A model generated the notes under the pieces. That model was not told where the DNA came from, made no database searches, and saw only the letters and a list, made by a program, of their open reading frames with translations. The translations under genes were made by a program, and so were the position numbers. Shown in pieces: positions 1 to 64,000 of a stretch of 64,000 nucleotides of DNA. Location: positions 1 through 64,000 of the forward strand of contig JAQZBN010000026.1 in NCBI GenBank assembly GCA_029238935.1, given 5' to 3'. This stretch comes from Herbinix sp. (lineage in GTDB: Bacteria; Bacillota; Clostridia; Lachnospirales; Lachnospiraceae). The number at the start of each line of letters is the position of its first letter. The stretch's first letter is position 1.

Positions 1-1
1 C

Positions 2-169
2 ATTAATGTCAAGAAAGCAGATTATGGCTTTGCTAGACCGGGCAGCATGCATCGACATAATGTGGATGCTGATGATGAATATGACGATGGTGACGATAGC
101 GATATCGAAATCAATAATTTACATTATAAAAATTCGGGTAATGTAAAAAAAGATAACGCCGACGAGTAG
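2..169 (+). CDS. 3' end of an unidentified CDS with an Asp-rich C-terminal tail (partial)
   Basis: Open frame from the window edge: INVKKADYGFARPGSMHRHNVDADDEYDDGDDSDIEINNLHYKNSGNVKKDNADE*; stop TAG at 167-169. Confidence 0.55.
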   Translation: MNVKKADYGFARPGSMHRHNVDADDEYDDGDDSDIEINNLHYKNSGNVKKDNADE

Positions 170-203
170 TCAGAATTAAAATAACTGCAGGAGAGAAGAA
201 CGT

Positions 204-1073
204 ATGGAGGCAATTATTAATTTCATAAAGCAATATTGGTTGTCCTTTCCGAAGATTAGCCCTACAGATGTCATAGAAATCTTCATACTTGCATTTTTGA
301 TCTATCATATCGTGAAATGGGTCAAAACGACGAGAGCTTGGGCATTGGTAAAAGGCTTAGTTGTAATTATGGGATTCTGGCTCTTTGCAGAATTATTTGA
401 TTTAAATGTATTATTATGGATTATTACCAATACAATCAGTGTGGGTATTATCGCATTAATTATCGTGTTTCAACCGGAATTTCGTAAAGCCTTGGAACAG
501 CTGGGGCAAAAAAATATTGTGAAATCATTTATTACCTTTGATGATTCCAATCGAAGTGAAAAGTTTTCTGATCATACTCTGGCTGAAGTAGTACGTGCTA
601 CCTTTGAATTAGCCCGTTCTAAGACCGGTGCGTTGATTGTAATCGAAGAAGATATTCCGTTAAAAGATTTTGAAAATACTGGTATTGATATTGATAGTGT
701 GATCAGCAGTGAACTTTTAATAAATATATTTGAACATAATACACCGTTACATGACGGCGCAGTTATACTTCGGGGAAATCGAATTGCTGCTGCAACCTGC
801 TACTTACCTTTGTCTGATAACATGCAGCTTAGTAAGGATCTTGGAACCAGGCACCGCGCTGGTATTGGTATCAGCGAGGTATCAGACAGTTTAACAATCA
901 TTGTTTCAGAAGAGACAGGTAAAGTATCGATTGCTAAAGGAGGAAAACTAATCCGTAATGTGGACGGGGATTACCTGAAAGCAAAATTAATCGATGCTCA
1001 GAAAAAAACGATCGAGTCAAAGAAGATTAATTTATGGAAGGGAAGAAATAAGAATGAAAGAAAAATTGACTAG
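204..1073 (+). CDS. cdaA: Diadenylate cyclase CdaA (DisA_N domain, N-terminal TM helices)
   Basis: 289 aa; three TM helices followed by a DAC domain with the DGA (LHDGAVI) and RHR (GTRHRAGIG) motifs. Confidence 0.95.
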   Translation: MEAIINFIKQYWLSFPKISPTDVIEIFILAFLIYHIVKWVKTTRAWALVKGLVVIMGFWLFAELFDLNVLLWIITNTISVGIIALIIVFQPEFRKALEQLGQKNIVKSFITFDDSNRSEKFSDHTLAEVVRATFELARSKTGALIVIEEDIPLKDFENTGIDIDSVISSELLINIFEHNTPLHDGAVILRGNRIAAATCYLPLSDNMQLSKDLGTRHRAGIGISEVSDSLTIIVSEETGKVSIAKGGKLIRNVDGDYLKAKLIDAQKKTIESKKINLWKGRNKNERKID

Positions 1074-2286
1074 AAATGTTGGTTTAAAAATTCTATCAAT
1101 TGTTCTTGCAGCCCTTTTATGGATTGTAATTACAAATATTGATGACCCATATAAAACAAAGAGATTTACAGGGATAGAGGTTAAGGTATTAAACGAAGAA
1201 GTAATTGAGCACTTAAATCAGGAATATGATATTACCGAAGGGGAAACGATAAATATTAAGGTGGAAGCAAGAAAATCCATCATTGATAAATTAAGAAATT
1301 CAGATTTTATTGCAACAGCAGATTTTAGACATTTATCCGATGTAAATGCGGTACGAATTGAAATTTCCTGTCCAAAGTATGGTGAAGCTGTTGAGATCAT
1401 AGACGGCAAGTATCAGGAGATGTTAATTACCCGTGATGTATTAGACCACCAGGATAAAAAGGTGAATATCGTAGTCAAAGGAGAAGTAGCAAAAGGGTTT
1501 ACCATTGCTGAGAAGACAGCGAGTCCTAACATGATTACAGTTTCAGGTGCAAAGGGAAGAGTAGATAAGATTTCTGAAATTACAGTAGAGGTAGATGCGA
1601 CAAATAAATCCAGACCGTTTAATACGACCGCTGCTCTGAGAGCATATGATGCGAACGGCAAATTGATGGATACGGATAAATTAACTTTTGAATATGATAA
1701 TCAACCGATCGAAACGGTTGATGTTAGCGTTAGTCTATATCGAACGAAAACAATTAATCTTTCCATATCGATTGCCGGAAAACCGGCGGAGGGCTACTCA
1801 TATGCTGCTCCTTCCTATTCACCGGAGCAGATTACGATAGCTGGTACGGACGAAATGTTGAAGGATATTAAGTATTTACCAATCACAGTAGATATCACAG
1901 GTGCAAATAAGAATATAGAAAAGGAAATAGATCCGCTAGAGTGGCTGCCCAAGGGAGTCATCTTAGTAAATGATACGACCATTGCATTAAACATTAAGAT
2001 TGAGGAACTTGATACAAAGGAAATGACAGTAGGTTCTCATGACATTGATATTCATAATTTAAAGGATAACTGCTCAATCACCTACAATACAACAGGAGGT
2101 ATCTATGTTGTAGTTAATGGTTCTGAAGAAGACATTGAGTATCTAACAGAAGAAGATTTAAAACCACGGATAGACCTAACCGATTATTCGGTTGGTACAT
2201 ATTCTGCGGAGATAGAGTTTGACCTCCCGGAAGGAGTCAATTTAGTTAATAAACCAACTATAAGTTTTAACATAATTGAAAAATAA
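1054..2286 (+). CDS. cdaR: CdaR, YbbR-domain regulator of CdaA
   Basis: N-terminal TM (LKILSIVLAALLWIVI) and repeated YbbR domains; probable start ATG 1054, overlapping the cdaA 3' end. Confidence 0.9.
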   Translation: MKEKLTRNVGLKILSIVLAALLWIVITNIDDPYKTKRFTGIEVKVLNEEVIEHLNQEYDITEGETINIKVEARKSIIDKLRNSDFIATADFRHLSDVNAVRIEISCPKYGEAVEIIDGKYQEMLITRDVLDHQDKKVNIVVKGEVAKGFTIAEKTASPNMITVSGAKGRVDKISEITVEVDATNKSRPFNTTAALRAYDANGKLMDTDKLTFEYDNQPIETVDVSVSLYRTKTINLSISIAGKPAEGYSYAAPSYSPEQITIAGTDEMLKDIKYLPITVDITGANKNIEKEIDPLEWLPKGVILVNDTTIALNIKIEELDTKEMTVGSHDIDIHNLKDNCSITYNTTGGIYVVVNGSEEDIEYLTEEDLKPRIDLTDYSVGTYSAEIEFDLPEGVNLVNKPTISFNIIEK

Positions 2287-2327
2287 ACGATCCCCGACAA
2301 CCAAAGGCGGCTGATAGGAGGAGTATT

Positions 2328-2603
2328 ATGGTTAGTGAAAAGATTGTGATTCGTATTTCATCGGGATTACATTTGCGACCAGTAGGTGTATTATGTAACC
2401 GTGCAATTGAGTTTAAATCAACAATTACCATGAAAAGCGGAGAAATTAGTGTCAATGCAAAGAGTGTATTGGGCGTACTTTCGGCCGGTGTAAAATATGG
2501 GGATGAAATTGAAATCATCTGTGATGGTGAGGATGAAAAAGAAGCATTGCATACTCTTAGTATGATCATAAGGAATGGTTTAGGAGATGAAATTGTAAAA
2601 TAA
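2328..2603 (+). CDS. HPr-family phosphocarrier protein
   Basis: SGLHLRPVG active-site His region and KSVLGVLSAGV Ser46-like region; RBS ggagga. Confidence 0.85.
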   Translation: MVSEKIVIRISSGLHLRPVGVLCNRAIEFKSTITMKSGEISVNAKSVLGVLSAGVKYGDEIEIICDGEDEKEALHTLSMIIRNGLGDEIVK

Positions 2604-2814
2604 TAGTTGCGAAAGAAAAACCTTAATGTTATAATGAAAAACATTATAGAATTAATAATTATAACGAAAGGATCTGATCTGGATGGGACTCGAGTAGACA
2701 ATGCAATCCTATTTATTATCAAGAAATACAGTGTGATTTACCGACTCCGTGGCTTAATATTGAATGTCTAATTATGTAGGTAGATTGAATAAATATTAAG
2801 TAGGAGGAACAATT

Positions 2815-4479
2815 ATGTTAAATTATAAGAGATATCAGAAAGCACCGATCGTAAATTTTCCGGAAAGACAATGGCCAAACAAAGAGATAACAAAAGCCCC
2901 GATTTGGTGTAGTGTGGATTTAAGAGATGGTAATCAGGCACTCATTGAGCCTATGGTGGTGGAAGAAAAGATAGAATATTTTGGTCTTCTTGTGGATTTG
3001 GGCTTCAAGGAAATTGAAGTAGGATTTCCTTCGGCATCTCAGATTGAATTTGATTTCTTACGACAATTGGTTGATCGGAGATTAATTCCAGGAGATGTGA
3101 CAGTCCAGGTATTGGTACAATGCAGAGAGCACTTAATAAAGAGGACTTTTGAAGCTTTAGAAGGTGTTAAAAGAGCTGTCGTACACATTTATAATTCAAC
3201 ATCTACCTTACAAAGAGATGTTGTATTTCATATGAGTCGTGATGAGATCAAACAGATCGCTGTAGAAGGTACAAAATTGGTTAAGGAATATGCGAAGAAC
3301 TTTCCTGGAGAGATCATATTGGAATATTCACCAGAGAGTTTTTCGGGAACCGAATTAGATTTTGCATTGGAAATTTGCACAGCAGTTCAGGAAATCTGGG
3401 TACCAACACCGCAGAATAAGATTATTCTTAATCTGCCTGCAACTGTTGAGATGAATACACCAAATGTGTATGCTGATCAAATTGAATGGATGAATAACCA
3501 TTTTATAAACAGAGAAAGTGTTATTCTTAGCGTGCATCCACATAATGATCGTGGTACAGGAATAGCGATCACAGAACTTGCTCTTCTTGCAGGAGCCGAC
3601 AGAGTGGAAGGAACACTGTTTGGAAATGGAGAAAGAACAGGTAATGTTGACATACTTACCATTGCCTATAATATGTTCTCACAAGGAATTAATCCGGATT
3701 TAAATATAGATAATATTACAGAAATTATTGAAAAATATGAGCGTCTGTGTAAGATGCATGTACACGAAAGGCACCCTTATGCAGGTAAATTAGTTTTTAC
3801 CGCTTTCTCAGGTTCACACCAGGATGCGATTAATAAAGGTATTAAAGCGATGAAGGAACGTAACAGCAGTATTTGGGCTGTACCGTATCTTCCAATAGAT
3901 CCTTCCGATATAGGAAGGCAATATGAGCCTATTGTCAGAATTAACAGTCAGTCTGGTAAGGGCGGCGTAGCTTTTATTATGGAAAACTACTTTGGCTACA
4001 AACTGCCAAAAGGTATGCATAAGGAGTTTGCAGATGTAATTCAGAAAATGTCAGAAAAACAGGGTGAAGTTACTCCGGATCAGATTATGAGTGAATTTAA
4101 ACATAATTATCTGGATAAGAAAGAGCCACTTCATTTCGTAAAATGTAGAATAGAAGATATGCCGGAATGTGCAGATGAATGTAATACCCATGTAGTTGTT
4201 GTATATACAGATCAGGGTGTAGAAAAAACGATCGAAGCTTCCGGAAACGGACCAATTGATGCAGTGCAAAGAGGGTTACAGTCAGTACTTAACATTCAAT
4301 TGAAGGTTCTAGATTATTCAGAGCATGCTTTGGGTGGCGGTGCGAATGCGCAAGCAGCAGCTTATATTCATATGCTGGATACAGTAACGAGCAAAGCAAC
4401 CTTTGGTGTAGGCGTAAGTTCTAATATTACCAGAGCGTCTATTCGTGCTATCTTTAGCGCATTAAATCGATTGAGATAA
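2815..4479 (+). CDS. leuA: 2-isopropylmalate synthase (LeuA2 type)
   Basis: 554 aa; CSVDLRDGNQAL, SVHPHNDRGTG and C-terminal LeuA dimer domain; RBS aggagga. Confidence 0.95.
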   Translation: MLNYKRYQKAPIVNFPERQWPNKEITKAPIWCSVDLRDGNQALIEPMVVEEKIEYFGLLVDLGFKEIEVGFPSASQIEFDFLRQLVDRRLIPGDVTVQVLVQCREHLIKRTFEALEGVKRAVVHIYNSTSTLQRDVVFHMSRDEIKQIAVEGTKLVKEYAKNFPGEIILEYSPESFSGTELDFALEICTAVQEIWVPTPQNKIILNLPATVEMNTPNVYADQIEWMNNHFINRESVILSVHPHNDRGTGIAITELALLAGADRVEGTLFGNGERTGNVDILTIAYNMFSQGINPDLNIDNITEIIEKYERLCKMHVHERHPYAGKLVFTAFSGSHQDAINKGIKAMKERNSSIWAVPYLPIDPSDIGRQYEPIVRINSQSGKGGVAFIMENYFGYKLPKGMHKEFADVIQKMSEKQGEVTPDQIMSEFKHNYLDKKEPLHFVKCRIEDMPECADECNTHVVVVYTDQGVEKTIEASGNGPIDAVQRGLQSVLNIQLKVLDYSEHALGGGANAQAAAYIHMLDTVTSKATFGVGVSSNITRASIRAIFSALNRLR

Positions 4480-4493
4480 ATTTAAAAATTTAA

Positions 4494-4543
4494 GAGGCTG
4501 TCCCAGAAATGTTATCACAGCGGTAACATTCGGGGGCAGCCTC
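4494..4543 (+). terminator. Intrinsic terminator-like hairpin after leuA
   Basis: GAGGCTGtCCC...GGGGgCAGCCTC with inner AATGTTA/TAACATT stem. Confidence 0.75.
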
Positions 4544-4728
4544 ATTCCTTTATTATTTCATTAAAAAATCTTTTGTTAGAAAATAGGTATTTGGGAAAAA
4601 CTAAAGAAAAAAGTTTTGGATTTTTAGTATCAAATCTTGCTAACCTTGACTTACATTTATTGAAATGCTATAATTCCATTGCCAGGTTACCATAGAATGA
4701 TTTTCCAAAACACATGGAGGTTAAAATT

Positions 4729-7077
4729 TTGAAAGTAAGTGTGATTGTTCCATATCATGAAGAGGAAGCATATCTACGAGATTGTTTGGATAGTTTGAAA
4801 GAGCAGTCTTATAAAAATATGGAGGTTTTGCTTGTTTGTGATCAAGTGAAGGAATCCTCCCTTCAATGGCTCTCTGAATATCAGGAGGAGCTATCCATCA
4901 GAGTATTACACTTGAAGAATAAAACCGGTGTAGCCGCGGCTAGAAATCTTGGACTTGAGAACGCAGACGGTGATTATATATATTTTATAGATAGTGATGA
5001 TTACTTGTATGGTAATACCATTGAAAGCTTGGTTATTGCTTCTCAGGACAGGGATGATGATATTATATATGGTAAGAAAAAGTGGACCTGGTTTCAACGG
5101 AGCATATATCTTGCTAGAAAGCAAGAACAAGAAAACGGAGATACAGAAGAAGAGAATGAAGAAAGCTCCAATGAGACCTCAGAACTTGCTGCAGAAAACG
5201 GTACGGATGGAAAAGAGAGCAAAACGGAGGAATCGAGTGAAGAAGAGGATGCTGATGACTCCTCAGAAGATTCTGAAGAAGCTGAGGACACCGATTATAG
5301 CGAAGATAGCAAAAGTCAGAGTACCGAGGATGACGAGAATAATATCATAGATGAAAACCTAACACCGGAAGAGTTAGAAGCGAGAGAATTAAGAAGAACT
5401 GAAAATAGAAAAAAACAGGCATATCGAATTCTGATCACTAAACGGAAAGGAGTTCGTAATATTTCTGTTTTAAATATATTATTTAAGAGAAGTTTTATTG
5501 AGGCAAATAGGATTCGTTTCCCGGAACAGTTTAAATATTTTTCGGATATTCCTTTCTTACTGGAAGCAATGTCTAAAACGGATAAATTTAAGAAGCGTTT
5601 AGGTGCTACTTATATTAAAAGAAAACATAATGATAAGATTAACCTTCCTGCTTTATCACAAATTAAGGATCCAAACAGATTTTATGAATATATGGATTCT
5701 TATTATGATGCAATTAGTAAAATACCAGCAGATTCGGATCTAAGAAATCGTTATGACAAAAAGATCATCGATTATTATTGCAGGGTTTTTGCTCCAAGAT
5801 TAAAGCGAAGTTCAAACGATGCCTGGAGGAACGAAAATTTCATACGGATGAGTGAAATTGTAAGAGGTATGAATCCAGATTTGATTCGCAAGATGAAAGG
5901 ATATCGTAAAAGGCTGATCAAAGCTTTAGTTAAGCAAAATGTAAATAAGTCCTTACGAATTGTTAAAGTTCATTTGGGTTATAAAAAGTTAAAAAAGATA
6001 TTAAAAAATAAGAGAACTTTTGCAAAGTTCCTTTATGTTCATTCGTTCTTAAAGAAACCGATGATGGATAATTGGATTTTATTTGAGAGCTTTTTTGGAA
6101 AGAATTATTCGGACAGCCCAAAATACATTTATGAGTATTTAGCAAAGAACTATCCGGGTAAGTATAAATTCATTTGGGTTATTGATAAAAAGAACACTAA
6201 AATTCCATTTAAACATACGAAAATCAAACGTTTTAGTTTACGTTATTCCTATTATCTAGCCAGATGTAAGTATTTTGTCTTTAATGGAAGACAACCGGAT
6301 TGGATGAAGAAAAGGAAGGATAGTGTTTTTTTAGAGACCTGGCATGGAACGCCCCTGAAGAAGCTAGTATTTGATCAGGATGATATCAGTTCTGCCAATC
6401 CAAAGTATAAAGAGCAGGTATATAAACAATCCAGAGTATGGGATTACCTGATTGCACCCAATGCGTTCAGTAGTGAAGTGTTCCGCAGATGCTTTATTTA
6501 TGATAAGGCAATGTTAGATACAGGATATCCGAGAAATGATATCCTACATGCGAAAGATCGTGATGAAATAGCTAGCAAGATCAGGAAAAAACTAAATATT
6601 CCAAAGGATAAGAAAACGATATTGTACGCTCCAACCTGGCGCGATGATGAATTCTATGCTAAGGGCCAATATAAGTTTGAATTGCATTTAGACTTAGCTT
6701 ACCTGAGAGAGAAGTTAGGAGATCAATATGTACTGTTATTAAGAACTCATTACTTTATCGCAGATTCTCTTGATGTCAGCTCATTGGGAGGTTTTGCAGT
6801 AAATGTGAGCAAGTACGATGATATCTCTGAGCTTTATTTAATATCGGATATCTTAATCACGGACTATTCCTCCGTATTCTTTGATTATGCCAATTTGAGA
6901 AGGCCAATGTTGTTCTTTACCTACGATTTGGAAAAATACAGGGATGTTCTACGAGGTTTCTATATTGATATCGAAAAGGAAGTTCCTGGTCCATTGGTGT
7001 TTACTACAGAAGAGGTTGCAGATGCGATCTTAAATATAAATACCATAGAAAAGCAGTATCGAGATCGTTATTGTTGA
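4729..7077 (+). CDS. GT2 glycosyltransferase fused to CDP-glycerol:poly(glycerophosphate) glycerophosphotransferase (TagB/TagF-like)
   Basis: N-terminal KVSVIVPYHEEEAYL GT-A fold with DSDD; C-terminal ETWHGTPLKKL...APTWRDDEF...ITDYSSVFFDY; TTG 4729 with GGAGG upstream fits better than ATG 4714. Confidence 0.88.
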   Translation: MKVSVIVPYHEEEAYLRDCLDSLKEQSYKNMEVLLVCDQVKESSLQWLSEYQEELSIRVLHLKNKTGVAAARNLGLENADGDYIYFIDSDDYLYGNTIESLVIASQDRDDDIIYGKKKWTWFQRSIYLARKQEQENGDTEEENEESSNETSELAAENGTDGKESKTEESSEEEDADDSSEDSEEAEDTDYSEDSKSQSTEDDENNIIDENLTPEELEARELRRTENRKKQAYRILITKRKGVRNISVLNILFKRSFIEANRIRFPEQFKYFSDIPFLLEAMSKTDKFKKRLGATYIKRKHNDKINLPALSQIKDPNRFYEYMDSYYDAISKIPADSDLRNRYDKKIIDYYCRVFAPRLKRSSNDAWRNENFIRMSEIVRGMNPDLIRKMKGYRKRLIKALVKQNVNKSLRIVKVHLGYKKLKKILKNKRTFAKFLYVHSFLKKPMMDNWILFESFFGKNYSDSPKYIYEYLAKNYPGKYKFIWVIDKKNTKIPFKHTKIKRFSLRYSYYLARCKYFVFNGRQPDWMKKRKDSVFLETWHGTPLKKLVFDQDDISSANPKYKEQVYKQSRVWDYLIAPNAFSSEVFRRCFIYDKAMLDTGYPRNDILHAKDRDEIASKIRKKLNIPKDKKTILYAPTWRDDEFYAKGQYKFELHLDLAYLREKLGDQYVLLLRTHYFIADSLDVSSLGGFAVNVSKYDDISELYLISDILITDYSSVFFDYANLRRPMLFFTYDLEKYRDVLRGFYIDIEKEVPGPLVFTTEEVADAILNINTIEKQYRDRYC

Positions 7078-7106
7078 CTGACAAACAGAAAGGGATAGGT
7101 TTTAGC

Positions 7107-7883
7107 TTGAATAGAGTAATTAGTAATTTTAAAAAGTACCGCTTCTTATTGGTTGAGTTAGTGAAGAAGGATATAAAGTTGAAGTACAGACGTTCCTACC
7201 TGGGTATCTTCTGGACTTTATTAGAGCCTCTGTTGACTACGATTGTATTAACCTTTGTATTTTCCAGGCTGTTAGGTAGAGGAACGGAAAGCTTCCCAGT
7301 GTATATATTAACCGGTCGTTTATTATATACTTTTTTTGCCAATTCTACGAAAGCTGCAATGAAAGCGATACGAACTAATAGTGCAATGATTAAAAAAGTT
7401 TATGTACCAAAATACATCTATCCTTTTGCATCAGTTCTATCCAACTTTGTGATTTTTTTGATTTCTCTGATTATATTATTTGTTGCCTTGTTAGTATTTC
7501 ATGTCGTACCAAACTGGCATATTTTTGAGGCAGTGATTCCATTGATCATGGTTTTAATTTTATCCCTTGGGGTCGGTATGATATTAGCAACCATGGCAGT
7601 ATTTTTTCGAGATTTGGAATATTTATGGAGTGTGGCATTGATGTTGGTTATGTATACATCAGCTATATTCTATCAGATTAAAGATTTGGATTTAGAGGAG
7701 CATGCATGGGTATTTAACCTAAATCCTCTATTTAATATCATCGTAAATTTCAGAGATGCTGTATTTGGAAATCCATTGAACCTGCAGGCAGTTTTAATAT
7801 CAGCAGCATATAGCTTAGGCTCTCTGCTGATTGGAACATTACTATTCTATAAAAAGCAGGATAAATTCTTCCTTAATATATAG
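7107..7883 (+). CDS. tagG: Teichoic acid/polysaccharide ABC-2 transporter permease
   Basis: ABC2_membrane family (KDIKLKYRRSYLGIFWTLLEPLL); probable TTG start at 7107 after gggatagg; ORF open from 7071. Confidence 0.85.
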   Translation: MNRVISNFKKYRFLLVELVKKDIKLKYRRSYLGIFWTLLEPLLTTIVLTFVFSRLLGRGTESFPVYILTGRLLYTFFANSTKAAMKAIRTNSAMIKKVYVPKYIYPFASVLSNFVIFLISLIILFVALLVFHVVPNWHIFEAVIPLIMVLILSLGVGMILATMAVFFRDLEYLWSVALMLVMYTSAIFYQIKDLDLEEHAWVFNLNPLFNIIVNFRDAVFGNPLNLQAVLISAAYSLGSLLIGTLLFYKKQDKFFLNI

Positions 7884-7924
7884 AATAGAGTTTGACGATT
7901 GGATATGGCAGAATGGAGGCTTTT

Positions 7925-8671
7925 GTGGAGAATAAAGTATTAACGGTTGATAATGTCAGCATGAAATTTAACCTAATGGAAAAGAAAGTTGACAATTTAA
8001 AAGAATATGTTATTAAGATGTTAAAAAATGAGCTTAGATACCAAGAATTTTGGGCGCTGAAAGATGTGTCCTTTTCTCTCAATCAGGGAGACCGTCTGGG
8101 AATTTTAGGTTTGAATGGTGCGGGAAAGAGTACCTTGTTAAAGATCATAGCGGGAGTGTTAAAAGCAACGGAAGGCAAAGTATCTATGAAAGGTAAAGTG
8201 GTACCGCTTCTCGAACTAGGTGCTGGTTTTGATCCGCAGTATACAGGAGCAGAGAATATTTTCCTCTATGGAGCAGTTCTAGGCTATCCCAAGGATTTTA
8301 TCAAAGAGAAGTATGAAGAAATCGTTGCATTTTCTGAATTAGGAGACTTTATTCATGTACCTGTGAAAAATTATTCCTCCGGTATGAAGGCAAGGTTGGG
8401 ATTCTCAATCGCTACGATTGTGGAACCTGATATCCTAATACTAGATGAAGTATTAGCTGTTGGTGATGCTAAATTTCGTAAGAAGAGTGAGAAAAAGATT
8501 AAGTCCATGTTTGATAAGGGCGTAACAGTGCTATTTGTATCTCATTCCATTGAACAGGTAAAGCGCTTGTGTAATTGCGCGATCTTATTGGAAAAAGGGA
8601 CTTTAATAGCGAAAGGATCGGTTGAGGAAGTCAGTGCAATATATGAAGCAAAAATTGCGGAGAATGACTAA
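7925..8671 (+). CDS. tagH: Teichoic acid/polysaccharide ABC transporter ATP-binding protein
   Basis: Walker A GLNGAGKST, signature NYSSGMKARLGFS, Walker B ILILDEVLAVGD; probable GTG start 7925 after GGAGG. Confidence 0.88.
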   Translation: MENKVLTVDNVSMKFNLMEKKVDNLKEYVIKMLKNELRYQEFWALKDVSFSLNQGDRLGILGLNGAGKSTLLKIIAGVLKATEGKVSMKGKVVPLLELGAGFDPQYTGAENIFLYGAVLGYPKDFIKEKYEEIVAFSELGDFIHVPVKNYSSGMKARLGFSIATIVEPDILILDEVLAVGDAKFRKKSEKKIKSMFDKGVTVLFVSHSIEQVKRLCNCAILLEKGTLIAKGSVEEVSAIYEAKIAEND

Positions 8672-8818
8672 AGTAACACGTACATGATTGGTATTACGAT
8701 CGAAATAAATTACAAAAAGAGAAGATTATGAGAGATGCTAGTTTGAAAAATCAATATTTTTCACACGCAAATTTGTGGTGACGGTCCAAAGTTTGCAGGC
8801 TAAGAAGAAAGGTAAGGT

Positions 8819-9226
8819 ATGAATATGAGAAAAGTTATCACCTATGGAACCTATGATTTACTACACGTAGGACATATCAACTTATTAAGAAGAGCAAAGG
8901 AATTAGGAGACTATTTGGTAGTTGTTTTATCCTCCGACGAATTTAATGCGTTAAAACATAAGACAGCATATCATAGCTATGAAGATAGAAAGATCATATT
9001 AGAATCGATTAAATATGTTGATGAAGTTATTCCGGAGTATACATGGGAGCAAAAAATTAGTGATGTTGTGGACAACCAGATCGATGTTTTTGTAATGGGA
9101 GATGATTGGAAAGGTCAGTTTGACTTCCTGAAAGACTATTGTGAAGTGGTTTATCTGTCCAGAACAGAAGGCATTTCTACTACAAAGATTAAACAGGATT
9201 TACATCTGGGACAAGAGAAAAAGTAA
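8819..9226 (+). CDS. tagD: Glycerol-3-phosphate cytidylyltransferase
   Basis: VITYGTYDLLHVGHINLL and RTEGISTT motifs, 135 aa. Confidence 0.95.
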   Translation: MNMRKVITYGTYDLLHVGHINLLRRAKELGDYLVVVLSSDEFNALKHKTAYHSYEDRKIILESIKYVDEVIPEYTWEQKISDVVDNQIDVFVMGDDWKGQFDFLKDYCEVVYLSRTEGISTTKIKQDLHLGQEKK

Positions 9227-9249
9227 ATCCTACTGAGAGGTCTATTTTT

Positions 9250-10440
9250 ATGAGCTCACTACTGAAAAAAGGTAAAAAAATTATGAAAAGCTTGGTACTA
9301 AACGGTTATATTTTATGTACTAAGCTTTTTGCTGTACAGAAAAATGCGATTATGTTTGAGAGTAACATAGCAAGAAACTATACTGGGAATCCTCGCGCTA
9401 TTTATGAAGAAATGGTTCGCCAAGGGCTCGACCGAAAGTATCGTTGCTATATTATTCTGGAGGATACCAATATTTTGGTCCCGGGAGCCGCAAAAAAAGT
9501 AAAGAGAAACAGATTCTATTACTTTTATGTTATGGCTATAACAGGAATCTGGGTCAGTGATTCGAGGCTACCCAAATACCTGATGAAACGACCTCAGTGT
9601 ACCTACATTCAAACCTGGCATGGAACTCCTTTGAAAAAATTAGGACTGGATATGGATACCGTATTTATGGCAGGAGAAAATGGAATAGAGGAGTATAAGA
9701 AGAATTTCTATGATAATGCTCAAACTTGGGATTATTTAATTTCACAGAACCAGTACTCCAGTGAAATATTCCGTAGAGCCTTCGGGTTTCAGAAGGAAAT
9801 GCTTGAAATCGGTTATCCCCGTAACGATGTATTATTCCAGAAAAATACGACGGAAGAGATTGTGAAGCTAAAGAAGAAACTGGGTCTTCCTCTCGATAAA
9901 CGAATTATATTATACGCGCCGACCTGGCGAGACAATGAGTTTTACAAGGAAGGAAGATATAAATTTAATCCTAAGATTGATTTTTCGATGCTTCAGAATG
10001 AATTTGAGAGGGATACTGTCCTGATAGTTAAATATCACTATTTGATTATGGATCAAATTGATTGGTCTTCCTACGAAGGATTTATTTATACCTATGACAT
10101 GAGTTACGATATCTCTGTTCTTTATCTGGTTGCAGATATGCTAATCACCGATTATTCCTCGGTTATGTTTGATTATAGTCTGTTAAAACGTCCTATGTTA
10201 TTTTACTGCTATGATTTAGAGGAGTATAAGGATACCTTACGGGGATTTTATTTTGACTTTTTAGCAGAAGCACCGGGTCCTGTGGTATTAGAAACAAGGG
10301 AGCTTGTAGAAGCAATCCGAACATACCGATATGACAATTATACCGATCGTTATGAAGCATTCGGAAAGAAATATAACCATGCGGATGATGGTACTGCCTC
10401 ACAGAAGGTAATAAAACTAATTGAGCAAAAATGTAAGTAA
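9250..10440 (+). CDS. CDP-glycerol glycerophosphotransferase family protein
   Basis: QTWHGTPLKKLG, APTWRDNEF, ITDYSSVMFDY; paralogous to the C-terminal half of the 4729-7077 product. Confidence 0.9.
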   Translation: MSSLLKKGKKIMKSLVLNGYILCTKLFAVQKNAIMFESNIARNYTGNPRAIYEEMVRQGLDRKYRCYIILEDTNILVPGAAKKVKRNRFYYFYVMAITGIWVSDSRLPKYLMKRPQCTYIQTWHGTPLKKLGLDMDTVFMAGENGIEEYKKNFYDNAQTWDYLISQNQYSSEIFRRAFGFQKEMLEIGYPRNDVLFQKNTTEEIVKLKKKLGLPLDKRIILYAPTWRDNEFYKEGRYKFNPKIDFSMLQNEFERDTVLIVKYHYLIMDQIDWSSYEGFIYTYDMSYDISVLYLVADMLITDYSSVMFDYSLLKRPMLFYCYDLEEYKDTLRGFYFDFLAEAPGPVVLETRELVEAIRTYRYDNYTDRYEAFGKKYNHADDGTASQKVIKLIEQKCK

Positions 10441-10464
10441 ATTAAGAAGAAAGGCAGGAGTAAT

Positions 10465-11601
10465 ATGAAATCAATTGGATATCTGATATTTGCGATGGTT
10501 TATTATATCTGCCACCTTTTCCCGGTCAAAGCAAAAAAAGTTATGTGCATCATGACCCATGATGATGGAGAAGGAAGTAATGTCAGTATCGTTGCCAAGG
10601 CACTAAAGGAAGCAAAGAGGGGATTTACCTTAACTTATATAACCAAGAGCGAAACGATGGCTGTAAAGAGCCTGACAGGACTGAAAAAGGTAATCTCTTT
10701 TTTCTTGTTTAAACCGTATGAACTGGCCACGTCAGAATATATCCTGCTGGACAACGTTTTTTTACCCTTAGCTTATGTAAATAGGAGAAAGAAAGTTAAG
10801 ATCATTCAACTATGGCATGGAACCGGAACAATAAAAAAGTTTGGACAGGATGTCAATACCGGTAAGTTAAAAAGTCTGGAACAGAGAGCAAATAAAAATA
10901 TAACTCATCTGATTGTGAATTCACCCGCGGTTAAAAAATTATATGCAGGAGCTTTTGGTATTGAAGAGGATAAAGTGTATCCAATCGGTATGCCAAAGAC
11001 GGACGAACTCTTACAAAGAATTCAACGGGCAGAACAATTACAGAAAAATAAAGACAAAGAACAAATTTATCAAAAATATAACATCCCTGCAGATAAAAAA
11101 TTAGTGCTATATGCACCTACCTTTCGGGATCAAGAAGTGAAGAACCCAAAGGTAGCAAAGCAGTTAGAGGAGATTGAGAGGGAACTCAGTGAGGAATATT
11201 ATTTAGGGTTAAGATTGCATCCCCATGTTGCAGAGTCCTTTCAAAATAACACTCTTAATAGTAGAGTATGTCAATTGTCCTATGAAACAGATTTAAATTC
11301 ACTACTTATGGCTTCAGACGTATTGATTACTGACTATTCCTCCATATTGTTTGATTATTCCCTGACGGAACGACCTATGGTATTTTATGCTTATGATCTA
11401 GAAGAGTTTTCTGAGAATGGACGAGGCTTCTATGAAGATTATATCAGATATATTCCAGGACCGGTTGCACATACGGGAGAAGAAGTGGCAGAAATACTGA
11501 ATGAACATAGGTTAGACAGTAATCAGGTGAAAGCATTCAAAGAAACATATTTTTATTACTTGGATGGGAAAGCTACGAAGCGGTTAATTGATTTAATGTA
11601 A
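10465..11601 (+). CDS. CDP-glycerol glycerophosphotransferase family protein
   Basis: QLWHGTGTIKKFG, APTFRDQE, ITDYSSILFDYSL. Confidence 0.9.
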   Translation: MKSIGYLIFAMVYYICHLFPVKAKKVMCIMTHDDGEGSNVSIVAKALKEAKRGFTLTYITKSETMAVKSLTGLKKVISFFLFKPYELATSEYILLDNVFLPLAYVNRRKKVKIIQLWHGTGTIKKFGQDVNTGKLKSLEQRANKNITHLIVNSPAVKKLYAGAFGIEEDKVYPIGMPKTDELLQRIQRAEQLQKNKDKEQIYQKYNIPADKKLVLYAPTFRDQEVKNPKVAKQLEEIERELSEEYYLGLRLHPHVAESFQNNTLNSRVCQLSYETDLNSLLMASDVLITDYSSILFDYSLTERPMVFYAYDLEEFSENGRGFYEDYIRYIPGPVAHTGEEVAEILNEHRLDSNQVKAFKETYFYYLDGKATKRLIDLM

Positions 11602-11614
11602 GCTACTAATAAAG

Positions 11615-11698
11615 AAGGCTGTTGCCAAAACATTTCTTTATCAAACACTTGAGTACTCAAGATGGATTGAATATAAGAGATGTTTGGCAACAGCCTTT
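11615..11698. terminator. Bidirectional terminator between convergent genes
   Basis: AAGGCTGTTGCCAAA...TTTGGCAACAGCCTT with flanking A/T-rich tracts. Confidence 0.75.
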
Positions 11699-11706
11699 TA
11701 TATAAT

Positions 11707-12738
11707 TTATTTACTTGTTCGAATTCCTTCGATATAAGTGGAATAATCTTGTACCGTTTTTGTTGTTGTATAATTTGTACTTTCAAATAAAAACTCATGC
11801 AATTTAACTACATTAGCTTGTAAATCGATGGGGAACACATAGGAGACTTTTTTATAAGTGTGAGCATCCTTTTCGAAGGGAAAACCAGTCTCATCCACGA
11901 TATTATAAGAAAGAACATCCTTTGCAAGACCAATTAACTCCAAAGAATTTAGATTAGTATATACTTGAGGAAAGATTTCATCAATCAGTGAAGTCATGGT
12001 TGCAAGATCTGCCTTCTTAGCTTTCTCGAAGATTTTGCTAAGAACAATTCTCTGACGCTCCGTACGTTTAAAGTCACCACCAGCGGTATAACGAATTCTT
12101 GCATAAGCAGTAGCCTGTGTACCATTGACTAACTGAGTACCGGATGAAGCAAGACCTTTTACATCGGTACCGTTAATGCGATTTAGTTCTCTTACATAAC
12201 CATTCAGTGTTTTTAATTCTTCATCGGTAACGTCAATCGTAATACCACCTAATTCATCTATAACATTTACGACGGCTTGGAAGTTAACTGTTACGTATTC
12301 TTTGATATCCAAATCAAAATTAGTATTGATCGTACTTAATGCGAGAGAGTAACCACCTTTAAAATAGGCTGCATTGATTTTGTCATAACCTTCATTTGGG
12401 ATATTAACATAGGTATCACGGTAGATAGATGCTAGTTTGATATCCTTGGTTTTGTTATTGATACTTACAATAATAATGGTATCACTATGAGTACTATCCT
12501 CAAGAGCATTCTGCCTTGAGTCGACACCAAATACAACAATATTTCGATATCCTTCCAGTTGTGGGTTGTCCAGATCATCATTTTGCTGGATTTGCTTATC
12601 ATCGTCATTGTCGTAGTTGATACTTTTAAAAGTATCAAAAATTTTAACTCCAATAAATAGCATAATTACTACAACAACTTCTATTAATAAGATACGAAAT
12701 AGTCTTCCCTGCTTTTTCTTTTTTCTTTTCTCTTTCAT
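11707..12738 (-). CDS. LytR-CpsA-Psr (LCP) family wall glycopolymer ligase
   Basis: N-terminal TM; FGVDSR, SDTIIIVSIN, SIYRDTYVNIP, TAYARIRYTAGGDFKRTERQR. Confidence 0.93.
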   Translation of the reverse strand: MKEKRKKKKQGRLFRILLIEVVVVIMLFIGVKIFDTFKSINYDNDDDKQIQQNDDLDNPQLEGYRNIVVFGVDSRQNALEDSTHSDTIIIVSINNKTKDIKLASIYRDTYVNIPNEGYDKINAAYFKGGYSLALSTINTNFDLDIKEYVTVNFQAVVNVIDELGGITIDVTDEELKTLNGYVRELNRINGTDVKGLASSGTQLVNGTQATAYARIRYTAGGDFKRTERQRIVLSKIFEKAKKADLATMTSLIDEIFPQVYTNLNSLELIGLAKDVLSYNIVDETGFPFEKDAHTYKKVSYVFPIDLQANVVKLHEFLFESTNYTTTKTVQDYSTYIEGIRTSK

Positions 12739-12784
12739 TATGATTGCTCCTGCCTTAAGATGCTGGTAATGTCACAAGTAGTTG

Positions 12785-14209
12785 TCAATATGCGTTTTTG
12801 TTGATAAAACCCTTGAATATGGTCAAGAATAATATCTTGATATCAAGTCCTAACGTCCAATTTTCGATGTAATATAAATCGTGATCGATACGCTTACGTA
12901 TGGAAGTGTCTCCGCGATAACCGTTTATTTGTGCCCATCCGGTTAATCCTGGACATACTTGATGTTTAATCATATATCTTGGAATTTCTTCTTTAAATTT
13001 ATCAACAAAGAAGGGGCGTTCCGGTCTTGGACCTACTAAACTCATATCACCCTTTAAAACATTGAATAATTGAGGAAGCTCATCGATGCTAGTCTTACGA
13101 ATAAACTTGCCAATTCCTGTAACTCGAGGATCTTTATTGGTTGTCCATGCTTTTTTCTCGGTACCTTCTGTTTGAACTTCCATCGAACGGAATTTATACA
13201 TTTTGAATTCTTGATTATGTTTACCAATTCTTATCTGTGAGAATATAATTGGTCCTTTGGAAGTAAACTTAATCAAAATAGCTACAATGATCATCGGAAG
13301 TGCGAAAATCAGTAAAGCAAAAATTGCTCCGAAGATATCTACAACCCGCTTAATTATTTTATTAAAGGTATTACTCAGTGGAACATTACGAATATTAATA
13401 ACAGGAAGACCATTCAAATCTTCAATGTAGGGAAGTGTGGGTATAAAATTATGGTAATCCGGTACAAATTTTGTATGGACACCGGATTTTTCACAGATTC
13501 CTACGATCTGTTCCAGCTTACTGTATTCATTAATACTCAGTGTAATAGCGATCTCATCCAGAACCATTTTTGATAAGAAAGCTTCCAAATGATAGACAGT
13601 ACCAATGACAGGAACTTTCTTGTACATGGTTCCGACTTCCATATTGTCGTCTAAGATCCCATGAATATAGTATCCCCATTGTGGATTAGCAAATATACGG
13701 TCAATGTAGCTTTCTGTAGCACGGCTGTATCCAACTAAAATTACATGTTTTAAATTATAGCCTCTTTTTCTTGCAGTACGAAGACTATAGGAAAGGATAT
13801 AGCGAAATAATATTGTTAGCAGGATATTTACGACATAAAATAAAGCAAGAAATGGACGGGAATAATTACTACTAACTTTTAAAAATGTTAAAATAAGAGT
13901 AAAGTATGCGATACCAAAGGAATTTGCTTTTACAACATTAAATATCTCTACTCGTTTACGTTTTCCTCTCTTGGGCATATAGAGCCCAGATAGATAATAG
14001 ATGATTAGGTAAACCGGCAATACATAAATCAAATTTCTTGCGTATACCGGGAGAGATAAAAATCGCTTATTCTCCAAAGTTAAAAGAGCAATTTGTTTTA
14101 ATGGACTATAAAATCTTAAATAATACGATACAAGATAAGATATTACAATCACCAGGGCATCCAAGATAACATGGATCCGATTTAACATTTTTTGATTATC
14201 TTTAATCAT
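12785..14209 (-). CDS. Undecaprenyl-phosphate sugar phosphotransferase (WcaJ/WbaP-like)
   Basis: N-terminal TM helices; C-terminal bacterial sugar transferase KMYKFRSM...DELPQLFNVLKGDMSLVGPRPERP. Confidence 0.93.
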   Translation of the reverse strand: MIKDNQKMLNRIHVILDALVIVISYLVSYYLRFYSPLKQIALLTLENKRFLSLPVYARNLIYVLPVYLIIYYLSGLYMPKRGKRKRVEIFNVVKANSFGIAYFTLILTFLKVSSNYSRPFLALFYVVNILLTILFRYILSYSLRTARKRGYNLKHVILVGYSRATESYIDRIFANPQWGYYIHGILDDNMEVGTMYKKVPVIGTVYHLEAFLSKMVLDEIAITLSINEYSKLEQIVGICEKSGVHTKFVPDYHNFIPTLPYIEDLNGLPVINIRNVPLSNTFNKIIKRVVDIFGAIFALLIFALPMIIVAILIKFTSKGPIIFSQIRIGKHNQEFKMYKFRSMEVQTEGTEKKAWTTNKDPRVTGIGKFIRKTSIDELPQLFNVLKGDMSLVGPRPERPFFVDKFKEEIPRYMIKHQVCPGLTGWAQINGYRGDTSIRKRIDHDLYYIENWTLGLDIKILFLTIFKGFINKNAY

Positions 14210-14460
14210 ATGAAATACCTACTTTTTATACAGTTGTTTTCAGGTGCAATGTCTCTACTATAATACATGATTAAATAAAAATCTACAATATAATTTTTAT
14301 TAATTTTTTACTTCAAACCTTAAGATTATTGAAAGAAATATGGAAAAGATATGTGAACGATTTTTTGAAAAATTTTCACAATCTAAACACAAAGTATTGT
14401 TACACTATTAATATAATCGAAATCAAAAGAAATATTAGATTACGGAAAGGGGAATTTGTT

Positions 14461-15981
14461 ATGTCAGATTTTGATAACGGTCAAAAGCCGGATTTGGGGC
14501 AGAACCCGGAATTACAATATAGAGAGAATGAGCAAGGAGGTATTTCGGGTTATCAGCAGGAGCCGGTGAAAAGACAACCGGAATATAATTTTTGGGCGGA
14601 GCGAATCTCTGACAATACTAAGGATAACGGATCCGCTAATCCAAGTTGGGGATATCAAAGCGGATATCAAAATGGATATCAAAACTATACTTATAATCCA
14701 AATCAAACAATCAATGTTCAAGATAGTAAAAAGCCAAGAAAAAAAGGTCCGTTTCGTTTTATTGCCAAAGCAGTAAGCTTTGGACTAATCGCTTGTGTAA
14801 CATTTTTAATTTTTCAAAGTGTTTATTATGTGGTTAATCCTGGTGCAAGAAAGTCTTCTTATGAAGCTGATCAGAATATCGGTGATATATTAAATATCGA
14901 TCCACCGGCGAAGGATGTACCTGAGGTAGAAAACACAAGTGTTTCTCCCGTAGAACTGACAGAACGTACCGTGATTACAAAGGTAGTAGAGAATACCATG
15001 CCAGCAATCGTATCAATCCGAGTTGCTTCAAAACAGGAATATAACTGGTTTGGCCAATCCTATGAGCAGGAAGTGGAAGGCAGCGGATCCGGAATTATAG
15101 TCGGTCAGGATGAGAAGGAACTTTTAATCGCAACAAATAACCATGTTGTAGAAGGTGCAGCTACCATAGCAGTCGATTTTATCGATGGAACCGAAGCAGA
15201 GGCTATTATTAAGGGTACCGATCCAATTGCCGATCTTGCAGTTGTTGCCATTGATATTTCTAAGATAAAAAAAGAGACATTAGATGCAATTACGGTTGCT
15301 AAGCTGGGGAATTCTGATGATGTAAGTGTTGGAGAGATGTCCATAGCAATTGGAAATGCACTTGGATACGGACAATCCGTAACGGTAGGTTATATCAGTG
15401 CAAAAGACAGAGATGTATCAGTTTCTGATGGTTATGAAACAAAGACAATGGTATTACTACAAACGGATGCAGCAATTAATCCTGGTAACAGTGGTGGCGC
15501 ATTATTAAATATCAAGGGAGAAGTTATAGGTATTAATACGATTAAATATGCATCAAATGATGTGGAAGGTATGGGGTATGCAATCCCTATCTCCAGAGCT
15601 ATTCCTATTATTGAGGAATTAAAGACCAGAGAAACCTTAAGTGCAGAGGAACAAGGTTATCTTGGTATTACAGGCAGTGATGTAACAGAAGATGTATCCG
15701 TTTCATATAACATGCCGATCGGTGTATTCGTATATGAAGCATCTCCAGGAGGAGCAGCAGATAAAGCAGGAATCAAGCAAGGAGATATCATAACAAAACT
15801 CAATGATATGGAGATTACATCAATTACACAATTAAAAGAAAAAGTAAATAGTATGAGAATTGGAACTGAAGTTAAGATAACCTTGATGCGTAATACAAAT
15901 GGATCTTATGAGGAACAAGAGATTACTGTTGTTTTAGGAGAAAGACCAAAGGTTAATACTGAAACATTACCAGAAAATTAA
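14461..15981 (+). CDS. HtrA/DegP-like membrane serine protease (trypsin-like + PDZ)
   Basis: NNHVVEGA, DLAVVAID, AINPGNSGGALLN, C-terminal PDZ; probable start ATG 14461 after ggaaagggg. Confidence 0.93.
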   Translation: MSDFDNGQKPDLGQNPELQYRENEQGGISGYQQEPVKRQPEYNFWAERISDNTKDNGSANPSWGYQSGYQNGYQNYTYNPNQTINVQDSKKPRKKGPFRFIAKAVSFGLIACVTFLIFQSVYYVVNPGARKSSYEADQNIGDILNIDPPAKDVPEVENTSVSPVELTERTVITKVVENTMPAIVSIRVASKQEYNWFGQSYEQEVEGSGSGIIVGQDEKELLIATNNHVVEGAATIAVDFIDGTEAEAIIKGTDPIADLAVVAIDISKIKKETLDAITVAKLGNSDDVSVGEMSIAIGNALGYGQSVTVGYISAKDRDVSVSDGYETKTMVLLQTDAAINPGNSGGALLNIKGEVIGINTIKYASNDVEGMGYAIPISRAIPIIEELKTRETLSAEEQGYLGITGSDVTEDVSVSYNMPIGVFVYEASPGGAADKAGIKQGDIITKLNDMEITSITQLKEKVNSMRIGTEVKITLMRNTNGSYEEQEITVVLGERPKVNTETLPEN

Positions 15982-16001
15982 AAATAGAAACGTCTTTCAT
16001 T

Positions 16002-16039
16002 GGACTTATCTGTAAGTTGACAAGCGAGCAGATAAGTCC
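16002..16039 (+). terminator. Intrinsic terminator after the HtrA gene
   Basis: GGACTTATCTG ... CAGATAAGTCC then TTTCTTTCT. Confidence 0.85.
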
Positions 16040-16158
16040 TTTCTTTCTACCATATTTTAATATAAGCTTTCAGATTCTTCTATTGTAGTATAAGATTATA
16101 TCAGTTATAATGTGAAATTATAAGTTACTATGGCGGTTTGGTATTAAGGAGGATACGG

Positions 16159-17583
16159 ATGAGTAATATGAATGATAATGATAAAGATAAGAATATAAAT
16201 ATAGAAGAAAAGCATGAACATAAAGGGGATTACGAGGACATCTGCTATATCTGCAGAAGACCGGAGAGCAAGGCTGGTAAGATGATCAAGATCCCTCAGA
16301 ATATTAGCATTTGTGCAGATTGTATGCAGAAGACTTTTGATACAATTAACAAAGGGGATAATCCTTATATGCAAATGATGGGGATGCCTCCGAATATGAT
16401 TAATTTATCTAATCTTCAGAATGAAATTCCTAAAACGCAAAAGATAAAGCGAAAAAGTAAGGAAGAAGAACAAGTGGCACAGGAACCATTCGAGCGGAAG
16501 AAAGTGCCCTCCCCTCATATAATAAAAGGACAGCTGGATGATTTTGTGATCGGTCAGGATCATGCAAAGAAAGTGATCTCTGTGGCAGTATACAATCATT
16601 ATAAGAGAATAAGTTCCTTAAAAGATGGTAGTTATGATATTGAAAAATCAAATATGCTGATGGTTGGACCTACCGGTAGTGGTAAGACTTATCTTGTAAA
16701 AACCTTAGCAAAACTCCTAGATGTTCCGTTAGCAATTACAGATGCGACCTCTTTGACAGAGGCAGGTTATATTGGAGACGATGTGGAAAGCGTATTATCG
16801 AAGCTTCTCCAGGCAGCGGACAATGATGTAGAAAAAGCGCAAAGAGGTATTGTATTTATTGATGAGATCGATAAAATAGCAAAAAAACGAAATACGAACA
16901 GCCGTGATGTCAGCGGGGAATCTGTGCAGCAAGGATTATTAAAATTACTGGAAGGAAGCGATGTTGAGGTTCCGGTTGGAGCTACATCAAAGAATGCAAT
17001 GGTTCCGCTTACAACAATGAATACCTCTAATATATTATTTATCTGCGGAGGAGCTTTTCCGGATCTGGATAAAATCATCAAGGCAAGACTAAATAAACAA
17101 TCCTCCATTGGGTTTAAAGCCGATCTTAAGGATAAGTATGATGAGGAACCAAATTTGTTGCAAAAAGTAACAGTAGAGGATTTGAGAGAATACGGTATGA
17201 TTCCTGAATTCTTGGGTAGATTACCAATTCTATTCTCCTTAGAAGGATTAACAAAAGAAATGCTCATTAAGGTATTAAAAGAACCAAAAAATGCAATCCT
17301 AAAACAGTACCAAAGATTGTTACTGCTTGACGAAGTGGATCTGCAATTTGATGATGAGGCATTGGAAGCGATTGCAGAAAAAGCCTTGGATAAAAAGACT
17401 GGTGCTAGAGCCTTGAGAGCGATTATTGAAGAATTCATGCTGGATGTTATGTATGAAATCCCTAAGGATGAGAATATCGGCAGAGTACTTATTACAAGAG
17501 AGTACATTGAAGGAAAAGGTGTTCCTGTCATAGAGATGAGAGGGAGCTTAAAAACTAAGCTGATTACAGAAGCCCAAATATAA
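16159..17583 (+). CDS. ClpX-like AAA+ unfoldase (divergent paralogue)
   Basis: Zinc finger CYIC...CADC; Walker A GPTGSGKT; pore loop GYIGDDVE; IGF loop QSSIGFKAD; no RKH motif. Confidence 0.9.
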   Translation: MSNMNDNDKDKNINIEEKHEHKGDYEDICYICRRPESKAGKMIKIPQNISICADCMQKTFDTINKGDNPYMQMMGMPPNMINLSNLQNEIPKTQKIKRKSKEEEQVAQEPFERKKVPSPHIIKGQLDDFVIGQDHAKKVISVAVYNHYKRISSLKDGSYDIEKSNMLMVGPTGSGKTYLVKTLAKLLDVPLAITDATSLTEAGYIGDDVESVLSKLLQAADNDVEKAQRGIVFIDEIDKIAKKRNTNSRDVSGESVQQGLLKLLEGSDVEVPVGATSKNAMVPLTTMNTSNILFICGGAFPDLDKIIKARLNKQSSIGFKADLKDKYDEEPNLLQKVTVEDLREYGMIPEFLGRLPILFSLEGLTKEMLIKVLKEPKNAILKQYQRLLLLDEVDLQFDDEALEAIAEKALDKKTGARALRAIIEEFMLDVMYEIPKDENIGRVLITREYIEGKGVPVIEMRGSLKTKLITEAQI

Positions 17584-17629
17584 GGGGGAATTCGTAGTTG
17601 GAGTAATCGCATTGGGGGAGGAATTTAGT

Positions 17630-17938
17630 ATGGGCAAGGTCGTTTCTTTGGTCAAGCATCTATTTAATAGGAAAGAACAGGACACGGATTATTTAGATGG
17701 GACAGAATTTGATAGTCAAGAGGAGCTGCTTTCGGAGACAGATCAAGAGGATCAGGAAAATTATTTTTGGCAAGAGGAAAATAAAGATCTTAAAGCTACT
17801 GGTGACACTGAGGAGGAAGACGAAGAATACGAGATTGTGGAACGGGAAATACTGCCCCAAAAGATTATCTGTCCCGATTGCGGGGGAATTACGCTGGAAG
17901 GTTTGGACTTTTGTGATAAATGCGGTGGTGAATTATAA
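17630..17938 (+). CDS. Small acidic protein with C-terminal zinc ribbon
   Basis: MGKVVSLVKHLF... acidic middle, CPDCGGITLEGLDFCDKCGGEL; RBS gggaggaa. Confidence 0.7.
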   Translation: MGKVVSLVKHLFNRKEQDTDYLDGTEFDSQEELLSETDQEDQENYFWQEENKDLKATGDTEEEDEEYEIVEREILPQKIICPDCGGITLEGLDFCDKCGGEL

Positions 17939-17957
17939 AAATTGCATAAATATTTTA

Positions 17958-17986
17958 TTGACAAAATAAATATTCAAGGTTATTAT
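17958..17986 (+). promoter_or_regulatory. Sigma-A type promoter for the liv operon
   Basis: TTGACA - 17 nt - TATTAT. Confidence 0.7.
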
Positions 17987-17997
17987 ATATGCAGAAC

Positions 17998-18057
17998 AAA
18001 GACGTTTGTATGCAGTGCAGAGACTTATTATTTTGGTCTTCTTAGCTAAACGTCTTT
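17998..18057 (+). other. Leader hairpin at the start of the liv transcript
   Basis: AAAGACGTTT ... AAACGTCTTT perfect 10-bp inverted repeat with inner AGAC/GTCT. Confidence 0.5.
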
Positions 18058-18129
18058 AAATTTTATCAACGGATACTCATACCAAGGGTACATATCATAA
18101 TGAGGATCCTAAAAACAGGAGGGAAATTT

Positions 18130-19308
18130 ATGAAAAAAAGCTTAAAAAAACTGTTAGGCTTAGGTTTAGTACTTTCCTTAGTGGTTGCATCTTTCGCAGC
18201 ATGTGGAACGAAAGATACTGGAAGTGACACTGAAGGTACGACAGGCAATGGTACAGAAGATTTCGATGATACTTTCTTAATTGGTGCAATTGGACCTCTT
18301 ACCGGTGGTGCAGCTTCTTATGGTACATCAGTGAAACAAGGTGCTGAAATTGCTATTGCGGAAATTAATGAAGCAGGTGGTGTAACTGTTGGTGATAAAC
18401 AGTTTAAATTAGAGATGAACTTCATGGATGATGAAGCAACTCCGGATAAAGCTGTTACCAGTTACAATGCTCTTATGGATGCTGGTGCAGATGCCATCCT
18501 TGGTACCGTTACCTCTGGCGCATGCTTGGGTATCATTGATTTAACTAGTGAAGATGGTATTTTACAATTAACACCATCCGGTTCCGCAAAAGACATTACA
18601 AAGTATGATAATACTTTCCGTCTTTGCTTTACCGATCCTGTTCAAGGTGTTACCATGGCGGATTTTGCAAAAGAATTAGGATACACAAAGTTTGCTGTTA
18701 TTTATAACAATTCTGATGAATATAGCACAGGAATGATGCAAGCTTTTGTTGATCAGGTTACTGTAAACGGAGGAACCGTTGTAGCAAGCGAGTCTTTCGT
18801 AAAGGATGACGTAGATTTTAATACACAATTAACAGCAATCAAAGCTACGGATGCGGAAGTTATCTTTGTTCCTGCTTATTACAATGATGCTGCTTATATC
18901 ACAACTCAGGCTGCTGAATTAGGAATGGATCTTCCTTTCCTTGGTGGTGACGGTTGGGACGGTGTTATAGCTCAAACCGTTGATACCTCAGTATTAGAAG
19001 GTGCTATCTTCATGAGTCCTTTCGTTGCTTCGGTTGAAGACCCTGCTGTTCAGGCTTTTGTAACTAAATATGAAGAATTATATAAAGCAACTCCAGACCA
19101 GTTTGCAGCTGATGGTTATGACAGTGTTTATGTAATTGCACAGGCTATGGAGAAAGCAGGAAGCACAGATAGTGCAGCTTTAATTTCAGCTATGACTCAG
19201 ATAGAGTTAAACGGTTTAACCGGTAAACTTACTTTCAATGCGGATGGCGAACCTAATAAGGGTGCTAAATTCGTAGAAATTAAAGACGGTAAATATGTAG
19301 AAAGATAA
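18130..19308 (+). CDS. livJ: Branched-chain amino acid ABC transporter substrate-binding lipoprotein
   Basis: Signal peptide with lipobox ASFAACG; Peripla_BP_6 fold (IGAIGPLTGGAASYG). Confidence 0.93.
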   Translation: MKKSLKKLLGLGLVLSLVVASFAACGTKDTGSDTEGTTGNGTEDFDDTFLIGAIGPLTGGAASYGTSVKQGAEIAIAEINEAGGVTVGDKQFKLEMNFMDDEATPDKAVTSYNALMDAGADAILGTVTSGACLGIIDLTSEDGILQLTPSGSAKDITKYDNTFRLCFTDPVQGVTMADFAKELGYTKFAVIYNNSDEYSTGMMQAFVDQVTVNGGTVVASESFVKDDVDFNTQLTAIKATDAEVIFVPAYYNDAAYITTQAAELGMDLPFLGGDGWDGVIAQTVDTSVLEGAIFMSPFVASVEDPAVQAFVTKYEELYKATPDQFAADGYDSVYVIAQAMEKAGSTDSAALISAMTQIELNGLTGKLTFNADGEPNKGAKFVEIKDGKYVER

Positions 19309-19349
19309 TCTTCTGGAAGATTTATTTCGATACGTATACTTTTACAATG

Positions 19350-19391
19350 ATAAGAACGGAAGGAGACTGCATGCCTCCTTTTCGTTCTTAT
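19350..19391 (+). terminator. Hairpin between livJ and livH (partial terminator/attenuator)
   Basis: ATAAGAACGgAAGGAG actgcatg CCTCCTTttCGTTCTTAT. Confidence 0.6.
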
Positions 19392-19490
19392 TTATGGCAA
19401 AAAAAAGTAGTTGCGAAGTTATTATTATGAAATTATAATAAGGTAATTAAACAAACCTGCCTTACAGGTCGAATAAATGAGGTGAAACAT

Positions 19491-20369
19491 ATGGTAAACA
19501 TTATTGAACAACTAATCAATGGATTGAGAACTGGGAGTATCTATGCATTAATCGCACTGGGATATTCCATGGTTTATGGAATTGCGAAAATGATTAATTT
19601 TGCCCATGGCGATATCATAATGGTAGGTGCTTATGCATTATATGTGTTCGTTGTTCTATTACACCTGCCTGTAATTGTGGCAGTGTTATTTACCATTGGG
19701 CTATGTGCATTATTGGGTATGATCATTGAAAGAATTGCTTACAAACCACTGAGAACAGCTCCCCCCCTTGCAGTATTAATCACTGCGATTGGTATCAGTT
19801 TCTTCCTACAGAATGCATCTCTTTTGATTTTTACAGCTAATCCGATTCCTTTTAAATCAATCGTAAATGTTGAAACAGTATTTATAGGAAAGGTTTCTAT
19901 CGCGGGAATCACAATTGTTACATTATTAGTTACTTTTGTATGTATGATTATTTTGACACTCTTTATCAATAAGACGAAAGCCGGCAGTGCGATGAGAGCC
20001 GTATCGGAGGATAAGGGTGCGGCACAATTAATGGGTATTAATGTGAATAGGACGATATCCATGACATTTGCAATAGGTTCTGCTCTGGCTGCGATCGCTG
20101 GTATCTTATACTTAAGTCAATATCAATCATTAAAGCCTACCATGGGTGCATTGCCAGGAATTAAAGCATTCGTAGCGGCAGTTCTTGGAGGTATCGGTAG
20201 CGTACCTGGAGCAATGCTTGGAGGTATCCTGCTAGGTATCATAGAGAGTATATCAAAAGCTTTTATTTCTTCAGAGCTTTCCGATGCAATTGTATTTGGT
20301 GTATTAATCTTAGTTCTCTTACTGAAGCCATCGGGCTTACTGGGTAAGAAACGTATTGAGAAAGTGTAG
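19491..20369 (+). CDS. livH: Branched-chain amino acid ABC transporter permease
   Basis: GLRTGSIYALIALGYSMVYGIAKMINFAHGD; probable ATG 19491. Confidence 0.93.
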   Translation: MVNIIEQLINGLRTGSIYALIALGYSMVYGIAKMINFAHGDIIMVGAYALYVFVVLLHLPVIVAVLFTIGLCALLGMIIERIAYKPLRTAPPLAVLITAIGISFFLQNASLLIFTANPIPFKSIVNVETVFIGKVSIAGITIVTLLVTFVCMIILTLFINKTKAGSAMRAVSEDKGAAQLMGINVNRTISMTFAIGSALAAIAGILYLSQYQSLKPTMGALPGIKAFVAAVLGGIGSVPGAMLGGILLGIIESISKAFISSELSDAIVFGVLILVLLLKPSGLLGKKRIEKV

Positions 20370-20382
20370 GTGACTTACGAAG

Positions 20383-21396
20383 ATGAGTACTAACACAAAA
20401 CAGAATAAGAATATATTTACTTTGAAAAATCTATTGGTTCTGGCGGGTATCATAGCAATTTATCTTATACTGACCGCATTAGTAGAATTCAATATATTAA
20501 ATAGACAATTTAGTGCACTTCTTGTACCAGTTGGTGCAAATATCATTCTCGCAGTTTCCCTGAATTTGGTGACGGGCTTTTTAGGTGAATTAAGCTTAGG
20601 TCATGCTGGTTTTATGGGCATCGGAGCCTATGCTGGAGCAATCTTGACGCTTAATATGAATTTACCAAAGATTCCAGAGTTTATTCTAGCTATCATTTTT
20701 GGTGGATTAGTTGCTGCTCTATTTGGATTTTTAATTGGTGTACCGGTATTAAGATTACGAGGTGATTATCTGGCCATCGTTACCTTGGCTTTTGGTGAAA
20801 TTATACGTTCCATTATAAACTCTCTTTCCATTCCTGCAGGAGTTGACGCAGCTGGAAAGTTAATACTAAAAAAAGGAACCATGGGATTATCTGGTATTCC
20901 TACCTATGCGAATTACACATGGGTTTATGTGGCTGTTGTCATCACCATTGTCGTTATTGTTAATCTTGTAAACTCCCGTCACGGAAGAATGATCTGTTCC
21001 ATCAGAGATAATCGTATTGCAGCAGAATCAATCGGAATTCGTGTCAGCAAATTTAAAATTATGGCATTTTCATTAGCTGCATTTTTTGCTGGTGTAGCCG
21101 GAGTTATCTATGGACATAGTATCTCGATTATAAAGCCTGGCGATTATGACTACAATAGATCCATAAATATCCTTGTATTTGTAGTACTTGGTGGTATGGG
21201 AAGTATCAAAGGCTCTGTGATCGCAGCAATTATTTTAACGGTGCTTCCTGAAGTTCTTAGACCTATTCAGGAATACAGAATGTTAATGTATGCTGTATTA
21301 TTAATTGCAATGATGCTATTTAATCATTCCAGTATCATGGCACGTTTACAGGAAAGCGGAATGTTCAAAAAAACGTCCAAGTTACAGAAACTCTAG
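20383..21396 (+). CDS. livM: Branched-chain amino acid ABC transporter permease
   Basis: LVTGFLGELSLGHAGFMGIGAYAGA. Confidence 0.93.
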   Translation: MSTNTKQNKNIFTLKNLLVLAGIIAIYLILTALVEFNILNRQFSALLVPVGANIILAVSLNLVTGFLGELSLGHAGFMGIGAYAGAILTLNMNLPKIPEFILAIIFGGLVAALFGFLIGVPVLRLRGDYLAIVTLAFGEIIRSIINSLSIPAGVDAAGKLILKKGTMGLSGIPTYANYTWVYVAVVITIVVIVNLVNSRHGRMICSIRDNRIAAESIGIRVSKFKIMAFSLAAFFAGVAGVIYGHSISIIKPGDYDYNRSINILVFVVLGGMGSIKGSVIAAIILTVLPEVLRPIQEYRMLMYAVLLIAMMLFNHSSIMARLQESGMFKKTSKLQKL

Positions 21397-21435
21397 AAGA
21401 ATGGGTAGCATTCATAAAAAGCAGGGAGGTTCGTT

Positions 21436-22194
21436 ATGGCTCTTTTAGAAGTTAAAAATTTAGGTATATCCTTCGGAGGATTACGGGCTGTAGATGAAGT
21501 CAATTTAAAGATAGAAAAGGGCCAGTTATATGGTCTAATCGGTCCCAATGGGGCAGGAAAGACTACAATATTTAATCTGTTGACCGGAGTATATCAGCCC
21601 ACGGATGGTACCATTTTATTAGACGGTACCAATATAGTAGGTATGAGTACTTCCCAGATCAATCGCGTAGGTATAGGTAGAACATTCCAAAATATTCGTT
21701 TATTTAAAAATATGACCGTTCTTGATAATGTTAAGACTGCACTACATGAGCAAATTCAATATTCCTTATGGACAGGAATTTTTCGATTACCTTCTTATTT
21801 TCAGAAGGAACGTTTAATGAATGAAAAAGCTCTTACTATATTGCAAGTATTTGATCTTGATAAAGAAGCAGATTTTCTTGCAGCAAATTTGCCTTATGGT
21901 AAGCAAAGAAAGTTAGAAATTGCGAGGGCATTGGCTACCAATCCTAAGTTATTGTTGCTTGATGAGCCTGCTGCAGGAATGAACCCCAATGAAACAGCGG
22001 AGCTTATGGATACCATTCGCCTGGTAAGAGATAAATTTGATATCACCATACTCCTGATTGAGCATGATATGAAGCTGGTAACAGGAATCTGTGAGCAAAT
22101 TTTAGTTCTTAATTTTGGTACGGAGTTAGCAACCGGAGCTCCTGAAGTGGTATTAAACGACCCGGCAGTTATTAAAGCTTATCTGGGTGAATAG
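21436..22194 (+). CDS. livG: Branched-chain amino acid ABC transporter ATPase
   Basis: GPNGAGKTT, LLLLDEPAAGMNPNET. Confidence 0.93.
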   Translation: MALLEVKNLGISFGGLRAVDEVNLKIEKGQLYGLIGPNGAGKTTIFNLLTGVYQPTDGTILLDGTNIVGMSTSQINRVGIGRTFQNIRLFKNMTVLDNVKTALHEQIQYSLWTGIFRLPSYFQKERLMNEKALTILQVFDLDKEADFLAANLPYGKQRKLEIARALATNPKLLLLDEPAAGMNPNETAELMDTIRLVRDKFDITILLIEHDMKLVTGICEQILVLNFGTELATGAPEVVLNDPAVIKAYLGE

Positions 22195-22206
22195 GAGGGT
22201 GATTTT

Positions 22207-22962
22207 ATGGCTTTGTTGTCAGTTAAAGATTTGAATGTTTATTATGGAGTAATCCAGGCAATCCATGGGATCTCCTTTGAAGTTAATGAAGGAGAGGTTA
22301 TCGCTTTAATCGGAGCCAATGGAGCTGGTAAGACAACAATACTGCATACGATTACCGGCCTAGTTTCCGCTAAATCAGGAAGTATTGAATTTGAAGCTCC
22401 AATGTCAATCGAGGAGCGTAAAAGTGGTAAGAAACCGGTGATGGCAGACTTAAGAAAGACTCCTGCACATAAAATCGTTTCCTTAGGAATGGCTCATGTA
22501 CCGGAGGGAAGAAGAATTTTTCAGGAACTAACGGTATTTGAAAACCTGAAGATGGGAGCTTACACCAGAACCGATAAGAAAGAAATCGAAGATACCATAC
22601 AAATGATATATAAGCGATTTCCAAGATTGGAAGAAAGAAAGACACAGATTGCAGGTACCTTAAGTGGTGGTGAGCAACAGATGCTAGCTATGGGAAGGGC
22701 ATTGATGTCCCATCCTAGAATCATCTTAATGGATGAGCCCTCCATGGGACTTTCACCAATATTTGTAGAAGAAATATTTAATATCATTATTGATATCAGT
22801 AAAAGTGGAACTACCGTATTATTAGTAGAACAGAATGCGAAGAAGGCATTATCCATCGCAGACCGTGCCTATGTTCTGGAAACTGGTAAAATTGTACTGG
22901 AAGGCGATGCTAAAAGTATGATGAACAATGAATCTGTGAAGAAGGCATATTTAGGAGAATAA
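22207..22962 (+). CDS. livF: Branched-chain amino acid ABC transporter ATPase
   Basis: GANGAGKTT, VPEGRRIFQELTVFENL, LMDEPSMGLSP. Confidence 0.93.
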   Translation: MALLSVKDLNVYYGVIQAIHGISFEVNEGEVIALIGANGAGKTTILHTITGLVSAKSGSIEFEAPMSIEERKSGKKPVMADLRKTPAHKIVSLGMAHVPEGRRIFQELTVFENLKMGAYTRTDKKEIEDTIQMIYKRFPRLEERKTQIAGTLSGGEQQMLAMGRALMSHPRIILMDEPSMGLSPIFVEEIFNIIIDISKSGTTVLLVEQNAKKALSIADRAYVLETGKIVLEGDAKSMMNNESVKKAYLGE

Positions 22963-23008
22963 AGAATACGAAAAGCCAATACAATAAAAAGGGCAGGAGG
23001 TATTTCAT

Positions 23009-23629
23009 ATGAATAAATATGTGATAACAATTGCAAGAGGATACGGCAGTGGTGGTAGAACCATCGGTAAGATGCTTGCAGAGGAACTGGGAATTGAATT
23101 TTATGATCGGGATTTGCTTCGTTTAGCTTCCGATGATAGCGGAATTAACGAAAGCTTATTTGCTAAAGCGGATGAGAAATTAAAGAGAAGTTTATTGTTT
23201 CGTGTTGCAAGTAATATATATAAAGGCGAACTAATTCCCCCAGACAGTGACGATTTTGTGTCTAATGACAATCTCTTTAATTATCAGGCTAAAATTATAA
23301 AAGAACTTGCAGAGACAGAATCCTGTGTAATTGTTGGTCGCTGTGCTGATTTTGTTTTAAAGGATAGTCCTAACGTAGTTAAGGTATTCGTTCATGCACC
23401 TCTTTCCGATTGTATCAATACCTTAAAGGAAATGACAGGAAGATCAGAAAAAGAAATAGAAAAACAGGTCCTATCCATTGATAAACACCGTGCAGATTAC
23501 TATAAATATTACACGGGAAGAGATTGGGAAGATGCGAAAAACTATGATCTTTGCTTAAATAGCAGCATGTTAGGTTTTGAGAAATGTGTAGAGATAGTAA
23601 AATCATACTTAAACATTCGATTTCGATAA
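23009..23629 (+). CDS. Cytidylate kinase-like family protein
   Basis: ITIARGYGSGGRTIGKMLAEELGIEFYDRDLL; DKHRADYYKYYTGRDW. Confidence 0.88.
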   Translation: MNKYVITIARGYGSGGRTIGKMLAEELGIEFYDRDLLRLASDDSGINESLFAKADEKLKRSLLFRVASNIYKGELIPPDSDDFVSNDNLFNYQAKIIKELAETESCVIVGRCADFVLKDSPNVVKVFVHAPLSDCINTLKEMTGRSEKEIEKQVLSIDKHRADYYKYYTGRDWEDAKNYDLCLNSSMLGFEKCVEIVKSYLNIRFR

Positions 23630-23676
23630 AGTCCCCAGATGAAAATATATTGATGAAACAATTATAAATATACAAG

Positions 23677-23703
23677 AAAAATGGAGCTTAGGCTCCATTT
23701 TTT
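23677..23703 (+). terminator. Intrinsic terminator
   Basis: ATGGAGC ttag GCTCCAT followed by TTTTT. Confidence 0.85.
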
Positions 23704-24011
23704 CATATCTACTTGATAATTCTGGGAATGGTATGGTATACTTTAGAACATATAAAATCGTGCGTTTATACTTATACTAGGACGAAGTTATTTTTATAAA
23801 GAAGCAGATATTTTACATAAATCATAGAGCAAGATATCATGTATAATATGCTACGGATGATAAAGGTAAAGATAATCAATAGTGAAATTTAAACAGTAAG
23901 GATGTAACTTAAAACTTATGGGACTATAAATCATCTATGTTCTAGGAGTATTAGGTGGGTTGTACTGCTAATAAGTCAAAATATAAAACGGTATAGAAAG
24001 AGGATGGAAAG

Positions 24012-25202
24012 ATGATTTCGGAAAAGATGGTAGGGTATGTAAGAAACAGTTCAATCATTCGTGCAATGTTTGAAGAAGGAAAACGTTTGGCTGATATTTA
24101 TGGTGCTGAGAATGTATTTGATTTTAGTATCGGAAATCCTAGTGTAGAACCTCCGGATGAAATAAAAGAAGCACTGATTCAAATCATTCAGGAGGAAAGA
24201 CCAAATTTAGTACATGGTTATATGAATAATTCAGGATTTGAAGATGTTAGGGCAAAAATAGCGGAATCTTTAAATCAGAGATTTGGAACACAATTTAACC
24301 ATGAAAACATTCTTATGACCGTAGGAGCAGCAGGCGGTTTAAATGTAATCCTTAAAGCACTCTTAAATCCAGGGGAAGAAGTGATTACCTTTGCTCCATT
24401 CTTTGGAGAGTATCGTAACTATGTTTCTAATTTTGATGGAGAATTGGTTGTCGTTTCACCAAATACAGAAACATTCCAGCCAAATCTGGAAGAGTTTGAA
24501 CAAAAAATAACGAGGAAAACAAAGGCTGTCATTGTCAATACGCCAAATAATCCTACTGGTGTTGTTTATTCTGAACAGACGATCCTTGCTTTAGTTGATA
24601 TTTTAAATAAAAAGCAGAAGGAATTTGGGAATTCCATCTACATGATTTCAGATGAACCATATCGTGAGATTGCTTATGATGGTGTAGAGGTTCCTTATCT
24701 TACGAAGTATTACAATAATACAATAGTAAGCTATTCCTATAGTAAATCCTTATCTCTTCCGGGAGAGCGCATTGGATACTTAGTAATTCCGAAGGAATTG
24801 GATGATTTTGAAGACGTAGCTGCGGCTTCCAATGTGGCCAATCGTATCTTGGGATATGTGAATGCTCCATCTCTGATGCAAAGAGTGGTGGCTAGATGCC
24901 TGGATGCAAAAGTTGATGTTGAAAACTATAACCGTAATCGTGAGTTATTATATAATAACTTAGTATCGTTTGGCTATCACTGCGTGAAGCCCCAAGGAGC
25001 ATTTTATCTGTTTGTAAAAGCTTTGGAAGAGGATGATAAAGCTTTTTCTGCGGCGGCGAAAAATCATAATATCTTAATTGTTCCAGGTTCCTCCTTTGGA
25101 TGCCCTGGTTATTGCAGAATTGCTTATTGTGTTGACTACAACATGATAGAAAGAGCACTACCTGGATTTGAAAAATTAGCAAAGGAATACGAGCATAAAT
25201 AA
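24012..25202 (+). CDS. PLP-dependent aminotransferase (class I/II)
   Basis: VNTPNNPTGVVYS, SDEPYREIAYD, SYSYSKSLSLPGERIGY. Confidence 0.9.
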   Translation: MISEKMVGYVRNSSIIRAMFEEGKRLADIYGAENVFDFSIGNPSVEPPDEIKEALIQIIQEERPNLVHGYMNNSGFEDVRAKIAESLNQRFGTQFNHENILMTVGAAGGLNVILKALLNPGEEVITFAPFFGEYRNYVSNFDGELVVVSPNTETFQPNLEEFEQKITRKTKAVIVNTPNNPTGVVYSEQTILALVDILNKKQKEFGNSIYMISDEPYREIAYDGVEVPYLTKYYNNTIVSYSYSKSLSLPGERIGYLVIPKELDDFEDVAAASNVANRILGYVNAPSLMQRVVARCLDAKVDVENYNRNRELLYNNLVSFGYHCVKPQGAFYLFVKALEEDDKAFSAAAKNHNILIVPGSSFGCPGYCRIAYCVDYNMIERALPGFEKLAKEYEHK

Positions 25203-25264
25203 GCAGTATTTATTGCGAAAGTACTGACGTATTATTGTATTAAGATGTAAGAGGGAGGAATACT

Positions 25265-26326
25265 ATGAAGCCATGGGAAAAGAACGTTAGAAAAGTTGTT
25301 CCATATGTACCAGGAGAGCAGCCGAATAAACCGAATATGGTGAAATTAAATACCAATGAAAATCCATATCCACCGGCTCCCGGAGTCAAAAAAGCTCTGC
25401 AAGAGATGGATACGGATAAACTTAAACTCTATCCGGATCCAACGATTAAGTCATTGGTAGAGGAATTGGCGGAGTTTTATCACCTACAACCCAATCAGGT
25501 ATTTGTAGGGGTAGGATCGGATGATGTTCTAGCCATGGCTTTTATGACCTTCTTTAATTCAAATAAACCTATTTTATTTCCCGATATTACGTATTCATTT
25601 TATCCGGTATGGAGTGAATTATATCAAATACCCTATGAAACCCCGGCGTTGAACGATGAGTTTCGTATCGTGAAAGAAGATTATTTCAGAGAAAATGGTG
25701 GAATTATAATTGCTAACCCAAATGCACCAACCTCTATCTATGAGGATCTTTCGGCAGTTGAAGATATCGTAAAACATAGCAGTGATGTTGTTGTAATCGT
25801 AGACGAAGCTTATATCGATTTTGCAGGAAGATCAGCTGTCGAGTTGATCGATTCATATGATAATTTATTGGTAGTTCAAACGTTTTCAAAATCAAGATCA
25901 ATGGCAGGTATGCGAATTGGTTATGCTATGGGTAATCCAACATTAATCAAAGCTTTACAGGATGTTAAATATTCTTTTAACTCCTATACGATGAATATGA
26001 CTTCCATAATTGCAGGAGTGGAAGCAGTCAAAGATAGAAAATATTTTGAAGAAGGCGTAGCAAAGATTTGCAAAACCAGAGATAAAACGGTTGAATTCTT
26101 AAGAGCTTTGGGCTTTTTCGTTTTACCTTCAGGTGCTAATTTTGTATTTGTAACCCACGAGAATATCCCTGCAAAAGAACTCTTCGAGGCATTACGAGAA
26201 GAGAATATTTATGTAAGATATTTTAATCTTCCGAGAATTAATAATTACTTGCGCATTTCCATCGGAACAGAGGAAGAGATGAATAAGTTATTATCATTCC
26301 TACAACGCTTTTTAAAAAGTATATAA
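25265..26326 (+). CDS. hisC: Histidinol-phosphate aminotransferase
   Basis: LNTNENPYPP, VDEAYIDF, TFSKSRSMAGMRIGY. Confidence 0.9.
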   Translation: MKPWEKNVRKVVPYVPGEQPNKPNMVKLNTNENPYPPAPGVKKALQEMDTDKLKLYPDPTIKSLVEELAEFYHLQPNQVFVGVGSDDVLAMAFMTFFNSNKPILFPDITYSFYPVWSELYQIPYETPALNDEFRIVKEDYFRENGGIIIANPNAPTSIYEDLSAVEDIVKHSSDVVVIVDEAYIDFAGRSAVELIDSYDNLLVVQTFSKSRSMAGMRIGYAMGNPTLIKALQDVKYSFNSYTMNMTSIIAGVEAVKDRKYFEEGVAKICKTRDKTVEFLRALGFFVLPSGANFVFVTHENIPAKELFEALREENIYVRYFNLPRINNYLRISIGTEEEMNKLLSFLQRFLKSI

Positions 26327-26453
26327 ATGTAACTATATATCATACCAATTACCCTCTATTCAATATAGTTCAGACAGGTTATGATAGTAAATGGAATACT
26401 AGGAATAAATAATAGTTATGCAATAAATGGTTGAGGTAGGAAGGAGCCTAGAA

Positions 26454-26846
26454 ATGAGGATATTAATTGCCGAAGACGACTTTGCAAGCAGAAAATTCAT
26501 GTTAAGATTTTTGTCCAAGTATGGTGAATGTGATGTTACCGTTGATGGCACAGAGGCAGTAGAAGCATTTTCCATGGCCCTTGAAGCGAAAGAAGGTTAT
26601 GACTTAGTCTGTTTGGATATTATGATGCCTGTATTAGATGGGTATCAGGCGCTAAAGGAAATCCGTAATATTGAGAAAGAAAAGGGAATTTCTGACGATA
26701 AAAAAGCAAAGATTATCATGACAACGGCGCTGAATGAGGGAAGAAATGTAACAAAAGCCTTTGAGTTGGGATGCACAGCTTATGCAGGAAAGCCGATTGA
26801 TCAGGATAAGTTTGAAAATGTTTTACGGAAGTTGGATTTAATTTAA
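26454..26846 (+). CDS. Single-domain (CheY-like) response regulator
   Basis: LIAEDDFASRKFM, CLDIMMPVLDG, K in AGKPIDQ; RBS ggaagga, start ATG 26454. Confidence 0.9.
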   Translation: MRILIAEDDFASRKFMLRFLSKYGECDVTVDGTEAVEAFSMALEAKEGYDLVCLDIMMPVLDGYQALKEIRNIEKEKGISDDKKAKIIMTTALNEGRNVTKAFELGCTAYAGKPIDQDKFENVLRKLDLI

Positions 26847-26937
26847 GCAAAAAAGTGAAAAGTGATGATTTTTTACTCAGTGTATTACCGTTCATTAGCA
26901 AATTTTGCAGGTTGTGAAGAAAGGCATGGTTATTATC

Positions 26938-27576
26938 ATGAACTATCAAAAAGAGTTAGATCAAATAATTGGACACCTTACCCGGGATTCTAAACAGCCG
27001 AATCTTCTTATTCACAGCTGTTGCGCACCTTGCAGCAGCTATGTACTGGAATACCTTTCACAGTATTTTGAAATTACGGTATTCTATTATAATCCGAATA
27101 TTTATCCTCCAGAGGAGTACGATAGAAGAGTAGAAGAACAGCAGAGATTAATTGATGAACTTCCAATACCGGGAAAGATTACATTTTTACAAGGTGAATA
27201 CCATCCTGAGGTGTATTATCAATTAATTAAGGGACATGAAGCTGATCCGGAAGGTGGAGAACGGTGCTTTAAGTGTTATGAGATGAGACTGAAGGAAGCA
27301 GCGAAGATAGCGAAAGAGGGTGGGTTTGATTATTTTACCACAACACTCTCCATTAGTCCTCATAAGAACGCAGCAAAATTAAATGAGATAGGTGAGAATT
27401 TATCTGCCATTTATCATGTTTCTTATCTGCCATCTGATTTTAAGAAAAAGAATGGTTACAAACGTTCTATTGAATTATCTGGACAATATAATTTATATCG
27501 ACAGGATTATTGTGGGTGTATTTTTTCAAGACGAGAAGCAGATCAGCGAGCCGAGAATAATCATATAGGAAAGTAA
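26938..27576 (+). CDS. queH: Epoxyqueuosine reductase QueH
   Basis: HSCCAPCSSYVLEYL, ERCFKCYEMRL, YCGCIFS; start could also be 26926. Confidence 0.9.
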   Translation: MNYQKELDQIIGHLTRDSKQPNLLIHSCCAPCSSYVLEYLSQYFEITVFYYNPNIYPPEEYDRRVEEQQRLIDELPIPGKITFLQGEYHPEVYYQLIKGHEADPEGGERCFKCYEMRLKEAAKIAKEGGFDYFTTTLSISPHKNAAKLNEIGENLSAIYHVSYLPSDFKKKNGYKRSIELSGQYNLYRQDYCGCIFSRREADQRAENNHIGK

Positions 27577-27615
27577 CAGCCGGAAGAAACTTAAGTTAGG
27601 TAGCTTCCGGCTGTT
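27575..27615 (+). terminator. Intrinsic terminator
   Basis: AACAGCCGGAAG ... CTTCCGGCTGTT then CTTATCTTGTCCTTTT. Confidence 0.8.
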
Positions 27616-27664
27616 CTTATCTTGTCCTTTTCTGTAATTTTTTGCAGAAATTGTTTTAGAATGG

Positions 27665-27719
27665 TTGACAAATGAAGGCATCAAGCTTATAATGTAATAG
27701 CAAATGATAATTATTATCA
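27665..27719 (+). promoter_or_regulatory. Consensus promoter with downstream Fur box for the feo operon
   Basis: TTGACA (27665-27670), 17 nt, TATAAT (27688-27693); TGATAAT-T-ATTATCA at 27705-27719. Confidence 0.88.
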
Positions 27720-27754
27720 ATTAGAATTACATACATAGTGAGAGGATGCATAAT

Positions 27755-27979
27755 ATGACCTTACGAAGTGCAAAAATCGGAAAAATCTATACCGTTAATT
27801 CAATGAATCTTGATATGGTAACCATGCGGAGACTGGAGGCCTTAGGCCTCACCAGAGGAACCAATGTTAAAATCTTAAATAGCAATCAAAGCGGTTCCGT
27901 TATATTTATGGTCAGAGGCAGCAGACTGGCTGTGGGGAAAAAGATAGCCGATGCGATCCAAATGAAGGAGGTCTCCTAA
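27755..27979 (+). CDS. feoA: FeoA family ferrous iron transport protein
   Basis: RRLEALGLTRGTNVKIL...VIFMVRGSRLAVGKKIADAI; ATG 27755 better spaced from gagagg than ATG 27746. Confidence 0.9.
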   Translation: MTLRSAKIGKIYTVNSMNLDMVTMRRLEALGLTRGTNVKILNSNQSGSVIFMVRGSRLAVGKKIADAIQMKEVS

Positions 27980-30039
27980 TGAAAGACGAATTACAGGTAG
28001 GTTTTGTCGGTAATCCAAATTGCGGAAAGACAACCTTGTTTAATGCCTATACCGGAGCAAATTTGAAAGTAGCCAATTGGCCTGGTGTTACGGTGGAAAA
28101 GAAGGAAGGTGCCTTTAAATATCATGATCATCGATTTAAATTGGTGGATCTACCGGGAATTTATAGTTTGACTTCCTACACCATGGAAGAAAAGCTGACG
28201 AGGGAGTTTATCCTTGATTCCAATGTCGATGTGATTGTTAACGTTGTAGATGCATCCAGTTTGGAGCGTAATCTCTATCTCACCTTACAATTAATTGAAT
28301 TAGGAAAACCAGTTGTATTGGCACTTAATATGATGGATATTGTGGAAGAACGTGGTATGGAAATTGACCTTCATCGTCTTCCGGAGATGCTGGGAATCCC
28401 AGTAATTCCAGTATCTGCAAGAAAGAAGACGGGTCTGGATATTCTGATGCATACGGTTGCCCACCATAAAAATAAGAAAATAGATCAGAACCTGGAACAT
28501 CATCATGGTGTGATACGTAAACGAGGAACAAGTCATAAGCACGAGCATCATAATGAATATACCGTAGTATATCAGGATGAATTAGAAGATAAAATTGATG
28601 AAGTCAGTGAATGCTTACAAAAAAAATATGGTGATATCGAGAACATCAGATGGTATGCCATTAAACTTTTAGAGATGGATGAAGCCATAAGAAATAAGTA
28701 CCCCCTGGAACTTTCAACAATAATTGATCGAAGTTATGAAGAAGACTTTATTAATCAGAAATATGATTTTATTGAAGAAATCGTGGAGGAGGTTCTGGTA
28801 AATAAAAGCAGTAAGGCAGAATTGACTGATAGGGTAGATAAGATTTTGACTCATCGTTTTCTGGGGCTCCCTATTTTCTTGGGGATTATGGCATTGGTAT
28901 TTTTTCTGACCTTTACGATTGGAGATTTCATAAAAGGTGGATTTGAGATACTTATTGGTGCTTTTGCAACTGCTACGTACAATTTACTTATTCAAATTGA
29001 AGCTGGAAAAGTAATCACATCTCTGATTGTAGACGGTATTATCGCCGGAGTCGGAGGAATACTTACATTTTTACCGAATATATTTATTCTCTTTTTAGCG
29101 TTAGCATATCTGGAAGACAGCGGTTATATGTCAAGAGTAGCTTATGTTATGGACGGAATTATGGGTAAGCTGGGTCTTTCCGGAAGAGCATTTATTCCGA
29201 TGCTGCTGGGCTTTGGTTGTACAGTTCCGGCGGTTATGGCATCAAGAACATTGGAGAACATGTCGGATCGTAGAAGAACCATCTTAGTTACACCATTTAT
29301 GTCTTGCAGTGCAAGATTACCGATCTATGTATTGTTCTCACAGATGTTTTTTGGTAATAAAGCTATGTTGGCTGCCTACTCGATGTATTTAATCGGTATC
29401 TTTGTGGCTATCCTAGTAGCTTATATTATGAATAAGGTTACAAAAGGAAAAGAAAGCAGTAATACCTTGTTAATTGAGCTACCGGAATATAAATCTCCAA
29501 ATGCCAGAACCATCATAATATATGTATGGGAGAAGGTAAAAGAATATTTGACAAAAGCAGGTACTACAATTTTCGTAGCTTCCGTGGCAGTATGGTTTAT
29601 TCTTAATTTTGGAACTCGTGGTATGGTTGACGATATGTCTCAAAGCTTTGGAGCTTATATAGGAAAAGCGCTGGTTCCGATTCTGGAACCTGCCGGTCTT
29701 GGTTTATGGCAAGTAGGTGTTGCACTGATCTCTGGTATCGCAGCTAAGGAAGTAGTTGTATCCAGCTTTAGTGTACTGTTTCGTATTAGTAATATCACGA
29801 CTGAAGCAGGGATGGCTGGACTAGTAGGAGCCTTATCGGATTATGGGTTTGGAGCATTAAATGCCTATTCTCTCATGGTATTCTGTTTGCTCTACGTACC
29901 CTGTGCAGCAACTATTGGTGTTATAAAAAGAGAGCTCCATTCTGCAAAATGGACAGCATTCACTATTTTCTTCCAACTTGCAGTCGCATGGTTAATATCA
30001 ACACTTGTGTTTCAAGTTGGTAGTCTCTTCCTGAATTAG
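27979..30039 (+). CDS. feoB: Ferrous iron transporter FeoB
   Basis: GNPNCGKTTLFN G1, Gate domains, 686 aa; start overlaps feoA stop. Confidence 0.97.
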   Translation: MKDELQVGFVGNPNCGKTTLFNAYTGANLKVANWPGVTVEKKEGAFKYHDHRFKLVDLPGIYSLTSYTMEEKLTREFILDSNVDVIVNVVDASSLERNLYLTLQLIELGKPVVLALNMMDIVEERGMEIDLHRLPEMLGIPVIPVSARKKTGLDILMHTVAHHKNKKIDQNLEHHHGVIRKRGTSHKHEHHNEYTVVYQDELEDKIDEVSECLQKKYGDIENIRWYAIKLLEMDEAIRNKYPLELSTIIDRSYEEDFINQKYDFIEEIVEEVLVNKSSKAELTDRVDKILTHRFLGLPIFLGIMALVFFLTFTIGDFIKGGFEILIGAFATATYNLLIQIEAGKVITSLIVDGIIAGVGGILTFLPNIFILFLALAYLEDSGYMSRVAYVMDGIMGKLGLSGRAFIPMLLGFGCTVPAVMASRTLENMSDRRRTILVTPFMSCSARLPIYVLFSQMFFGNKAMLAAYSMYLIGIFVAILVAYIMNKVTKGKESSNTLLIELPEYKSPNARTIIIYVWEKVKEYLTKAGTTIFVASVAVWFILNFGTRGMVDDMSQSFGAYIGKALVPILEPAGLGLWQVGVALISGIAAKEVVVSSFSVLFRISNITTEAGMAGLVGALSDYGFGALNAYSLMVFCLLYVPCAATIGVIKRELHSAKWTAFTIFFQLAVAWLISTLVFQVGSLFLN

Positions 30040-30053
30040 AAAGGAGTTATGCT

Positions 30054-30200
30054 ATGGCACCTTATATCATCGGTGGAATTATTTTAATCTATGTTATATT
30101 CGTAATCTATAAGAAAATAAAGGATTTTAAAGCAGGAAAAACATGCTGTGGAGGTTGCTCTTCCTGTCAGTCAAAAGATAAATGCGGTTCTTTGAAATAA
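30054..30200 (+). CDS. Small FeoB-associated Cys-rich membrane protein (48 aa)
   Basis: My translation: MAPYIIGGIILIYVIFVIYKKIKDFKAGKTCCGGCSSCQSKDKCGSLK*; RBS aaaggag; absent from the supplied ORF track because it is short. Confidence 0.88.
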   Translation: MAPYIIGGIILIYVIFVIYKKIKDFKAGKTCCGGCSSCQSKDKCGSLK

Positions 30201-30213
30201 GATTCTTAATAAT

Positions 30214-30244
30214 AATCCTCAGGATGAAGTTCATTCTGAGGATT
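30214..30244 (+). terminator. Intrinsic terminator after the feo operon
   Basis: AATCCTCAGgATGAA gtt CATTCTGAGGATT then TTCAT. Confidence 0.75.
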
Positions 30245-30877
30245 TTCATATCCAAAAGATATACTATTTCTTGTATTTCATATTGAAAACTATCATGTGG
30301 TTACCTATGAAAGAGCTAACTCTATGGAGCTAGTTTATTTTCATAATTTACAGTTTTCAAACATAAGTGATTAGTAAAAAACTTTAAAATGAAAAATGTA
30401 ATACTTGTTTGTCGTTACAGATTATGAGTTTTGCATGAATACCTATTAAAATTAATGATTAAAGTGATTCGTGAATCATTTTGTATACTACAAAGGTGCA
30501 TTTACAAATTGGAAAGAATAATATTAATATAGAAGAAAGATATAAAACTAGAGCAATAAATGCACAGTGTCCATAATTAAGGATCTATTTAGTAAGGATG
30601 TCTGAAAGATAGGTCTCCACTAAATAATGTGTCCACAGTTATGGGTACATTATAAAAAAGTCTAGAAATATGAAAATACATAGTAAATATTAAATTTTAT
30701 CTTAAAATAGATAAGAATAAAAGAAAAAATAAAATAAAAAAAGGAAATAGAAAGACCTTGTAGAATATTAGTAGTATAAGTGTAAATTCGCCTTAATAGT
30801 ATTGAAACCATGAATCTGGAGATAATTTTTTTATATAAGTTTCCTTTAATCACTCATCCAAAAAAGGAGGGATTGTT

Positions 30878-31903
30878 ATGGAACAAGAGAAGATGAACAT
30901 GAGACAAAAGTTAGAAAAGAGGGAACATGAATATCTTAGTCCCTATGCAGCTTTTTCAGATTGTTCGATGGGGCGGGATGTCTTTGAAGAACCCTGTGAT
31001 CTTAGACCAATTTACCAAAGAGACAGGGATCGTATCTTACACTCCAAAGCCTTTCGTAGATTAAAACATAAAACACAGGTGTTTTTAGCACCTGAGGGAG
31101 ATCATTACAGGACAAGATTAACCCATACCTTAGAAGTATCTCAGACAGCAAGAACCATTGCAAAAGCCTTAAGGCTGAATGAAGATTTAACAGAAGCCAT
31201 AGCACTTGGTCATGATCTTGGACACACACCGTTTGGTCACGCTGGGGAAAGGGCATTAGACAAGATCTGCCCTAGAGGTTTTGAACATCATTTACAGAGC
31301 ATACGTGTGGTGGAGCAACTTGAGAATCATGGATGTGGGCTCAACTTAACCAAAGAAGTAAGAGATGGGATAGTTAATCATCAAACCCAAGGAAAACCTT
31401 CTACATTAGAAGGAAAAATTGTACGGCTTTCCGATAAGATTGCTTATATTAATCATGACATTGATGATGCCATCAGGGGCCATATCATTACGGAAGAGGA
31501 AATACCGAAGGAATATACAGATATCCTTGGACATAGTGTAAGGGAGAGATTAAATACCCTAATTCATGATATCGTTACCAATAGTGAAGACAGGAACGAT
31601 ATCATAATGTCACAGGAAATTGAAACAGCAATGCTAAAATTGAGAAAATATATGTTTGAAAGTGTTTATCTTAACAAGAAGGCAAAAAGTCAGGAAGAAA
31701 AAGCAGAGAAGCTGTTAGAACAGCTATTTCTATATTATGAAAAGCATTTGGAATTATTACCGGAGGAATATCTCCATCGGATGGAACAGAACAATGACCC
31801 GGTATATCAGACTGTGTGTGACTATATAGCAGGGATGACGGATCGATATGCTGTTGCAAAATATAAAGAATTAATGATCCCATCAGCTTGGAGTGTGTAT
31901 TAA
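30878..31903 (+). CDS. dgt: dGTPase-like HD-domain triphosphohydrolase
   Basis: HSKAFRRLKHKTQVF, RLTHTLEVSQ, LGHDLGHTPFGHAGE. Confidence 0.93.
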   Translation: MEQEKMNMRQKLEKREHEYLSPYAAFSDCSMGRDVFEEPCDLRPIYQRDRDRILHSKAFRRLKHKTQVFLAPEGDHYRTRLTHTLEVSQTARTIAKALRLNEDLTEAIALGHDLGHTPFGHAGERALDKICPRGFEHHLQSIRVVEQLENHGCGLNLTKEVRDGIVNHQTQGKPSTLEGKIVRLSDKIAYINHDIDDAIRGHIITEEEIPKEYTDILGHSVRERLNTLIHDIVTNSEDRNDIIMSQEIETAMLKLRKYMFESVYLNKKAKSQEEKAEKLLEQLFLYYEKHLELLPEEYLHRMEQNNDPVYQTVCDYIAGMTDRYAVAKYKELMIPSAWSVY

Positions 31904-31930
31904 GAAGTAAGCCAGTGGGAGGAGTATATT

Positions 31931-33712
31931 ATGTTTTACCCAGATGAACTAGTGGAAGAAATAAGAAGTAAAAATGATATCGTAAGTGTAATAGGCTCCT
32001 ACATAAGACTTCAGAAAAAAGGAAGCAATCATATGGGATTATGCCCGTTCCACAACGAAAAAACACCATCCTTCTCCGTCAGTGCTACCAAGCAGATGTA
32101 TCATTGCTTTGGCTGCGGAGTAGGAGGGAATGTATTTACCTTTATCATGGAGTATGAGAATTATACTTTTATCGAAGCTCTACGATATTTGGGAGAACGG
32201 GTGGGTATTTCATTACCGGAACAGGAATATACGGAAGAAGCAAAGAAGCAAGCTGATTTAAAAAGCAGGCTCTTAGAAGTAAATAAACAGGCTGCGAAGT
32301 ACTATTTTTACCAGTTAAAATCATCTCGAGGACAAGCTGCCTATGATTACCTGTCAAAACGTGGACTTACCGAGGATACGATGAAACAATTTGGGCTAGG
32401 CTATTCTAATAAATACAGTGATGAGTTATATCGATATTTAAAAAATATGGGATATGAGGACGATCTTTTAAGACAATCTGGCTTGGTTACGTTGGATGAG
32501 AAAAGAGGAGCTTTTGATAAGTTCTGGAACAGAGTGATGTTTCCAATCATGGATGTTAATCATAGAGTAATCGGCTTTGGTGGTAGAGTAATGGGCGAAG
32601 GAGAACCGAAATATTTGAATTCTCCTGAGACATATATCTTTGATAAGAGTAGAAACTTATACGGCATGAACTTTGCCAGAACCTCAAGATCTACGGTCAT
32701 GTTAATCTGTGAAGGTTATATGGACGTGATTGCTTTACATCAGGCAGGTTTTACAAATGCTGTAGCATCTCTAGGAACAGCATTTACCGGTTTACAGGCT
32801 AATCTTCTAAAGAGATATACCAATGAAGTTCTCTTAACCTATGACAGTGATGAAGCAGGGACGAAAGCAACCTTACGGGCAATTCCTATATTAAAGGATG
32901 CTGGCCTTTCGGTGAAAGTAATAAACCTCAAACCTTATAAGGATCCCGATGAATTTATCAAAGCGCAGGGAGCTGATGAATTTAAGAAACGAATACAGGA
33001 AGCTAAGAACAGCTTTTTCTTTGAGATAGAAATTTTACAGAGAGAATATGATCTGGGTGATCCGGAGCAGAAAACAAAATTCTTTCATGAAACTGCAAAA
33101 AAACTTCTTGGATTTCCGGAGGAGTTGGAGCGAAATTTTTATTTGGAAGCGGTTGCCAAAGCATATTATATAGAACCAGAACAGCTAAGACGGTTAGTGA
33201 ATAAGTTGGGTTCTCAGATCGTTATGGGTATCGGTGAACCTAAGGAATATAAAAATGAAGCTACAAAAGTGAAACATAAACCGGAGGACGGAATTTCACA
33301 GTCTCAGCGTTTAATGTTAACTTGGTTAATTGAGGACAACCAGTTATTTGATAAAGTCAAAGGACTTCTTGGACCGGACGATTTTACCGAAGATATCTAT
33401 GGGAAAGTAGCTAATTTGGTATTTAAACAGTACGAGGAAGAACAGGTAGTGATCCCTGCAAAGATCATTAACTGCTTTGAAAGTAAAGAGGAACAATCAG
33501 AAGTAGCAGCTCTTTTCTCAGCAGGAATTAGAGGAGAGATGACGATACAAGAAAGACAGAAGGCAATCAAAGATACCGTGCTTCGTTTAAAGGAGCATAG
33601 TTTAGATATGAAAAGCTTAAAAGCAATTGAAGCAAATGATACTGTATTATTTCAGAAGATTATCATGGAGAAAGCGGATCTTAAGAAACGTACGATAACA
33701 TTTAACGATTGA
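31931..33712 (+). CDS. dnaG: DNA primase
   Basis: CPFHNEKTPSFSVSATKQMYHCFGCG zinc finger; TOPRIM VMLICEGYMDVIALHQAG. Confidence 0.97.
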   Translation: MFYPDELVEEIRSKNDIVSVIGSYIRLQKKGSNHMGLCPFHNEKTPSFSVSATKQMYHCFGCGVGGNVFTFIMEYENYTFIEALRYLGERVGISLPEQEYTEEAKKQADLKSRLLEVNKQAAKYYFYQLKSSRGQAAYDYLSKRGLTEDTMKQFGLGYSNKYSDELYRYLKNMGYEDDLLRQSGLVTLDEKRGAFDKFWNRVMFPIMDVNHRVIGFGGRVMGEGEPKYLNSPETYIFDKSRNLYGMNFARTSRSTVMLICEGYMDVIALHQAGFTNAVASLGTAFTGLQANLLKRYTNEVLLTYDSDEAGTKATLRAIPILKDAGLSVKVINLKPYKDPDEFIKAQGADEFKKRIQEAKNSFFFEIEILQREYDLGDPEQKTKFFHETAKKLLGFPEELERNFYLEAVAKAYYIEPEQLRRLVNKLGSQIVMGIGEPKEYKNEATKVKHKPEDGISQSQRLMLTWLIEDNQLFDKVKGLLGPDDFTEDIYGKVANLVFKQYEEEQVVIPAKIINCFESKEEQSEVAALFSAGIRGEMTIQERQKAIKDTVLRLKEHSLDMKSLKAIEANDTVLFQKIIMEKADLKKRTITFND

Positions 33713-33804
33713 TTTGTGATATGTAATAGCTGCTTTACAGAAATTGCATATTTCATCAAATGATGGTTAAAATATAAAAAGAGTTTAAGAAGGAAGGTTT
33801 ATCT

Positions 33805-34899
33805 ATGGACGAGAATATTGCCAAATTTACGGAGAGGTTGAAGGAATTACTTGTTTTTGCAGAAAAAAAGAAAAATGTCTTAGAATTTCAAGAGGTCAAT
33901 GATTTCTTTGCAGATATGGAGCTGGATCCCCCACGTATTGAAAAAATATACGATTATCTTGATAAGCACAATGTTGATGTTCTTCGGATCTCCGAGGAGG
34001 ATGAAGAAGATTTATTGCTTGATGAGGATGAAGACCTGGAGACCATAGATTTATCCATTCCGGAAGGCATCAATATCGAAGATCCAGTTCGTATGTATTT
34101 AAAAGAAATAGGTAAAGTACCGTTACTAAATGCAGATGAAGAAATTGGGTTGGCTCGTAAAATGGAGGATGGAGATGAATATGCGAAGAAACGTCTGGCA
34201 GAAGCAAATCTTCGTCTTGTTGTCAGCATTGCTAAACGTTATGTTGGACGAGGAATGTTATTCTTGGATCTTATACAAGAAGGTAATCTAGGCCTTATCA
34301 AGGCAGTTGAAAAATTTGATTATCGTAAGGGTTATAAATTTAGTACCTATGCAACTTGGTGGATTAGGCAAGCTATTACGAGAGCAATTGCTGATCAAGC
34401 AAGAACCATTCGTATACCGGTTCATATGGTGGAGACTATAAATAAATTAACACGAGTACAACGGCAGTTATTGCAGGAATTAGGTAGAGAACCTTCTCCT
34501 GAGGAGATCTCCGAACAAATGAATATGCCGGTGGATCGTGTCAGAGAAATTCAAAAGATTTCTCAGGAACCGGTGTCCTTAGAGACTCCAATCGGTGAAG
34601 AGGAGGATAGTCACCTTGGTGATTTTATTCAGGATGATAATGTTCCGGTACCGGCAGATGCAGCAGCATTTACATTATTAAAGGAGCAATTGGTTGAAGT
34701 TCTGGGAACCTTAACCGAACGGGAACAGAAAGTATTAAGATTACGATTTGGCTTAGATGATGGACGAGCTCGTACCTTAGAAGAAGTAGGAAAAGAGTTT
34801 AATGTAACCAGAGAACGAATTCGTCAAATTGAAGCAAAAGCTCTTCGTAAGTTAAGACACCCCAGCAGAAGCAGAAAGCTGAAGGATTATCTGGAATAA
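33805..34899 (+). CDS. rpoD: RNA polymerase primary sigma factor
   Basis: Regions 1.1-4.2; [55 protein letters not shown]. Confidence 0.98.
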
Positions 34900-34954
34900 A
34901 TTTTATGCTAAGAGGTCTGATTTAAAAATTGGTAGAACAGTAAGTTGGTAATTG

Positions 34955-34993
34955 AGGGGCATCAGGTATCAGGGTTAATTGGTATTTGATGCT
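34955..34993 (+). terminator. Probable terminator after rpoD
   Basis: AGGGGCATCAgGTATCA...TGGTATTTGATGCTCT followed by TTCTT. Confidence 0.5.
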
Positions 34994-35292
34994 CTTTCTT
35001 ATTTGGGCTCTGTGTCAATAGTTGGGGTAGGATTCGCTGAATCCTGCTCCATTTCTGTTTTTTGTAAAGAAATGGAAGATAATTCATCTTCGTACCAATT
35101 AATTAACTTGATAAGTATATTAAAATCACATGAAAAACAAGGATCACAGGTGGTAAAATCTAAGAATTCATGGTAATATGAATAGAATAGTGGAATGAAG
35201 CAATAGGAATGTCATAATATCGTATATTCATTTCGCAGTAATAACACTAATAGAAGAAAAATCATATTATAATAGAAATTTGGAGAGTAGAA

Positions 35293-36006
35293 ATGCAGCT
35301 TTCGGATAGATTAAATAGTGTTGCAGAATTTGTAACAAAGAAAAATAGAGTAGCAGACGTAGGGTGTGACCATGCATATACCTCAATTTACCTCGTTGAA
35401 AAGGGAATATCTCCTAAAGTGATTGCAATGGATGTCAATAAGGGGCCGATTTTACGAGCGAAGGAAAATGTTCATAAATACGGGTACGATAACCAAATCG
35501 ATGTTCGGCTATCTGATGGTCTTACTGCCTTGCAGGAGGATGAAGTAGATACAATCTTAATAGCCGGTATGGGTGGAAGTTTAATGGTACGGATTTTAAC
35601 AGCTCGAACGGAAGTATTAGCTAAAGTAAAAGAGCTGGTATTACAACCTCAATCGGAAATATATAAAGTCAGAATGATGCTTCAGCAATATGGTTTTGCT
35701 ATTACACAGGAGAATATGTTAATAGATGAAGGCAAATATTATGTAATGATGAAAGCGGAAAAAGTAGGCCTAAATAACGAATATGAGTTATATAAACTAT
35801 ATAGGGATGAGCATTTTCATTTTGGAAGATTGCTTTTAGAAAATAAAAATTCGATTTTAAAGGAATTTTTAGAAAAAGAACATAATCAGTGTATTCATAT
35901 CTCCGAACGATTGCGTTCAGAAGCTACTGAAAAATCCATGGAACGATGGAATGAAATCAAGGAGAAGATGGAACTTATCAGGAAAGGACTCGATTATTAT
36001 GATTGA
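35293..36006 (+). CDS. trmK: tRNA (adenine(22)-N(1))-methyltransferase
   Basis: RLNSVAEFVTKKNRVADVGCDHAYTSIYL; IAGMGGSLM; QPQSEIYKVR. Confidence 0.93.
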   Translation: MQLSDRLNSVAEFVTKKNRVADVGCDHAYTSIYLVEKGISPKVIAMDVNKGPILRAKENVHKYGYDNQIDVRLSDGLTALQEDEVDTILIAGMGGSLMVRILTARTEVLAKVKELVLQPQSEIYKVRMMLQQYGFAITQENMLIDEGKYYVMMKAEKVGLNNEYELYKLYRDEHFHFGRLLLENKNSILKEFLEKEHNQCIHISERLRSEATEKSMERWNEIKEKMELIRKGLDYYD

Positions 36007-36021
36007 GAAGGGTGAATTGGG

Positions 36022-37686
36022 ATGAACGAGACAGTAAAGGTAGAGATCAATGGTAAAGTGACTGAATACCCTGTAGGCACTTCTCTATTAACCATCAGCA
36101 GGGAATACCAGAATGAATTTAAGAATGATATTATACTGGCATTTGTTAATAACAAGCTGAGAGAACTATTTAAAACGGTTGAGAAGGATTGTACCATACG
36201 TTTTGTTACCACCGCAGAGGATGCCGGACATAAGACCTATATGCGTGGTCTGGTATTAGTGATGTTAAAAGCAATCTATGCTGAGTTTGGATCGGAAAAT
36301 GTCGATAAAGTTTTAGTGGAATATGCGATAGGAAACGGTCTCTATTGTGAACTTCAGGGAAAAGAAAAAGTAACCGTAAGCAGATTGAATGCAGTGAAAC
36401 GAAGAATGCAGGAAATGATTGATCGTAATACTCCGTTCTTAAAAAGAAGCATAGGAACTGATGAAGCAATTGAATTATTTCGTCAATATCGAATGTTTGA
36501 TAAGGAAAAGTTGTTTCGATATCGTAGAGTTTCAAAAGCCAATATCTATAATTTGGATGGCTTTGAAGATTACTATTATGGGTATATGCCACCCAGTACA
36601 GGGATGTTGAAATACTTCGATTTAATCGAATATGAGGAAGGATTTATACTAGTTCACCCAGAAAAGAAGACGCCTACAGTTGTAGAACCCTTTCTACCGC
36701 AGAAGAAACTCTTTTATACAATGAAAGAGGCAAACCAATGGGGTCGAATGATGGAAATTGACACAGTAGGAGCTTTAAATGATGTGATAGCAAAAGGCAA
36801 AATCAATGATCTGATTCTCGTTCAGGAGGCAATGCAAGAAAAGAAGATAGGAGAAATTGCTGAAGACATAAAAAAGGCTGGTGGAAAGAAATTTATAATG
36901 ATTGCTGGGCCCTCCTCTTCCGGCAAGACTACATTTTCTCATAGACTCTCAATTCAATTAAGAACTTTGGGGTTAAAACCCCATCCTATCGCTGTAGACG
37001 ATTATTTTGTAAACAGAGAAAAGACGCCTAGGGACGAACATGGCAACTTTAATTTTGAAAGTTTGCATGCAATAGACCTTGAGCAATTTAATGAAGATAT
37101 GACAAATTTACTTCATGGTAAAACAGTGGAATTACCTGGTTTTAATTTTAAAACCGGAGTTCGGGAATACAAAGGCAATGACCTTAAGCTAGGACCAGAA
37201 GATATCTTGGTCATTGAAGGTATCCATGGATTAAATGATGCACTTTCTTACTCGCTGTCAAGAGATAGTAAATATAAGATTTATATTAGTGCACTCACTC
37301 AATTAAATGTTGACGAACATAATCGAATACCCACTACTGACGGTAGATTAATTCGCAGAATGGTTCGGGATGCAAGAACAAGAGGAGCTTCCGCTCAGAA
37401 AACAATTTCTATGTGGCCTTCAGTTAGAAAAGGTGAGGAAGAAAATATTTTTCCGTTTCAAGAGGATGCAGATACGATGTTTAATTCTGCATTAATATAT
37501 GAGCTTGCGATATTAAAACAATATGCAGAACCGATTTTGTTTGGAATTGAACGAAATTGTGAAGAGTATGTAGAGGCGAAAAGATTATTGAAATTTTTAG
37601 ATTATTTTATTGGAACCCCCAGTGAAGCAGTTCCAACAAACTCAATTTTAAAAGAGTTTGTAGGAGGTAGCTGTTTCAAGGTATGA
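36022..37686 (+). CDS. TGS-domain uridine kinase-like nucleoside kinase
   Basis: N-terminal TGS-like, IAGPSSSGKTTFSHRL P-loop, DDYFVNREKTPRDEHGNFNFESLHAID. Confidence 0.9.
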   Translation: MNETVKVEINGKVTEYPVGTSLLTISREYQNEFKNDIILAFVNNKLRELFKTVEKDCTIRFVTTAEDAGHKTYMRGLVLVMLKAIYAEFGSENVDKVLVEYAIGNGLYCELQGKEKVTVSRLNAVKRRMQEMIDRNTPFLKRSIGTDEAIELFRQYRMFDKEKLFRYRRVSKANIYNLDGFEDYYYGYMPPSTGMLKYFDLIEYEEGFILVHPEKKTPTVVEPFLPQKKLFYTMKEANQWGRMMEIDTVGALNDVIAKGKINDLILVQEAMQEKKIGEIAEDIKKAGGKKFIMIAGPSSSGKTTFSHRLSIQLRTLGLKPHPIAVDDYFVNREKTPRDEHGNFNFESLHAIDLEQFNEDMTNLLHGKTVELPGFNFKTGVREYKGNDLKLGPEDILVIEGIHGLNDALSYSLSRDSKYKIYISALTQLNVDEHNRIPTTDGRLIRRMVRDARTRGASAQKTISMWPSVRKGEEENIFPFQEDADTMFNSALIYELAILKQYAEPILFGIERNCEEYVEAKRLLKFLDYFIGTPSEAVPTNSILKEFVGGSCFKV

Positions 37687-38048
37687 GCAGCACGATAAGC
37701 CGGGTTCTGTCTTGAATGGTCATCTATCTTGGTTACATGTTACCATGCAACTCAAGTATCCGCTTTCGCAAATACTACGCGACCTACCCTGAAGCACGGC
37801 GGGCTACCGTATCGCTCCATGTTCGGTCTTGCTTCGGGTGGGGTTTACATCTGCCCCTTCTGTTACCAGAAGGGCGGTGGTCTCTTAAGCCACCTTTCCA
37901 TCCTTACCAAAATATCAAAATACTCTGGCGGTATCATCTCTGTTGCACTAGCCTTGGAGTTGCCTCCACCGGACGTTATCCGGCACCCTGCCCTATGAAG
38001 CCCGGACTTTCCTCATCTTATAAAAAGACGCGACCATCTGTACTACTC
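37685..38048 (-). ncRNA. rnpB: RNase P RNA, bacterial class A-like
   Basis: Reverse strand reads GAGGAAAGUCCGGGCUUC...AGGGUGCCGGAUAACGUCCGG...ACAGAACCCGGCUUAUCG; P1 ends GAGUAGUAC/GUGCUGCUC pair. Confidence 0.95.
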
Positions 38049-38159
38049 ACAAAGTGTATTCTACCACGGGATTATAAAAAAGTAAATGACTATCCTTACC
38101 AATCCCTTAAGATAAGATGAATTGTAGATCAGTAATATGATTATGGAATATGCGGTTAT

Positions 38160-38420
38160 AGCCATAAATACTAGGTTTTTGCTATAAATGCTAGTTATGA
38201 GATATTGATATTAGTTTCTAGTATAGATTCTAGTTTTAAGATATTAATTTTAGTTTAAGATATTGATTCTATTTTTTGGGTATGAGGTTTTAACACTGGT
38301 TCTTAATATTATTTCTAGTTTTAAATATTACTTCTAATTTTAAATAAGCTTATTTAAGTAATTAAACTAATTTCACGATATTAATGCTAATATCGGGTTC
38401 TAAATACCGGTTATTAGTAT
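38160..38420. repeat. AT-rich degenerate repeat region
   Basis: Recurring motif variants such as TTCTAGTTTTAAGATATTAATTTTAGTTTAAGATATTGATTCTA. Confidence 0.45.
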
Positions 38421-38621
38421 ATAATGAGAGTTTTTGGTCTTTCAACTAAGATTAAGGGGATATATTTATCAAGTAGTTATATAATTTGATTCAATAACAG
38501 TTGGGACAGTTTCGTTAACACCCAGATACCAACCTTGAAAAATATGAATAAGACTATAGTAATGTAATTTGTTAACATAAGATAATTTTAAGATAAAATA
38601 TAATAAGAAAGGAGGAGTAGT

Positions 38622-39323
38622 ATGGAGCAAGTATGTATCTTAGTCGTCGATGATGATAAGGAAATCGCTGATTTGGTAGAAATACATCTGGTTAGTGAAG
38701 GATACGAGGTTCGAAAAGCCAATAGTGCCAGAGAAGGCCTTCAAATATTGGATAATGAAAATATCAAATTAGTTATATTGGATATCATGATGCCTGGTAT
38801 GGATGGGTTAACCATGTGCAAAAAAATTCGTGAGACCAGTACTATTCCAATCATTATGTTAAGTGCGAAGTCAACAGATTTAGATAAAATCATCGGTTTA
38901 GGAACAGGAGCAGATGATTATGTCATTAAACCTTTTAATCCATTAGAATTAACAGCAAGGGTAAAGTCCCAATTGAGAAGATATACTAAATTTAACCCGA
39001 ATTCCTATGAAGAAAAACTAGATAAAGAGATAGTGCTGGATCATCTTACAATTAATAAAGAGAATCATAAAGTGAATGCTTATGGCAGGGATGTAAAGCT
39101 GACTCCAATTGAGTTTGATATTCTATATTTGCTGGCAAGTAATGTTGGAAGGGTATTCTCAACTGATGAAATATTTGAACGGGTATGGAATGAGAAAATA
39201 TATGAAGCGAATAATACGGTTATGGTTCACATTCGTAGATTGAGAGAAAAAATCGAGATGGATTCCCGAGATTCACAGATTATAAAAACGGTATGGGGAG
39301 TGGGATATAAAATTGAACAATAA
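38622..39323 (+). CDS. OmpR/VanR-like response regulator
   Basis: LVVDDDKEIADLVE, LDIMMPGMDG, winged-helix C-terminus GRVFSTDEIFERVW. Confidence 0.93.
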   Translation: MEQVCILVVDDDKEIADLVEIHLVSEGYEVRKANSAREGLQILDNENIKLVILDIMMPGMDGLTMCKKIRETSTIPIIMLSAKSTDLDKIIGLGTGADDYVIKPFNPLELTARVKSQLRRYTKFNPNSYEEKLDKEIVLDHLTINKENHKVNAYGRDVKLTPIEFDILYLLASNVGRVFSTDEIFERVWNEKIYEANNTVMVHIRRLREKIEMDSRDSQIIKTVWGVGYKIEQ

Positions 39324-40479
39324 TATCTTCAGAAGCTTTCGTTTTGAAATCGTATTATATAGTCTCCTTAGTCTTCTCTACACTATGCTTACCATAGCAG
39401 TGGGTGGAGTAGGAATGTATCTGATCTATAGTATACTTAATAAGCAATTTCCGGGAAATCGACTGCTATTAAACTATGAAATAGGAAATATCGCTTCCGG
39501 AAGGGAACTCTCCAAACCGACGATTATATTTCTGGGAATTGCAATATTAATCATTGGAATAGTCTTATTCATAACGTATTTTCTACTACTAACGAAAAAG
39601 TTTGTTACTTATATTAAAGAGATTGCGGAAGGAATTAATGAGATATCTTTAGGGAATTTTGATAATAGAATTGAGATTAAAAACGAAGATGAATTTGCTT
39701 TAATTGCGGACAAGCTAAATCAAATGGCGGAAGATATAAAACAGATTATGGAGAATGAACGTCGCAGTGAGGTTGCTAAAAATGAACTGATCACCAGTGT
39801 GGCCCATGACCTCCGAACCCCTTTAACTTCTATCATCGGATATTTGGACCTGATCTCTAACAAAGACTTACAACCGGATACACAGAAAAAGTATTTTGAG
39901 ATTGCTTATGGCAAATCAAAAAGACTTGAGAAATTGATTGAAGACCTATTTACTTATACCAAATTCAACTTTGGAGAAGTGGCAGCTACTTATACAGAAG
40001 TAGATATTGTAAAACTTATTAATCAGCTCCTAGATGAATTTTACCCAAGCTTTGAAGAGTTTCATCTGGAGTATGAATTTAAATTCAGTAAAAGTAGTGC
40101 AGTAATCACTGCAGATGGAGATCTCTTAGCAAGAGCATTTGCTAATCTGATCAGCAATGCAATAAAATACGGTAAGGATGGAAAATGGGTTCGATTACAT
40201 TTGTTAACAAGTGATGATCATGTGGTTATTACCCTTAAGAATTATGGAGAACCGATTCCTAAGAAGGACCTAGATTATATCTTTCAACGATTTTATCGGG
40301 TTGAAACCTCAAGATCCAGTGAAACAGGAGGAAGCGGATTAGGGTTAGCGATAGCGCAGAGTATAATTAAAATGCACGAAGGAACAATTACAGCGCAAAG
40401 CGATACAGAAGGTACCATATTTACTGTAGTACTTCCATTTCAGAACAAAATGAACCGTAAGGAAACTGCATTGAAATAA
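39313..40479 (+). CDS. HAMP sensor histidine kinase (VanS-like)
   Basis: Two TM helices, HAMP, SVAHDLRTPLTSIIGYLDLI H-box, GSGLGLAIAQSI; 11-nt overlap with the response regulator. Confidence 0.93.
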   Translation: MNNNIFRSFRFEIVLYSLLSLLYTMLTIAVGGVGMYLIYSILNKQFPGNRLLLNYEIGNIASGRELSKPTIIFLGIAILIIGIVLFITYFLLLTKKFVTYIKEIAEGINEISLGNFDNRIEIKNEDEFALIADKLNQMAEDIKQIMENERRSEVAKNELITSVAHDLRTPLTSIIGYLDLISNKDLQPDTQKKYFEIAYGKSKRLEKLIEDLFTYTKFNFGEVAATYTEVDIVKLINQLLDEFYPSFEEFHLEYEFKFSKSSAVITADGDLLARAFANLISNAIKYGKDGKWVRLHLLTSDDHVVITLKNYGEPIPKKDLDYIFQRFYRVETSRSSETGGSGLGLAIAQSIIKMHEGTITAQSDTEGTIFTVVLPFQNKMNRKETALK

Positions 40480-40499
40480 AAGGAATTATAGATAGAATC

Positions 40500-40588
40500 A
40501 AATTGAGCCACCGAATTTCTTATAACCAAGTCAGTACATTCCGAATGTACCGGAAACACTTGTAAGAATTTAACGGTGGCTTCAATTT
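40500..40588. other. Long multi-part hairpin element (terminator or structured RNA/DNA)
   Basis: AAATTGAGCCACCG ... CGGTGGCtTCAATTT, inner TTTCTTATAA/TTGTAAGAA and GTACATTccgAATGTAC. Confidence 0.7.
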
Positions 40589-40799
40589 GCGAAACTATGA
40601 AAATGGAAGAAGAAAAATATATATCCATATTATAACACATATTTTTGAGAAAGGTAGTGTTTTTTTAAAAATTAAAATATTGTTAACATATTTCTATAAA
40701 TGATAGGTATAAACGTAAGTATTAATTAATATCAGTTCATATCAGTTCAATTAAATTCAATATTGAAATTTGATTCTAAACTTCTCCTTAAAACTCTAT

Positions 40800-41651
40800 T
40801 TATTTATCTGAAACATCTGAAAACAGGGTTAATACCTTTCTTGATATGCGAATCCTTTGATAAAGGGAAGCATAGGAAATCTCATCTAATTCATCAATAT
40901 AATTCTGCGGGTAATTCTTTGAAAAGCCATTTTGTTTAAGATAATAGGAGGCTTTATTGTACGCAACAGCTGCTTCTACATCGGTAGAATATCTTCCGAT
41001 CAGGTAATCACCGTTAATATGTATCTTAGCCAGGTACATAAATCTTCCATTTTCCCATACTTTTGTAACTCCATGGTATCGATTAATAAGTTCGATATTC
41101 CCATATCTAAAATCAGTAGAGTCGCCATTTGCAAAAGTAAAATCACGACCGCAAACAGCATAAATTTTAATACCGTAGCGGGATAAGACGCTTACCTGCA
41201 TTCCATAATCCGAAACGAATAGATGGCCACCTCGCTTCATGATCTTATGATTCGCATAGTAGAAAAGATCATCTACATCAAATTTCAAAATATCATCTCG
41301 ATTTAAATAGTATAAGAAATATCTCTTTTTCAGATAGATTGGATTTTTAAAATACAGCTTATTATCCCTAAAATTAATTAAGACAACCCATTTTTCAAGA
41401 GAGATGGGGCAAGAACTTTGATAATGGTCGATCTGATATAAGGTTGAGTCGTTTAGAATATTACCAGCATATAAATACGCCGCATTAGCTATTTCTTCTG
41501 AAGTAAAGCTTCCAAGACTAATATGCTTACCACGGTAAGTTATGGATGCACGGTAATAAAACGAAGCATCTTTTTTCTGCGCTTGATAAACGCCAGGCAA
41601 TAAACTCATAAGAATCCTCTCCATCGTTGTAAGCTTAGTTTCGTATTTCAT
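40800..41651 (-). CDS. AP2 / degenerate HNH / AP2 domain protein
   Basis: Two AP2-like segments (GVYQAQKKDASFYYRASITYRGKHISLGSFTSEEIANAAYLYA and GVTKVWENGRFMYLAKIHINGDYLIGRYSTDVEAAVAYNKAS) flanking an HNH-like GRDFTFANGDSTDFRYGNIELIN without catalytic His. Confidence 0.8.
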   Translation of the reverse strand: MKYETKLTTMERILMSLLPGVYQAQKKDASFYYRASITYRGKHISLGSFTSEEIANAAYLYAGNILNDSTLYQIDHYQSSCPISLEKWVVLINFRDNKLYFKNPIYLKKRYFLYYLNRDDILKFDVDDLFYYANHKIMKRGGHLFVSDYGMQVSVLSRYGIKIYAVCGRDFTFANGDSTDFRYGNIELINRYHGVTKVWENGRFMYLAKIHINGDYLIGRYSTDVEAAVAYNKASYYLKQNGFSKNYPQNYIDELDEISYASLYQRIRISRKVLTLFSDVSDK

Positions 41652-42166
41652 ATGTTCCGCTGATACATTAACTATAGCAAAGCAAATCGATTATAGCAAG
41701 TTGTATTGATTATCCTTTGAATATGATATGCCCCTAGTTTTTTGTATAAATTTTTTAATTAATTAGTATCTGGAGAGGCTGTTTGTAATATCATGGTAGT
41801 AAATAATTAATAAATTATTACATTGATTTACTGAAGGGAAACACAGATTTTTAAGTAAAATAAATGCTTTCAAAGAAAAAAATGAATAAACTAGAAAATT
41901 AGGGCGTAAAATATTTAATAAGTCCTTAATAATTTGTTAAAATTATCTTGTTTAATCTATACAAAGACTATAAGTTTATTATGGACTCTAATTGGCATTA
42001 TTAACCTGAAAAGTAAAATCATGTCAGATGTCTTAATGTGATATATAACGAAAATGGAACAGGCTTATTGACACAAAACATCAGCTTGCCTATAATGCAG
42101 ATTGTATTACGGCAGTCCCAGATAATGGTAACAACTTATCCAAATCAAAAAAGAGAGGAACAATTT

Positions 42167-43117
42167 ATGTCTAAGATAAACACGTTTCTTCAAAAGAGAA
42201 AAATGACAAGCGGTCAGTGTGGAATTATTATGATGATCGTTGCCTATGCATTATCCTTTATTCTGTTAGTTGTGGGTTCTGATTGCATCTTCAGTATCAG
42301 TTCCAGTGCAGCAGGAATTGGCGATAAGTCGGATGAAGTTACGAAACAGATAAGCGCAGACAACGAGGAGGAAATGTCACAAATAAATTTTTATCCGTAT
42401 TGTGATCCATCTGTTGTTGAAACAAAGTTAGAAAATTTGTCTCATTTTAAACTCAATAAATCTAGTAACGTACAGGAAGAAAAAGGAGAATCATCTGTAG
42501 AAATTCTGAGCCAGGATACTTATTGGATGTTTGGCAATGCAATGGATACAAAAGAGTATTCATTAATGCAGGCACAGATTGAAGAAGTAGCACAGAGTTT
42601 AATTGAAAATGAGAAGAAAGAAAAAGAAGAGAAGCAACAAAAGGAAAAAGAAGAGAAAGAAAAGAAAGAAGAAGACACCATAGAAAGTTTTAGTACTTCC
42701 GATAAAGCTACCACTTCTGTTTACTCTGCTTCTAAGGAAGAAGTGAAGATGCTGGAACGAATTGTGGAGGCAGAAGCATCCGGGGAAGATATGATTGGTA
42801 AAATTCTAGTTGCTAATGTAATTCTCAATCGAACACAGGATGATGAATTTGCTGATACGATTGAAGGCGTAATATTTCAGAAAGTTAATGGTGAATATCA
42901 GTTCTCACCAATTTCAGATGAACGTTATTGGTCAGTCAAGATATCCAAGGAAACAAAGGAAGCTGTGAAAAGAGCTTTATCAGGAGAAGACTATTCGGAA
43001 GGTGCTGTGTACTTTATGGCTAGAAAAAGTACAAAGTCCAGTAGTGCTAAATGGTTTGACCGAAATCTAGAATGGTTATTTAAACACGGTGGTCACGAGT
43101 TTTTTAAAGATAATTAA
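42167..43117 (+). CDS. Cell wall hydrolase, SleB/CwlJ-like domain
   Basis: N-terminal TM, Lys/Glu-rich coil, RIVEAEASGEDMIGKILVANVILNR...FSPISDERYW...GAVYFMARK; start ATG 42167. Confidence 0.88.
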   Translation: MSKINTFLQKRKMTSGQCGIIMMIVAYALSFILLVVGSDCIFSISSSAAGIGDKSDEVTKQISADNEEEMSQINFYPYCDPSVVETKLENLSHFKLNKSSNVQEEKGESSVEILSQDTYWMFGNAMDTKEYSLMQAQIEEVAQSLIENEKKEKEEKQQKEKEEKEKKEEDTIESFSTSDKATTSVYSASKEEVKMLERIVEAEASGEDMIGKILVANVILNRTQDDEFADTIEGVIFQKVNGEYQFSPISDERYWSVKISKETKEAVKRALSGEDYSEGAVYFMARKSTKSSSAKWFDRNLEWLFKHGGHEFFKDN

Positions 43118-43240
43118 GTCAAATGGGGAAGCGGATAACGTAAAATAAATAAAAAGGGAAGTATTGTATCGTATAGGCTCGCATGTTATAATACATGAAA
43201 CTTGCGAAAGTAATATACAATGAAAAGAGGATGAAGTGTT

Positions 43241-44731
43241 ATGGACCTTATGTATCAGAGTACCAGAGACAATGGCAAAAAGGTATTTGCTTCCCAGGCG
43301 ATTTTACAGGGACTATCTTCAGATGGAGGATTATTCGTACCGGAAACGCTGCCCCATTTAACCTTATCAATGAATGAACTTTCAGCCATGTCCTATCAGG
43401 AACTGGCTTATGAAGTAATGAAACTTTTTTTGACGGATTACACGGAAGAAGAGTTAAAAGATTGTATCAATAAAGCATATGATGATAAGTTTGACACCAC
43501 AGAGATTGCACCACTGAAAAAGGCAGGACAAACATATTATCTGGAGTTGTTTCATGGATCTACGATAGCCTTTAAGGATATGGCATTATCAATTTTGCCG
43601 CACCTCTTAACAACCGCAGCAAGAAAGAATAATGTCAAAGATGAAATTGTTATATTAACAGCAACTTCAGGAGATACCGGTAAGGCAGCCTTAGCAGGCT
43701 TTGCTGACGTAGAAGGAACCAAAATCATTGTATTTTATCCCAAAAACGGAGTTAGTAGTGTTCAGGAAAAGCAGATGATAACTCAAAAGGGTGATAATAC
43801 AGATGTGATCGGTATTCTGGGTAATTTTGACGATGCTCAGACCGGAGTTAAACTTATGTTTAATAATAAAGAGTTGGCAGATCGAATGAAGAATGCTGGA
43901 TATCTATTCTCCTCTGCTAATTCGATTAATATAGGCAGATTAGTACCTCAAATCGTATATTATGTCTACGCTTATGCATCATTATATAAGAAGAAAGAGG
44001 TTTCAGCTGGAGAAAAAATCAATTTTGTGGTGCCTACAGGAAACTTTGGTAATATTTTAGCGGCATATTATGCAAAATGTCTTGGAATCCCAATTGATAA
44101 ACTGATTTGTGCCTCCAATGAAAATAAAGTTTTGTATGACTTTTTTTCTACGGGCCGTTATGATCGAAATAGAGAGTTTGTATTAACGTCATCACCTTCT
44201 ATGGATATCTTGGTATCAAGCAATTTGGAACGTCTGATTTACCACATTGCAGAAAATGATTCTGAGAAAACAGCAGAGCTGATGAAAGCCCTTTCTTCTC
44301 AGGGTAGCTATGATATTACAGAAAAGATGAAAGAACATCTCAATGATTTCGTAGGGGGATGGGCTGATACAGAAAAGACAAAGAAAGCGATTGAAAAAGT
44401 ATATAAAGAATCTGGATATGTCATTGATACACATACTGCGGTTGCAGCTAGTGTTTATGAAAGTTATGCCACTAATTCCGGTGATAAAAACAAAGCAGTT
44501 ATTATTTCCACTGCAAGTCCTTATAAATTTTCAGAAAATGTATTGAAAGCAATTTATCAAGGGGAGGTACCGGAGGATGATTATGATCAAGCTGAATTAC
44601 TTAGTAAGTTATCTGGTACGAATATTCCAAGTGCAGTCGAGGAAATACATTTTGCACCTGTTCTGCATAAAAAAGTATGTGAAGTTGGTAAAATGCAGAA
44701 GTTTGTAGAAGATATTCTTAAAATAATCTAA
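43241..44731 (+). CDS. thrC: Threonine synthase
   Basis: FHGSTIAFKDMALSILP, TATSGDTGKAALAGF, PTGNFGNILAAYYAK. Confidence 0.95.
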   Translation: MDLMYQSTRDNGKKVFASQAILQGLSSDGGLFVPETLPHLTLSMNELSAMSYQELAYEVMKLFLTDYTEEELKDCINKAYDDKFDTTEIAPLKKAGQTYYLELFHGSTIAFKDMALSILPHLLTTAARKNNVKDEIVILTATSGDTGKAALAGFADVEGTKIIVFYPKNGVSSVQEKQMITQKGDNTDVIGILGNFDDAQTGVKLMFNNKELADRMKNAGYLFSSANSINIGRLVPQIVYYVYAYASLYKKKEVSAGEKINFVVPTGNFGNILAAYYAKCLGIPIDKLICASNENKVLYDFFSTGRYDRNREFVLTSSPSMDILVSSNLERLIYHIAENDSEKTAELMKALSSQGSYDITEKMKEHLNDFVGGWADTEKTKKAIEKVYKESGYVIDTHTAVAASVYESYATNSGDKNKAVIISTASPYKFSENVLKAIYQGEVPEDDYDQAELLSKLSGTNIPSAVEEIHFAPVLHKKVCEVGKMQKFVEDILKII

Positions 44732-45009
44732 ATGTGACAAAAGCCTGACATATGTTTGACACATACAAAGTGCATTATATGTATTGTCAAAAGCAATGAG
44801 ACATGAATTGCATGAAACAAAATCCGGGTAATAAATTTGTCACATCCTATCCCAAATGAGTTGCTATGGATTTGAACATGTAAGGATTGATTATGGGGGA
44901 GTCCCTGCTAGCGATTTTTGACATGATATAATCCGCCCGACATAAGGAATTACAACGATCAGGAAGACTTGGAAATGGTAAAAAATCCAAATAACTTGGC
45001 TGAAAAGAC

Positions 45010-45038
45010 TTGACCTTTTTTTCCTTTATTGTTATAAT
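45010..45038 (+). promoter_or_regulatory. Promoter of the surface protein gene
   Basis: TTGACC - 17 nt - TATAAT, ~130 nt upstream of ATG 45171. Confidence 0.65.
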
Positions 45039-45170
45039 CATCTTGTTGTTGGCATGATTATATTAAAGCGTTTTCTGCACTGTTTTATGAAAGGTTTCGG
45101 CTTTTGATAGGCAGCAAGAGAACGTGAAATATAATAACCAAACCATATATTTTAAGGAGGAAGAAAGAAT

Positions 45171-47639
45171 ATGAAGAAGAATTTCTTTAAGAAGTTGTCC
45201 TTCGTTTTAGCACTTGCAATGGTACTTAGTACTATTACACCTGCTGGCGCATTCGCGGCTACTAAGTTAAGCCTTACAGCAGCGAAGAAATATCTGCATC
45301 TTGATGTAGATGGCCTTAACAAGTACAATTTCGACATTAATGGTACCAAGGGCAAAGGCTGGACCTACAATTGGTACACAGCTAATGAAAACGTTGCAAC
45401 TGTAGCTAAGAACGGTGTTGTTACCGCTGAAGGCGTTGGTTCAACTAAAGTTGTTTGCGAGATCACAGACAAATCTGATGAACTTGTAAAAGAACTTTCC
45501 GCAACTGTAGTTGTTAGAGATAACATCAAGAGCTTAACTATCACTAACACTCCTAAAGACGGAAAACTCAATGTTAAAGTTGAGAACGATTTCAACAGAT
45601 CTTTCGTAACAAATTCTGGTTCTACAACAAAGACATCTGCTGTTACAAGATGGACTGTAGATAAAGAAGGCGCTACAATCAATGCTGATAACGGTAAATT
45701 CGTTGCTACAAAAGCTGGCGAATATGTTGTTACTGCTAGATCATTCCAGTCAACTGAGAAGTACAACACTTGGCTTGTATCCAAGGATGATACTTTAGTA
45801 TTAGCTACAGCTACATACAAAGTAACTGTTGCTGCTACAATGGAAAGCGCTAAACAGATCGATAAAGATACTGTTCAAGTTACTTTCACAGCTCCTGTAA
45901 CTGATGTTGCAGCTAACATGACTATTTCTTCTTTAGTAGCTGCTACTGGAACAAAAATTAAGCAAGTAATCAAAGAAGTTAAGATGAACGCAGAAAACAC
46001 TGTAGCAACTGTTGATATGTACATCGAATTCACTGCTGATACAACTTATGTTGTAGATTTCACAGGAATGGAGAACGTACAATTCAAAGCAGCTACAAAG
46101 AATGATACTGATGTAACTGATATGCAGATCGTTACTACACAGGCAACTGTTGGTACTGCTAAAGCTATTGAAGTTAAATTATTAAACAAAGATGGCGTAG
46201 ATATTACAACTGCTAATTTATTAACAAGAGTAACTTTCACATCATCTTCTGACAGAGCTTACTACAATCCTTCAACAAAAGAATTAACCATGTATACAAA
46301 GGGTGATACTTCAAACATCACTGCAGTATTCCATACATGGAAATATGATACAACAACTGGTAAAGAAATCGGAATAATCGAGAAAACTGGCGTTATCACA
46401 TGTGTTGATGTTGTTACTGTAACTGTTGGTGCAGTATCTGCTTACACAATCGTAAATGACAATGCTCCTGATTTCGATAAAGTTTCCCATACTCTTGCAG
46501 CTGATGATCAGACTTACAGATTATACGTAAAAGCTAAGAAGTCCGACAATGAGACCTATGCAAACAGCAAAGACGATGCAAACTTCTCTTTCACTACTTC
46601 TGACAACTCCGTATTAATCGTTAGCCCAAGTGGTACTTTATGGCCAATCAAGGCTGGTAGTGCAGTAGTAGTTGTTAAATATGGTGATACCGTAATTGAC
46701 GCTCTTACTATTACTATCAATCCTAAGAGAGAAGCAAGCATATTCAACCTTGACAATGCAGTATTCTCTTTATCTAATGACGTAACAGTAAATGACAGCA
46801 AAACTGTTAAACTTGAAGTTTTAGATCAATATCAGAAACCTGTAGTTCTTAAAGATGTATCCATTACCTTAAATGCTGGTTCTGTAAGTGACAACTTAAT
46901 CGTTGGTTCCGTTTCAGGTAGCGCTTCTCAGATCACATTCAACGCAAGTGGTGCAGATGCTGGTTCTTATACTTACACAGTAAAAGCTAATGGTCAAACA
47001 AGATTTATTAATATTAATGTTCAAGAACCTAAAGAACAACCTAATCCATTGTCTGCTTACTACAAGTTAAACTTAAGTGCTACCACTCTTGATATGAACG
47101 TTAAGAGCGATGATAAAACTGAAATATTAACTGTTAAGATTTACGGATATGCTTCTAACAACGTAGCTAACGATGTTCGTCCTGTATCTGGTGGAAGCTT
47201 CACTGTAGAAGTAACTAAGCCAAACGGTTCTGTAGACAATGCTTTATTAAATGCTGATGGTACAATTACATTCGCTAATGCAGTAAGTGGTTCTGCAGTT
47301 ACTAAGCTTGACAAGGGTGTTTACAGATTAAGACTCCTTGAAGGCAACAAAGTTCATGATATCGCTACTGTTGAAGTAAAAGATACTCAGGCTACTCCTA
47401 CCGTTACTTTCGATAGAACAGTATCTGAGAAGACAGATAGAGATCAAGCTATCTTAGATTGCATCGTTGTTAAATTAAGCGGTGTTGCACAGGACGACAG
47501 CAAGATCACTATTGAAAATGCTGGTATCTACGGATCAGGTAAAGAAGTATTCGTTAAGTATGTGAAGTTCACTGAGAATATCGGTGGTGCTACTATCGTT
47601 CATACTGTAAACGTTGATCAGACTATTATCTTCAAATAA
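45171..47639 (+). CDS. Secreted Ig-like (Big_2) surface protein, possible S-layer-like protein
   Basis: Signal peptide MKKNFFKKLSFVLALAMVLSTITPAGAFAA; Big_2-like ENVATVAKNGVVTAEGVGSTKVVCEI and SDNSVLIVSPSGTLWPIKAGSAVVVVKYGD; very Thr/Val/Ala/Asp-rich. Confidence 0.75.
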   Translation: MKKNFFKKLSFVLALAMVLSTITPAGAFAATKLSLTAAKKYLHLDVDGLNKYNFDINGTKGKGWTYNWYTANENVATVAKNGVVTAEGVGSTKVVCEITDKSDELVKELSATVVVRDNIKSLTITNTPKDGKLNVKVENDFNRSFVTNSGSTTKTSAVTRWTVDKEGATINADNGKFVATKAGEYVVTARSFQSTEKYNTWLVSKDDTLVLATATYKVTVAATMESAKQIDKDTVQVTFTAPVTDVAANMTISSLVAATGTKIKQVIKEVKMNAENTVATVDMYIEFTADTTYVVDFTGMENVQFKAATKNDTDVTDMQIVTTQATVGTAKAIEVKLLNKDGVDITTANLLTRVTFTSSSDRAYYNPSTKELTMYTKGDTSNITAVFHTWKYDTTTGKEIGIIEKTGVITCVDVVTVTVGAVSAYTIVNDNAPDFDKVSHTLAADDQTYRLYVKAKKSDNETYANSKDDANFSFTTSDNSVLIVSPSGTLWPIKAGSAVVVVKYGDTVIDALTITINPKREASIFNLDNAVFSLSNDVTVNDSKTVKLEVLDQYQKPVVLKDVSITLNAGSVSDNLIVGSVSGSASQITFNASGADAGSYTYTVKANGQTRFININVQEPKEQPNPLSAYYKLNLSATTLDMNVKSDDKTEILTVKIYGYASNNVANDVRPVSGGSFTVEVTKPNGSVDNALLNADGTITFANAVSGSAVTKLDKGVYRLRLLEGNKVHDIATVEVKDTQATPTVTFDRTVSEKTDRDQAILDCIVVKLSGVAQDDSKITIENAGIYGSGKEVFVKYVKFTENIGGATIVHTVNVDQTIIFK

Positions 47640-47666
47640 GAAATAATCTGTGATATAGTAAAATAA

Positions 47667-47703
47667 AAAAGGTCTATCATTCGTAAGAATGATAGGCTTT
47701 TTT
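47667..47703 (+). terminator. Intrinsic terminator
   Basis: AAAAGGTCTATCATTcgtaagAATGATAGGCTTTTTT. Confidence 0.88.
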
Positions 47704-47811
47704 ATTGTATATATGTTAGATTTATTTAGATTACTGATATACCCCCTTGATGTTTTCATAATTATGTGTATAATAAAATTATTTGGAATACATGAGAAAA
47801 GGAGCGTCTTT

Positions 47812-49788
47812 ATGACCCGCAAAAATGTAACCGTAAATAGAGAAAAGAATTTAAAGAATGAAATGATCAATGGTAAAGGTAAAAGTAATAAGAAGCAGAT
47901 AGAGGTAAAAACTAATCATAAACTACATAATAAATTTTCAAATGGAAAAGTTAACTGGATTCCTGTTCTTTTTATCAGCTTCGTAATAGCTATTATTCCA
48001 ATAATCCTTAGGATGTATATTTATGATCCTAAATTAGGTCAATATATATGGTTTGCGCAGATGGAAGAGAAGTATGATTTCTTCTTATATTTTAAACAGT
48101 GGACTCTCGTCGGTGTAGCTTTATTAATGGTTGTGATAATTTGTAAAAGAATTTTTAAAGATAACATAAAATTAAAGTTTAGTCGAATTATTATTCCCCT
48201 TGGAATTTATATATTATTTATAATTTTATCAACAATATTTTCAGAAAACATAAGGTTTAGCTTACTAGGCGTGATGGATCAATTTGAATCTATGTTTGCA
48301 CTCTTAAGTTATTGCATCGTTGTTTTGTTTGCGGTAGAATGTGTAGAAACAGAGTTAGATTTTATATATATTCTACGTTTCTTATTACTGGGCTCACTTG
48401 TATTAGGTGCACTTGGTGTCGGACAAACTTATGGCTATGATTTCTTTTATTCAACTTTTGTTCAAAAACTTATTATACCAAGAAACTATTGGGATTATAT
48501 CGGGAGTTTTGGTGCAACCTTTGGTAAAGGTGTAGCATATTTGACATTATTTAATCCTAATTATGTAGGTGTCTATGTATCATTGGTGATACCTATTTTA
48601 TTTGTTTTACTTATATTTAATAAGAAAATAGTATTGGGGTTATTATATATACTTGCTATCGTCGGATTGAGTATTTCTATGGTAGGGTCCGGTTCCTTAG
48701 CTGCGATTATATCGCTAGGTTTTAGTGCCATTGCTTTGGTAATATTTTTGTGGAGATATTTACTCAAATCGTTCTTTATATTAATACCTGTATTGGTTAT
48801 TGGTGTTATCTTAATATTCTCATTTAATAAAATTAATGATAATACTATCGGTAATTATCTAATGACAAAATTGCAGATTAATAAGTCTGAACATAATATT
48901 TCAGACATCACAACTTATGATGATCATGTTGGAATAACTTATAAAGGCAATACATTAAATATTGAATTTATATATAATGATGACGATGCAGCATCATTTA
49001 ACTTGACTGATGGAAATGGACTACCAGTTGAAAACGAATTGGTTCAAGAAAAAAGTGAATTTATTGTAACAGATAAGCGTTTTCCGGGATTTTCCTACGC
49101 TCCTGTTGTATATAATAATTATCTGAGTTTTTATGTGAAAATAGACAGATTTGACTGGTTATTTACCAATCAAACAGGAGATGGAACTTATTATTACCAT
49201 AATAGAGCTGGTAAGTTAGATAAGATGGTAGAGGCACCTTCAGCAATATTTACCGGCTATGAATGGTTTGCTTCAAGACGTGGATATTTGTGGTCAAGGA
49301 CAATACCGCTCATTAAGAGCAATATTATTGTTGGATCTGGACCTGATACCTTTATATTGGAGTTTCCTCAATATGATTATCTCAATTTTTATAACTATGG
49401 GTACGCTGATCAATATAACAATCAAGTGGTAACAAAACCTCATAGCTTATACTTACAAATAGCGGTACAAACAGGATTATTATCCTTATTTGCATTTTTA
49501 GCTTTTTATGGTATGTATTTTATATCAAGTATCAAGCTTTTCATTCGAGGTAGATTTAACAGTATTTATGCTCAGGCTGGTTTAGCGATATTTGTTGGAA
49601 CGATTGGATATATGGTAAGTGGAATTGCTAACGATTCCAGTATTACTACAGCTCCGGTATTTTGGGCTTTAATGGGTGTAGGTATTGCTGCAAATTATAA
49701 GGCGAAACCTCTTATTTTGGAAGAAGCTGCGAAGGCAAAGGAAGAAAAATTGGCGAAAAAGAATAAGGTAGAAGAAAGTGTAAAGTGA
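47812..49788 (+). CDS. Wzy_C / O-antigen ligase-like polytopic membrane protein
   Basis: Many TM helices, extracytoplasmic loop, GSGPDTFILEFPQYD...TKPHSLYLQIAVQTGLLSLFAFL; start ATG 47812 after ggag. Confidence 0.8.
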   Translation: MTRKNVTVNREKNLKNEMINGKGKSNKKQIEVKTNHKLHNKFSNGKVNWIPVLFISFVIAIIPIILRMYIYDPKLGQYIWFAQMEEKYDFFLYFKQWTLVGVALLMVVIICKRIFKDNIKLKFSRIIIPLGIYILFIILSTIFSENIRFSLLGVMDQFESMFALLSYCIVVLFAVECVETELDFIYILRFLLLGSLVLGALGVGQTYGYDFFYSTFVQKLIIPRNYWDYIGSFGATFGKGVAYLTLFNPNYVGVYVSLVIPILFVLLIFNKKIVLGLLYILAIVGLSISMVGSGSLAAIISLGFSAIALVIFLWRYLLKSFFILIPVLVIGVILIFSFNKINDNTIGNYLMTKLQINKSEHNISDITTYDDHVGITYKGNTLNIEFIYNDDDAASFNLTDGNGLPVENELVQEKSEFIVTDKRFPGFSYAPVVYNNYLSFYVKIDRFDWLFTNQTGDGTYYYHNRAGKLDKMVEAPSAIFTGYEWFASRRGYLWSRTIPLIKSNIIVGSGPDTFILEFPQYDYLNFYNYGYADQYNNQVVTKPHSLYLQIAVQTGLLSLFAFLAFYGMYFISSIKLFIRGRFNSIYAQAGLAIFVGTIGYMVSGIANDSSITTAPVFWALMGVGIAANYKAKPLILEEAAKAKEEKLAKKNKVEESVK

Positions 49789-49840
49789 TTTAATACAAAT
49801 TATCATTCTAATTGAACTATAAGAATAAAAGTATGATGTT

Positions 49841-49873
49841 AAGCCGAATGCATCTGGTAGAAGCATTCGGCTT
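49841..49873. terminator. Bidirectional terminator
   Basis: AAGCCGAATGC...GCATTCGGCTT. Confidence 0.8.
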
Positions 49874-49929
49874 ATTTTGGGGATCTGAATTAATTTATGA
49901 GGTTATATTTACTTAAGCGATTCGTAACT

Positions 49930-52161
49930 TTATATTTTTGTATGAAAGGTTCTTGATATTACTTCATCCTTCTGTTTTTCGCTTAAGGAATTAAAACGAA
50001 CAGCATATCCTGATACACGAATCGTAAGATTGGGGTAACACTCCGGATGAGCCTTAGCATCTTCAAGTAAACTGCGATCAAGCACATTAACGTTAATGTG
50101 ATGAGCATTATGATCAAAATAGCTATCTATCATAGCAGTTAAGTTCTTTATTTGATCAACTGACGATTTTCCCAAGGTACCAGGGGTTACAGTAAATGTA
50201 CAAGAGATACCATCCTTACAATTGTCATAATTAATCTTAGCTACGGATTGTAATGAGGCTAAAGCACCTTTCTGATCTCTACCATGCATGGGATTTGCAC
50301 CAGGTGCAAAGGGCGACCCTAATTTGCGTCCATCGGGAGTGGTCCCGGTTTTCTTTCCGTAAACAATATTACTGGTAATTGTCAATATCGATAGTGTATG
50401 TATAGAGTTTCGATAGGATGGATGTTTCTTTAATCTAATTACAAATTCTTCAATGATTTCATTAGCAATTGAGTCAACTCGATTATCGTTATTGCCAAAG
50501 GCAGGATATTCGTCTTCTATCTTAAAATCAGTGATAATTCCTCTCGAATCTTTAATAGGAGTTACTTTCGCATATTTAATAGCACTTAAGGAATCGATAA
50601 CAACAGACAAACCAGCAATTCCGAAACCCATAAGTCGCTCTACATCCGTGTCATGTAGAGCCATTTGTAGTTTTTCATAGGCATATTTATCATGCATATA
50701 ATGGATCACATTCATTGTTTTTACATAGAGTTCACATAACCAATCCATATACTTTAGAAAGCTTGCTTTTACGTCATCATATTGGAGTGGTTCTCGATCA
50801 GAAAATATCTGGGACACAGGTCCGATCTGTTCATCATTTATTTCGTCTCTTCCTCCATTTAAGCTCATTAGCAGTACCTTGGCTAGATTACATCTAGCTC
50901 CAAAATATTGCATCTGTTTGCCCACCTTCATGGCGGAAACACAGCAAGCGATTGCATAATCGTCACCATAATCTGTACGCATAAGATCATCATTTTCATA
51001 TTGGAGGGAGTCAGTTTGTATTGACATCTTAGCGCAATATTCTTTGAACTTTATAGGTAAATATTTTGACCAAAGTATTGTTAAATTTGGTTCCGGTGCT
51101 GGGGATAACGTATTTAAAGTATGTATAAAACGGAAGCTGCTTTTAGTAACCATACTATGTCCACTTGTAGTAGCTCCGCCGATCGCTTCCGTAATCCAAA
51201 GAGGATCTCCGGCAAAAAGTTCGTTATAATCAGGAGTCCGTAATTGCCTAGCCATACGTAATTTTAATATAAACTGATCGATGATTTCTTGTGCAGTAGT
51301 TTCATCGATAACACCTAAACGAAGATCACGTTCAAAATAAATATCTAAAAAAGTTGAGGTACGTCCCAATGACATTGCAGCACCATTTTGCTCTTTGATG
51401 GCACCAAGGTAAGCAAAGTATAACCATTGTACGGCTTCTTTTGCGCTGCAGGCGGGACGGGAGATATCATACCCATAACTTTCAGCCATAACTTTTAGTT
51501 TTTGGAGAAAATCTATTTGACGATAGAGCTCTTCAAGAGTACGAATTGTATCTTCCTCCATAGGCTTCCTACCTAAGCTTTTCTGATCTAGTTTCTTCTG
51601 CTCTATGAGATAATCAACTCCGTATAAAGGGACACGGCGGTAATCTCCGATGATGCGTCCTCGACCATAAGCATCCGGTAAGCCAGTAATGATTCCACTT
51701 TTTCTTACTTTTTTCATTTCATCGGTGTAGACACGAAAAACGCCATCGTTATGGGTAGTACGATACCGGAAATGTTCTTCTACTTGTTCGGATAATGTGT
51801 AACCGTAGGATTCACATGCCTGCCTTGCCATTCGAATTCCTCCGAAGGGATTCACACCTCTTTTTAAAGGTGCATCAGTCTGAAAGCCCACAATTATTTC
51901 ATTGTCTTTATCCAAATATGCAGGTTCATAGGATAAGAGTGAAGAAACTTGTTCGGTATTTATGGATAAAACACCGTTCTTTTGCTCCAGTTGAATGAGC
52001 TCTTGATACTTTTCGTATAGAGTTAGGGTACGTTTTGTGGCTGAAGTAAGAAAACTTTCATCTCCATCATAAGGAGTATAATTACATAGAATAAAGTCTC
52101 TGACATTGATTTCATCCTGCCATTTTCCAAGCTTAAATTGATACCAGGGTTTCATAGTCAT
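49930..52161 (-). CDS. pflB: Formate acetyltransferase (pyruvate formate-lyase)
   Basis: [26 protein letters not shown] (Cys-Cys) and glycyl radical motif [12 protein letters not shown]. Confidence 0.96.
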
Positions 52162-52250
52162 ATATCCAATCCTTTCTTATAATTTAGATTGTTTTATGTA
52201 CCGTAAGAAATTGTCATAATAAAATTCTTCTTCAAATTACACTACTGAAA

Positions 52251-52280
52251 ATCATATCTTGATCTTAAGAAAATCATATT
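52251..52280. repeat. Outlying copies (1.3) of the 23-bp repeat
   Basis: ATCATATCTTGATCTTAAGAAA + ATCATATT, matching the array at 52536. Confidence 0.75.
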
Positions 52281-52310
52281 GTATAATCCGGACGGGATTA
52301 CACCAGCTGT

Positions 52311-52491
52311 CCGGTCATAGGAAACCACGTTTTTGATAAGTACATTCTGCTTATTTTAGACTACCTGTTACTGAATAAATTATCAAGGCTGCTACGCACC
52401 GCAATATCGGCAAGGCCTTGACAATTTATTCAATAACAAGTGACAGGCAGTTAAGCAGAACTAAGTTGGTTTCCGTCTACCGGAAGACCGG
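52311..52491. repeat. Large imperfect palindrome (~180 bp), MITE-like or structured leader element
   Basis: Outer GGTC..GGAAACCA / TGGTTTCC..GACC; mid TTCTGCTTA / TTAAGCAGAA; inner TGAATAAATTATCAAGGC / GCCTTGACAATTTATTCA. Confidence 0.75.
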
Positions 52492-52535
52492 TTTCCATTT
52501 TGTCGGAATCATGGTTTCCCGAGACAAGAATATTC

Positions 52536-52696
52536 ATCATATCTTGATCTTTAATAAAATCATATCTTGATCTTTAGTAAAATCATATCTTGATCTTTAT
52601 TAAAATCATATCTTGATCTTTAGTAAAATCATATTTTGATCTTTACTAAAATCATATCTAGATCTTTACTAAAATCATATCTAGATCTTGACTTAA
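52536..52696. repeat. 23-bp tandem repeat array, 7 units plus a decaying partial
   Basis: ATCATATCTTGATCTTTA(A/G/T)TAAA head to tail; units start at 52536, 52559, 52582, 52605, 52628, 52651, 52674. Confidence 0.95.
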
Positions 52697-52903
52697 ATCA
52701 TTCATTGATTGAGACTTTACTCTTATTTATATAGACAAATGAGTCGAAGTAATTTTATCATCTGAATGAAGCCAAATTTCTCACTGATATTTATGACAAA
52801 TACCGTGAGGAGTAGCAGGAAAATTTTGAAGAAATCATTACTAACTATACAGCAATAAAACAACCTAATGAAGTTGTTATCTCAGGCTCGGTTGTGATAG
52901 AAT

Positions 52904-53021
52904 CAAAAAACCGCCTGAGCATTTGCCCAGGCGGTCGACATTCTTATTCAGCTTTCTATGTATTGGAAAGCCTTCCTATCGGTCCCTTGTGGTATTCCCA
53001 CTGATCCGCCAGTTCCGATAG
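52904..53021 (-). promoter_or_regulatory. ZTP (pfl-motif) riboswitch with overlapping terminator
   Basis: Reverse strand: CUAUCGGAACUGGCGGAUCAGUGGGAAUACCACAAGGGACCGAUAG ... GACCGCCUGGGCAAAUGCUCAGGCGGUUUUUUG; 7-bp P1; CCGCCUGGGCA forms one side of the terminator stem. Confidence 0.88.
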
Positions 53022-53065
53022 TAATCATTATAAAACTTACAATAAATGGTGTCAAGCTGGAAGTG

Positions 53066-53581
53066 TCATTTATCCATGACACTTCTTATCTGAGGTACCT
53101 TTTTAAGAAGAGGTAGTAATAAGGAGGATAAAACAATACCAAAGATATTCTGTACGATGTTACCAGGCACTCCCACTACTGCAGCTGCCAGTCCATTCCC
53201 TAATAACATACTTTCAAATAGTAAATATCCTGAGGTCACGACGATTCCACCAGCAATACCAGCTAGAATAACAGAGTACTTACGAACATGACGATAAATA
53301 AGAGCACCAGTAACTGCGGCTAAGGCTTTGATTATCAATGTTGCCGGTGCATATATCGTATAGCCTAGAAAAATATCAGCAAACATAGATCCGATACCAG
53401 CTGCAAGACCTCCATAAAAAGGTCCTAAAATGATACCCGATAATAATACAAAGCCATCTCCAGGATGTATAAAACCACCGGTAGGAGAGGGAATAGGAAC
53501 AACCATGGTGGTCATACAGGTCATAGCAGCCATAAGCGCAGCTGTAACCAGTTTTATTAAGTGTTTGGATTTCATAGTCAT
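53066..53581 (-). CDS. ECF transporter S component
   Basis: 171 aa, about 5-6 TM helices; IHPGDGFVLLSGIILGPFYGGLAAGIGSMFADIFLGY. Confidence 0.85.
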   Translation of the reverse strand: MTMKSKHLIKLVTAALMAAMTCMTTMVVPIPSPTGGFIHPGDGFVLLSGIILGPFYGGLAAGIGSMFADIFLGYTIYAPATLIIKALAAVTGALIYRHVRKYSVILAGIAGGIVVTSGYLLFESMLLGNGLAAAVVGVPGNIVQNIFGIVLSSLLLPLLKKVPQIRSVMDK

Positions 53582-53703
53582 GCCTCCTAAGATAATGATA
53601 TGTTATGAATTATGTGCAATAATAGCATAAATCAACTGAATATACAAGAATATTTATAAATATAAAGAGTAAGATGTCGCTTTATTGTAGATACAATATT
53701 CGA

Positions 53704-53949
53704 TTACTTAGCTCTATGACTTAATGTATCAATCAGTAAAACTCCATATGCAAAAAATTCTATTAGAAGACACATTCCAAAAGCTATAACTGCATATAAA
53801 GAAAAAATACTAAGTAGACAAAAAATAAAGGCTAGAACAGCGAGTAAATTAGCTACCAAACCGATTTTAAAGGCCATTTTACTTTTTTTGATTTTCCCCC
53901 AAATGCTTTTAAGGACTTTTTTTGAACTTATCTTATTACTATCTTTCAT
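53704..53949 (-). CDS. Small two-TM hypothetical protein (81 aa)
   Basis: MKDSNKISSKKVLKSIWGKIKK... with RBS taggagg upstream of ATG (53949 on the minus strand). Confidence 0.6.
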   Translation of the reverse strand: MKDSNKISSKKVLKSIWGKIKKSKMAFKIGLVANLLAVLAFIFCLLSIFSLYAVIAFGMCLLIEFFAYGVLLIDTLSHRAK

Positions 53950-54269
53950 TATTGTAATCCTCCTAATTTTTTCACACATAATGTTAATAAGATCAGCATA
54001 ATCATGCCGCATAATAAATATGAATTACCTTTAAAACAAATCATACATCATGTTACATATTTTTACTATGGTATTTTGTAAATTCTTTGATCGAACTTTT
54101 ATAAGCAGTGCAGGACGTCTAGACAAAAGCTTGAAAGTTTGAAAACGATCAGATATTGCATTGCCCATTGCTCATATATACAATTATGGTTAATGTCACA
54201 TGGAATACAGACCTGTTTCATAGATAACTCCTTCTATAGGATGAACCACCCCCTGTGTTGTTTAAATCG

Positions 54270-54320
54270 TTGACATTAGGTAATACTTGTAATATAATAT
54301 GAAAATGCAAATGAATTGCA
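54270..54320 (+). promoter_or_regulatory. Consensus promoter with operator-like palindrome for the metal ABC operon
   Basis: TTGACA (54270-54275), 17 nt, TATAAT (54293-54298); TGCAA-atgaa-TTGCA at 54306-54320. Confidence 0.65.
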
Positions 54321-54445
54321 ATTAGAATAGTTAATGACTGATTATTGTAATTTTTGTAGGTATATCAATCACTAATTTATTTGAGAAGGAGAAATCATTA
54401 GAACCAGAAAAGAATACGGTTAAAGTAGTAACTTCATTCTATCCC

Positions 54446-55270
54446 ATGTATATAGCAGCACTTAATGTTCTTGATAGCAGTGACGAGATTGAAGTTGAGA
54501 ATCTCACAACTTCGGCAACGGGCTGTCTTCACGACTATACCATCACTACAGAGGATATGAAGAAGCTGGCTGACGCGGATGTGTTTATCATCAATGGCGG
54601 TGATATGGAGAGCTTTCTAAGTGATATTGTTAAGAATTATCCGGATTTATATGTCATCAATGCCAGTGAGGGGATTAGCTTATTATCTGAAAGAGAGGAA
54701 ACTGCTGAAAATACCAGTGGTTTAGGAGATACCGAAGATGAAGCGAATGCTCATGTATGGTTAAATCCATTGCTTTATCAAGCGCAAATTGAAAATATTA
54801 AAAATGGTATACTTGAATATTTAAAACAAGAAGACAAAGATGAAAGTAACTTGGTTACTTTAATCAATAATAATACAGAAACATATCTTTCAAAAGTAAA
54901 GAGTATTGATATCCGTTTGGATGAAGAGCTTCAAGGAATAAAAAAAGAAGGAGTTGTCATTTTTCATGATGCCTTTGCGTATTTGGCAGATCGTATTGGA
55001 TTGCCGGTTTATCATACTGTGGAGATTGAATCGGACACTGCGCTAAATGCATCTGAAATAGCGGATATTATAAAATTGGTGCAGGATGGTAAGGTAAAGT
55101 TATTATTTACAGAACTGCAATATAGCGATACGATAGCGAATCGAATAGAGGAAGAAACCGATGCAAAGGTTTACATCATAGATTCAGGTGTTACCGGTGA
55201 TGGTTCTAAGGATTCGTATCTGAAAGCAATGGAACACAACCTGAGCGTATTGAAGGATGCTCTTAAATAA
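54446..55270 (+). CDS. Metal (Zn/Mn) ABC transporter substrate-binding protein (ZnuA/AdcA-like), 5' end unresolved
   Basis: TGCLHDYTITTEDMKKL, AHVWLNPLLYQAQIENI, FHDAFAYLADRIGL; frame is open back to 54338 (LIIVIFVGISITNLFEKEKSLEPEKNTVKVVTSFYP) but has no ATG/GTG/TTG there. Confidence 0.8.
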   Translation: MYIAALNVLDSSDEIEVENLTTSATGCLHDYTITTEDMKKLADADVFIINGGDMESFLSDIVKNYPDLYVINASEGISLLSEREETAENTSGLGDTEDEANAHVWLNPLLYQAQIENIKNGILEYLKQEDKDESNLVTLINNNTETYLSKVKSIDIRLDEELQGIKKEGVVIFHDAFAYLADRIGLPVYHTVEIESDTALNASEIADIIKLVQDGKVKLLFTELQYSDTIANRIEEETDAKVYIIDSGVTGDGSKDSYLKAMEHNLSVLKDALK

Positions 55271-55395
55271 GAATGGAATCGTATTGATTGCATAAATCAA
55301 TATGTAATTCTAGAAGAAGTCACAGTACGAGATAAAAATAAGATCATAGTAATCGTAGGTTAAGTTCGTGGCTTTGGAGTGTAATCGGAGGGGTA

Positions 55396-56175
55396 ATGAT
55401 GACAAGAGTTTCAACCAAGGTTCCAAGAAAACGTAATTACACTAATTGTTCAGAAAAGGAAGCTGCTTGTGGTCTTCATTGTATACAGGCCAAGGATATT
55501 ACAGTAAGAGATGGTTCTCATATTATTCTGGATAAGATTAATTTGCATATTCATTGCGGAAAAATATCTGTGATCATAGGAAAGAATGGAGCAGGGAAGT
55601 CAACATTAATTAAAGCAATATTGGGTGAACGAAAGCATGAAGGTACCATAGAGTTTACTGATATGAAGCAGAACAGTATGCCTGCGTTAAAGATCGGCTA
55701 TGTTCCTCAGCATTTGAACATAGAAAGAAATACTCCGGTTAGTGTATATGATTTATTTGCAGGATATATTTCGAATGCACCTGTATTTTTTCGCAAAAGT
55801 AGTAAGGTGTATCAAAGAGTTAAAGAGCAATTACAAATTTTTGAAGCGCAGGATTTAATCGATAAACGAGTTTGTGATTTGTCCGGTGGTGAATTACAGA
55901 GAGTTTTATTATCCGTTGCGATCACTCCGGTACCAAATCTATTGTTATTGGATGAACCGGTATCCGGAATTGATCATAATGGAATGGAACTCTTCTATAA
56001 AAATATAGGTAAGCTAAAACAAAATTATGATCTCGCTATGATAATCGTTTCCCATGATTTTGAATTTGTAAAAAAGTATGCAGATCATGTTATCCTGCTA
56101 GAAAAAACAATCTTAAGGGAAGGTACTCCGGAGGAAGTGTTATCGAGTGATGAATTTCGCAGGATATTCGGATAG
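55396..56175 (+). CDS. Metal ABC transporter ATP-binding protein (ZnuC-like)
   Basis: GKNGAGKSTLIKAILGE, LSGGELQRVLL, LLLLDEPVSGID. Confidence 0.9.
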   Translation: MMTRVSTKVPRKRNYTNCSEKEAACGLHCIQAKDITVRDGSHIILDKINLHIHCGKISVIIGKNGAGKSTLIKAILGERKHEGTIEFTDMKQNSMPALKIGYVPQHLNIERNTPVSVYDLFAGYISNAPVFFRKSSKVYQRVKEQLQIFEAQDLIDKRVCDLSGGELQRVLLSVAITPVPNLLLLDEPVSGIDHNGMELFYKNIGKLKQNYDLAMIIVSHDFEFVKKYADHVILLEKTILREGTPEEVLSSDEFRRIFG

Positions 56176-56191
56176 AGGGTGGGAATAACAT

Positions 56192-57034
56192 ATGGATACA
56201 GTATATAAGATAATCGAAACAATTCTGCCGTTTTCGTGGATGCAATATGATTTTATGAAGAATGCGTTACTTGCCATTGTTATCATAACTCCTCTGTTCG
56301 GAGTATTGGGTACGATGATAGTGAACAATCGTATGGCATTCTTTTCTGATGCGTTGGGTCATTCCGCGCTTACCGGTATCGCAATCGGAATTCTATTTGG
56401 AATATCTGATACCAATGTAACAATGTTGGTATTTGCTATTCTATTTGCATATCTATTAAATAAAATTAAAAGAAGAAAAACTGTTTCTACGGATACTGTA
56501 ATTTCAGTTTTTTCATCCTTCAGTATGGCGATTGGCTTAGTGATCTTGTCAAGAGGGGGCTCCTTCTCTAAATATTCAAGTCTTTTGGTCGGTGATATAC
56601 TAAGTATCACATCAAGGGAAATCATATATTTAATGTTGATACTTATCATGACAATGGTGTTTTGGATCATTGGATTTAACAAACTTAGCTCAGTGAGCAT
56701 CAATGAATCTTTGGCACGGAGTAAAAACATTAATTGTAGCTTAGTAGAAGACATTTTTAGTGTTATTATTGCAATTATTGTTATGTTTACAATCAAGTGG
56801 GTAGGTATCTTAATCATTAATGCTTTACTTATATTACCGGCAGCAGCAAGCAGGAATATCGCGTCCAATATGAGAGAATATCATCTATATTCTGTTATTA
56901 TCTCTATCTTTTCCGGAATAACTGGCTTAATTATCTCCTATTATGGAAATACTGCAACAGGACCAACCATCGTTATTATAGCTGCGATATGCTTTTTCCT
57001 GACCTATTTTTCAAGGCTGTTACGTAGAAACTAA
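56192..57034 (+). CDS. Metal ABC transporter permease (ZnuB-like, ABC-3 family)
   Basis: MAFFSDALGHSALTGIAIG; LIINALLILPAAASRNIA. Confidence 0.9.
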   Translation: MDTVYKIIETILPFSWMQYDFMKNALLAIVIITPLFGVLGTMIVNNRMAFFSDALGHSALTGIAIGILFGISDTNVTMLVFAILFAYLLNKIKRRKTVSTDTVISVFSSFSMAIGLVILSRGGSFSKYSSLLVGDILSITSREIIYLMLILIMTMVFWIIGFNKLSSVSINESLARSKNINCSLVEDIFSVIIAIIVMFTIKWVGILIINALLILPAAASRNIASNMREYHLYSVIISIFSGITGLIISYYGNTATGPTIVIIAAICFFLTYFSRLLRRN

Positions 57035-57108
57035 GAGATATAAAAATAATCTTTTCTTTTTTGTAGTAACATATTATAATGAAAATAAGTACTGCATGGG
57101 AGGAGCAA

Positions 57109-58236
57109 ATGAAGGATTCCAGATTTCATATCTATATTAAAATATTACTTAATTTTATGATTGCAGTTTTTTGGGCTTTGGTGATTCTGTTTTTAATACC
57201 CAAATTACTTCGTTTCTTCATGCCATTTGTCATAGGTTGGATTGTATCTATGATTGCAAATCCATTAGTTCGATTTTTAGAGAAGAAAGTTAAACTATTA
57301 AGAAAGCACAGCTCTGCCATCATCATCGTTGCAGTAGTTGCAGCTATTGTCGGAGTATTCTATTTACTCATTTATCTATTGGTAAACGAAATAATTGATT
57401 TAATTGATCATCTTCCTGAACTGGTTGAAGGGGTACAGATACAATTACAAGAAGTTTCCAATAGGTTGAGTATCATATCAAAATCATTACCTTTTAATAT
57501 TCAATCAACAATCGATAATTTAGTGGTTAAGATGGATGATTACATCTCAAACTTTGTTAAAAATATGGAGCCGCCAACCTTCAGTACAGCAAGCAATTTT
57601 GCTAAAAATATCGCAGAAGGTTTTCTTATGGTGATTATTACAATCTTATCGGCCTATTTCTTTATTGCAGGAAGAGAGGAAATGATTGTAAAAGTAAATA
57701 AGTATATACCTAAGATGGCTAAGAAAAGCTACTATATGATTGTACAGAATTTTAAGACAGCCTTCGGTGGTTATTTTAAAGCGCAATTTAAGATAATGAT
57801 TTTAATCATTGCGATTATGTTTATTGGATTTGAAATTCTGAGGATCGATTATTCCTTCCTATTAGCGAGTGGTATTGCGTTTCTGGATTTCCTGCCGTTC
57901 TTTGGAACAGGAGCTGTTCTGTGGCCTTGGGCATTGTTTGATATGATTGCTGGTAATTATATGAGAGCCATTGGATTAGTAGTGATTTACCTGATCTGTC
58001 AGATATTAAAGCAGCTGCTTCAGCCGAAGATGGTAGGAGATAGTATAGGCATCAGTCCTTTTACCACCTTGATATTTATGTTTATAGGATATCGTTTTTA
58101 TGGTGTATTAGGAATGATATTTGGAATTCCTGTTGGTATGGTTCTTGTAAATCTATATCTGATTGGTATGTTTGACCGAATATTAAAAGGATTTCAAATA
58201 ATTATACATGATATTAACGAATTTAGAAAATATTAA
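57109..58236 (+). CDS. AI-2E family transporter (UPF0118)
   Basis: Polytopic; FLDFLPFFGTGAVLWPWALFDMIAGN, GDSIGISPFTTLIFMFIGYRFYGVLGMIFGIPVGM; RBS gggagga, ATG 57109. Confidence 0.88.
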   Translation: MKDSRFHIYIKILLNFMIAVFWALVILFLIPKLLRFFMPFVIGWIVSMIANPLVRFLEKKVKLLRKHSSAIIIVAVVAAIVGVFYLLIYLLVNEIIDLIDHLPELVEGVQIQLQEVSNRLSIISKSLPFNIQSTIDNLVVKMDDYISNFVKNMEPPTFSTASNFAKNIAEGFLMVIITILSAYFFIAGREEMIVKVNKYIPKMAKKSYYMIVQNFKTAFGGYFKAQFKIMILIIAIMFIGFEILRIDYSFLLASGIAFLDFLPFFGTGAVLWPWALFDMIAGNYMRAIGLVVIYLICQILKQLLQPKMVGDSIGISPFTTLIFMFIGYRFYGVLGMIFGIPVGMVLVNLYLIGMFDRILKGFQIIIHDINEFRKY

Positions 58237-58344
58237 CTTTTAATGTAAATAATCCTAAAGTTCCATATACAAAATAATAAAATAGTGTTAATATAACCTA
58301 TAAGCGTAAAACATACGAAAGAACATAACAAGGGGATTTGTTGT

Positions 58345-59139
58345 ATGAAAGGGAACAGAATTGAATTGGGAATGGAAGCAGTAATCACTGCGGACGAGAT
58401 TAAGATGATATTAGAACGATATCATATAGGGAAAAAACCTCTGGCTAAGTTACTTGGATGGGGGGAGACCACCATCATTCGGTATATGGAAGGGGATATT
58501 CCTACGAATGAATACTCTCATAAACTAAAAGCAATTTTAGAAGATCCGGAATACTATTATGATATTCTTATGAATCGGAAAGAAAGCTTAACAGGAGTTG
58601 CATTCAAAAAGAGCAAGAGAGCAGTATTATCCAAGATTATGTGCTCTAAGATTTATGTGGTAACCTATTATTTAGCTAACAAATGCGATGCTGATATATG
58701 TGCAAGCTATTTACAGTATTTGTTGTATTATATCCAGGCTTTTTCATTGGCATTCTATGATAAGGAGATGTTCCAGGAAGAATGCGGCATTAACCTGAAT
58801 AATATGCCTTATCAAAAATTATATAACAGTATGAAATGTTGCGGTATTAAAACATTGGATGCCTGTGATGAATATCTGAATGAAGAAGAAAAAGAGTTGA
58901 TTGATTCCATTGATGATTGCTTTTCATGGTATGGACCTAAAGCATTACGAGCATTGACTGCTTATGAGAAATCTATGTTAAAAATTTCACGAGATAAGAA
59001 TAATAACAAGATTATTTCGAAGGATACAATCAAAGCTTACTTCAAAGATGTACTAACACAATATGGAATTAATGAGATTAAAGATATCGCAAAGTATCCA
59101 GATCAAAGGATCCATGAACTTAGAGAAATGAGTCTATAA
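58345..59139 (+). CDS. HTH + Panacea (DUF4065/SocA-like) domain protein
   Basis: N-terminal Xre/MqsA-like HTH (KKPLAKLLGWGETTIIRYMEGDIPT); C-terminal YLQYLLYYIQAFSLAFYDKEMFQEE...IDDCFSWYGPKALRALTAYEKSML...ISKDTIKAYFKDV. Confidence 0.7.
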   Translation: MKGNRIELGMEAVITADEIKMILERYHIGKKPLAKLLGWGETTIIRYMEGDIPTNEYSHKLKAILEDPEYYYDILMNRKESLTGVAFKKSKRAVLSKIMCSKIYVVTYYLANKCDADICASYLQYLLYYIQAFSLAFYDKEMFQEECGINLNNMPYQKLYNSMKCCGIKTLDACDEYLNEEEKELIDSIDDCFSWYGPKALRALTAYEKSMLKISRDKNNNKIISKDTIKAYFKDVLTQYGINEIKDIAKYPDQRIHELREMSL

Positions 59140-59363
59140 CTTTATCTAAGATTGTTAATTAATTGACATAGTATTAATATTTACCAAATATCGATAGACA
59201 AATATGAGACAATAGTAACCTGCAGATAACTATGCTAGGAAAAGTTAGTGCACTAATTTACTTTATTAAATCTCGTAATGAATGATTGAGCAGTATGAAA
59301 TAATCAATAAATAATACGATGTAAAAGAAAAGAGCAGATACGCTTCGCTAATTAATTGATATC

Positions 59364-61196
59364 TTATTTATTCTGACTATTTCTCTTTTCCCTCATTCTT
59401 AGGGTAGGGTCTAGAGTTTTCTTTCGAATACGTAAATTAACCGGAGTAACCTCCAATAATTCATCAGTATCAATAAATTCTAGTGCTTGTTCAAGACTTA
59501 ATATCTTAGGCGGTGATAATTTCAGAGAGTCATCGGAGCCGGAAGCACGAGTGTTTGTTAATTGCTTACGTTTACAAACATTAACCTCAATATCCTCTGC
59601 TTTACCATTTTGGCCTACAATCATACCGGAGTATACTTTAACACCAGCACCGATAAATAAAATACCACGTTCCTGTGCATTGAATAAACCATAGGTAACA
59701 CTTTCGCCGGACTCAAAGGCAATTAAGCTTCCTTGTTTGCGATACTGGATATCACCTTTATAAGGGTCATAACCGTCAAATAAGGTATTGATGATACCAT
59801 TACCTTTGGTATCGGTTAAGAACTCACCACGATAACCAATTAAACCTCTGGCTGGAATGGAAAATTCCATACGGGTATATCCGGTACCGGATGCAGTCAT
59901 ACCGATTAATTCACCTTTTCTCTGGCCGAGCTTGTCTATTACGACGCCAACAAATTCTTCCGGAACATCGATCATTGTATGCTCCATCGGTTCTAGTTTT
60001 TTGTCATTTTCATCATATTTATAAAGAACTTCCGCTTTACTTACAGAGAATTCATAACCTTCTCTACGCATATTTTCTATTAATACGGAAAGATGAAGCT
60101 CACCACGTCCGGATACTTTAAAGCTTTCTGTTGTATCAGTTTCTTCTACACGAAGGCTGACATCGGTATTTAATTCACGCATCAGACGTTCTCTTAAATG
60201 TCTTGAGGTTACAAACTTTCCTTCGGTACCAGCCAGTGGACTGTCATTTACGTTAAAATACATGGCAATCGTAGGTTCAGAAATCTTCTGAAAAGGAATT
60301 GCATTTGGCTTTTCAGGAGAACAGATCGTATCACCGATGTGAATGTCAGCAATTCCGGAGATCGCTACGATGGCTCCGATGGTAGCTTCTGAAACATCAA
60401 CTTTTTTCAGACCATCAAATTCATAGAGCTTACTAATCTTAACCTTGACAAATTTATCCGGTTCATGGGCATTTACCAGGACGGCGTCCTGATTTACTTT
60501 GATTGTACCATTGTCTACTTTACCAATACCAATTCTACCAACATATTCATTATAATCGATGGTACTGATTAGAACTTGAGTGCTTTCATTTGGATCACCT
60601 TCAGGAGCTGGTATATAATTGATAATAGTTTCAAAGAGGGGTTTCATATCAACTGGCTCCTCTTTGATATCAAGGACTGCAACACCAGACTTAGCGGAAG
60701 CAAATACAAATGGACAGTCAAGCTGTTTTTCATCAGCATTTAATTCAATAAATAACTCCAATACTTCATCTATAACTTCGGTAGGTCTTGCTTCAGGGCG
60801 ATCAATTTTATTAATACATACAATAACAGGTAAATCCAACTCTAATGCTTTTTTTAATACAAACTTTGTCTGTGGCATTGGTCCTTCGAAAGCATCGACT
60901 ACCAGGACAACACCATTTACCATCTTAAGTACTCGTTCTACCTCGCCGCCGAAATCAGCATGGCCAGGAGTGTCTATAATATTAATCTTTATTCCGTCAT
61001 AATGAACCGCAGTATTTTTTGATAAGATGGTGATTCCTCTTTCGCGTTCTAGGTCATTGGAATCCATTACTCGCTCAACAACATTTTGGTTGGACCGGAA
61101 TACACCGCTTTGCTTTAATAACTCATCAACCAGAGTGGTTTTACCATGGTCTACATGGGCTATAATGGCGATGTTTCTTATATCCTCTCTTTTCAT
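59364..61196 (-). CDS. typA: Ribosome-associated GTPase TypA/BipA
   Basis: NIAIIAHVDHGKTTLVDELLKQSG; RERGITILSKNTA; 610 aa. Confidence 0.97.
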   Translation of the reverse strand: MKREDIRNIAIIAHVDHGKTTLVDELLKQSGVFRSNQNVVERVMDSNDLERERGITILSKNTAVHYDGIKINIIDTPGHADFGGEVERVLKMVNGVVLVVDAFEGPMPQTKFVLKKALELDLPVIVCINKIDRPEARPTEVIDEVLELFIELNADEKQLDCPFVFASAKSGVAVLDIKEEPVDMKPLFETIINYIPAPEGDPNESTQVLISTIDYNEYVGRIGIGKVDNGTIKVNQDAVLVNAHEPDKFVKVKISKLYEFDGLKKVDVSEATIGAIVAISGIADIHIGDTICSPEKPNAIPFQKISEPTIAMYFNVNDSPLAGTEGKFVTSRHLRERLMRELNTDVSLRVEETDTTESFKVSGRGELHLSVLIENMRREGYEFSVSKAEVLYKYDENDKKLEPMEHTMIDVPEEFVGVVIDKLGQRKGELIGMTASGTGYTRMEFSIPARGLIGYRGEFLTDTKGNGIINTLFDGYDPYKGDIQYRKQGSLIAFESGESVTYGLFNAQERGILFIGAGVKVYSGMIVGQNGKAEDIEVNVCKRKQLTNTRASGSDDSLKLSPPKILSLEQALEFIDTDELLEVTPVNLRIRKKTLDPTLRMREKRNSQNK

Positions 61197-61510
61197 TTAT
61201 ATAAATTCCCTTCTTTCTCGGACTTTAATCCGTATCTATCCATAACTTTTACATTGTAGCATAGGATATAATATAAAATCAACGGAGGATGAAGAAAAAA
61301 TACATAAAAAATTTCAATATATTTGTATAAAGTAACAAAAATTGGATATTTTTATAATATATGAATTTTTTTACTTCTAAAATATGGAAATTAGCATATA
61401 TTTAATCATAGGTGAATGAAAGCTGTTTTTGACTAAACAGAGAATTTTACCCCACATTTTAGAGCAGATTGACGTAAAAGAAGCGTCAAGAGAGAAGGGA
61501 GAGGTACGAT

Positions 61511-62143
61511 ATGACAGATAAAGTATTTGATAACAATCAAGTAAGTATTGCAGGAGAGGTGATCAGTGATTTCACGTTCAGTCATGATGTATTTGGAGAG
61601 GGATTCTATGTATTAGAGGTGGTTGTAAGCCGTCTAAGTAATTCCTATGATATGATACCAGTTATGGTTTCAGAACGTCTCATTGATGTAAAGGCTGATT
61701 ATAAAGGTAAATTTGTAGAGGTATTGGGACAATTCAGGTCGTATAACCGACATGAGGAGAGTAAAAATAAATTAGTGTTATCTGTTTTTGCACGAGAAAT
61801 TAAAATATGCGATGAGTTATCCGAAAATGCTAAGCCAAATCATATATTCTTAGATGGTTTTGTATGTAAACCTCCGATTTATCGTAAAACACCGTTGGGA
61901 AGAGAGATTGCTGATGTCTTATTAGCAGTAAACCGTCCATATGGAAAATCGGACTATATTCCTTGTATTTGCTGGGGACGTAACGCCAGATTCGCAGAAA
62001 GCTTTACCGTAGGCGGCCATGTCCAGATTTGGGGTAGAATTCAGAGCCGCGAATATCAGAAAAAGGTAACGGATGCTGATTTTGAAAAGAGAGTCGCTTA
62101 TGAAGTTTCGGTAAGTAAGCTGGAGTATTTAGAGGAATATTAA
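61511..62143 (+). CDS. Single-stranded DNA-binding protein with tandem OB folds
   Basis: Two SSB-like segments: NNQVSIAGEVISDF... and NHIFLDGFVCKPPIYRKTPLGREIADVLLAVNRPYGKSDYIPCICWGRNA. Confidence 0.8.
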   Translation: MTDKVFDNNQVSIAGEVISDFTFSHDVFGEGFYVLEVVVSRLSNSYDMIPVMVSERLIDVKADYKGKFVEVLGQFRSYNRHEESKNKLVLSVFAREIKICDELSENAKPNHIFLDGFVCKPPIYRKTPLGREIADVLLAVNRPYGKSDYIPCICWGRNARFAESFTVGGHVQIWGRIQSREYQKKVTDADFEKRVAYEVSVSKLEYLEEY

Positions 62144-62194
62144 AAAGATTAGAATAGTTCTTTGAACATAGTATTTTTGAAACTGTGATATTTT

Positions 62195-62252
62195 ATTCAA
62201 GTGTCATGACGGAGCAGATCATCCCTTGGTCTGTTTCCTCAGGATACTTGAA
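62195..62252 (+). terminator. Intrinsic terminator
   Basis: ATTCAAGTgTC...GaTACTTGAAT + TTTT, inner GAGCAGA/TCTGTTTC. Confidence 0.7.
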
Positions 62253-62359
62253 TTTTTCATGTTATAGAACCATGAATCCTTCATTTTTGTCTATTGACAA
62301 GCATTTTATCTAATGATAAGATAAGACTACGAATTTGAGTGAAAAACAATATAACTTAT

Positions 62360-62522
62360 GGTAGAGGTGCATTGCTTATCAGTAGGCAGCGGGATATGAC
62401 AGACATAGATGAACGCAGCCGAAAGGAAACAATGCCGAAGTGATAATAATTCTGTATTATTATTGCTGGTCATACGGTAAAGAACTCTATGACTGTCATC
62501 AAGAAATTGATGGAGCGCTGCC
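62360..62522 (+). promoter_or_regulatory. Lysine riboswitch (L-box) aptamer
   Basis: GGUAGAGGUGC...AGUAGGCAGCGGG...GCCGAAAGGAAACAAUGCCGAAGUG...GCUGGUCAUACGG...GACUGUCAUC...GAUGGAGCGCUGCC; P1 GGUAG/CUGCC; directly upstream of dapA. Confidence 0.93.
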
Positions 62523-62585
62523 TAAAGAATGTTTTACTGTTTACAAGCATTTTTATTATATGCTATCTAGCAGATATTCTTTAGC

Positions 62586-62610
62586 GTCGACTCTGTAGTC
62601 GACTTTTTTT
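62586..62610 (+). terminator. Terminator of the lysine riboswitch expression platform
   Basis: GTCGACTctgtAGTCGAC + T7; adjacent competing pairing CTAAAGAAT (62522-62530)/ATTCTTTAG (62575-62583). Confidence 0.88.
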
Positions 62611-62696
62611 ACGTATTCCAACAGTCAGGATGTACAACTTAACATAAGAAAATCGTATGGTAACCTATTCATATTTCATTTTGGAGGTGTCTGAAC

Positions 62697-63590
62697 ATGG
62701 CAATTTTTAAGGGAGCAGGCGTAGCAATTGTTACACCATTTACAGAGAATATGGAAGTTGATTATGAGAAGCTTGGTGAAATCATAGAATATCAGATAGC
62801 AAATGGTACGGACAGTATTATCATCTGCGGAACAACCGGTGAAGCTTCTACGTTAAGTCACGAAGAACATTTAGAATGTATCAAATATACAGTGGAAAAA
62901 GTAAATAAACGTATTCCTGTAATCGCAGGAACGGGATCGAATTCAACAGAAACTGCTATTTATCTCTCAAAGGAAGCAGAGAGTTACGGAGCAGACGGTC
63001 TTTTATTAGTTACCCCTTATTACAATAAAGCAACACAAAAGGGATTGATTGCTCATTTTACTGCTGTAGCAAATTCGGTAAATCTACCTATTATATTATA
63101 TAATGTTCCGGGAAGAACAGGATGTAATATCCTACCACAAACATTGGCAACGCTGGTAAAAGAGGTTGATAATATTGTAGGTGTAAAAGAAGCCAGCGGT
63201 AACATTGCTCAGATCGCTGAGATTATGCAATTAACCGGTGGAAATATTGATTTGTATTCCGGTTGTGATGAGATGATTGTCCCCGTTCTTTCCCTGGGTG
63301 GTTCCGGAGTTATTAGTGTATTATCTAATATTGCACCAAAGCAGACCCACGATATAGTTGAAAAATATCTGGAAGGTGATACAAAGGGAAGTTTGTCATT
63401 ACAATTAGAATACCTTCCGGTCATTAATGCACTGTTCTGTGAGGTTAATCCTATTCCGATTAAGAAAGCAATGAATTTAATGGGCTTTGGGGTAGGACCT
63501 TTAAGAATGCCACTCACTGAGATGGAACCTGCTAATGCAGACCGTTTATGGAAGGCATTAAAGGATAGTGGATTGGATAAAATAAACTAA
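62697..63590 (+). CDS. dapA: 4-hydroxy-tetrahydrodipicolinate synthase
   Basis: IICGTTGEASTLSHEEH; YYNKATQKGL; LYNVPGRTGCNI. Confidence 0.97.
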   Translation: MAIFKGAGVAIVTPFTENMEVDYEKLGEIIEYQIANGTDSIIICGTTGEASTLSHEEHLECIKYTVEKVNKRIPVIAGTGSNSTETAIYLSKEAESYGADGLLLVTPYYNKATQKGLIAHFTAVANSVNLPIILYNVPGRTGCNILPQTLATLVKEVDNIVGVKEASGNIAQIAEIMQLTGGNIDLYSGCDEMIVPVLSLGGSGVISVLSNIAPKQTHDIVEKYLEGDTKGSLSLQLEYLPVINALFCEVNPIPIKKAMNLMGFGVGPLRMPLTEMEPANADRLWKALKDSGLDKIN

Positions 63591-63650
63591 TGTATTAACT
63601 AGATTGGCGATAGAATATGTTTTTAAGAGCAGTTAATAAGGAGGAAGCAT

Positions 63651-64000
63651 ATGACGAATATCATTTTACGGGGTTGTAATGGCAAGATGGGACAAGTAAT
63701 TACAGAAATGGTGGATGCAGATGATAACGTGGTTATCGTAGCTGGTATTGATATCTCCCTTGAGCGGATTAATAAATATCCGGTTTATCAAAGCTTCTCC
63801 CAATGTAATGTGAAAGCAGATGTTATTATCGATTTTTCGTCCCCGAAGGGTGTGGAGGAGATGCTTCAATTTGCTATAGAACGCGGAGTTGGTATCGTTT
63901 TATGTACCACTGGTTTTACGAAGGAGCAATTACAGCTGATTGAAGAAGCATCCTATAGAATCCCAATATTAAAGTCAGCCAATATGTCTATGGGAATCAA
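63651..64000 (+). CDS. dapB: 4-hydroxy-tetrahydrodipicolinate reductase (truncated by window end)
   Basis: MTNIILRGCNGKMGQVITEMV...DVIIDFSSPKGVEEML...GIVLCTTGF; RBS aaggagga. Confidence 0.93.
   Translation, partial: MTNIILRGCNGKMGQVITEMVDADDNVVIVAGIDISLERINKYPVYQSFSQCNVKADVIIDFSSPKGVEEMLQFAIERGVGIVLCTTGFTKEQLQLIEEASYRIPILKSANMSMGI

Follow-up and report, generated by a model that had tools for sequence, protein, structure and literature searches.

Homing endonucleases as a probable source of host DNA-binding proteins

The taming of a homing endonuclease by its host is a kind of event already known in bacteria. WhiA is a transcription factor derived from a LAGLIDADG homing endonuclease (PMC3781837): in Gram-positive bacteria, an invasive endonuclease without catalysis has become a conserved single-gene regulator, which binds DNA by an added HTH. 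Phages carry another kind of homing endonuclease, the HNH-AP2 type (PHROG_99 and others; Pfam HNH_3 plus AP2), in which a core NGD..D.R..N(I/L) lies ahead of a C-terminal AP2 domain. An origin from HNH-AP2 endonucleases has been proposed for plant AP2/ERF factors, and members of the plant AP2 subfamily, such as WRI1 and TEM1, contain the AP2 fold, in two units in the case of WRI1.

The stretch of 64,000 nucleotides from a Herbinix sp. contig analyzed here (hereafter, the window) contains a gene, called the AP2-dead HNH-AP2 gene or simply the AP2 gene below, whose product resembles the phage enzymes in its C-terminal AP2 domain and in the core ahead of it. In contrast to those enzymes, the catalytic His and Asn are replaced, the HNH helix and linker are deleted, an extra AP2 domain is present at the N-terminus, and the gene is a non-mobile, single-copy resident of a conserved host chromosomal locus. 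The likeness to WhiA lies in the path from an invasive endonuclease without catalysis to a conserved single-gene protein of Gram-positive bacteria, for which a regulator role may likewise be supposed. However, the nuclease folds are unrelated, and DNA binding is predicted here to use AP2 domains that intact nucleases already bear, unlike the added HTH of WhiA; the family has no Pfam match to the LAGLIDADG and HTH domains of WhiA, and its predicted fold differs. The AP2 fold is shared with WRI1 and TEM1, and the two AP2 units with WRI1, whereas the present protein is bacterial and a conserved domain of about 125 residues separates its AP2 domains; no sign of common descent with plant AP2/ERF proteins as a transcription factor was seen.

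No Pfam or NCBIfam model names this family, and neither the family nor any stand-alone tamed HNH-AP2 protein in bacteria was found described in the freely accessible literature searched. A dead HNH between two AP2 domains, fixed in the host and nearly confined to flagellated Lachnospirales, appears to be new. If this account is true, the family would follow WhiA as a second, independent instance of a homing endonuclease becoming a host regulator, from another nuclease fold, and would mirror in bacteria the origin proposed for the plant AP2/ERF factors.

The gene and its surroundings

The open reading frame at 40800-41651 belongs to the minus strand, the plus strand being dense in stops there. 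The longest frame, up to 41651, has 283 codons for amino acids, and in an orthologue alignment the N-termini of the orthologues match M15 of this frame. Since the ATG at 41607-41609 (minus strand) is also preceded by a Shine-Dalgarno-like GGAGAGG at 41616-41622, the protein probably has 269 amino acids with a start at 41609. A preliminary description of this DNA was right about the existence of the reading frame, but overlooked that it lies on the minus strand and that the HNH helix and linker are missing, as described below. The features are as follows.

37680-38049, minus strand: RNase P RNA gene, rnpB (RF00010, 278.8 bits)
38622-40479, plus strand: response regulator and histidine kinase of a two-component system, located between rnpB and the AP2 gene
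40800..41609, minus strand: AP2-dead HNH-AP2 gene, probably 269 aa plus stop (orthologue starts, Shine-Dalgarno)
40803..40925, minus strand: C-terminal helical tail, residues 229-269 (AlphaFold helices 243-252 and 257-268)
40926..41075, minus strand: second AP2 domain, residues 179-228 (AlphaFold, hhalign, WRI1 match)
41076..41450, minus strand: central conserved domain, residues 54-178, with the degenerate HNH core at its end (invariant residues, AlphaFold)
41082..41144, minus strand: degenerate HNH core, residues 156-176, DFTFANGDSTDFRYGNIELIN, His to Phe159, Asn to Phe167, helix and linker deleted (column counts, alignment)
41451..41600, minus strand: first AP2 domain, residues 4-53, three strands and a helix (AlphaFold, hhalign, PHROG_99)
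41671..41680, minus strand: TTGCTATAGT, putative extended -10 promoter element some 60 nt ahead of the start codon (read from the sequence)
42167..43117, plus strand: cell wall hydrolase, PF07486, SleB/CwlJ-like, divergent neighbor (Pfam E 2.8e-24, synteny)
43241..44731, plus strand: thrC, threonine synthase, conserved neighbor (Pfam, synteny)

Elements resembling TGNTATAGT, similar to the putative -10 element, are found upstream of orthologues, too.

Two AP2 domains

The preliminary description had proposed two AP2-like modules that align with each other. Since Pfam and NCBIfam searches with the single sequence of the window protein give no match, that reading caught what standard annotation overlooks. 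Other searches with the window protein alone matched the first AP2 domain to PHROG_99, “HNH endonuclease” (4e-9), and the second to plant WRI1 (0.0012). Across the family, PHROG_99 is matched in 21/21 members and Pfam AP2 in 7/21 (best 9.9e-6), and a search with the family gives WRI1 as the best PDB sequence match (E 8.8e-7). In profile-profile comparison by hhalign, the two modules align with each other far beyond chance (E 2e-10), and with the AP2 domain of intact viral HNH-AP2 nucleases at 3.4e-11 for the first and 6.8e-11 for the second.

Structure prediction had been named beforehand as a check, for which an absence of AP2 folds would count against the proposal. The AlphaFold model, built from 77 sequences with a mean pLDDT of 95.3 and a pTM of 0.84, has two beta-beta-beta-alpha AP2 units, at residues 7-52 and 181-226, which flank the central domain, and a helical tail. 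The best PDB folds for the model are the AP2 domains of plant TEM1, at an E-value (2e-3) that falls below usual whole-chain confidence because the match is confined to the small AP2 units. Among the viral library matches below 1e-3, named ones are for the most part HNH endonucleases or AP2/ERF proteins. The identification of both modules as AP2 domains is firm.

A degenerate HNH-like core in the central domain

Just ahead of the second AP2 domain lies a core of the form F-x-NGD-x-x-D-(F/Y)-R-x-x-N-I. With an HNH_3-AP2 protein of a sister genome (L227 in G012) and its viral relatives as the intact reference, the degenerate core ANGDSTDFRYGNIELIN aligns with INHDKLDNRRCNLRVAT of the intact proteins and is colinear with them; in the hhalign alignment, a gap of 16 residues comes after the core block, in place of the HNH helix and linker of the intact proteins, and AP2 follows. 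The position of the catalytic His, which adjoins the aligned block, is Phe159 in the numbering of the 269-residue protein, and Phe occupies it in 131/131 homologues. The catalytic Asn position, residue 167, is Phe in 92, Tyr in 24, Leu in 12, and Met in 3 homologues, and Asn in 0/131. Thus the replacement of both catalytic residues, which had been proposed from the window protein, holds family-wide. The AlphaFold model has no helix between strands 172-174 and 181-186, where the beta-beta-alpha metal fold would have its helix. Because of these family-wide replacements and the missing helix in the predicted structure, it is very unlikely that any family member is an active nuclease.

The origin of the central domain is a subtler matter. 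Compared with the intact HNH profile, the center alone gives an E-value of 0.004, against 0.08-0.29 for reversed controls, and Pfam HNH_3 appears across the family at 0.12 in one member only. HNH ancestry of the center taken by itself is therefore only weakly significant, and its nuclease origin, for which we see moderate support, is argued from the motif, its position, and the AP2 context, less from statistics. The HNH-AP2-like layout put forward in the preliminary description accordingly stands as to colinearity with intact proteins, but is weak as to homology of the center alone.

Distribution, inheritance, and conserved loci

The AP2 gene is present in 111/392 Lachnospirales genomes, in six families, and no orthologue was found in the sampled genomes outside Lachnospirales. 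Orthologues occur in 28/33 other genomes of the same genus, and the source genome has the gene in a single copy without a paralogue. A scan of GTDB genomes gives at least 551 relatives; among the 80 listed, most are Lachnospiraceae, and they include Mobilitalea, Herbinix, Lachnoclostridium phytofermentans, and Butyrivibrio. Cultivated species (L. phytofermentans, Butyrivibrio) carry this single-copy, non-mobile gene, so that its role is directly testable. Of the absences within the genus, those in G008 and G033 may stem from incomplete assembly, since contigs end near the locus there; G010, G028, and G030 have truly lost the gene, so that incomplete assembly does not account for all of them.

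In Lachnospiraceae and in families f4, f21, and f22, the gene is divergent from the cell wall hydrolase and thrC. In f24 it lies beside gyrase/topoisomerase-like genes and in f2 beside transketolase (these neighbors were named by eye from the sequence), so that the loci are family-specific and conserved, and adjoin core genes. The two-component system at this place is variably present among genomes of the genus; in several related genomes without it, the AP2 gene is directly upstream of rnpB, in the same direction.

The gene is under purifying selection, with a median dN/dS of 0.07 for close pairs. It is vertically inherited, and co-inherited with thrC: distances for the two genes are correlated (Mantel r 0.59, 0/2000 permutations). 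These data bear on the possibility that the gene is a selfish HNH-AP2 homing endonuclease, its decaying copy, or a phage gene, for which kinship to HNH-AP2 nucleases and the intact HNH-AP2 genes in a sister genome (L227 in G012) may speak. However, catalytic residues are gone in all 131 homologues, selection is purifying, the gene is kept singly at conserved loci, a plasmid search gives no match to it, and what few “viral” matches there are come from short contigs lacking annotation or have the gene at a contig end. For example, the two full-length “Bacteriophage sp.” GenBank records with the gene, MT836856.1 (L161) and MT837267.1 (L162), are short unannotated fecal contigs, the former of which probably is host chromosomal DNA filed as phage, since it also carries thrC; on the single viral contig with a true family member, the gene is at the contig end. 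We therefore reject a selfish or phage gene as highly improbable. Sporadic distribution next to introns or phage had been named in the preliminary description as a sign of a simple decaying selfish element; what is found is a single-copy chromosomal gene with conserved synteny, vertical inheritance, and no paralogue.

An element upstream of the gene

In most genomes of the Herbinix group, a paired element, TTATACATATTCTAC...TAGTACG, with copies about 41 bp apart, is found between the AP2 gene and the hydrolase gene; a TTCTAC...TAGTA-like pair is seen, e.g., in L053, L058, L280, L282, and L283. It is unrecognizable at the AP2 locus of the window's own genome, was not found at the fla/che operon in any of five genomes, and is retained in three genomes after loss of the AP2 gene. 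A regulon search with the motif pattern gave counts only about twice those of a reversed-pattern control. We reject autoregulation through this element as an operator, as it cannot be recognized in the window, survives loss of the gene, and is not at fla/che.

The same data weigh on a more modest role, a local regulator of the divergent hydrolase and of itself without a wider regulon. The divergent arrangement, kept in Lachnospiraceae and three other families, and the conserved intergenic element in the Herbinix group are in its favor, but the neighbors in f2 and f24 are transketolase and topoisomerase genes, and the element outlasts the AP2 gene in three genomes and cannot be recognized in the window. 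A purely local role consequently seems improbable to us.

Co-occurrence with flagella

The presence of the AP2 gene was compared with that of FlhA and, as a control, SpoIVA over the same 392 genomes. FlhA is found in 110/111 carriers versus 128/281 non-carriers (Fisher 1.8e-28, kinship ignored); the single carrier without it is G239, a 75% complete assembly. In Lachnospiraceae (f1), FlhA is present in 69/69 carriers versus 12/55 non-carriers, the latter numbering at least 55. By genus, the proportions in this family are 31/31 for carriers and 8/31 for non-carriers, taken among the matches listed (p 2.6e-10). Within genus g33, seven of the genomes listed have both the AP2 gene and FlhA and three have neither, and in g60 one genome has both and one has neither. 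SpoIVA follows the opposite trend in f1, with 25/69 carriers versus 48/55 of the at least 55 non-carriers. A link to sporulation, prompted by the SleB-like neighbor, is rejected on account of this inverse association in Lachnospiraceae.

The gene is dispensable for having flagella, since its clean loss is seen in three genomes of the same genus that do have them. Furthermore, E-values of FlhA in 11/12 flagellated f1 non-carriers (G129, G229, G298, G316, G334, G371, G382, G397, G400, G416, and G417), taken among the matches listed, are weaker than that of every f1 carrier; judged from these scores, the non-carriers possibly represent a second lineage of flagella.

A domesticated DNA-binding protein of nucleoid type, or a general regulator, might simply have disappeared along with flagella from lineages that are host-adapted or streamlined, and have no part in motility regulation. 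The FlhA association, computed without a genome tree, is dominated by large clades; 128 flagellated genomes do without the gene, three of the same genus after its loss; and no binding motif was found at the fla/che operon, where the candidate element was searched and the true motif of the protein may differ. Against this stand the joint absences within g33 and g60, the presence of FlhA in nearly every carrier, and the fact that retention does not track sporulation, another dispensable programme. We regard such a regulator outside motility as unlikely, yet as the most serious competitor of the reading favored here, a domesticated regulator tied to motility.

Possible function

Domestication is well supported: the earlier idea of a homing endonuclease that keeps both AP2 domains without a nuclease agrees with the predicted AP2 folds, the lost catalytic residues, and the vertical, single-copy gene. 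The steps beyond it are graded. An HNH-AP2 endonuclease would have lost its nuclease and become a DNA-binding regulator of the host. The family is basic (median pI 9.3), and from the model, with two AP2 domains around a rigid-looking center, the protein would most likely bind a bipartite DNA site, each half read by one module around the remodeled, catalytically dead HNH-containing domain, and act in trans. The strongly conserved central domain may fix the geometry of the modules, or bind a partner or ligand. Action in trans is also suggested by the variation of neighbors between families. A transcription-factor or nucleoid function is what we infer from these features.

Because the gene is kept in single copy in flagellated Lachnospirales, its most likely job would be the control of motility-tied genes in trans, a role proposed from comparative genomics. 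This link to flagella goes beyond the preliminary description, and its near-exclusive character offers a concrete first hypothesis for function. A domesticated HNH-AP2 nuclease acting as a host DNA-binding regulator, most likely of motility-tied genes in trans, is to us a reasonably probable account; that it founds a new class of bacterial transcription factors, from an HNH-AP2 homing endonuclease and controlling flagellar motility across Lachnospirales, is put forward tentatively, with the balance somewhat against it. To our knowledge, Lachnospirales have few named motility regulators besides CodY, CsrA, and sigma-28. Flagellins of this bacterial group are studied as gut immune signals. In a published survey that covers the motility genes of Roseburia and Eubacterium (PMC3720852), CodY, CsrA, and sigma factors are discussed, and searching its text gave no AP2 protein.

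Variant genes and records

One near-complete genome (G282:C1:3450508-3451286, L193) has the AP2 gene broken up into two frames that overlap, the result of either a frameshift or a sequencing error. A contig titled “Anaerolineaceae bacterium MAG4” (SHOH01000113.1, L064) has a Herbinix-like locus and is probably mis-binned. Relatives in family f2 (L047, L177-L181) are longer, with 345-373 aa, and have a third AP2 domain at the C-terminus (E 5e-10 to 6e-12).
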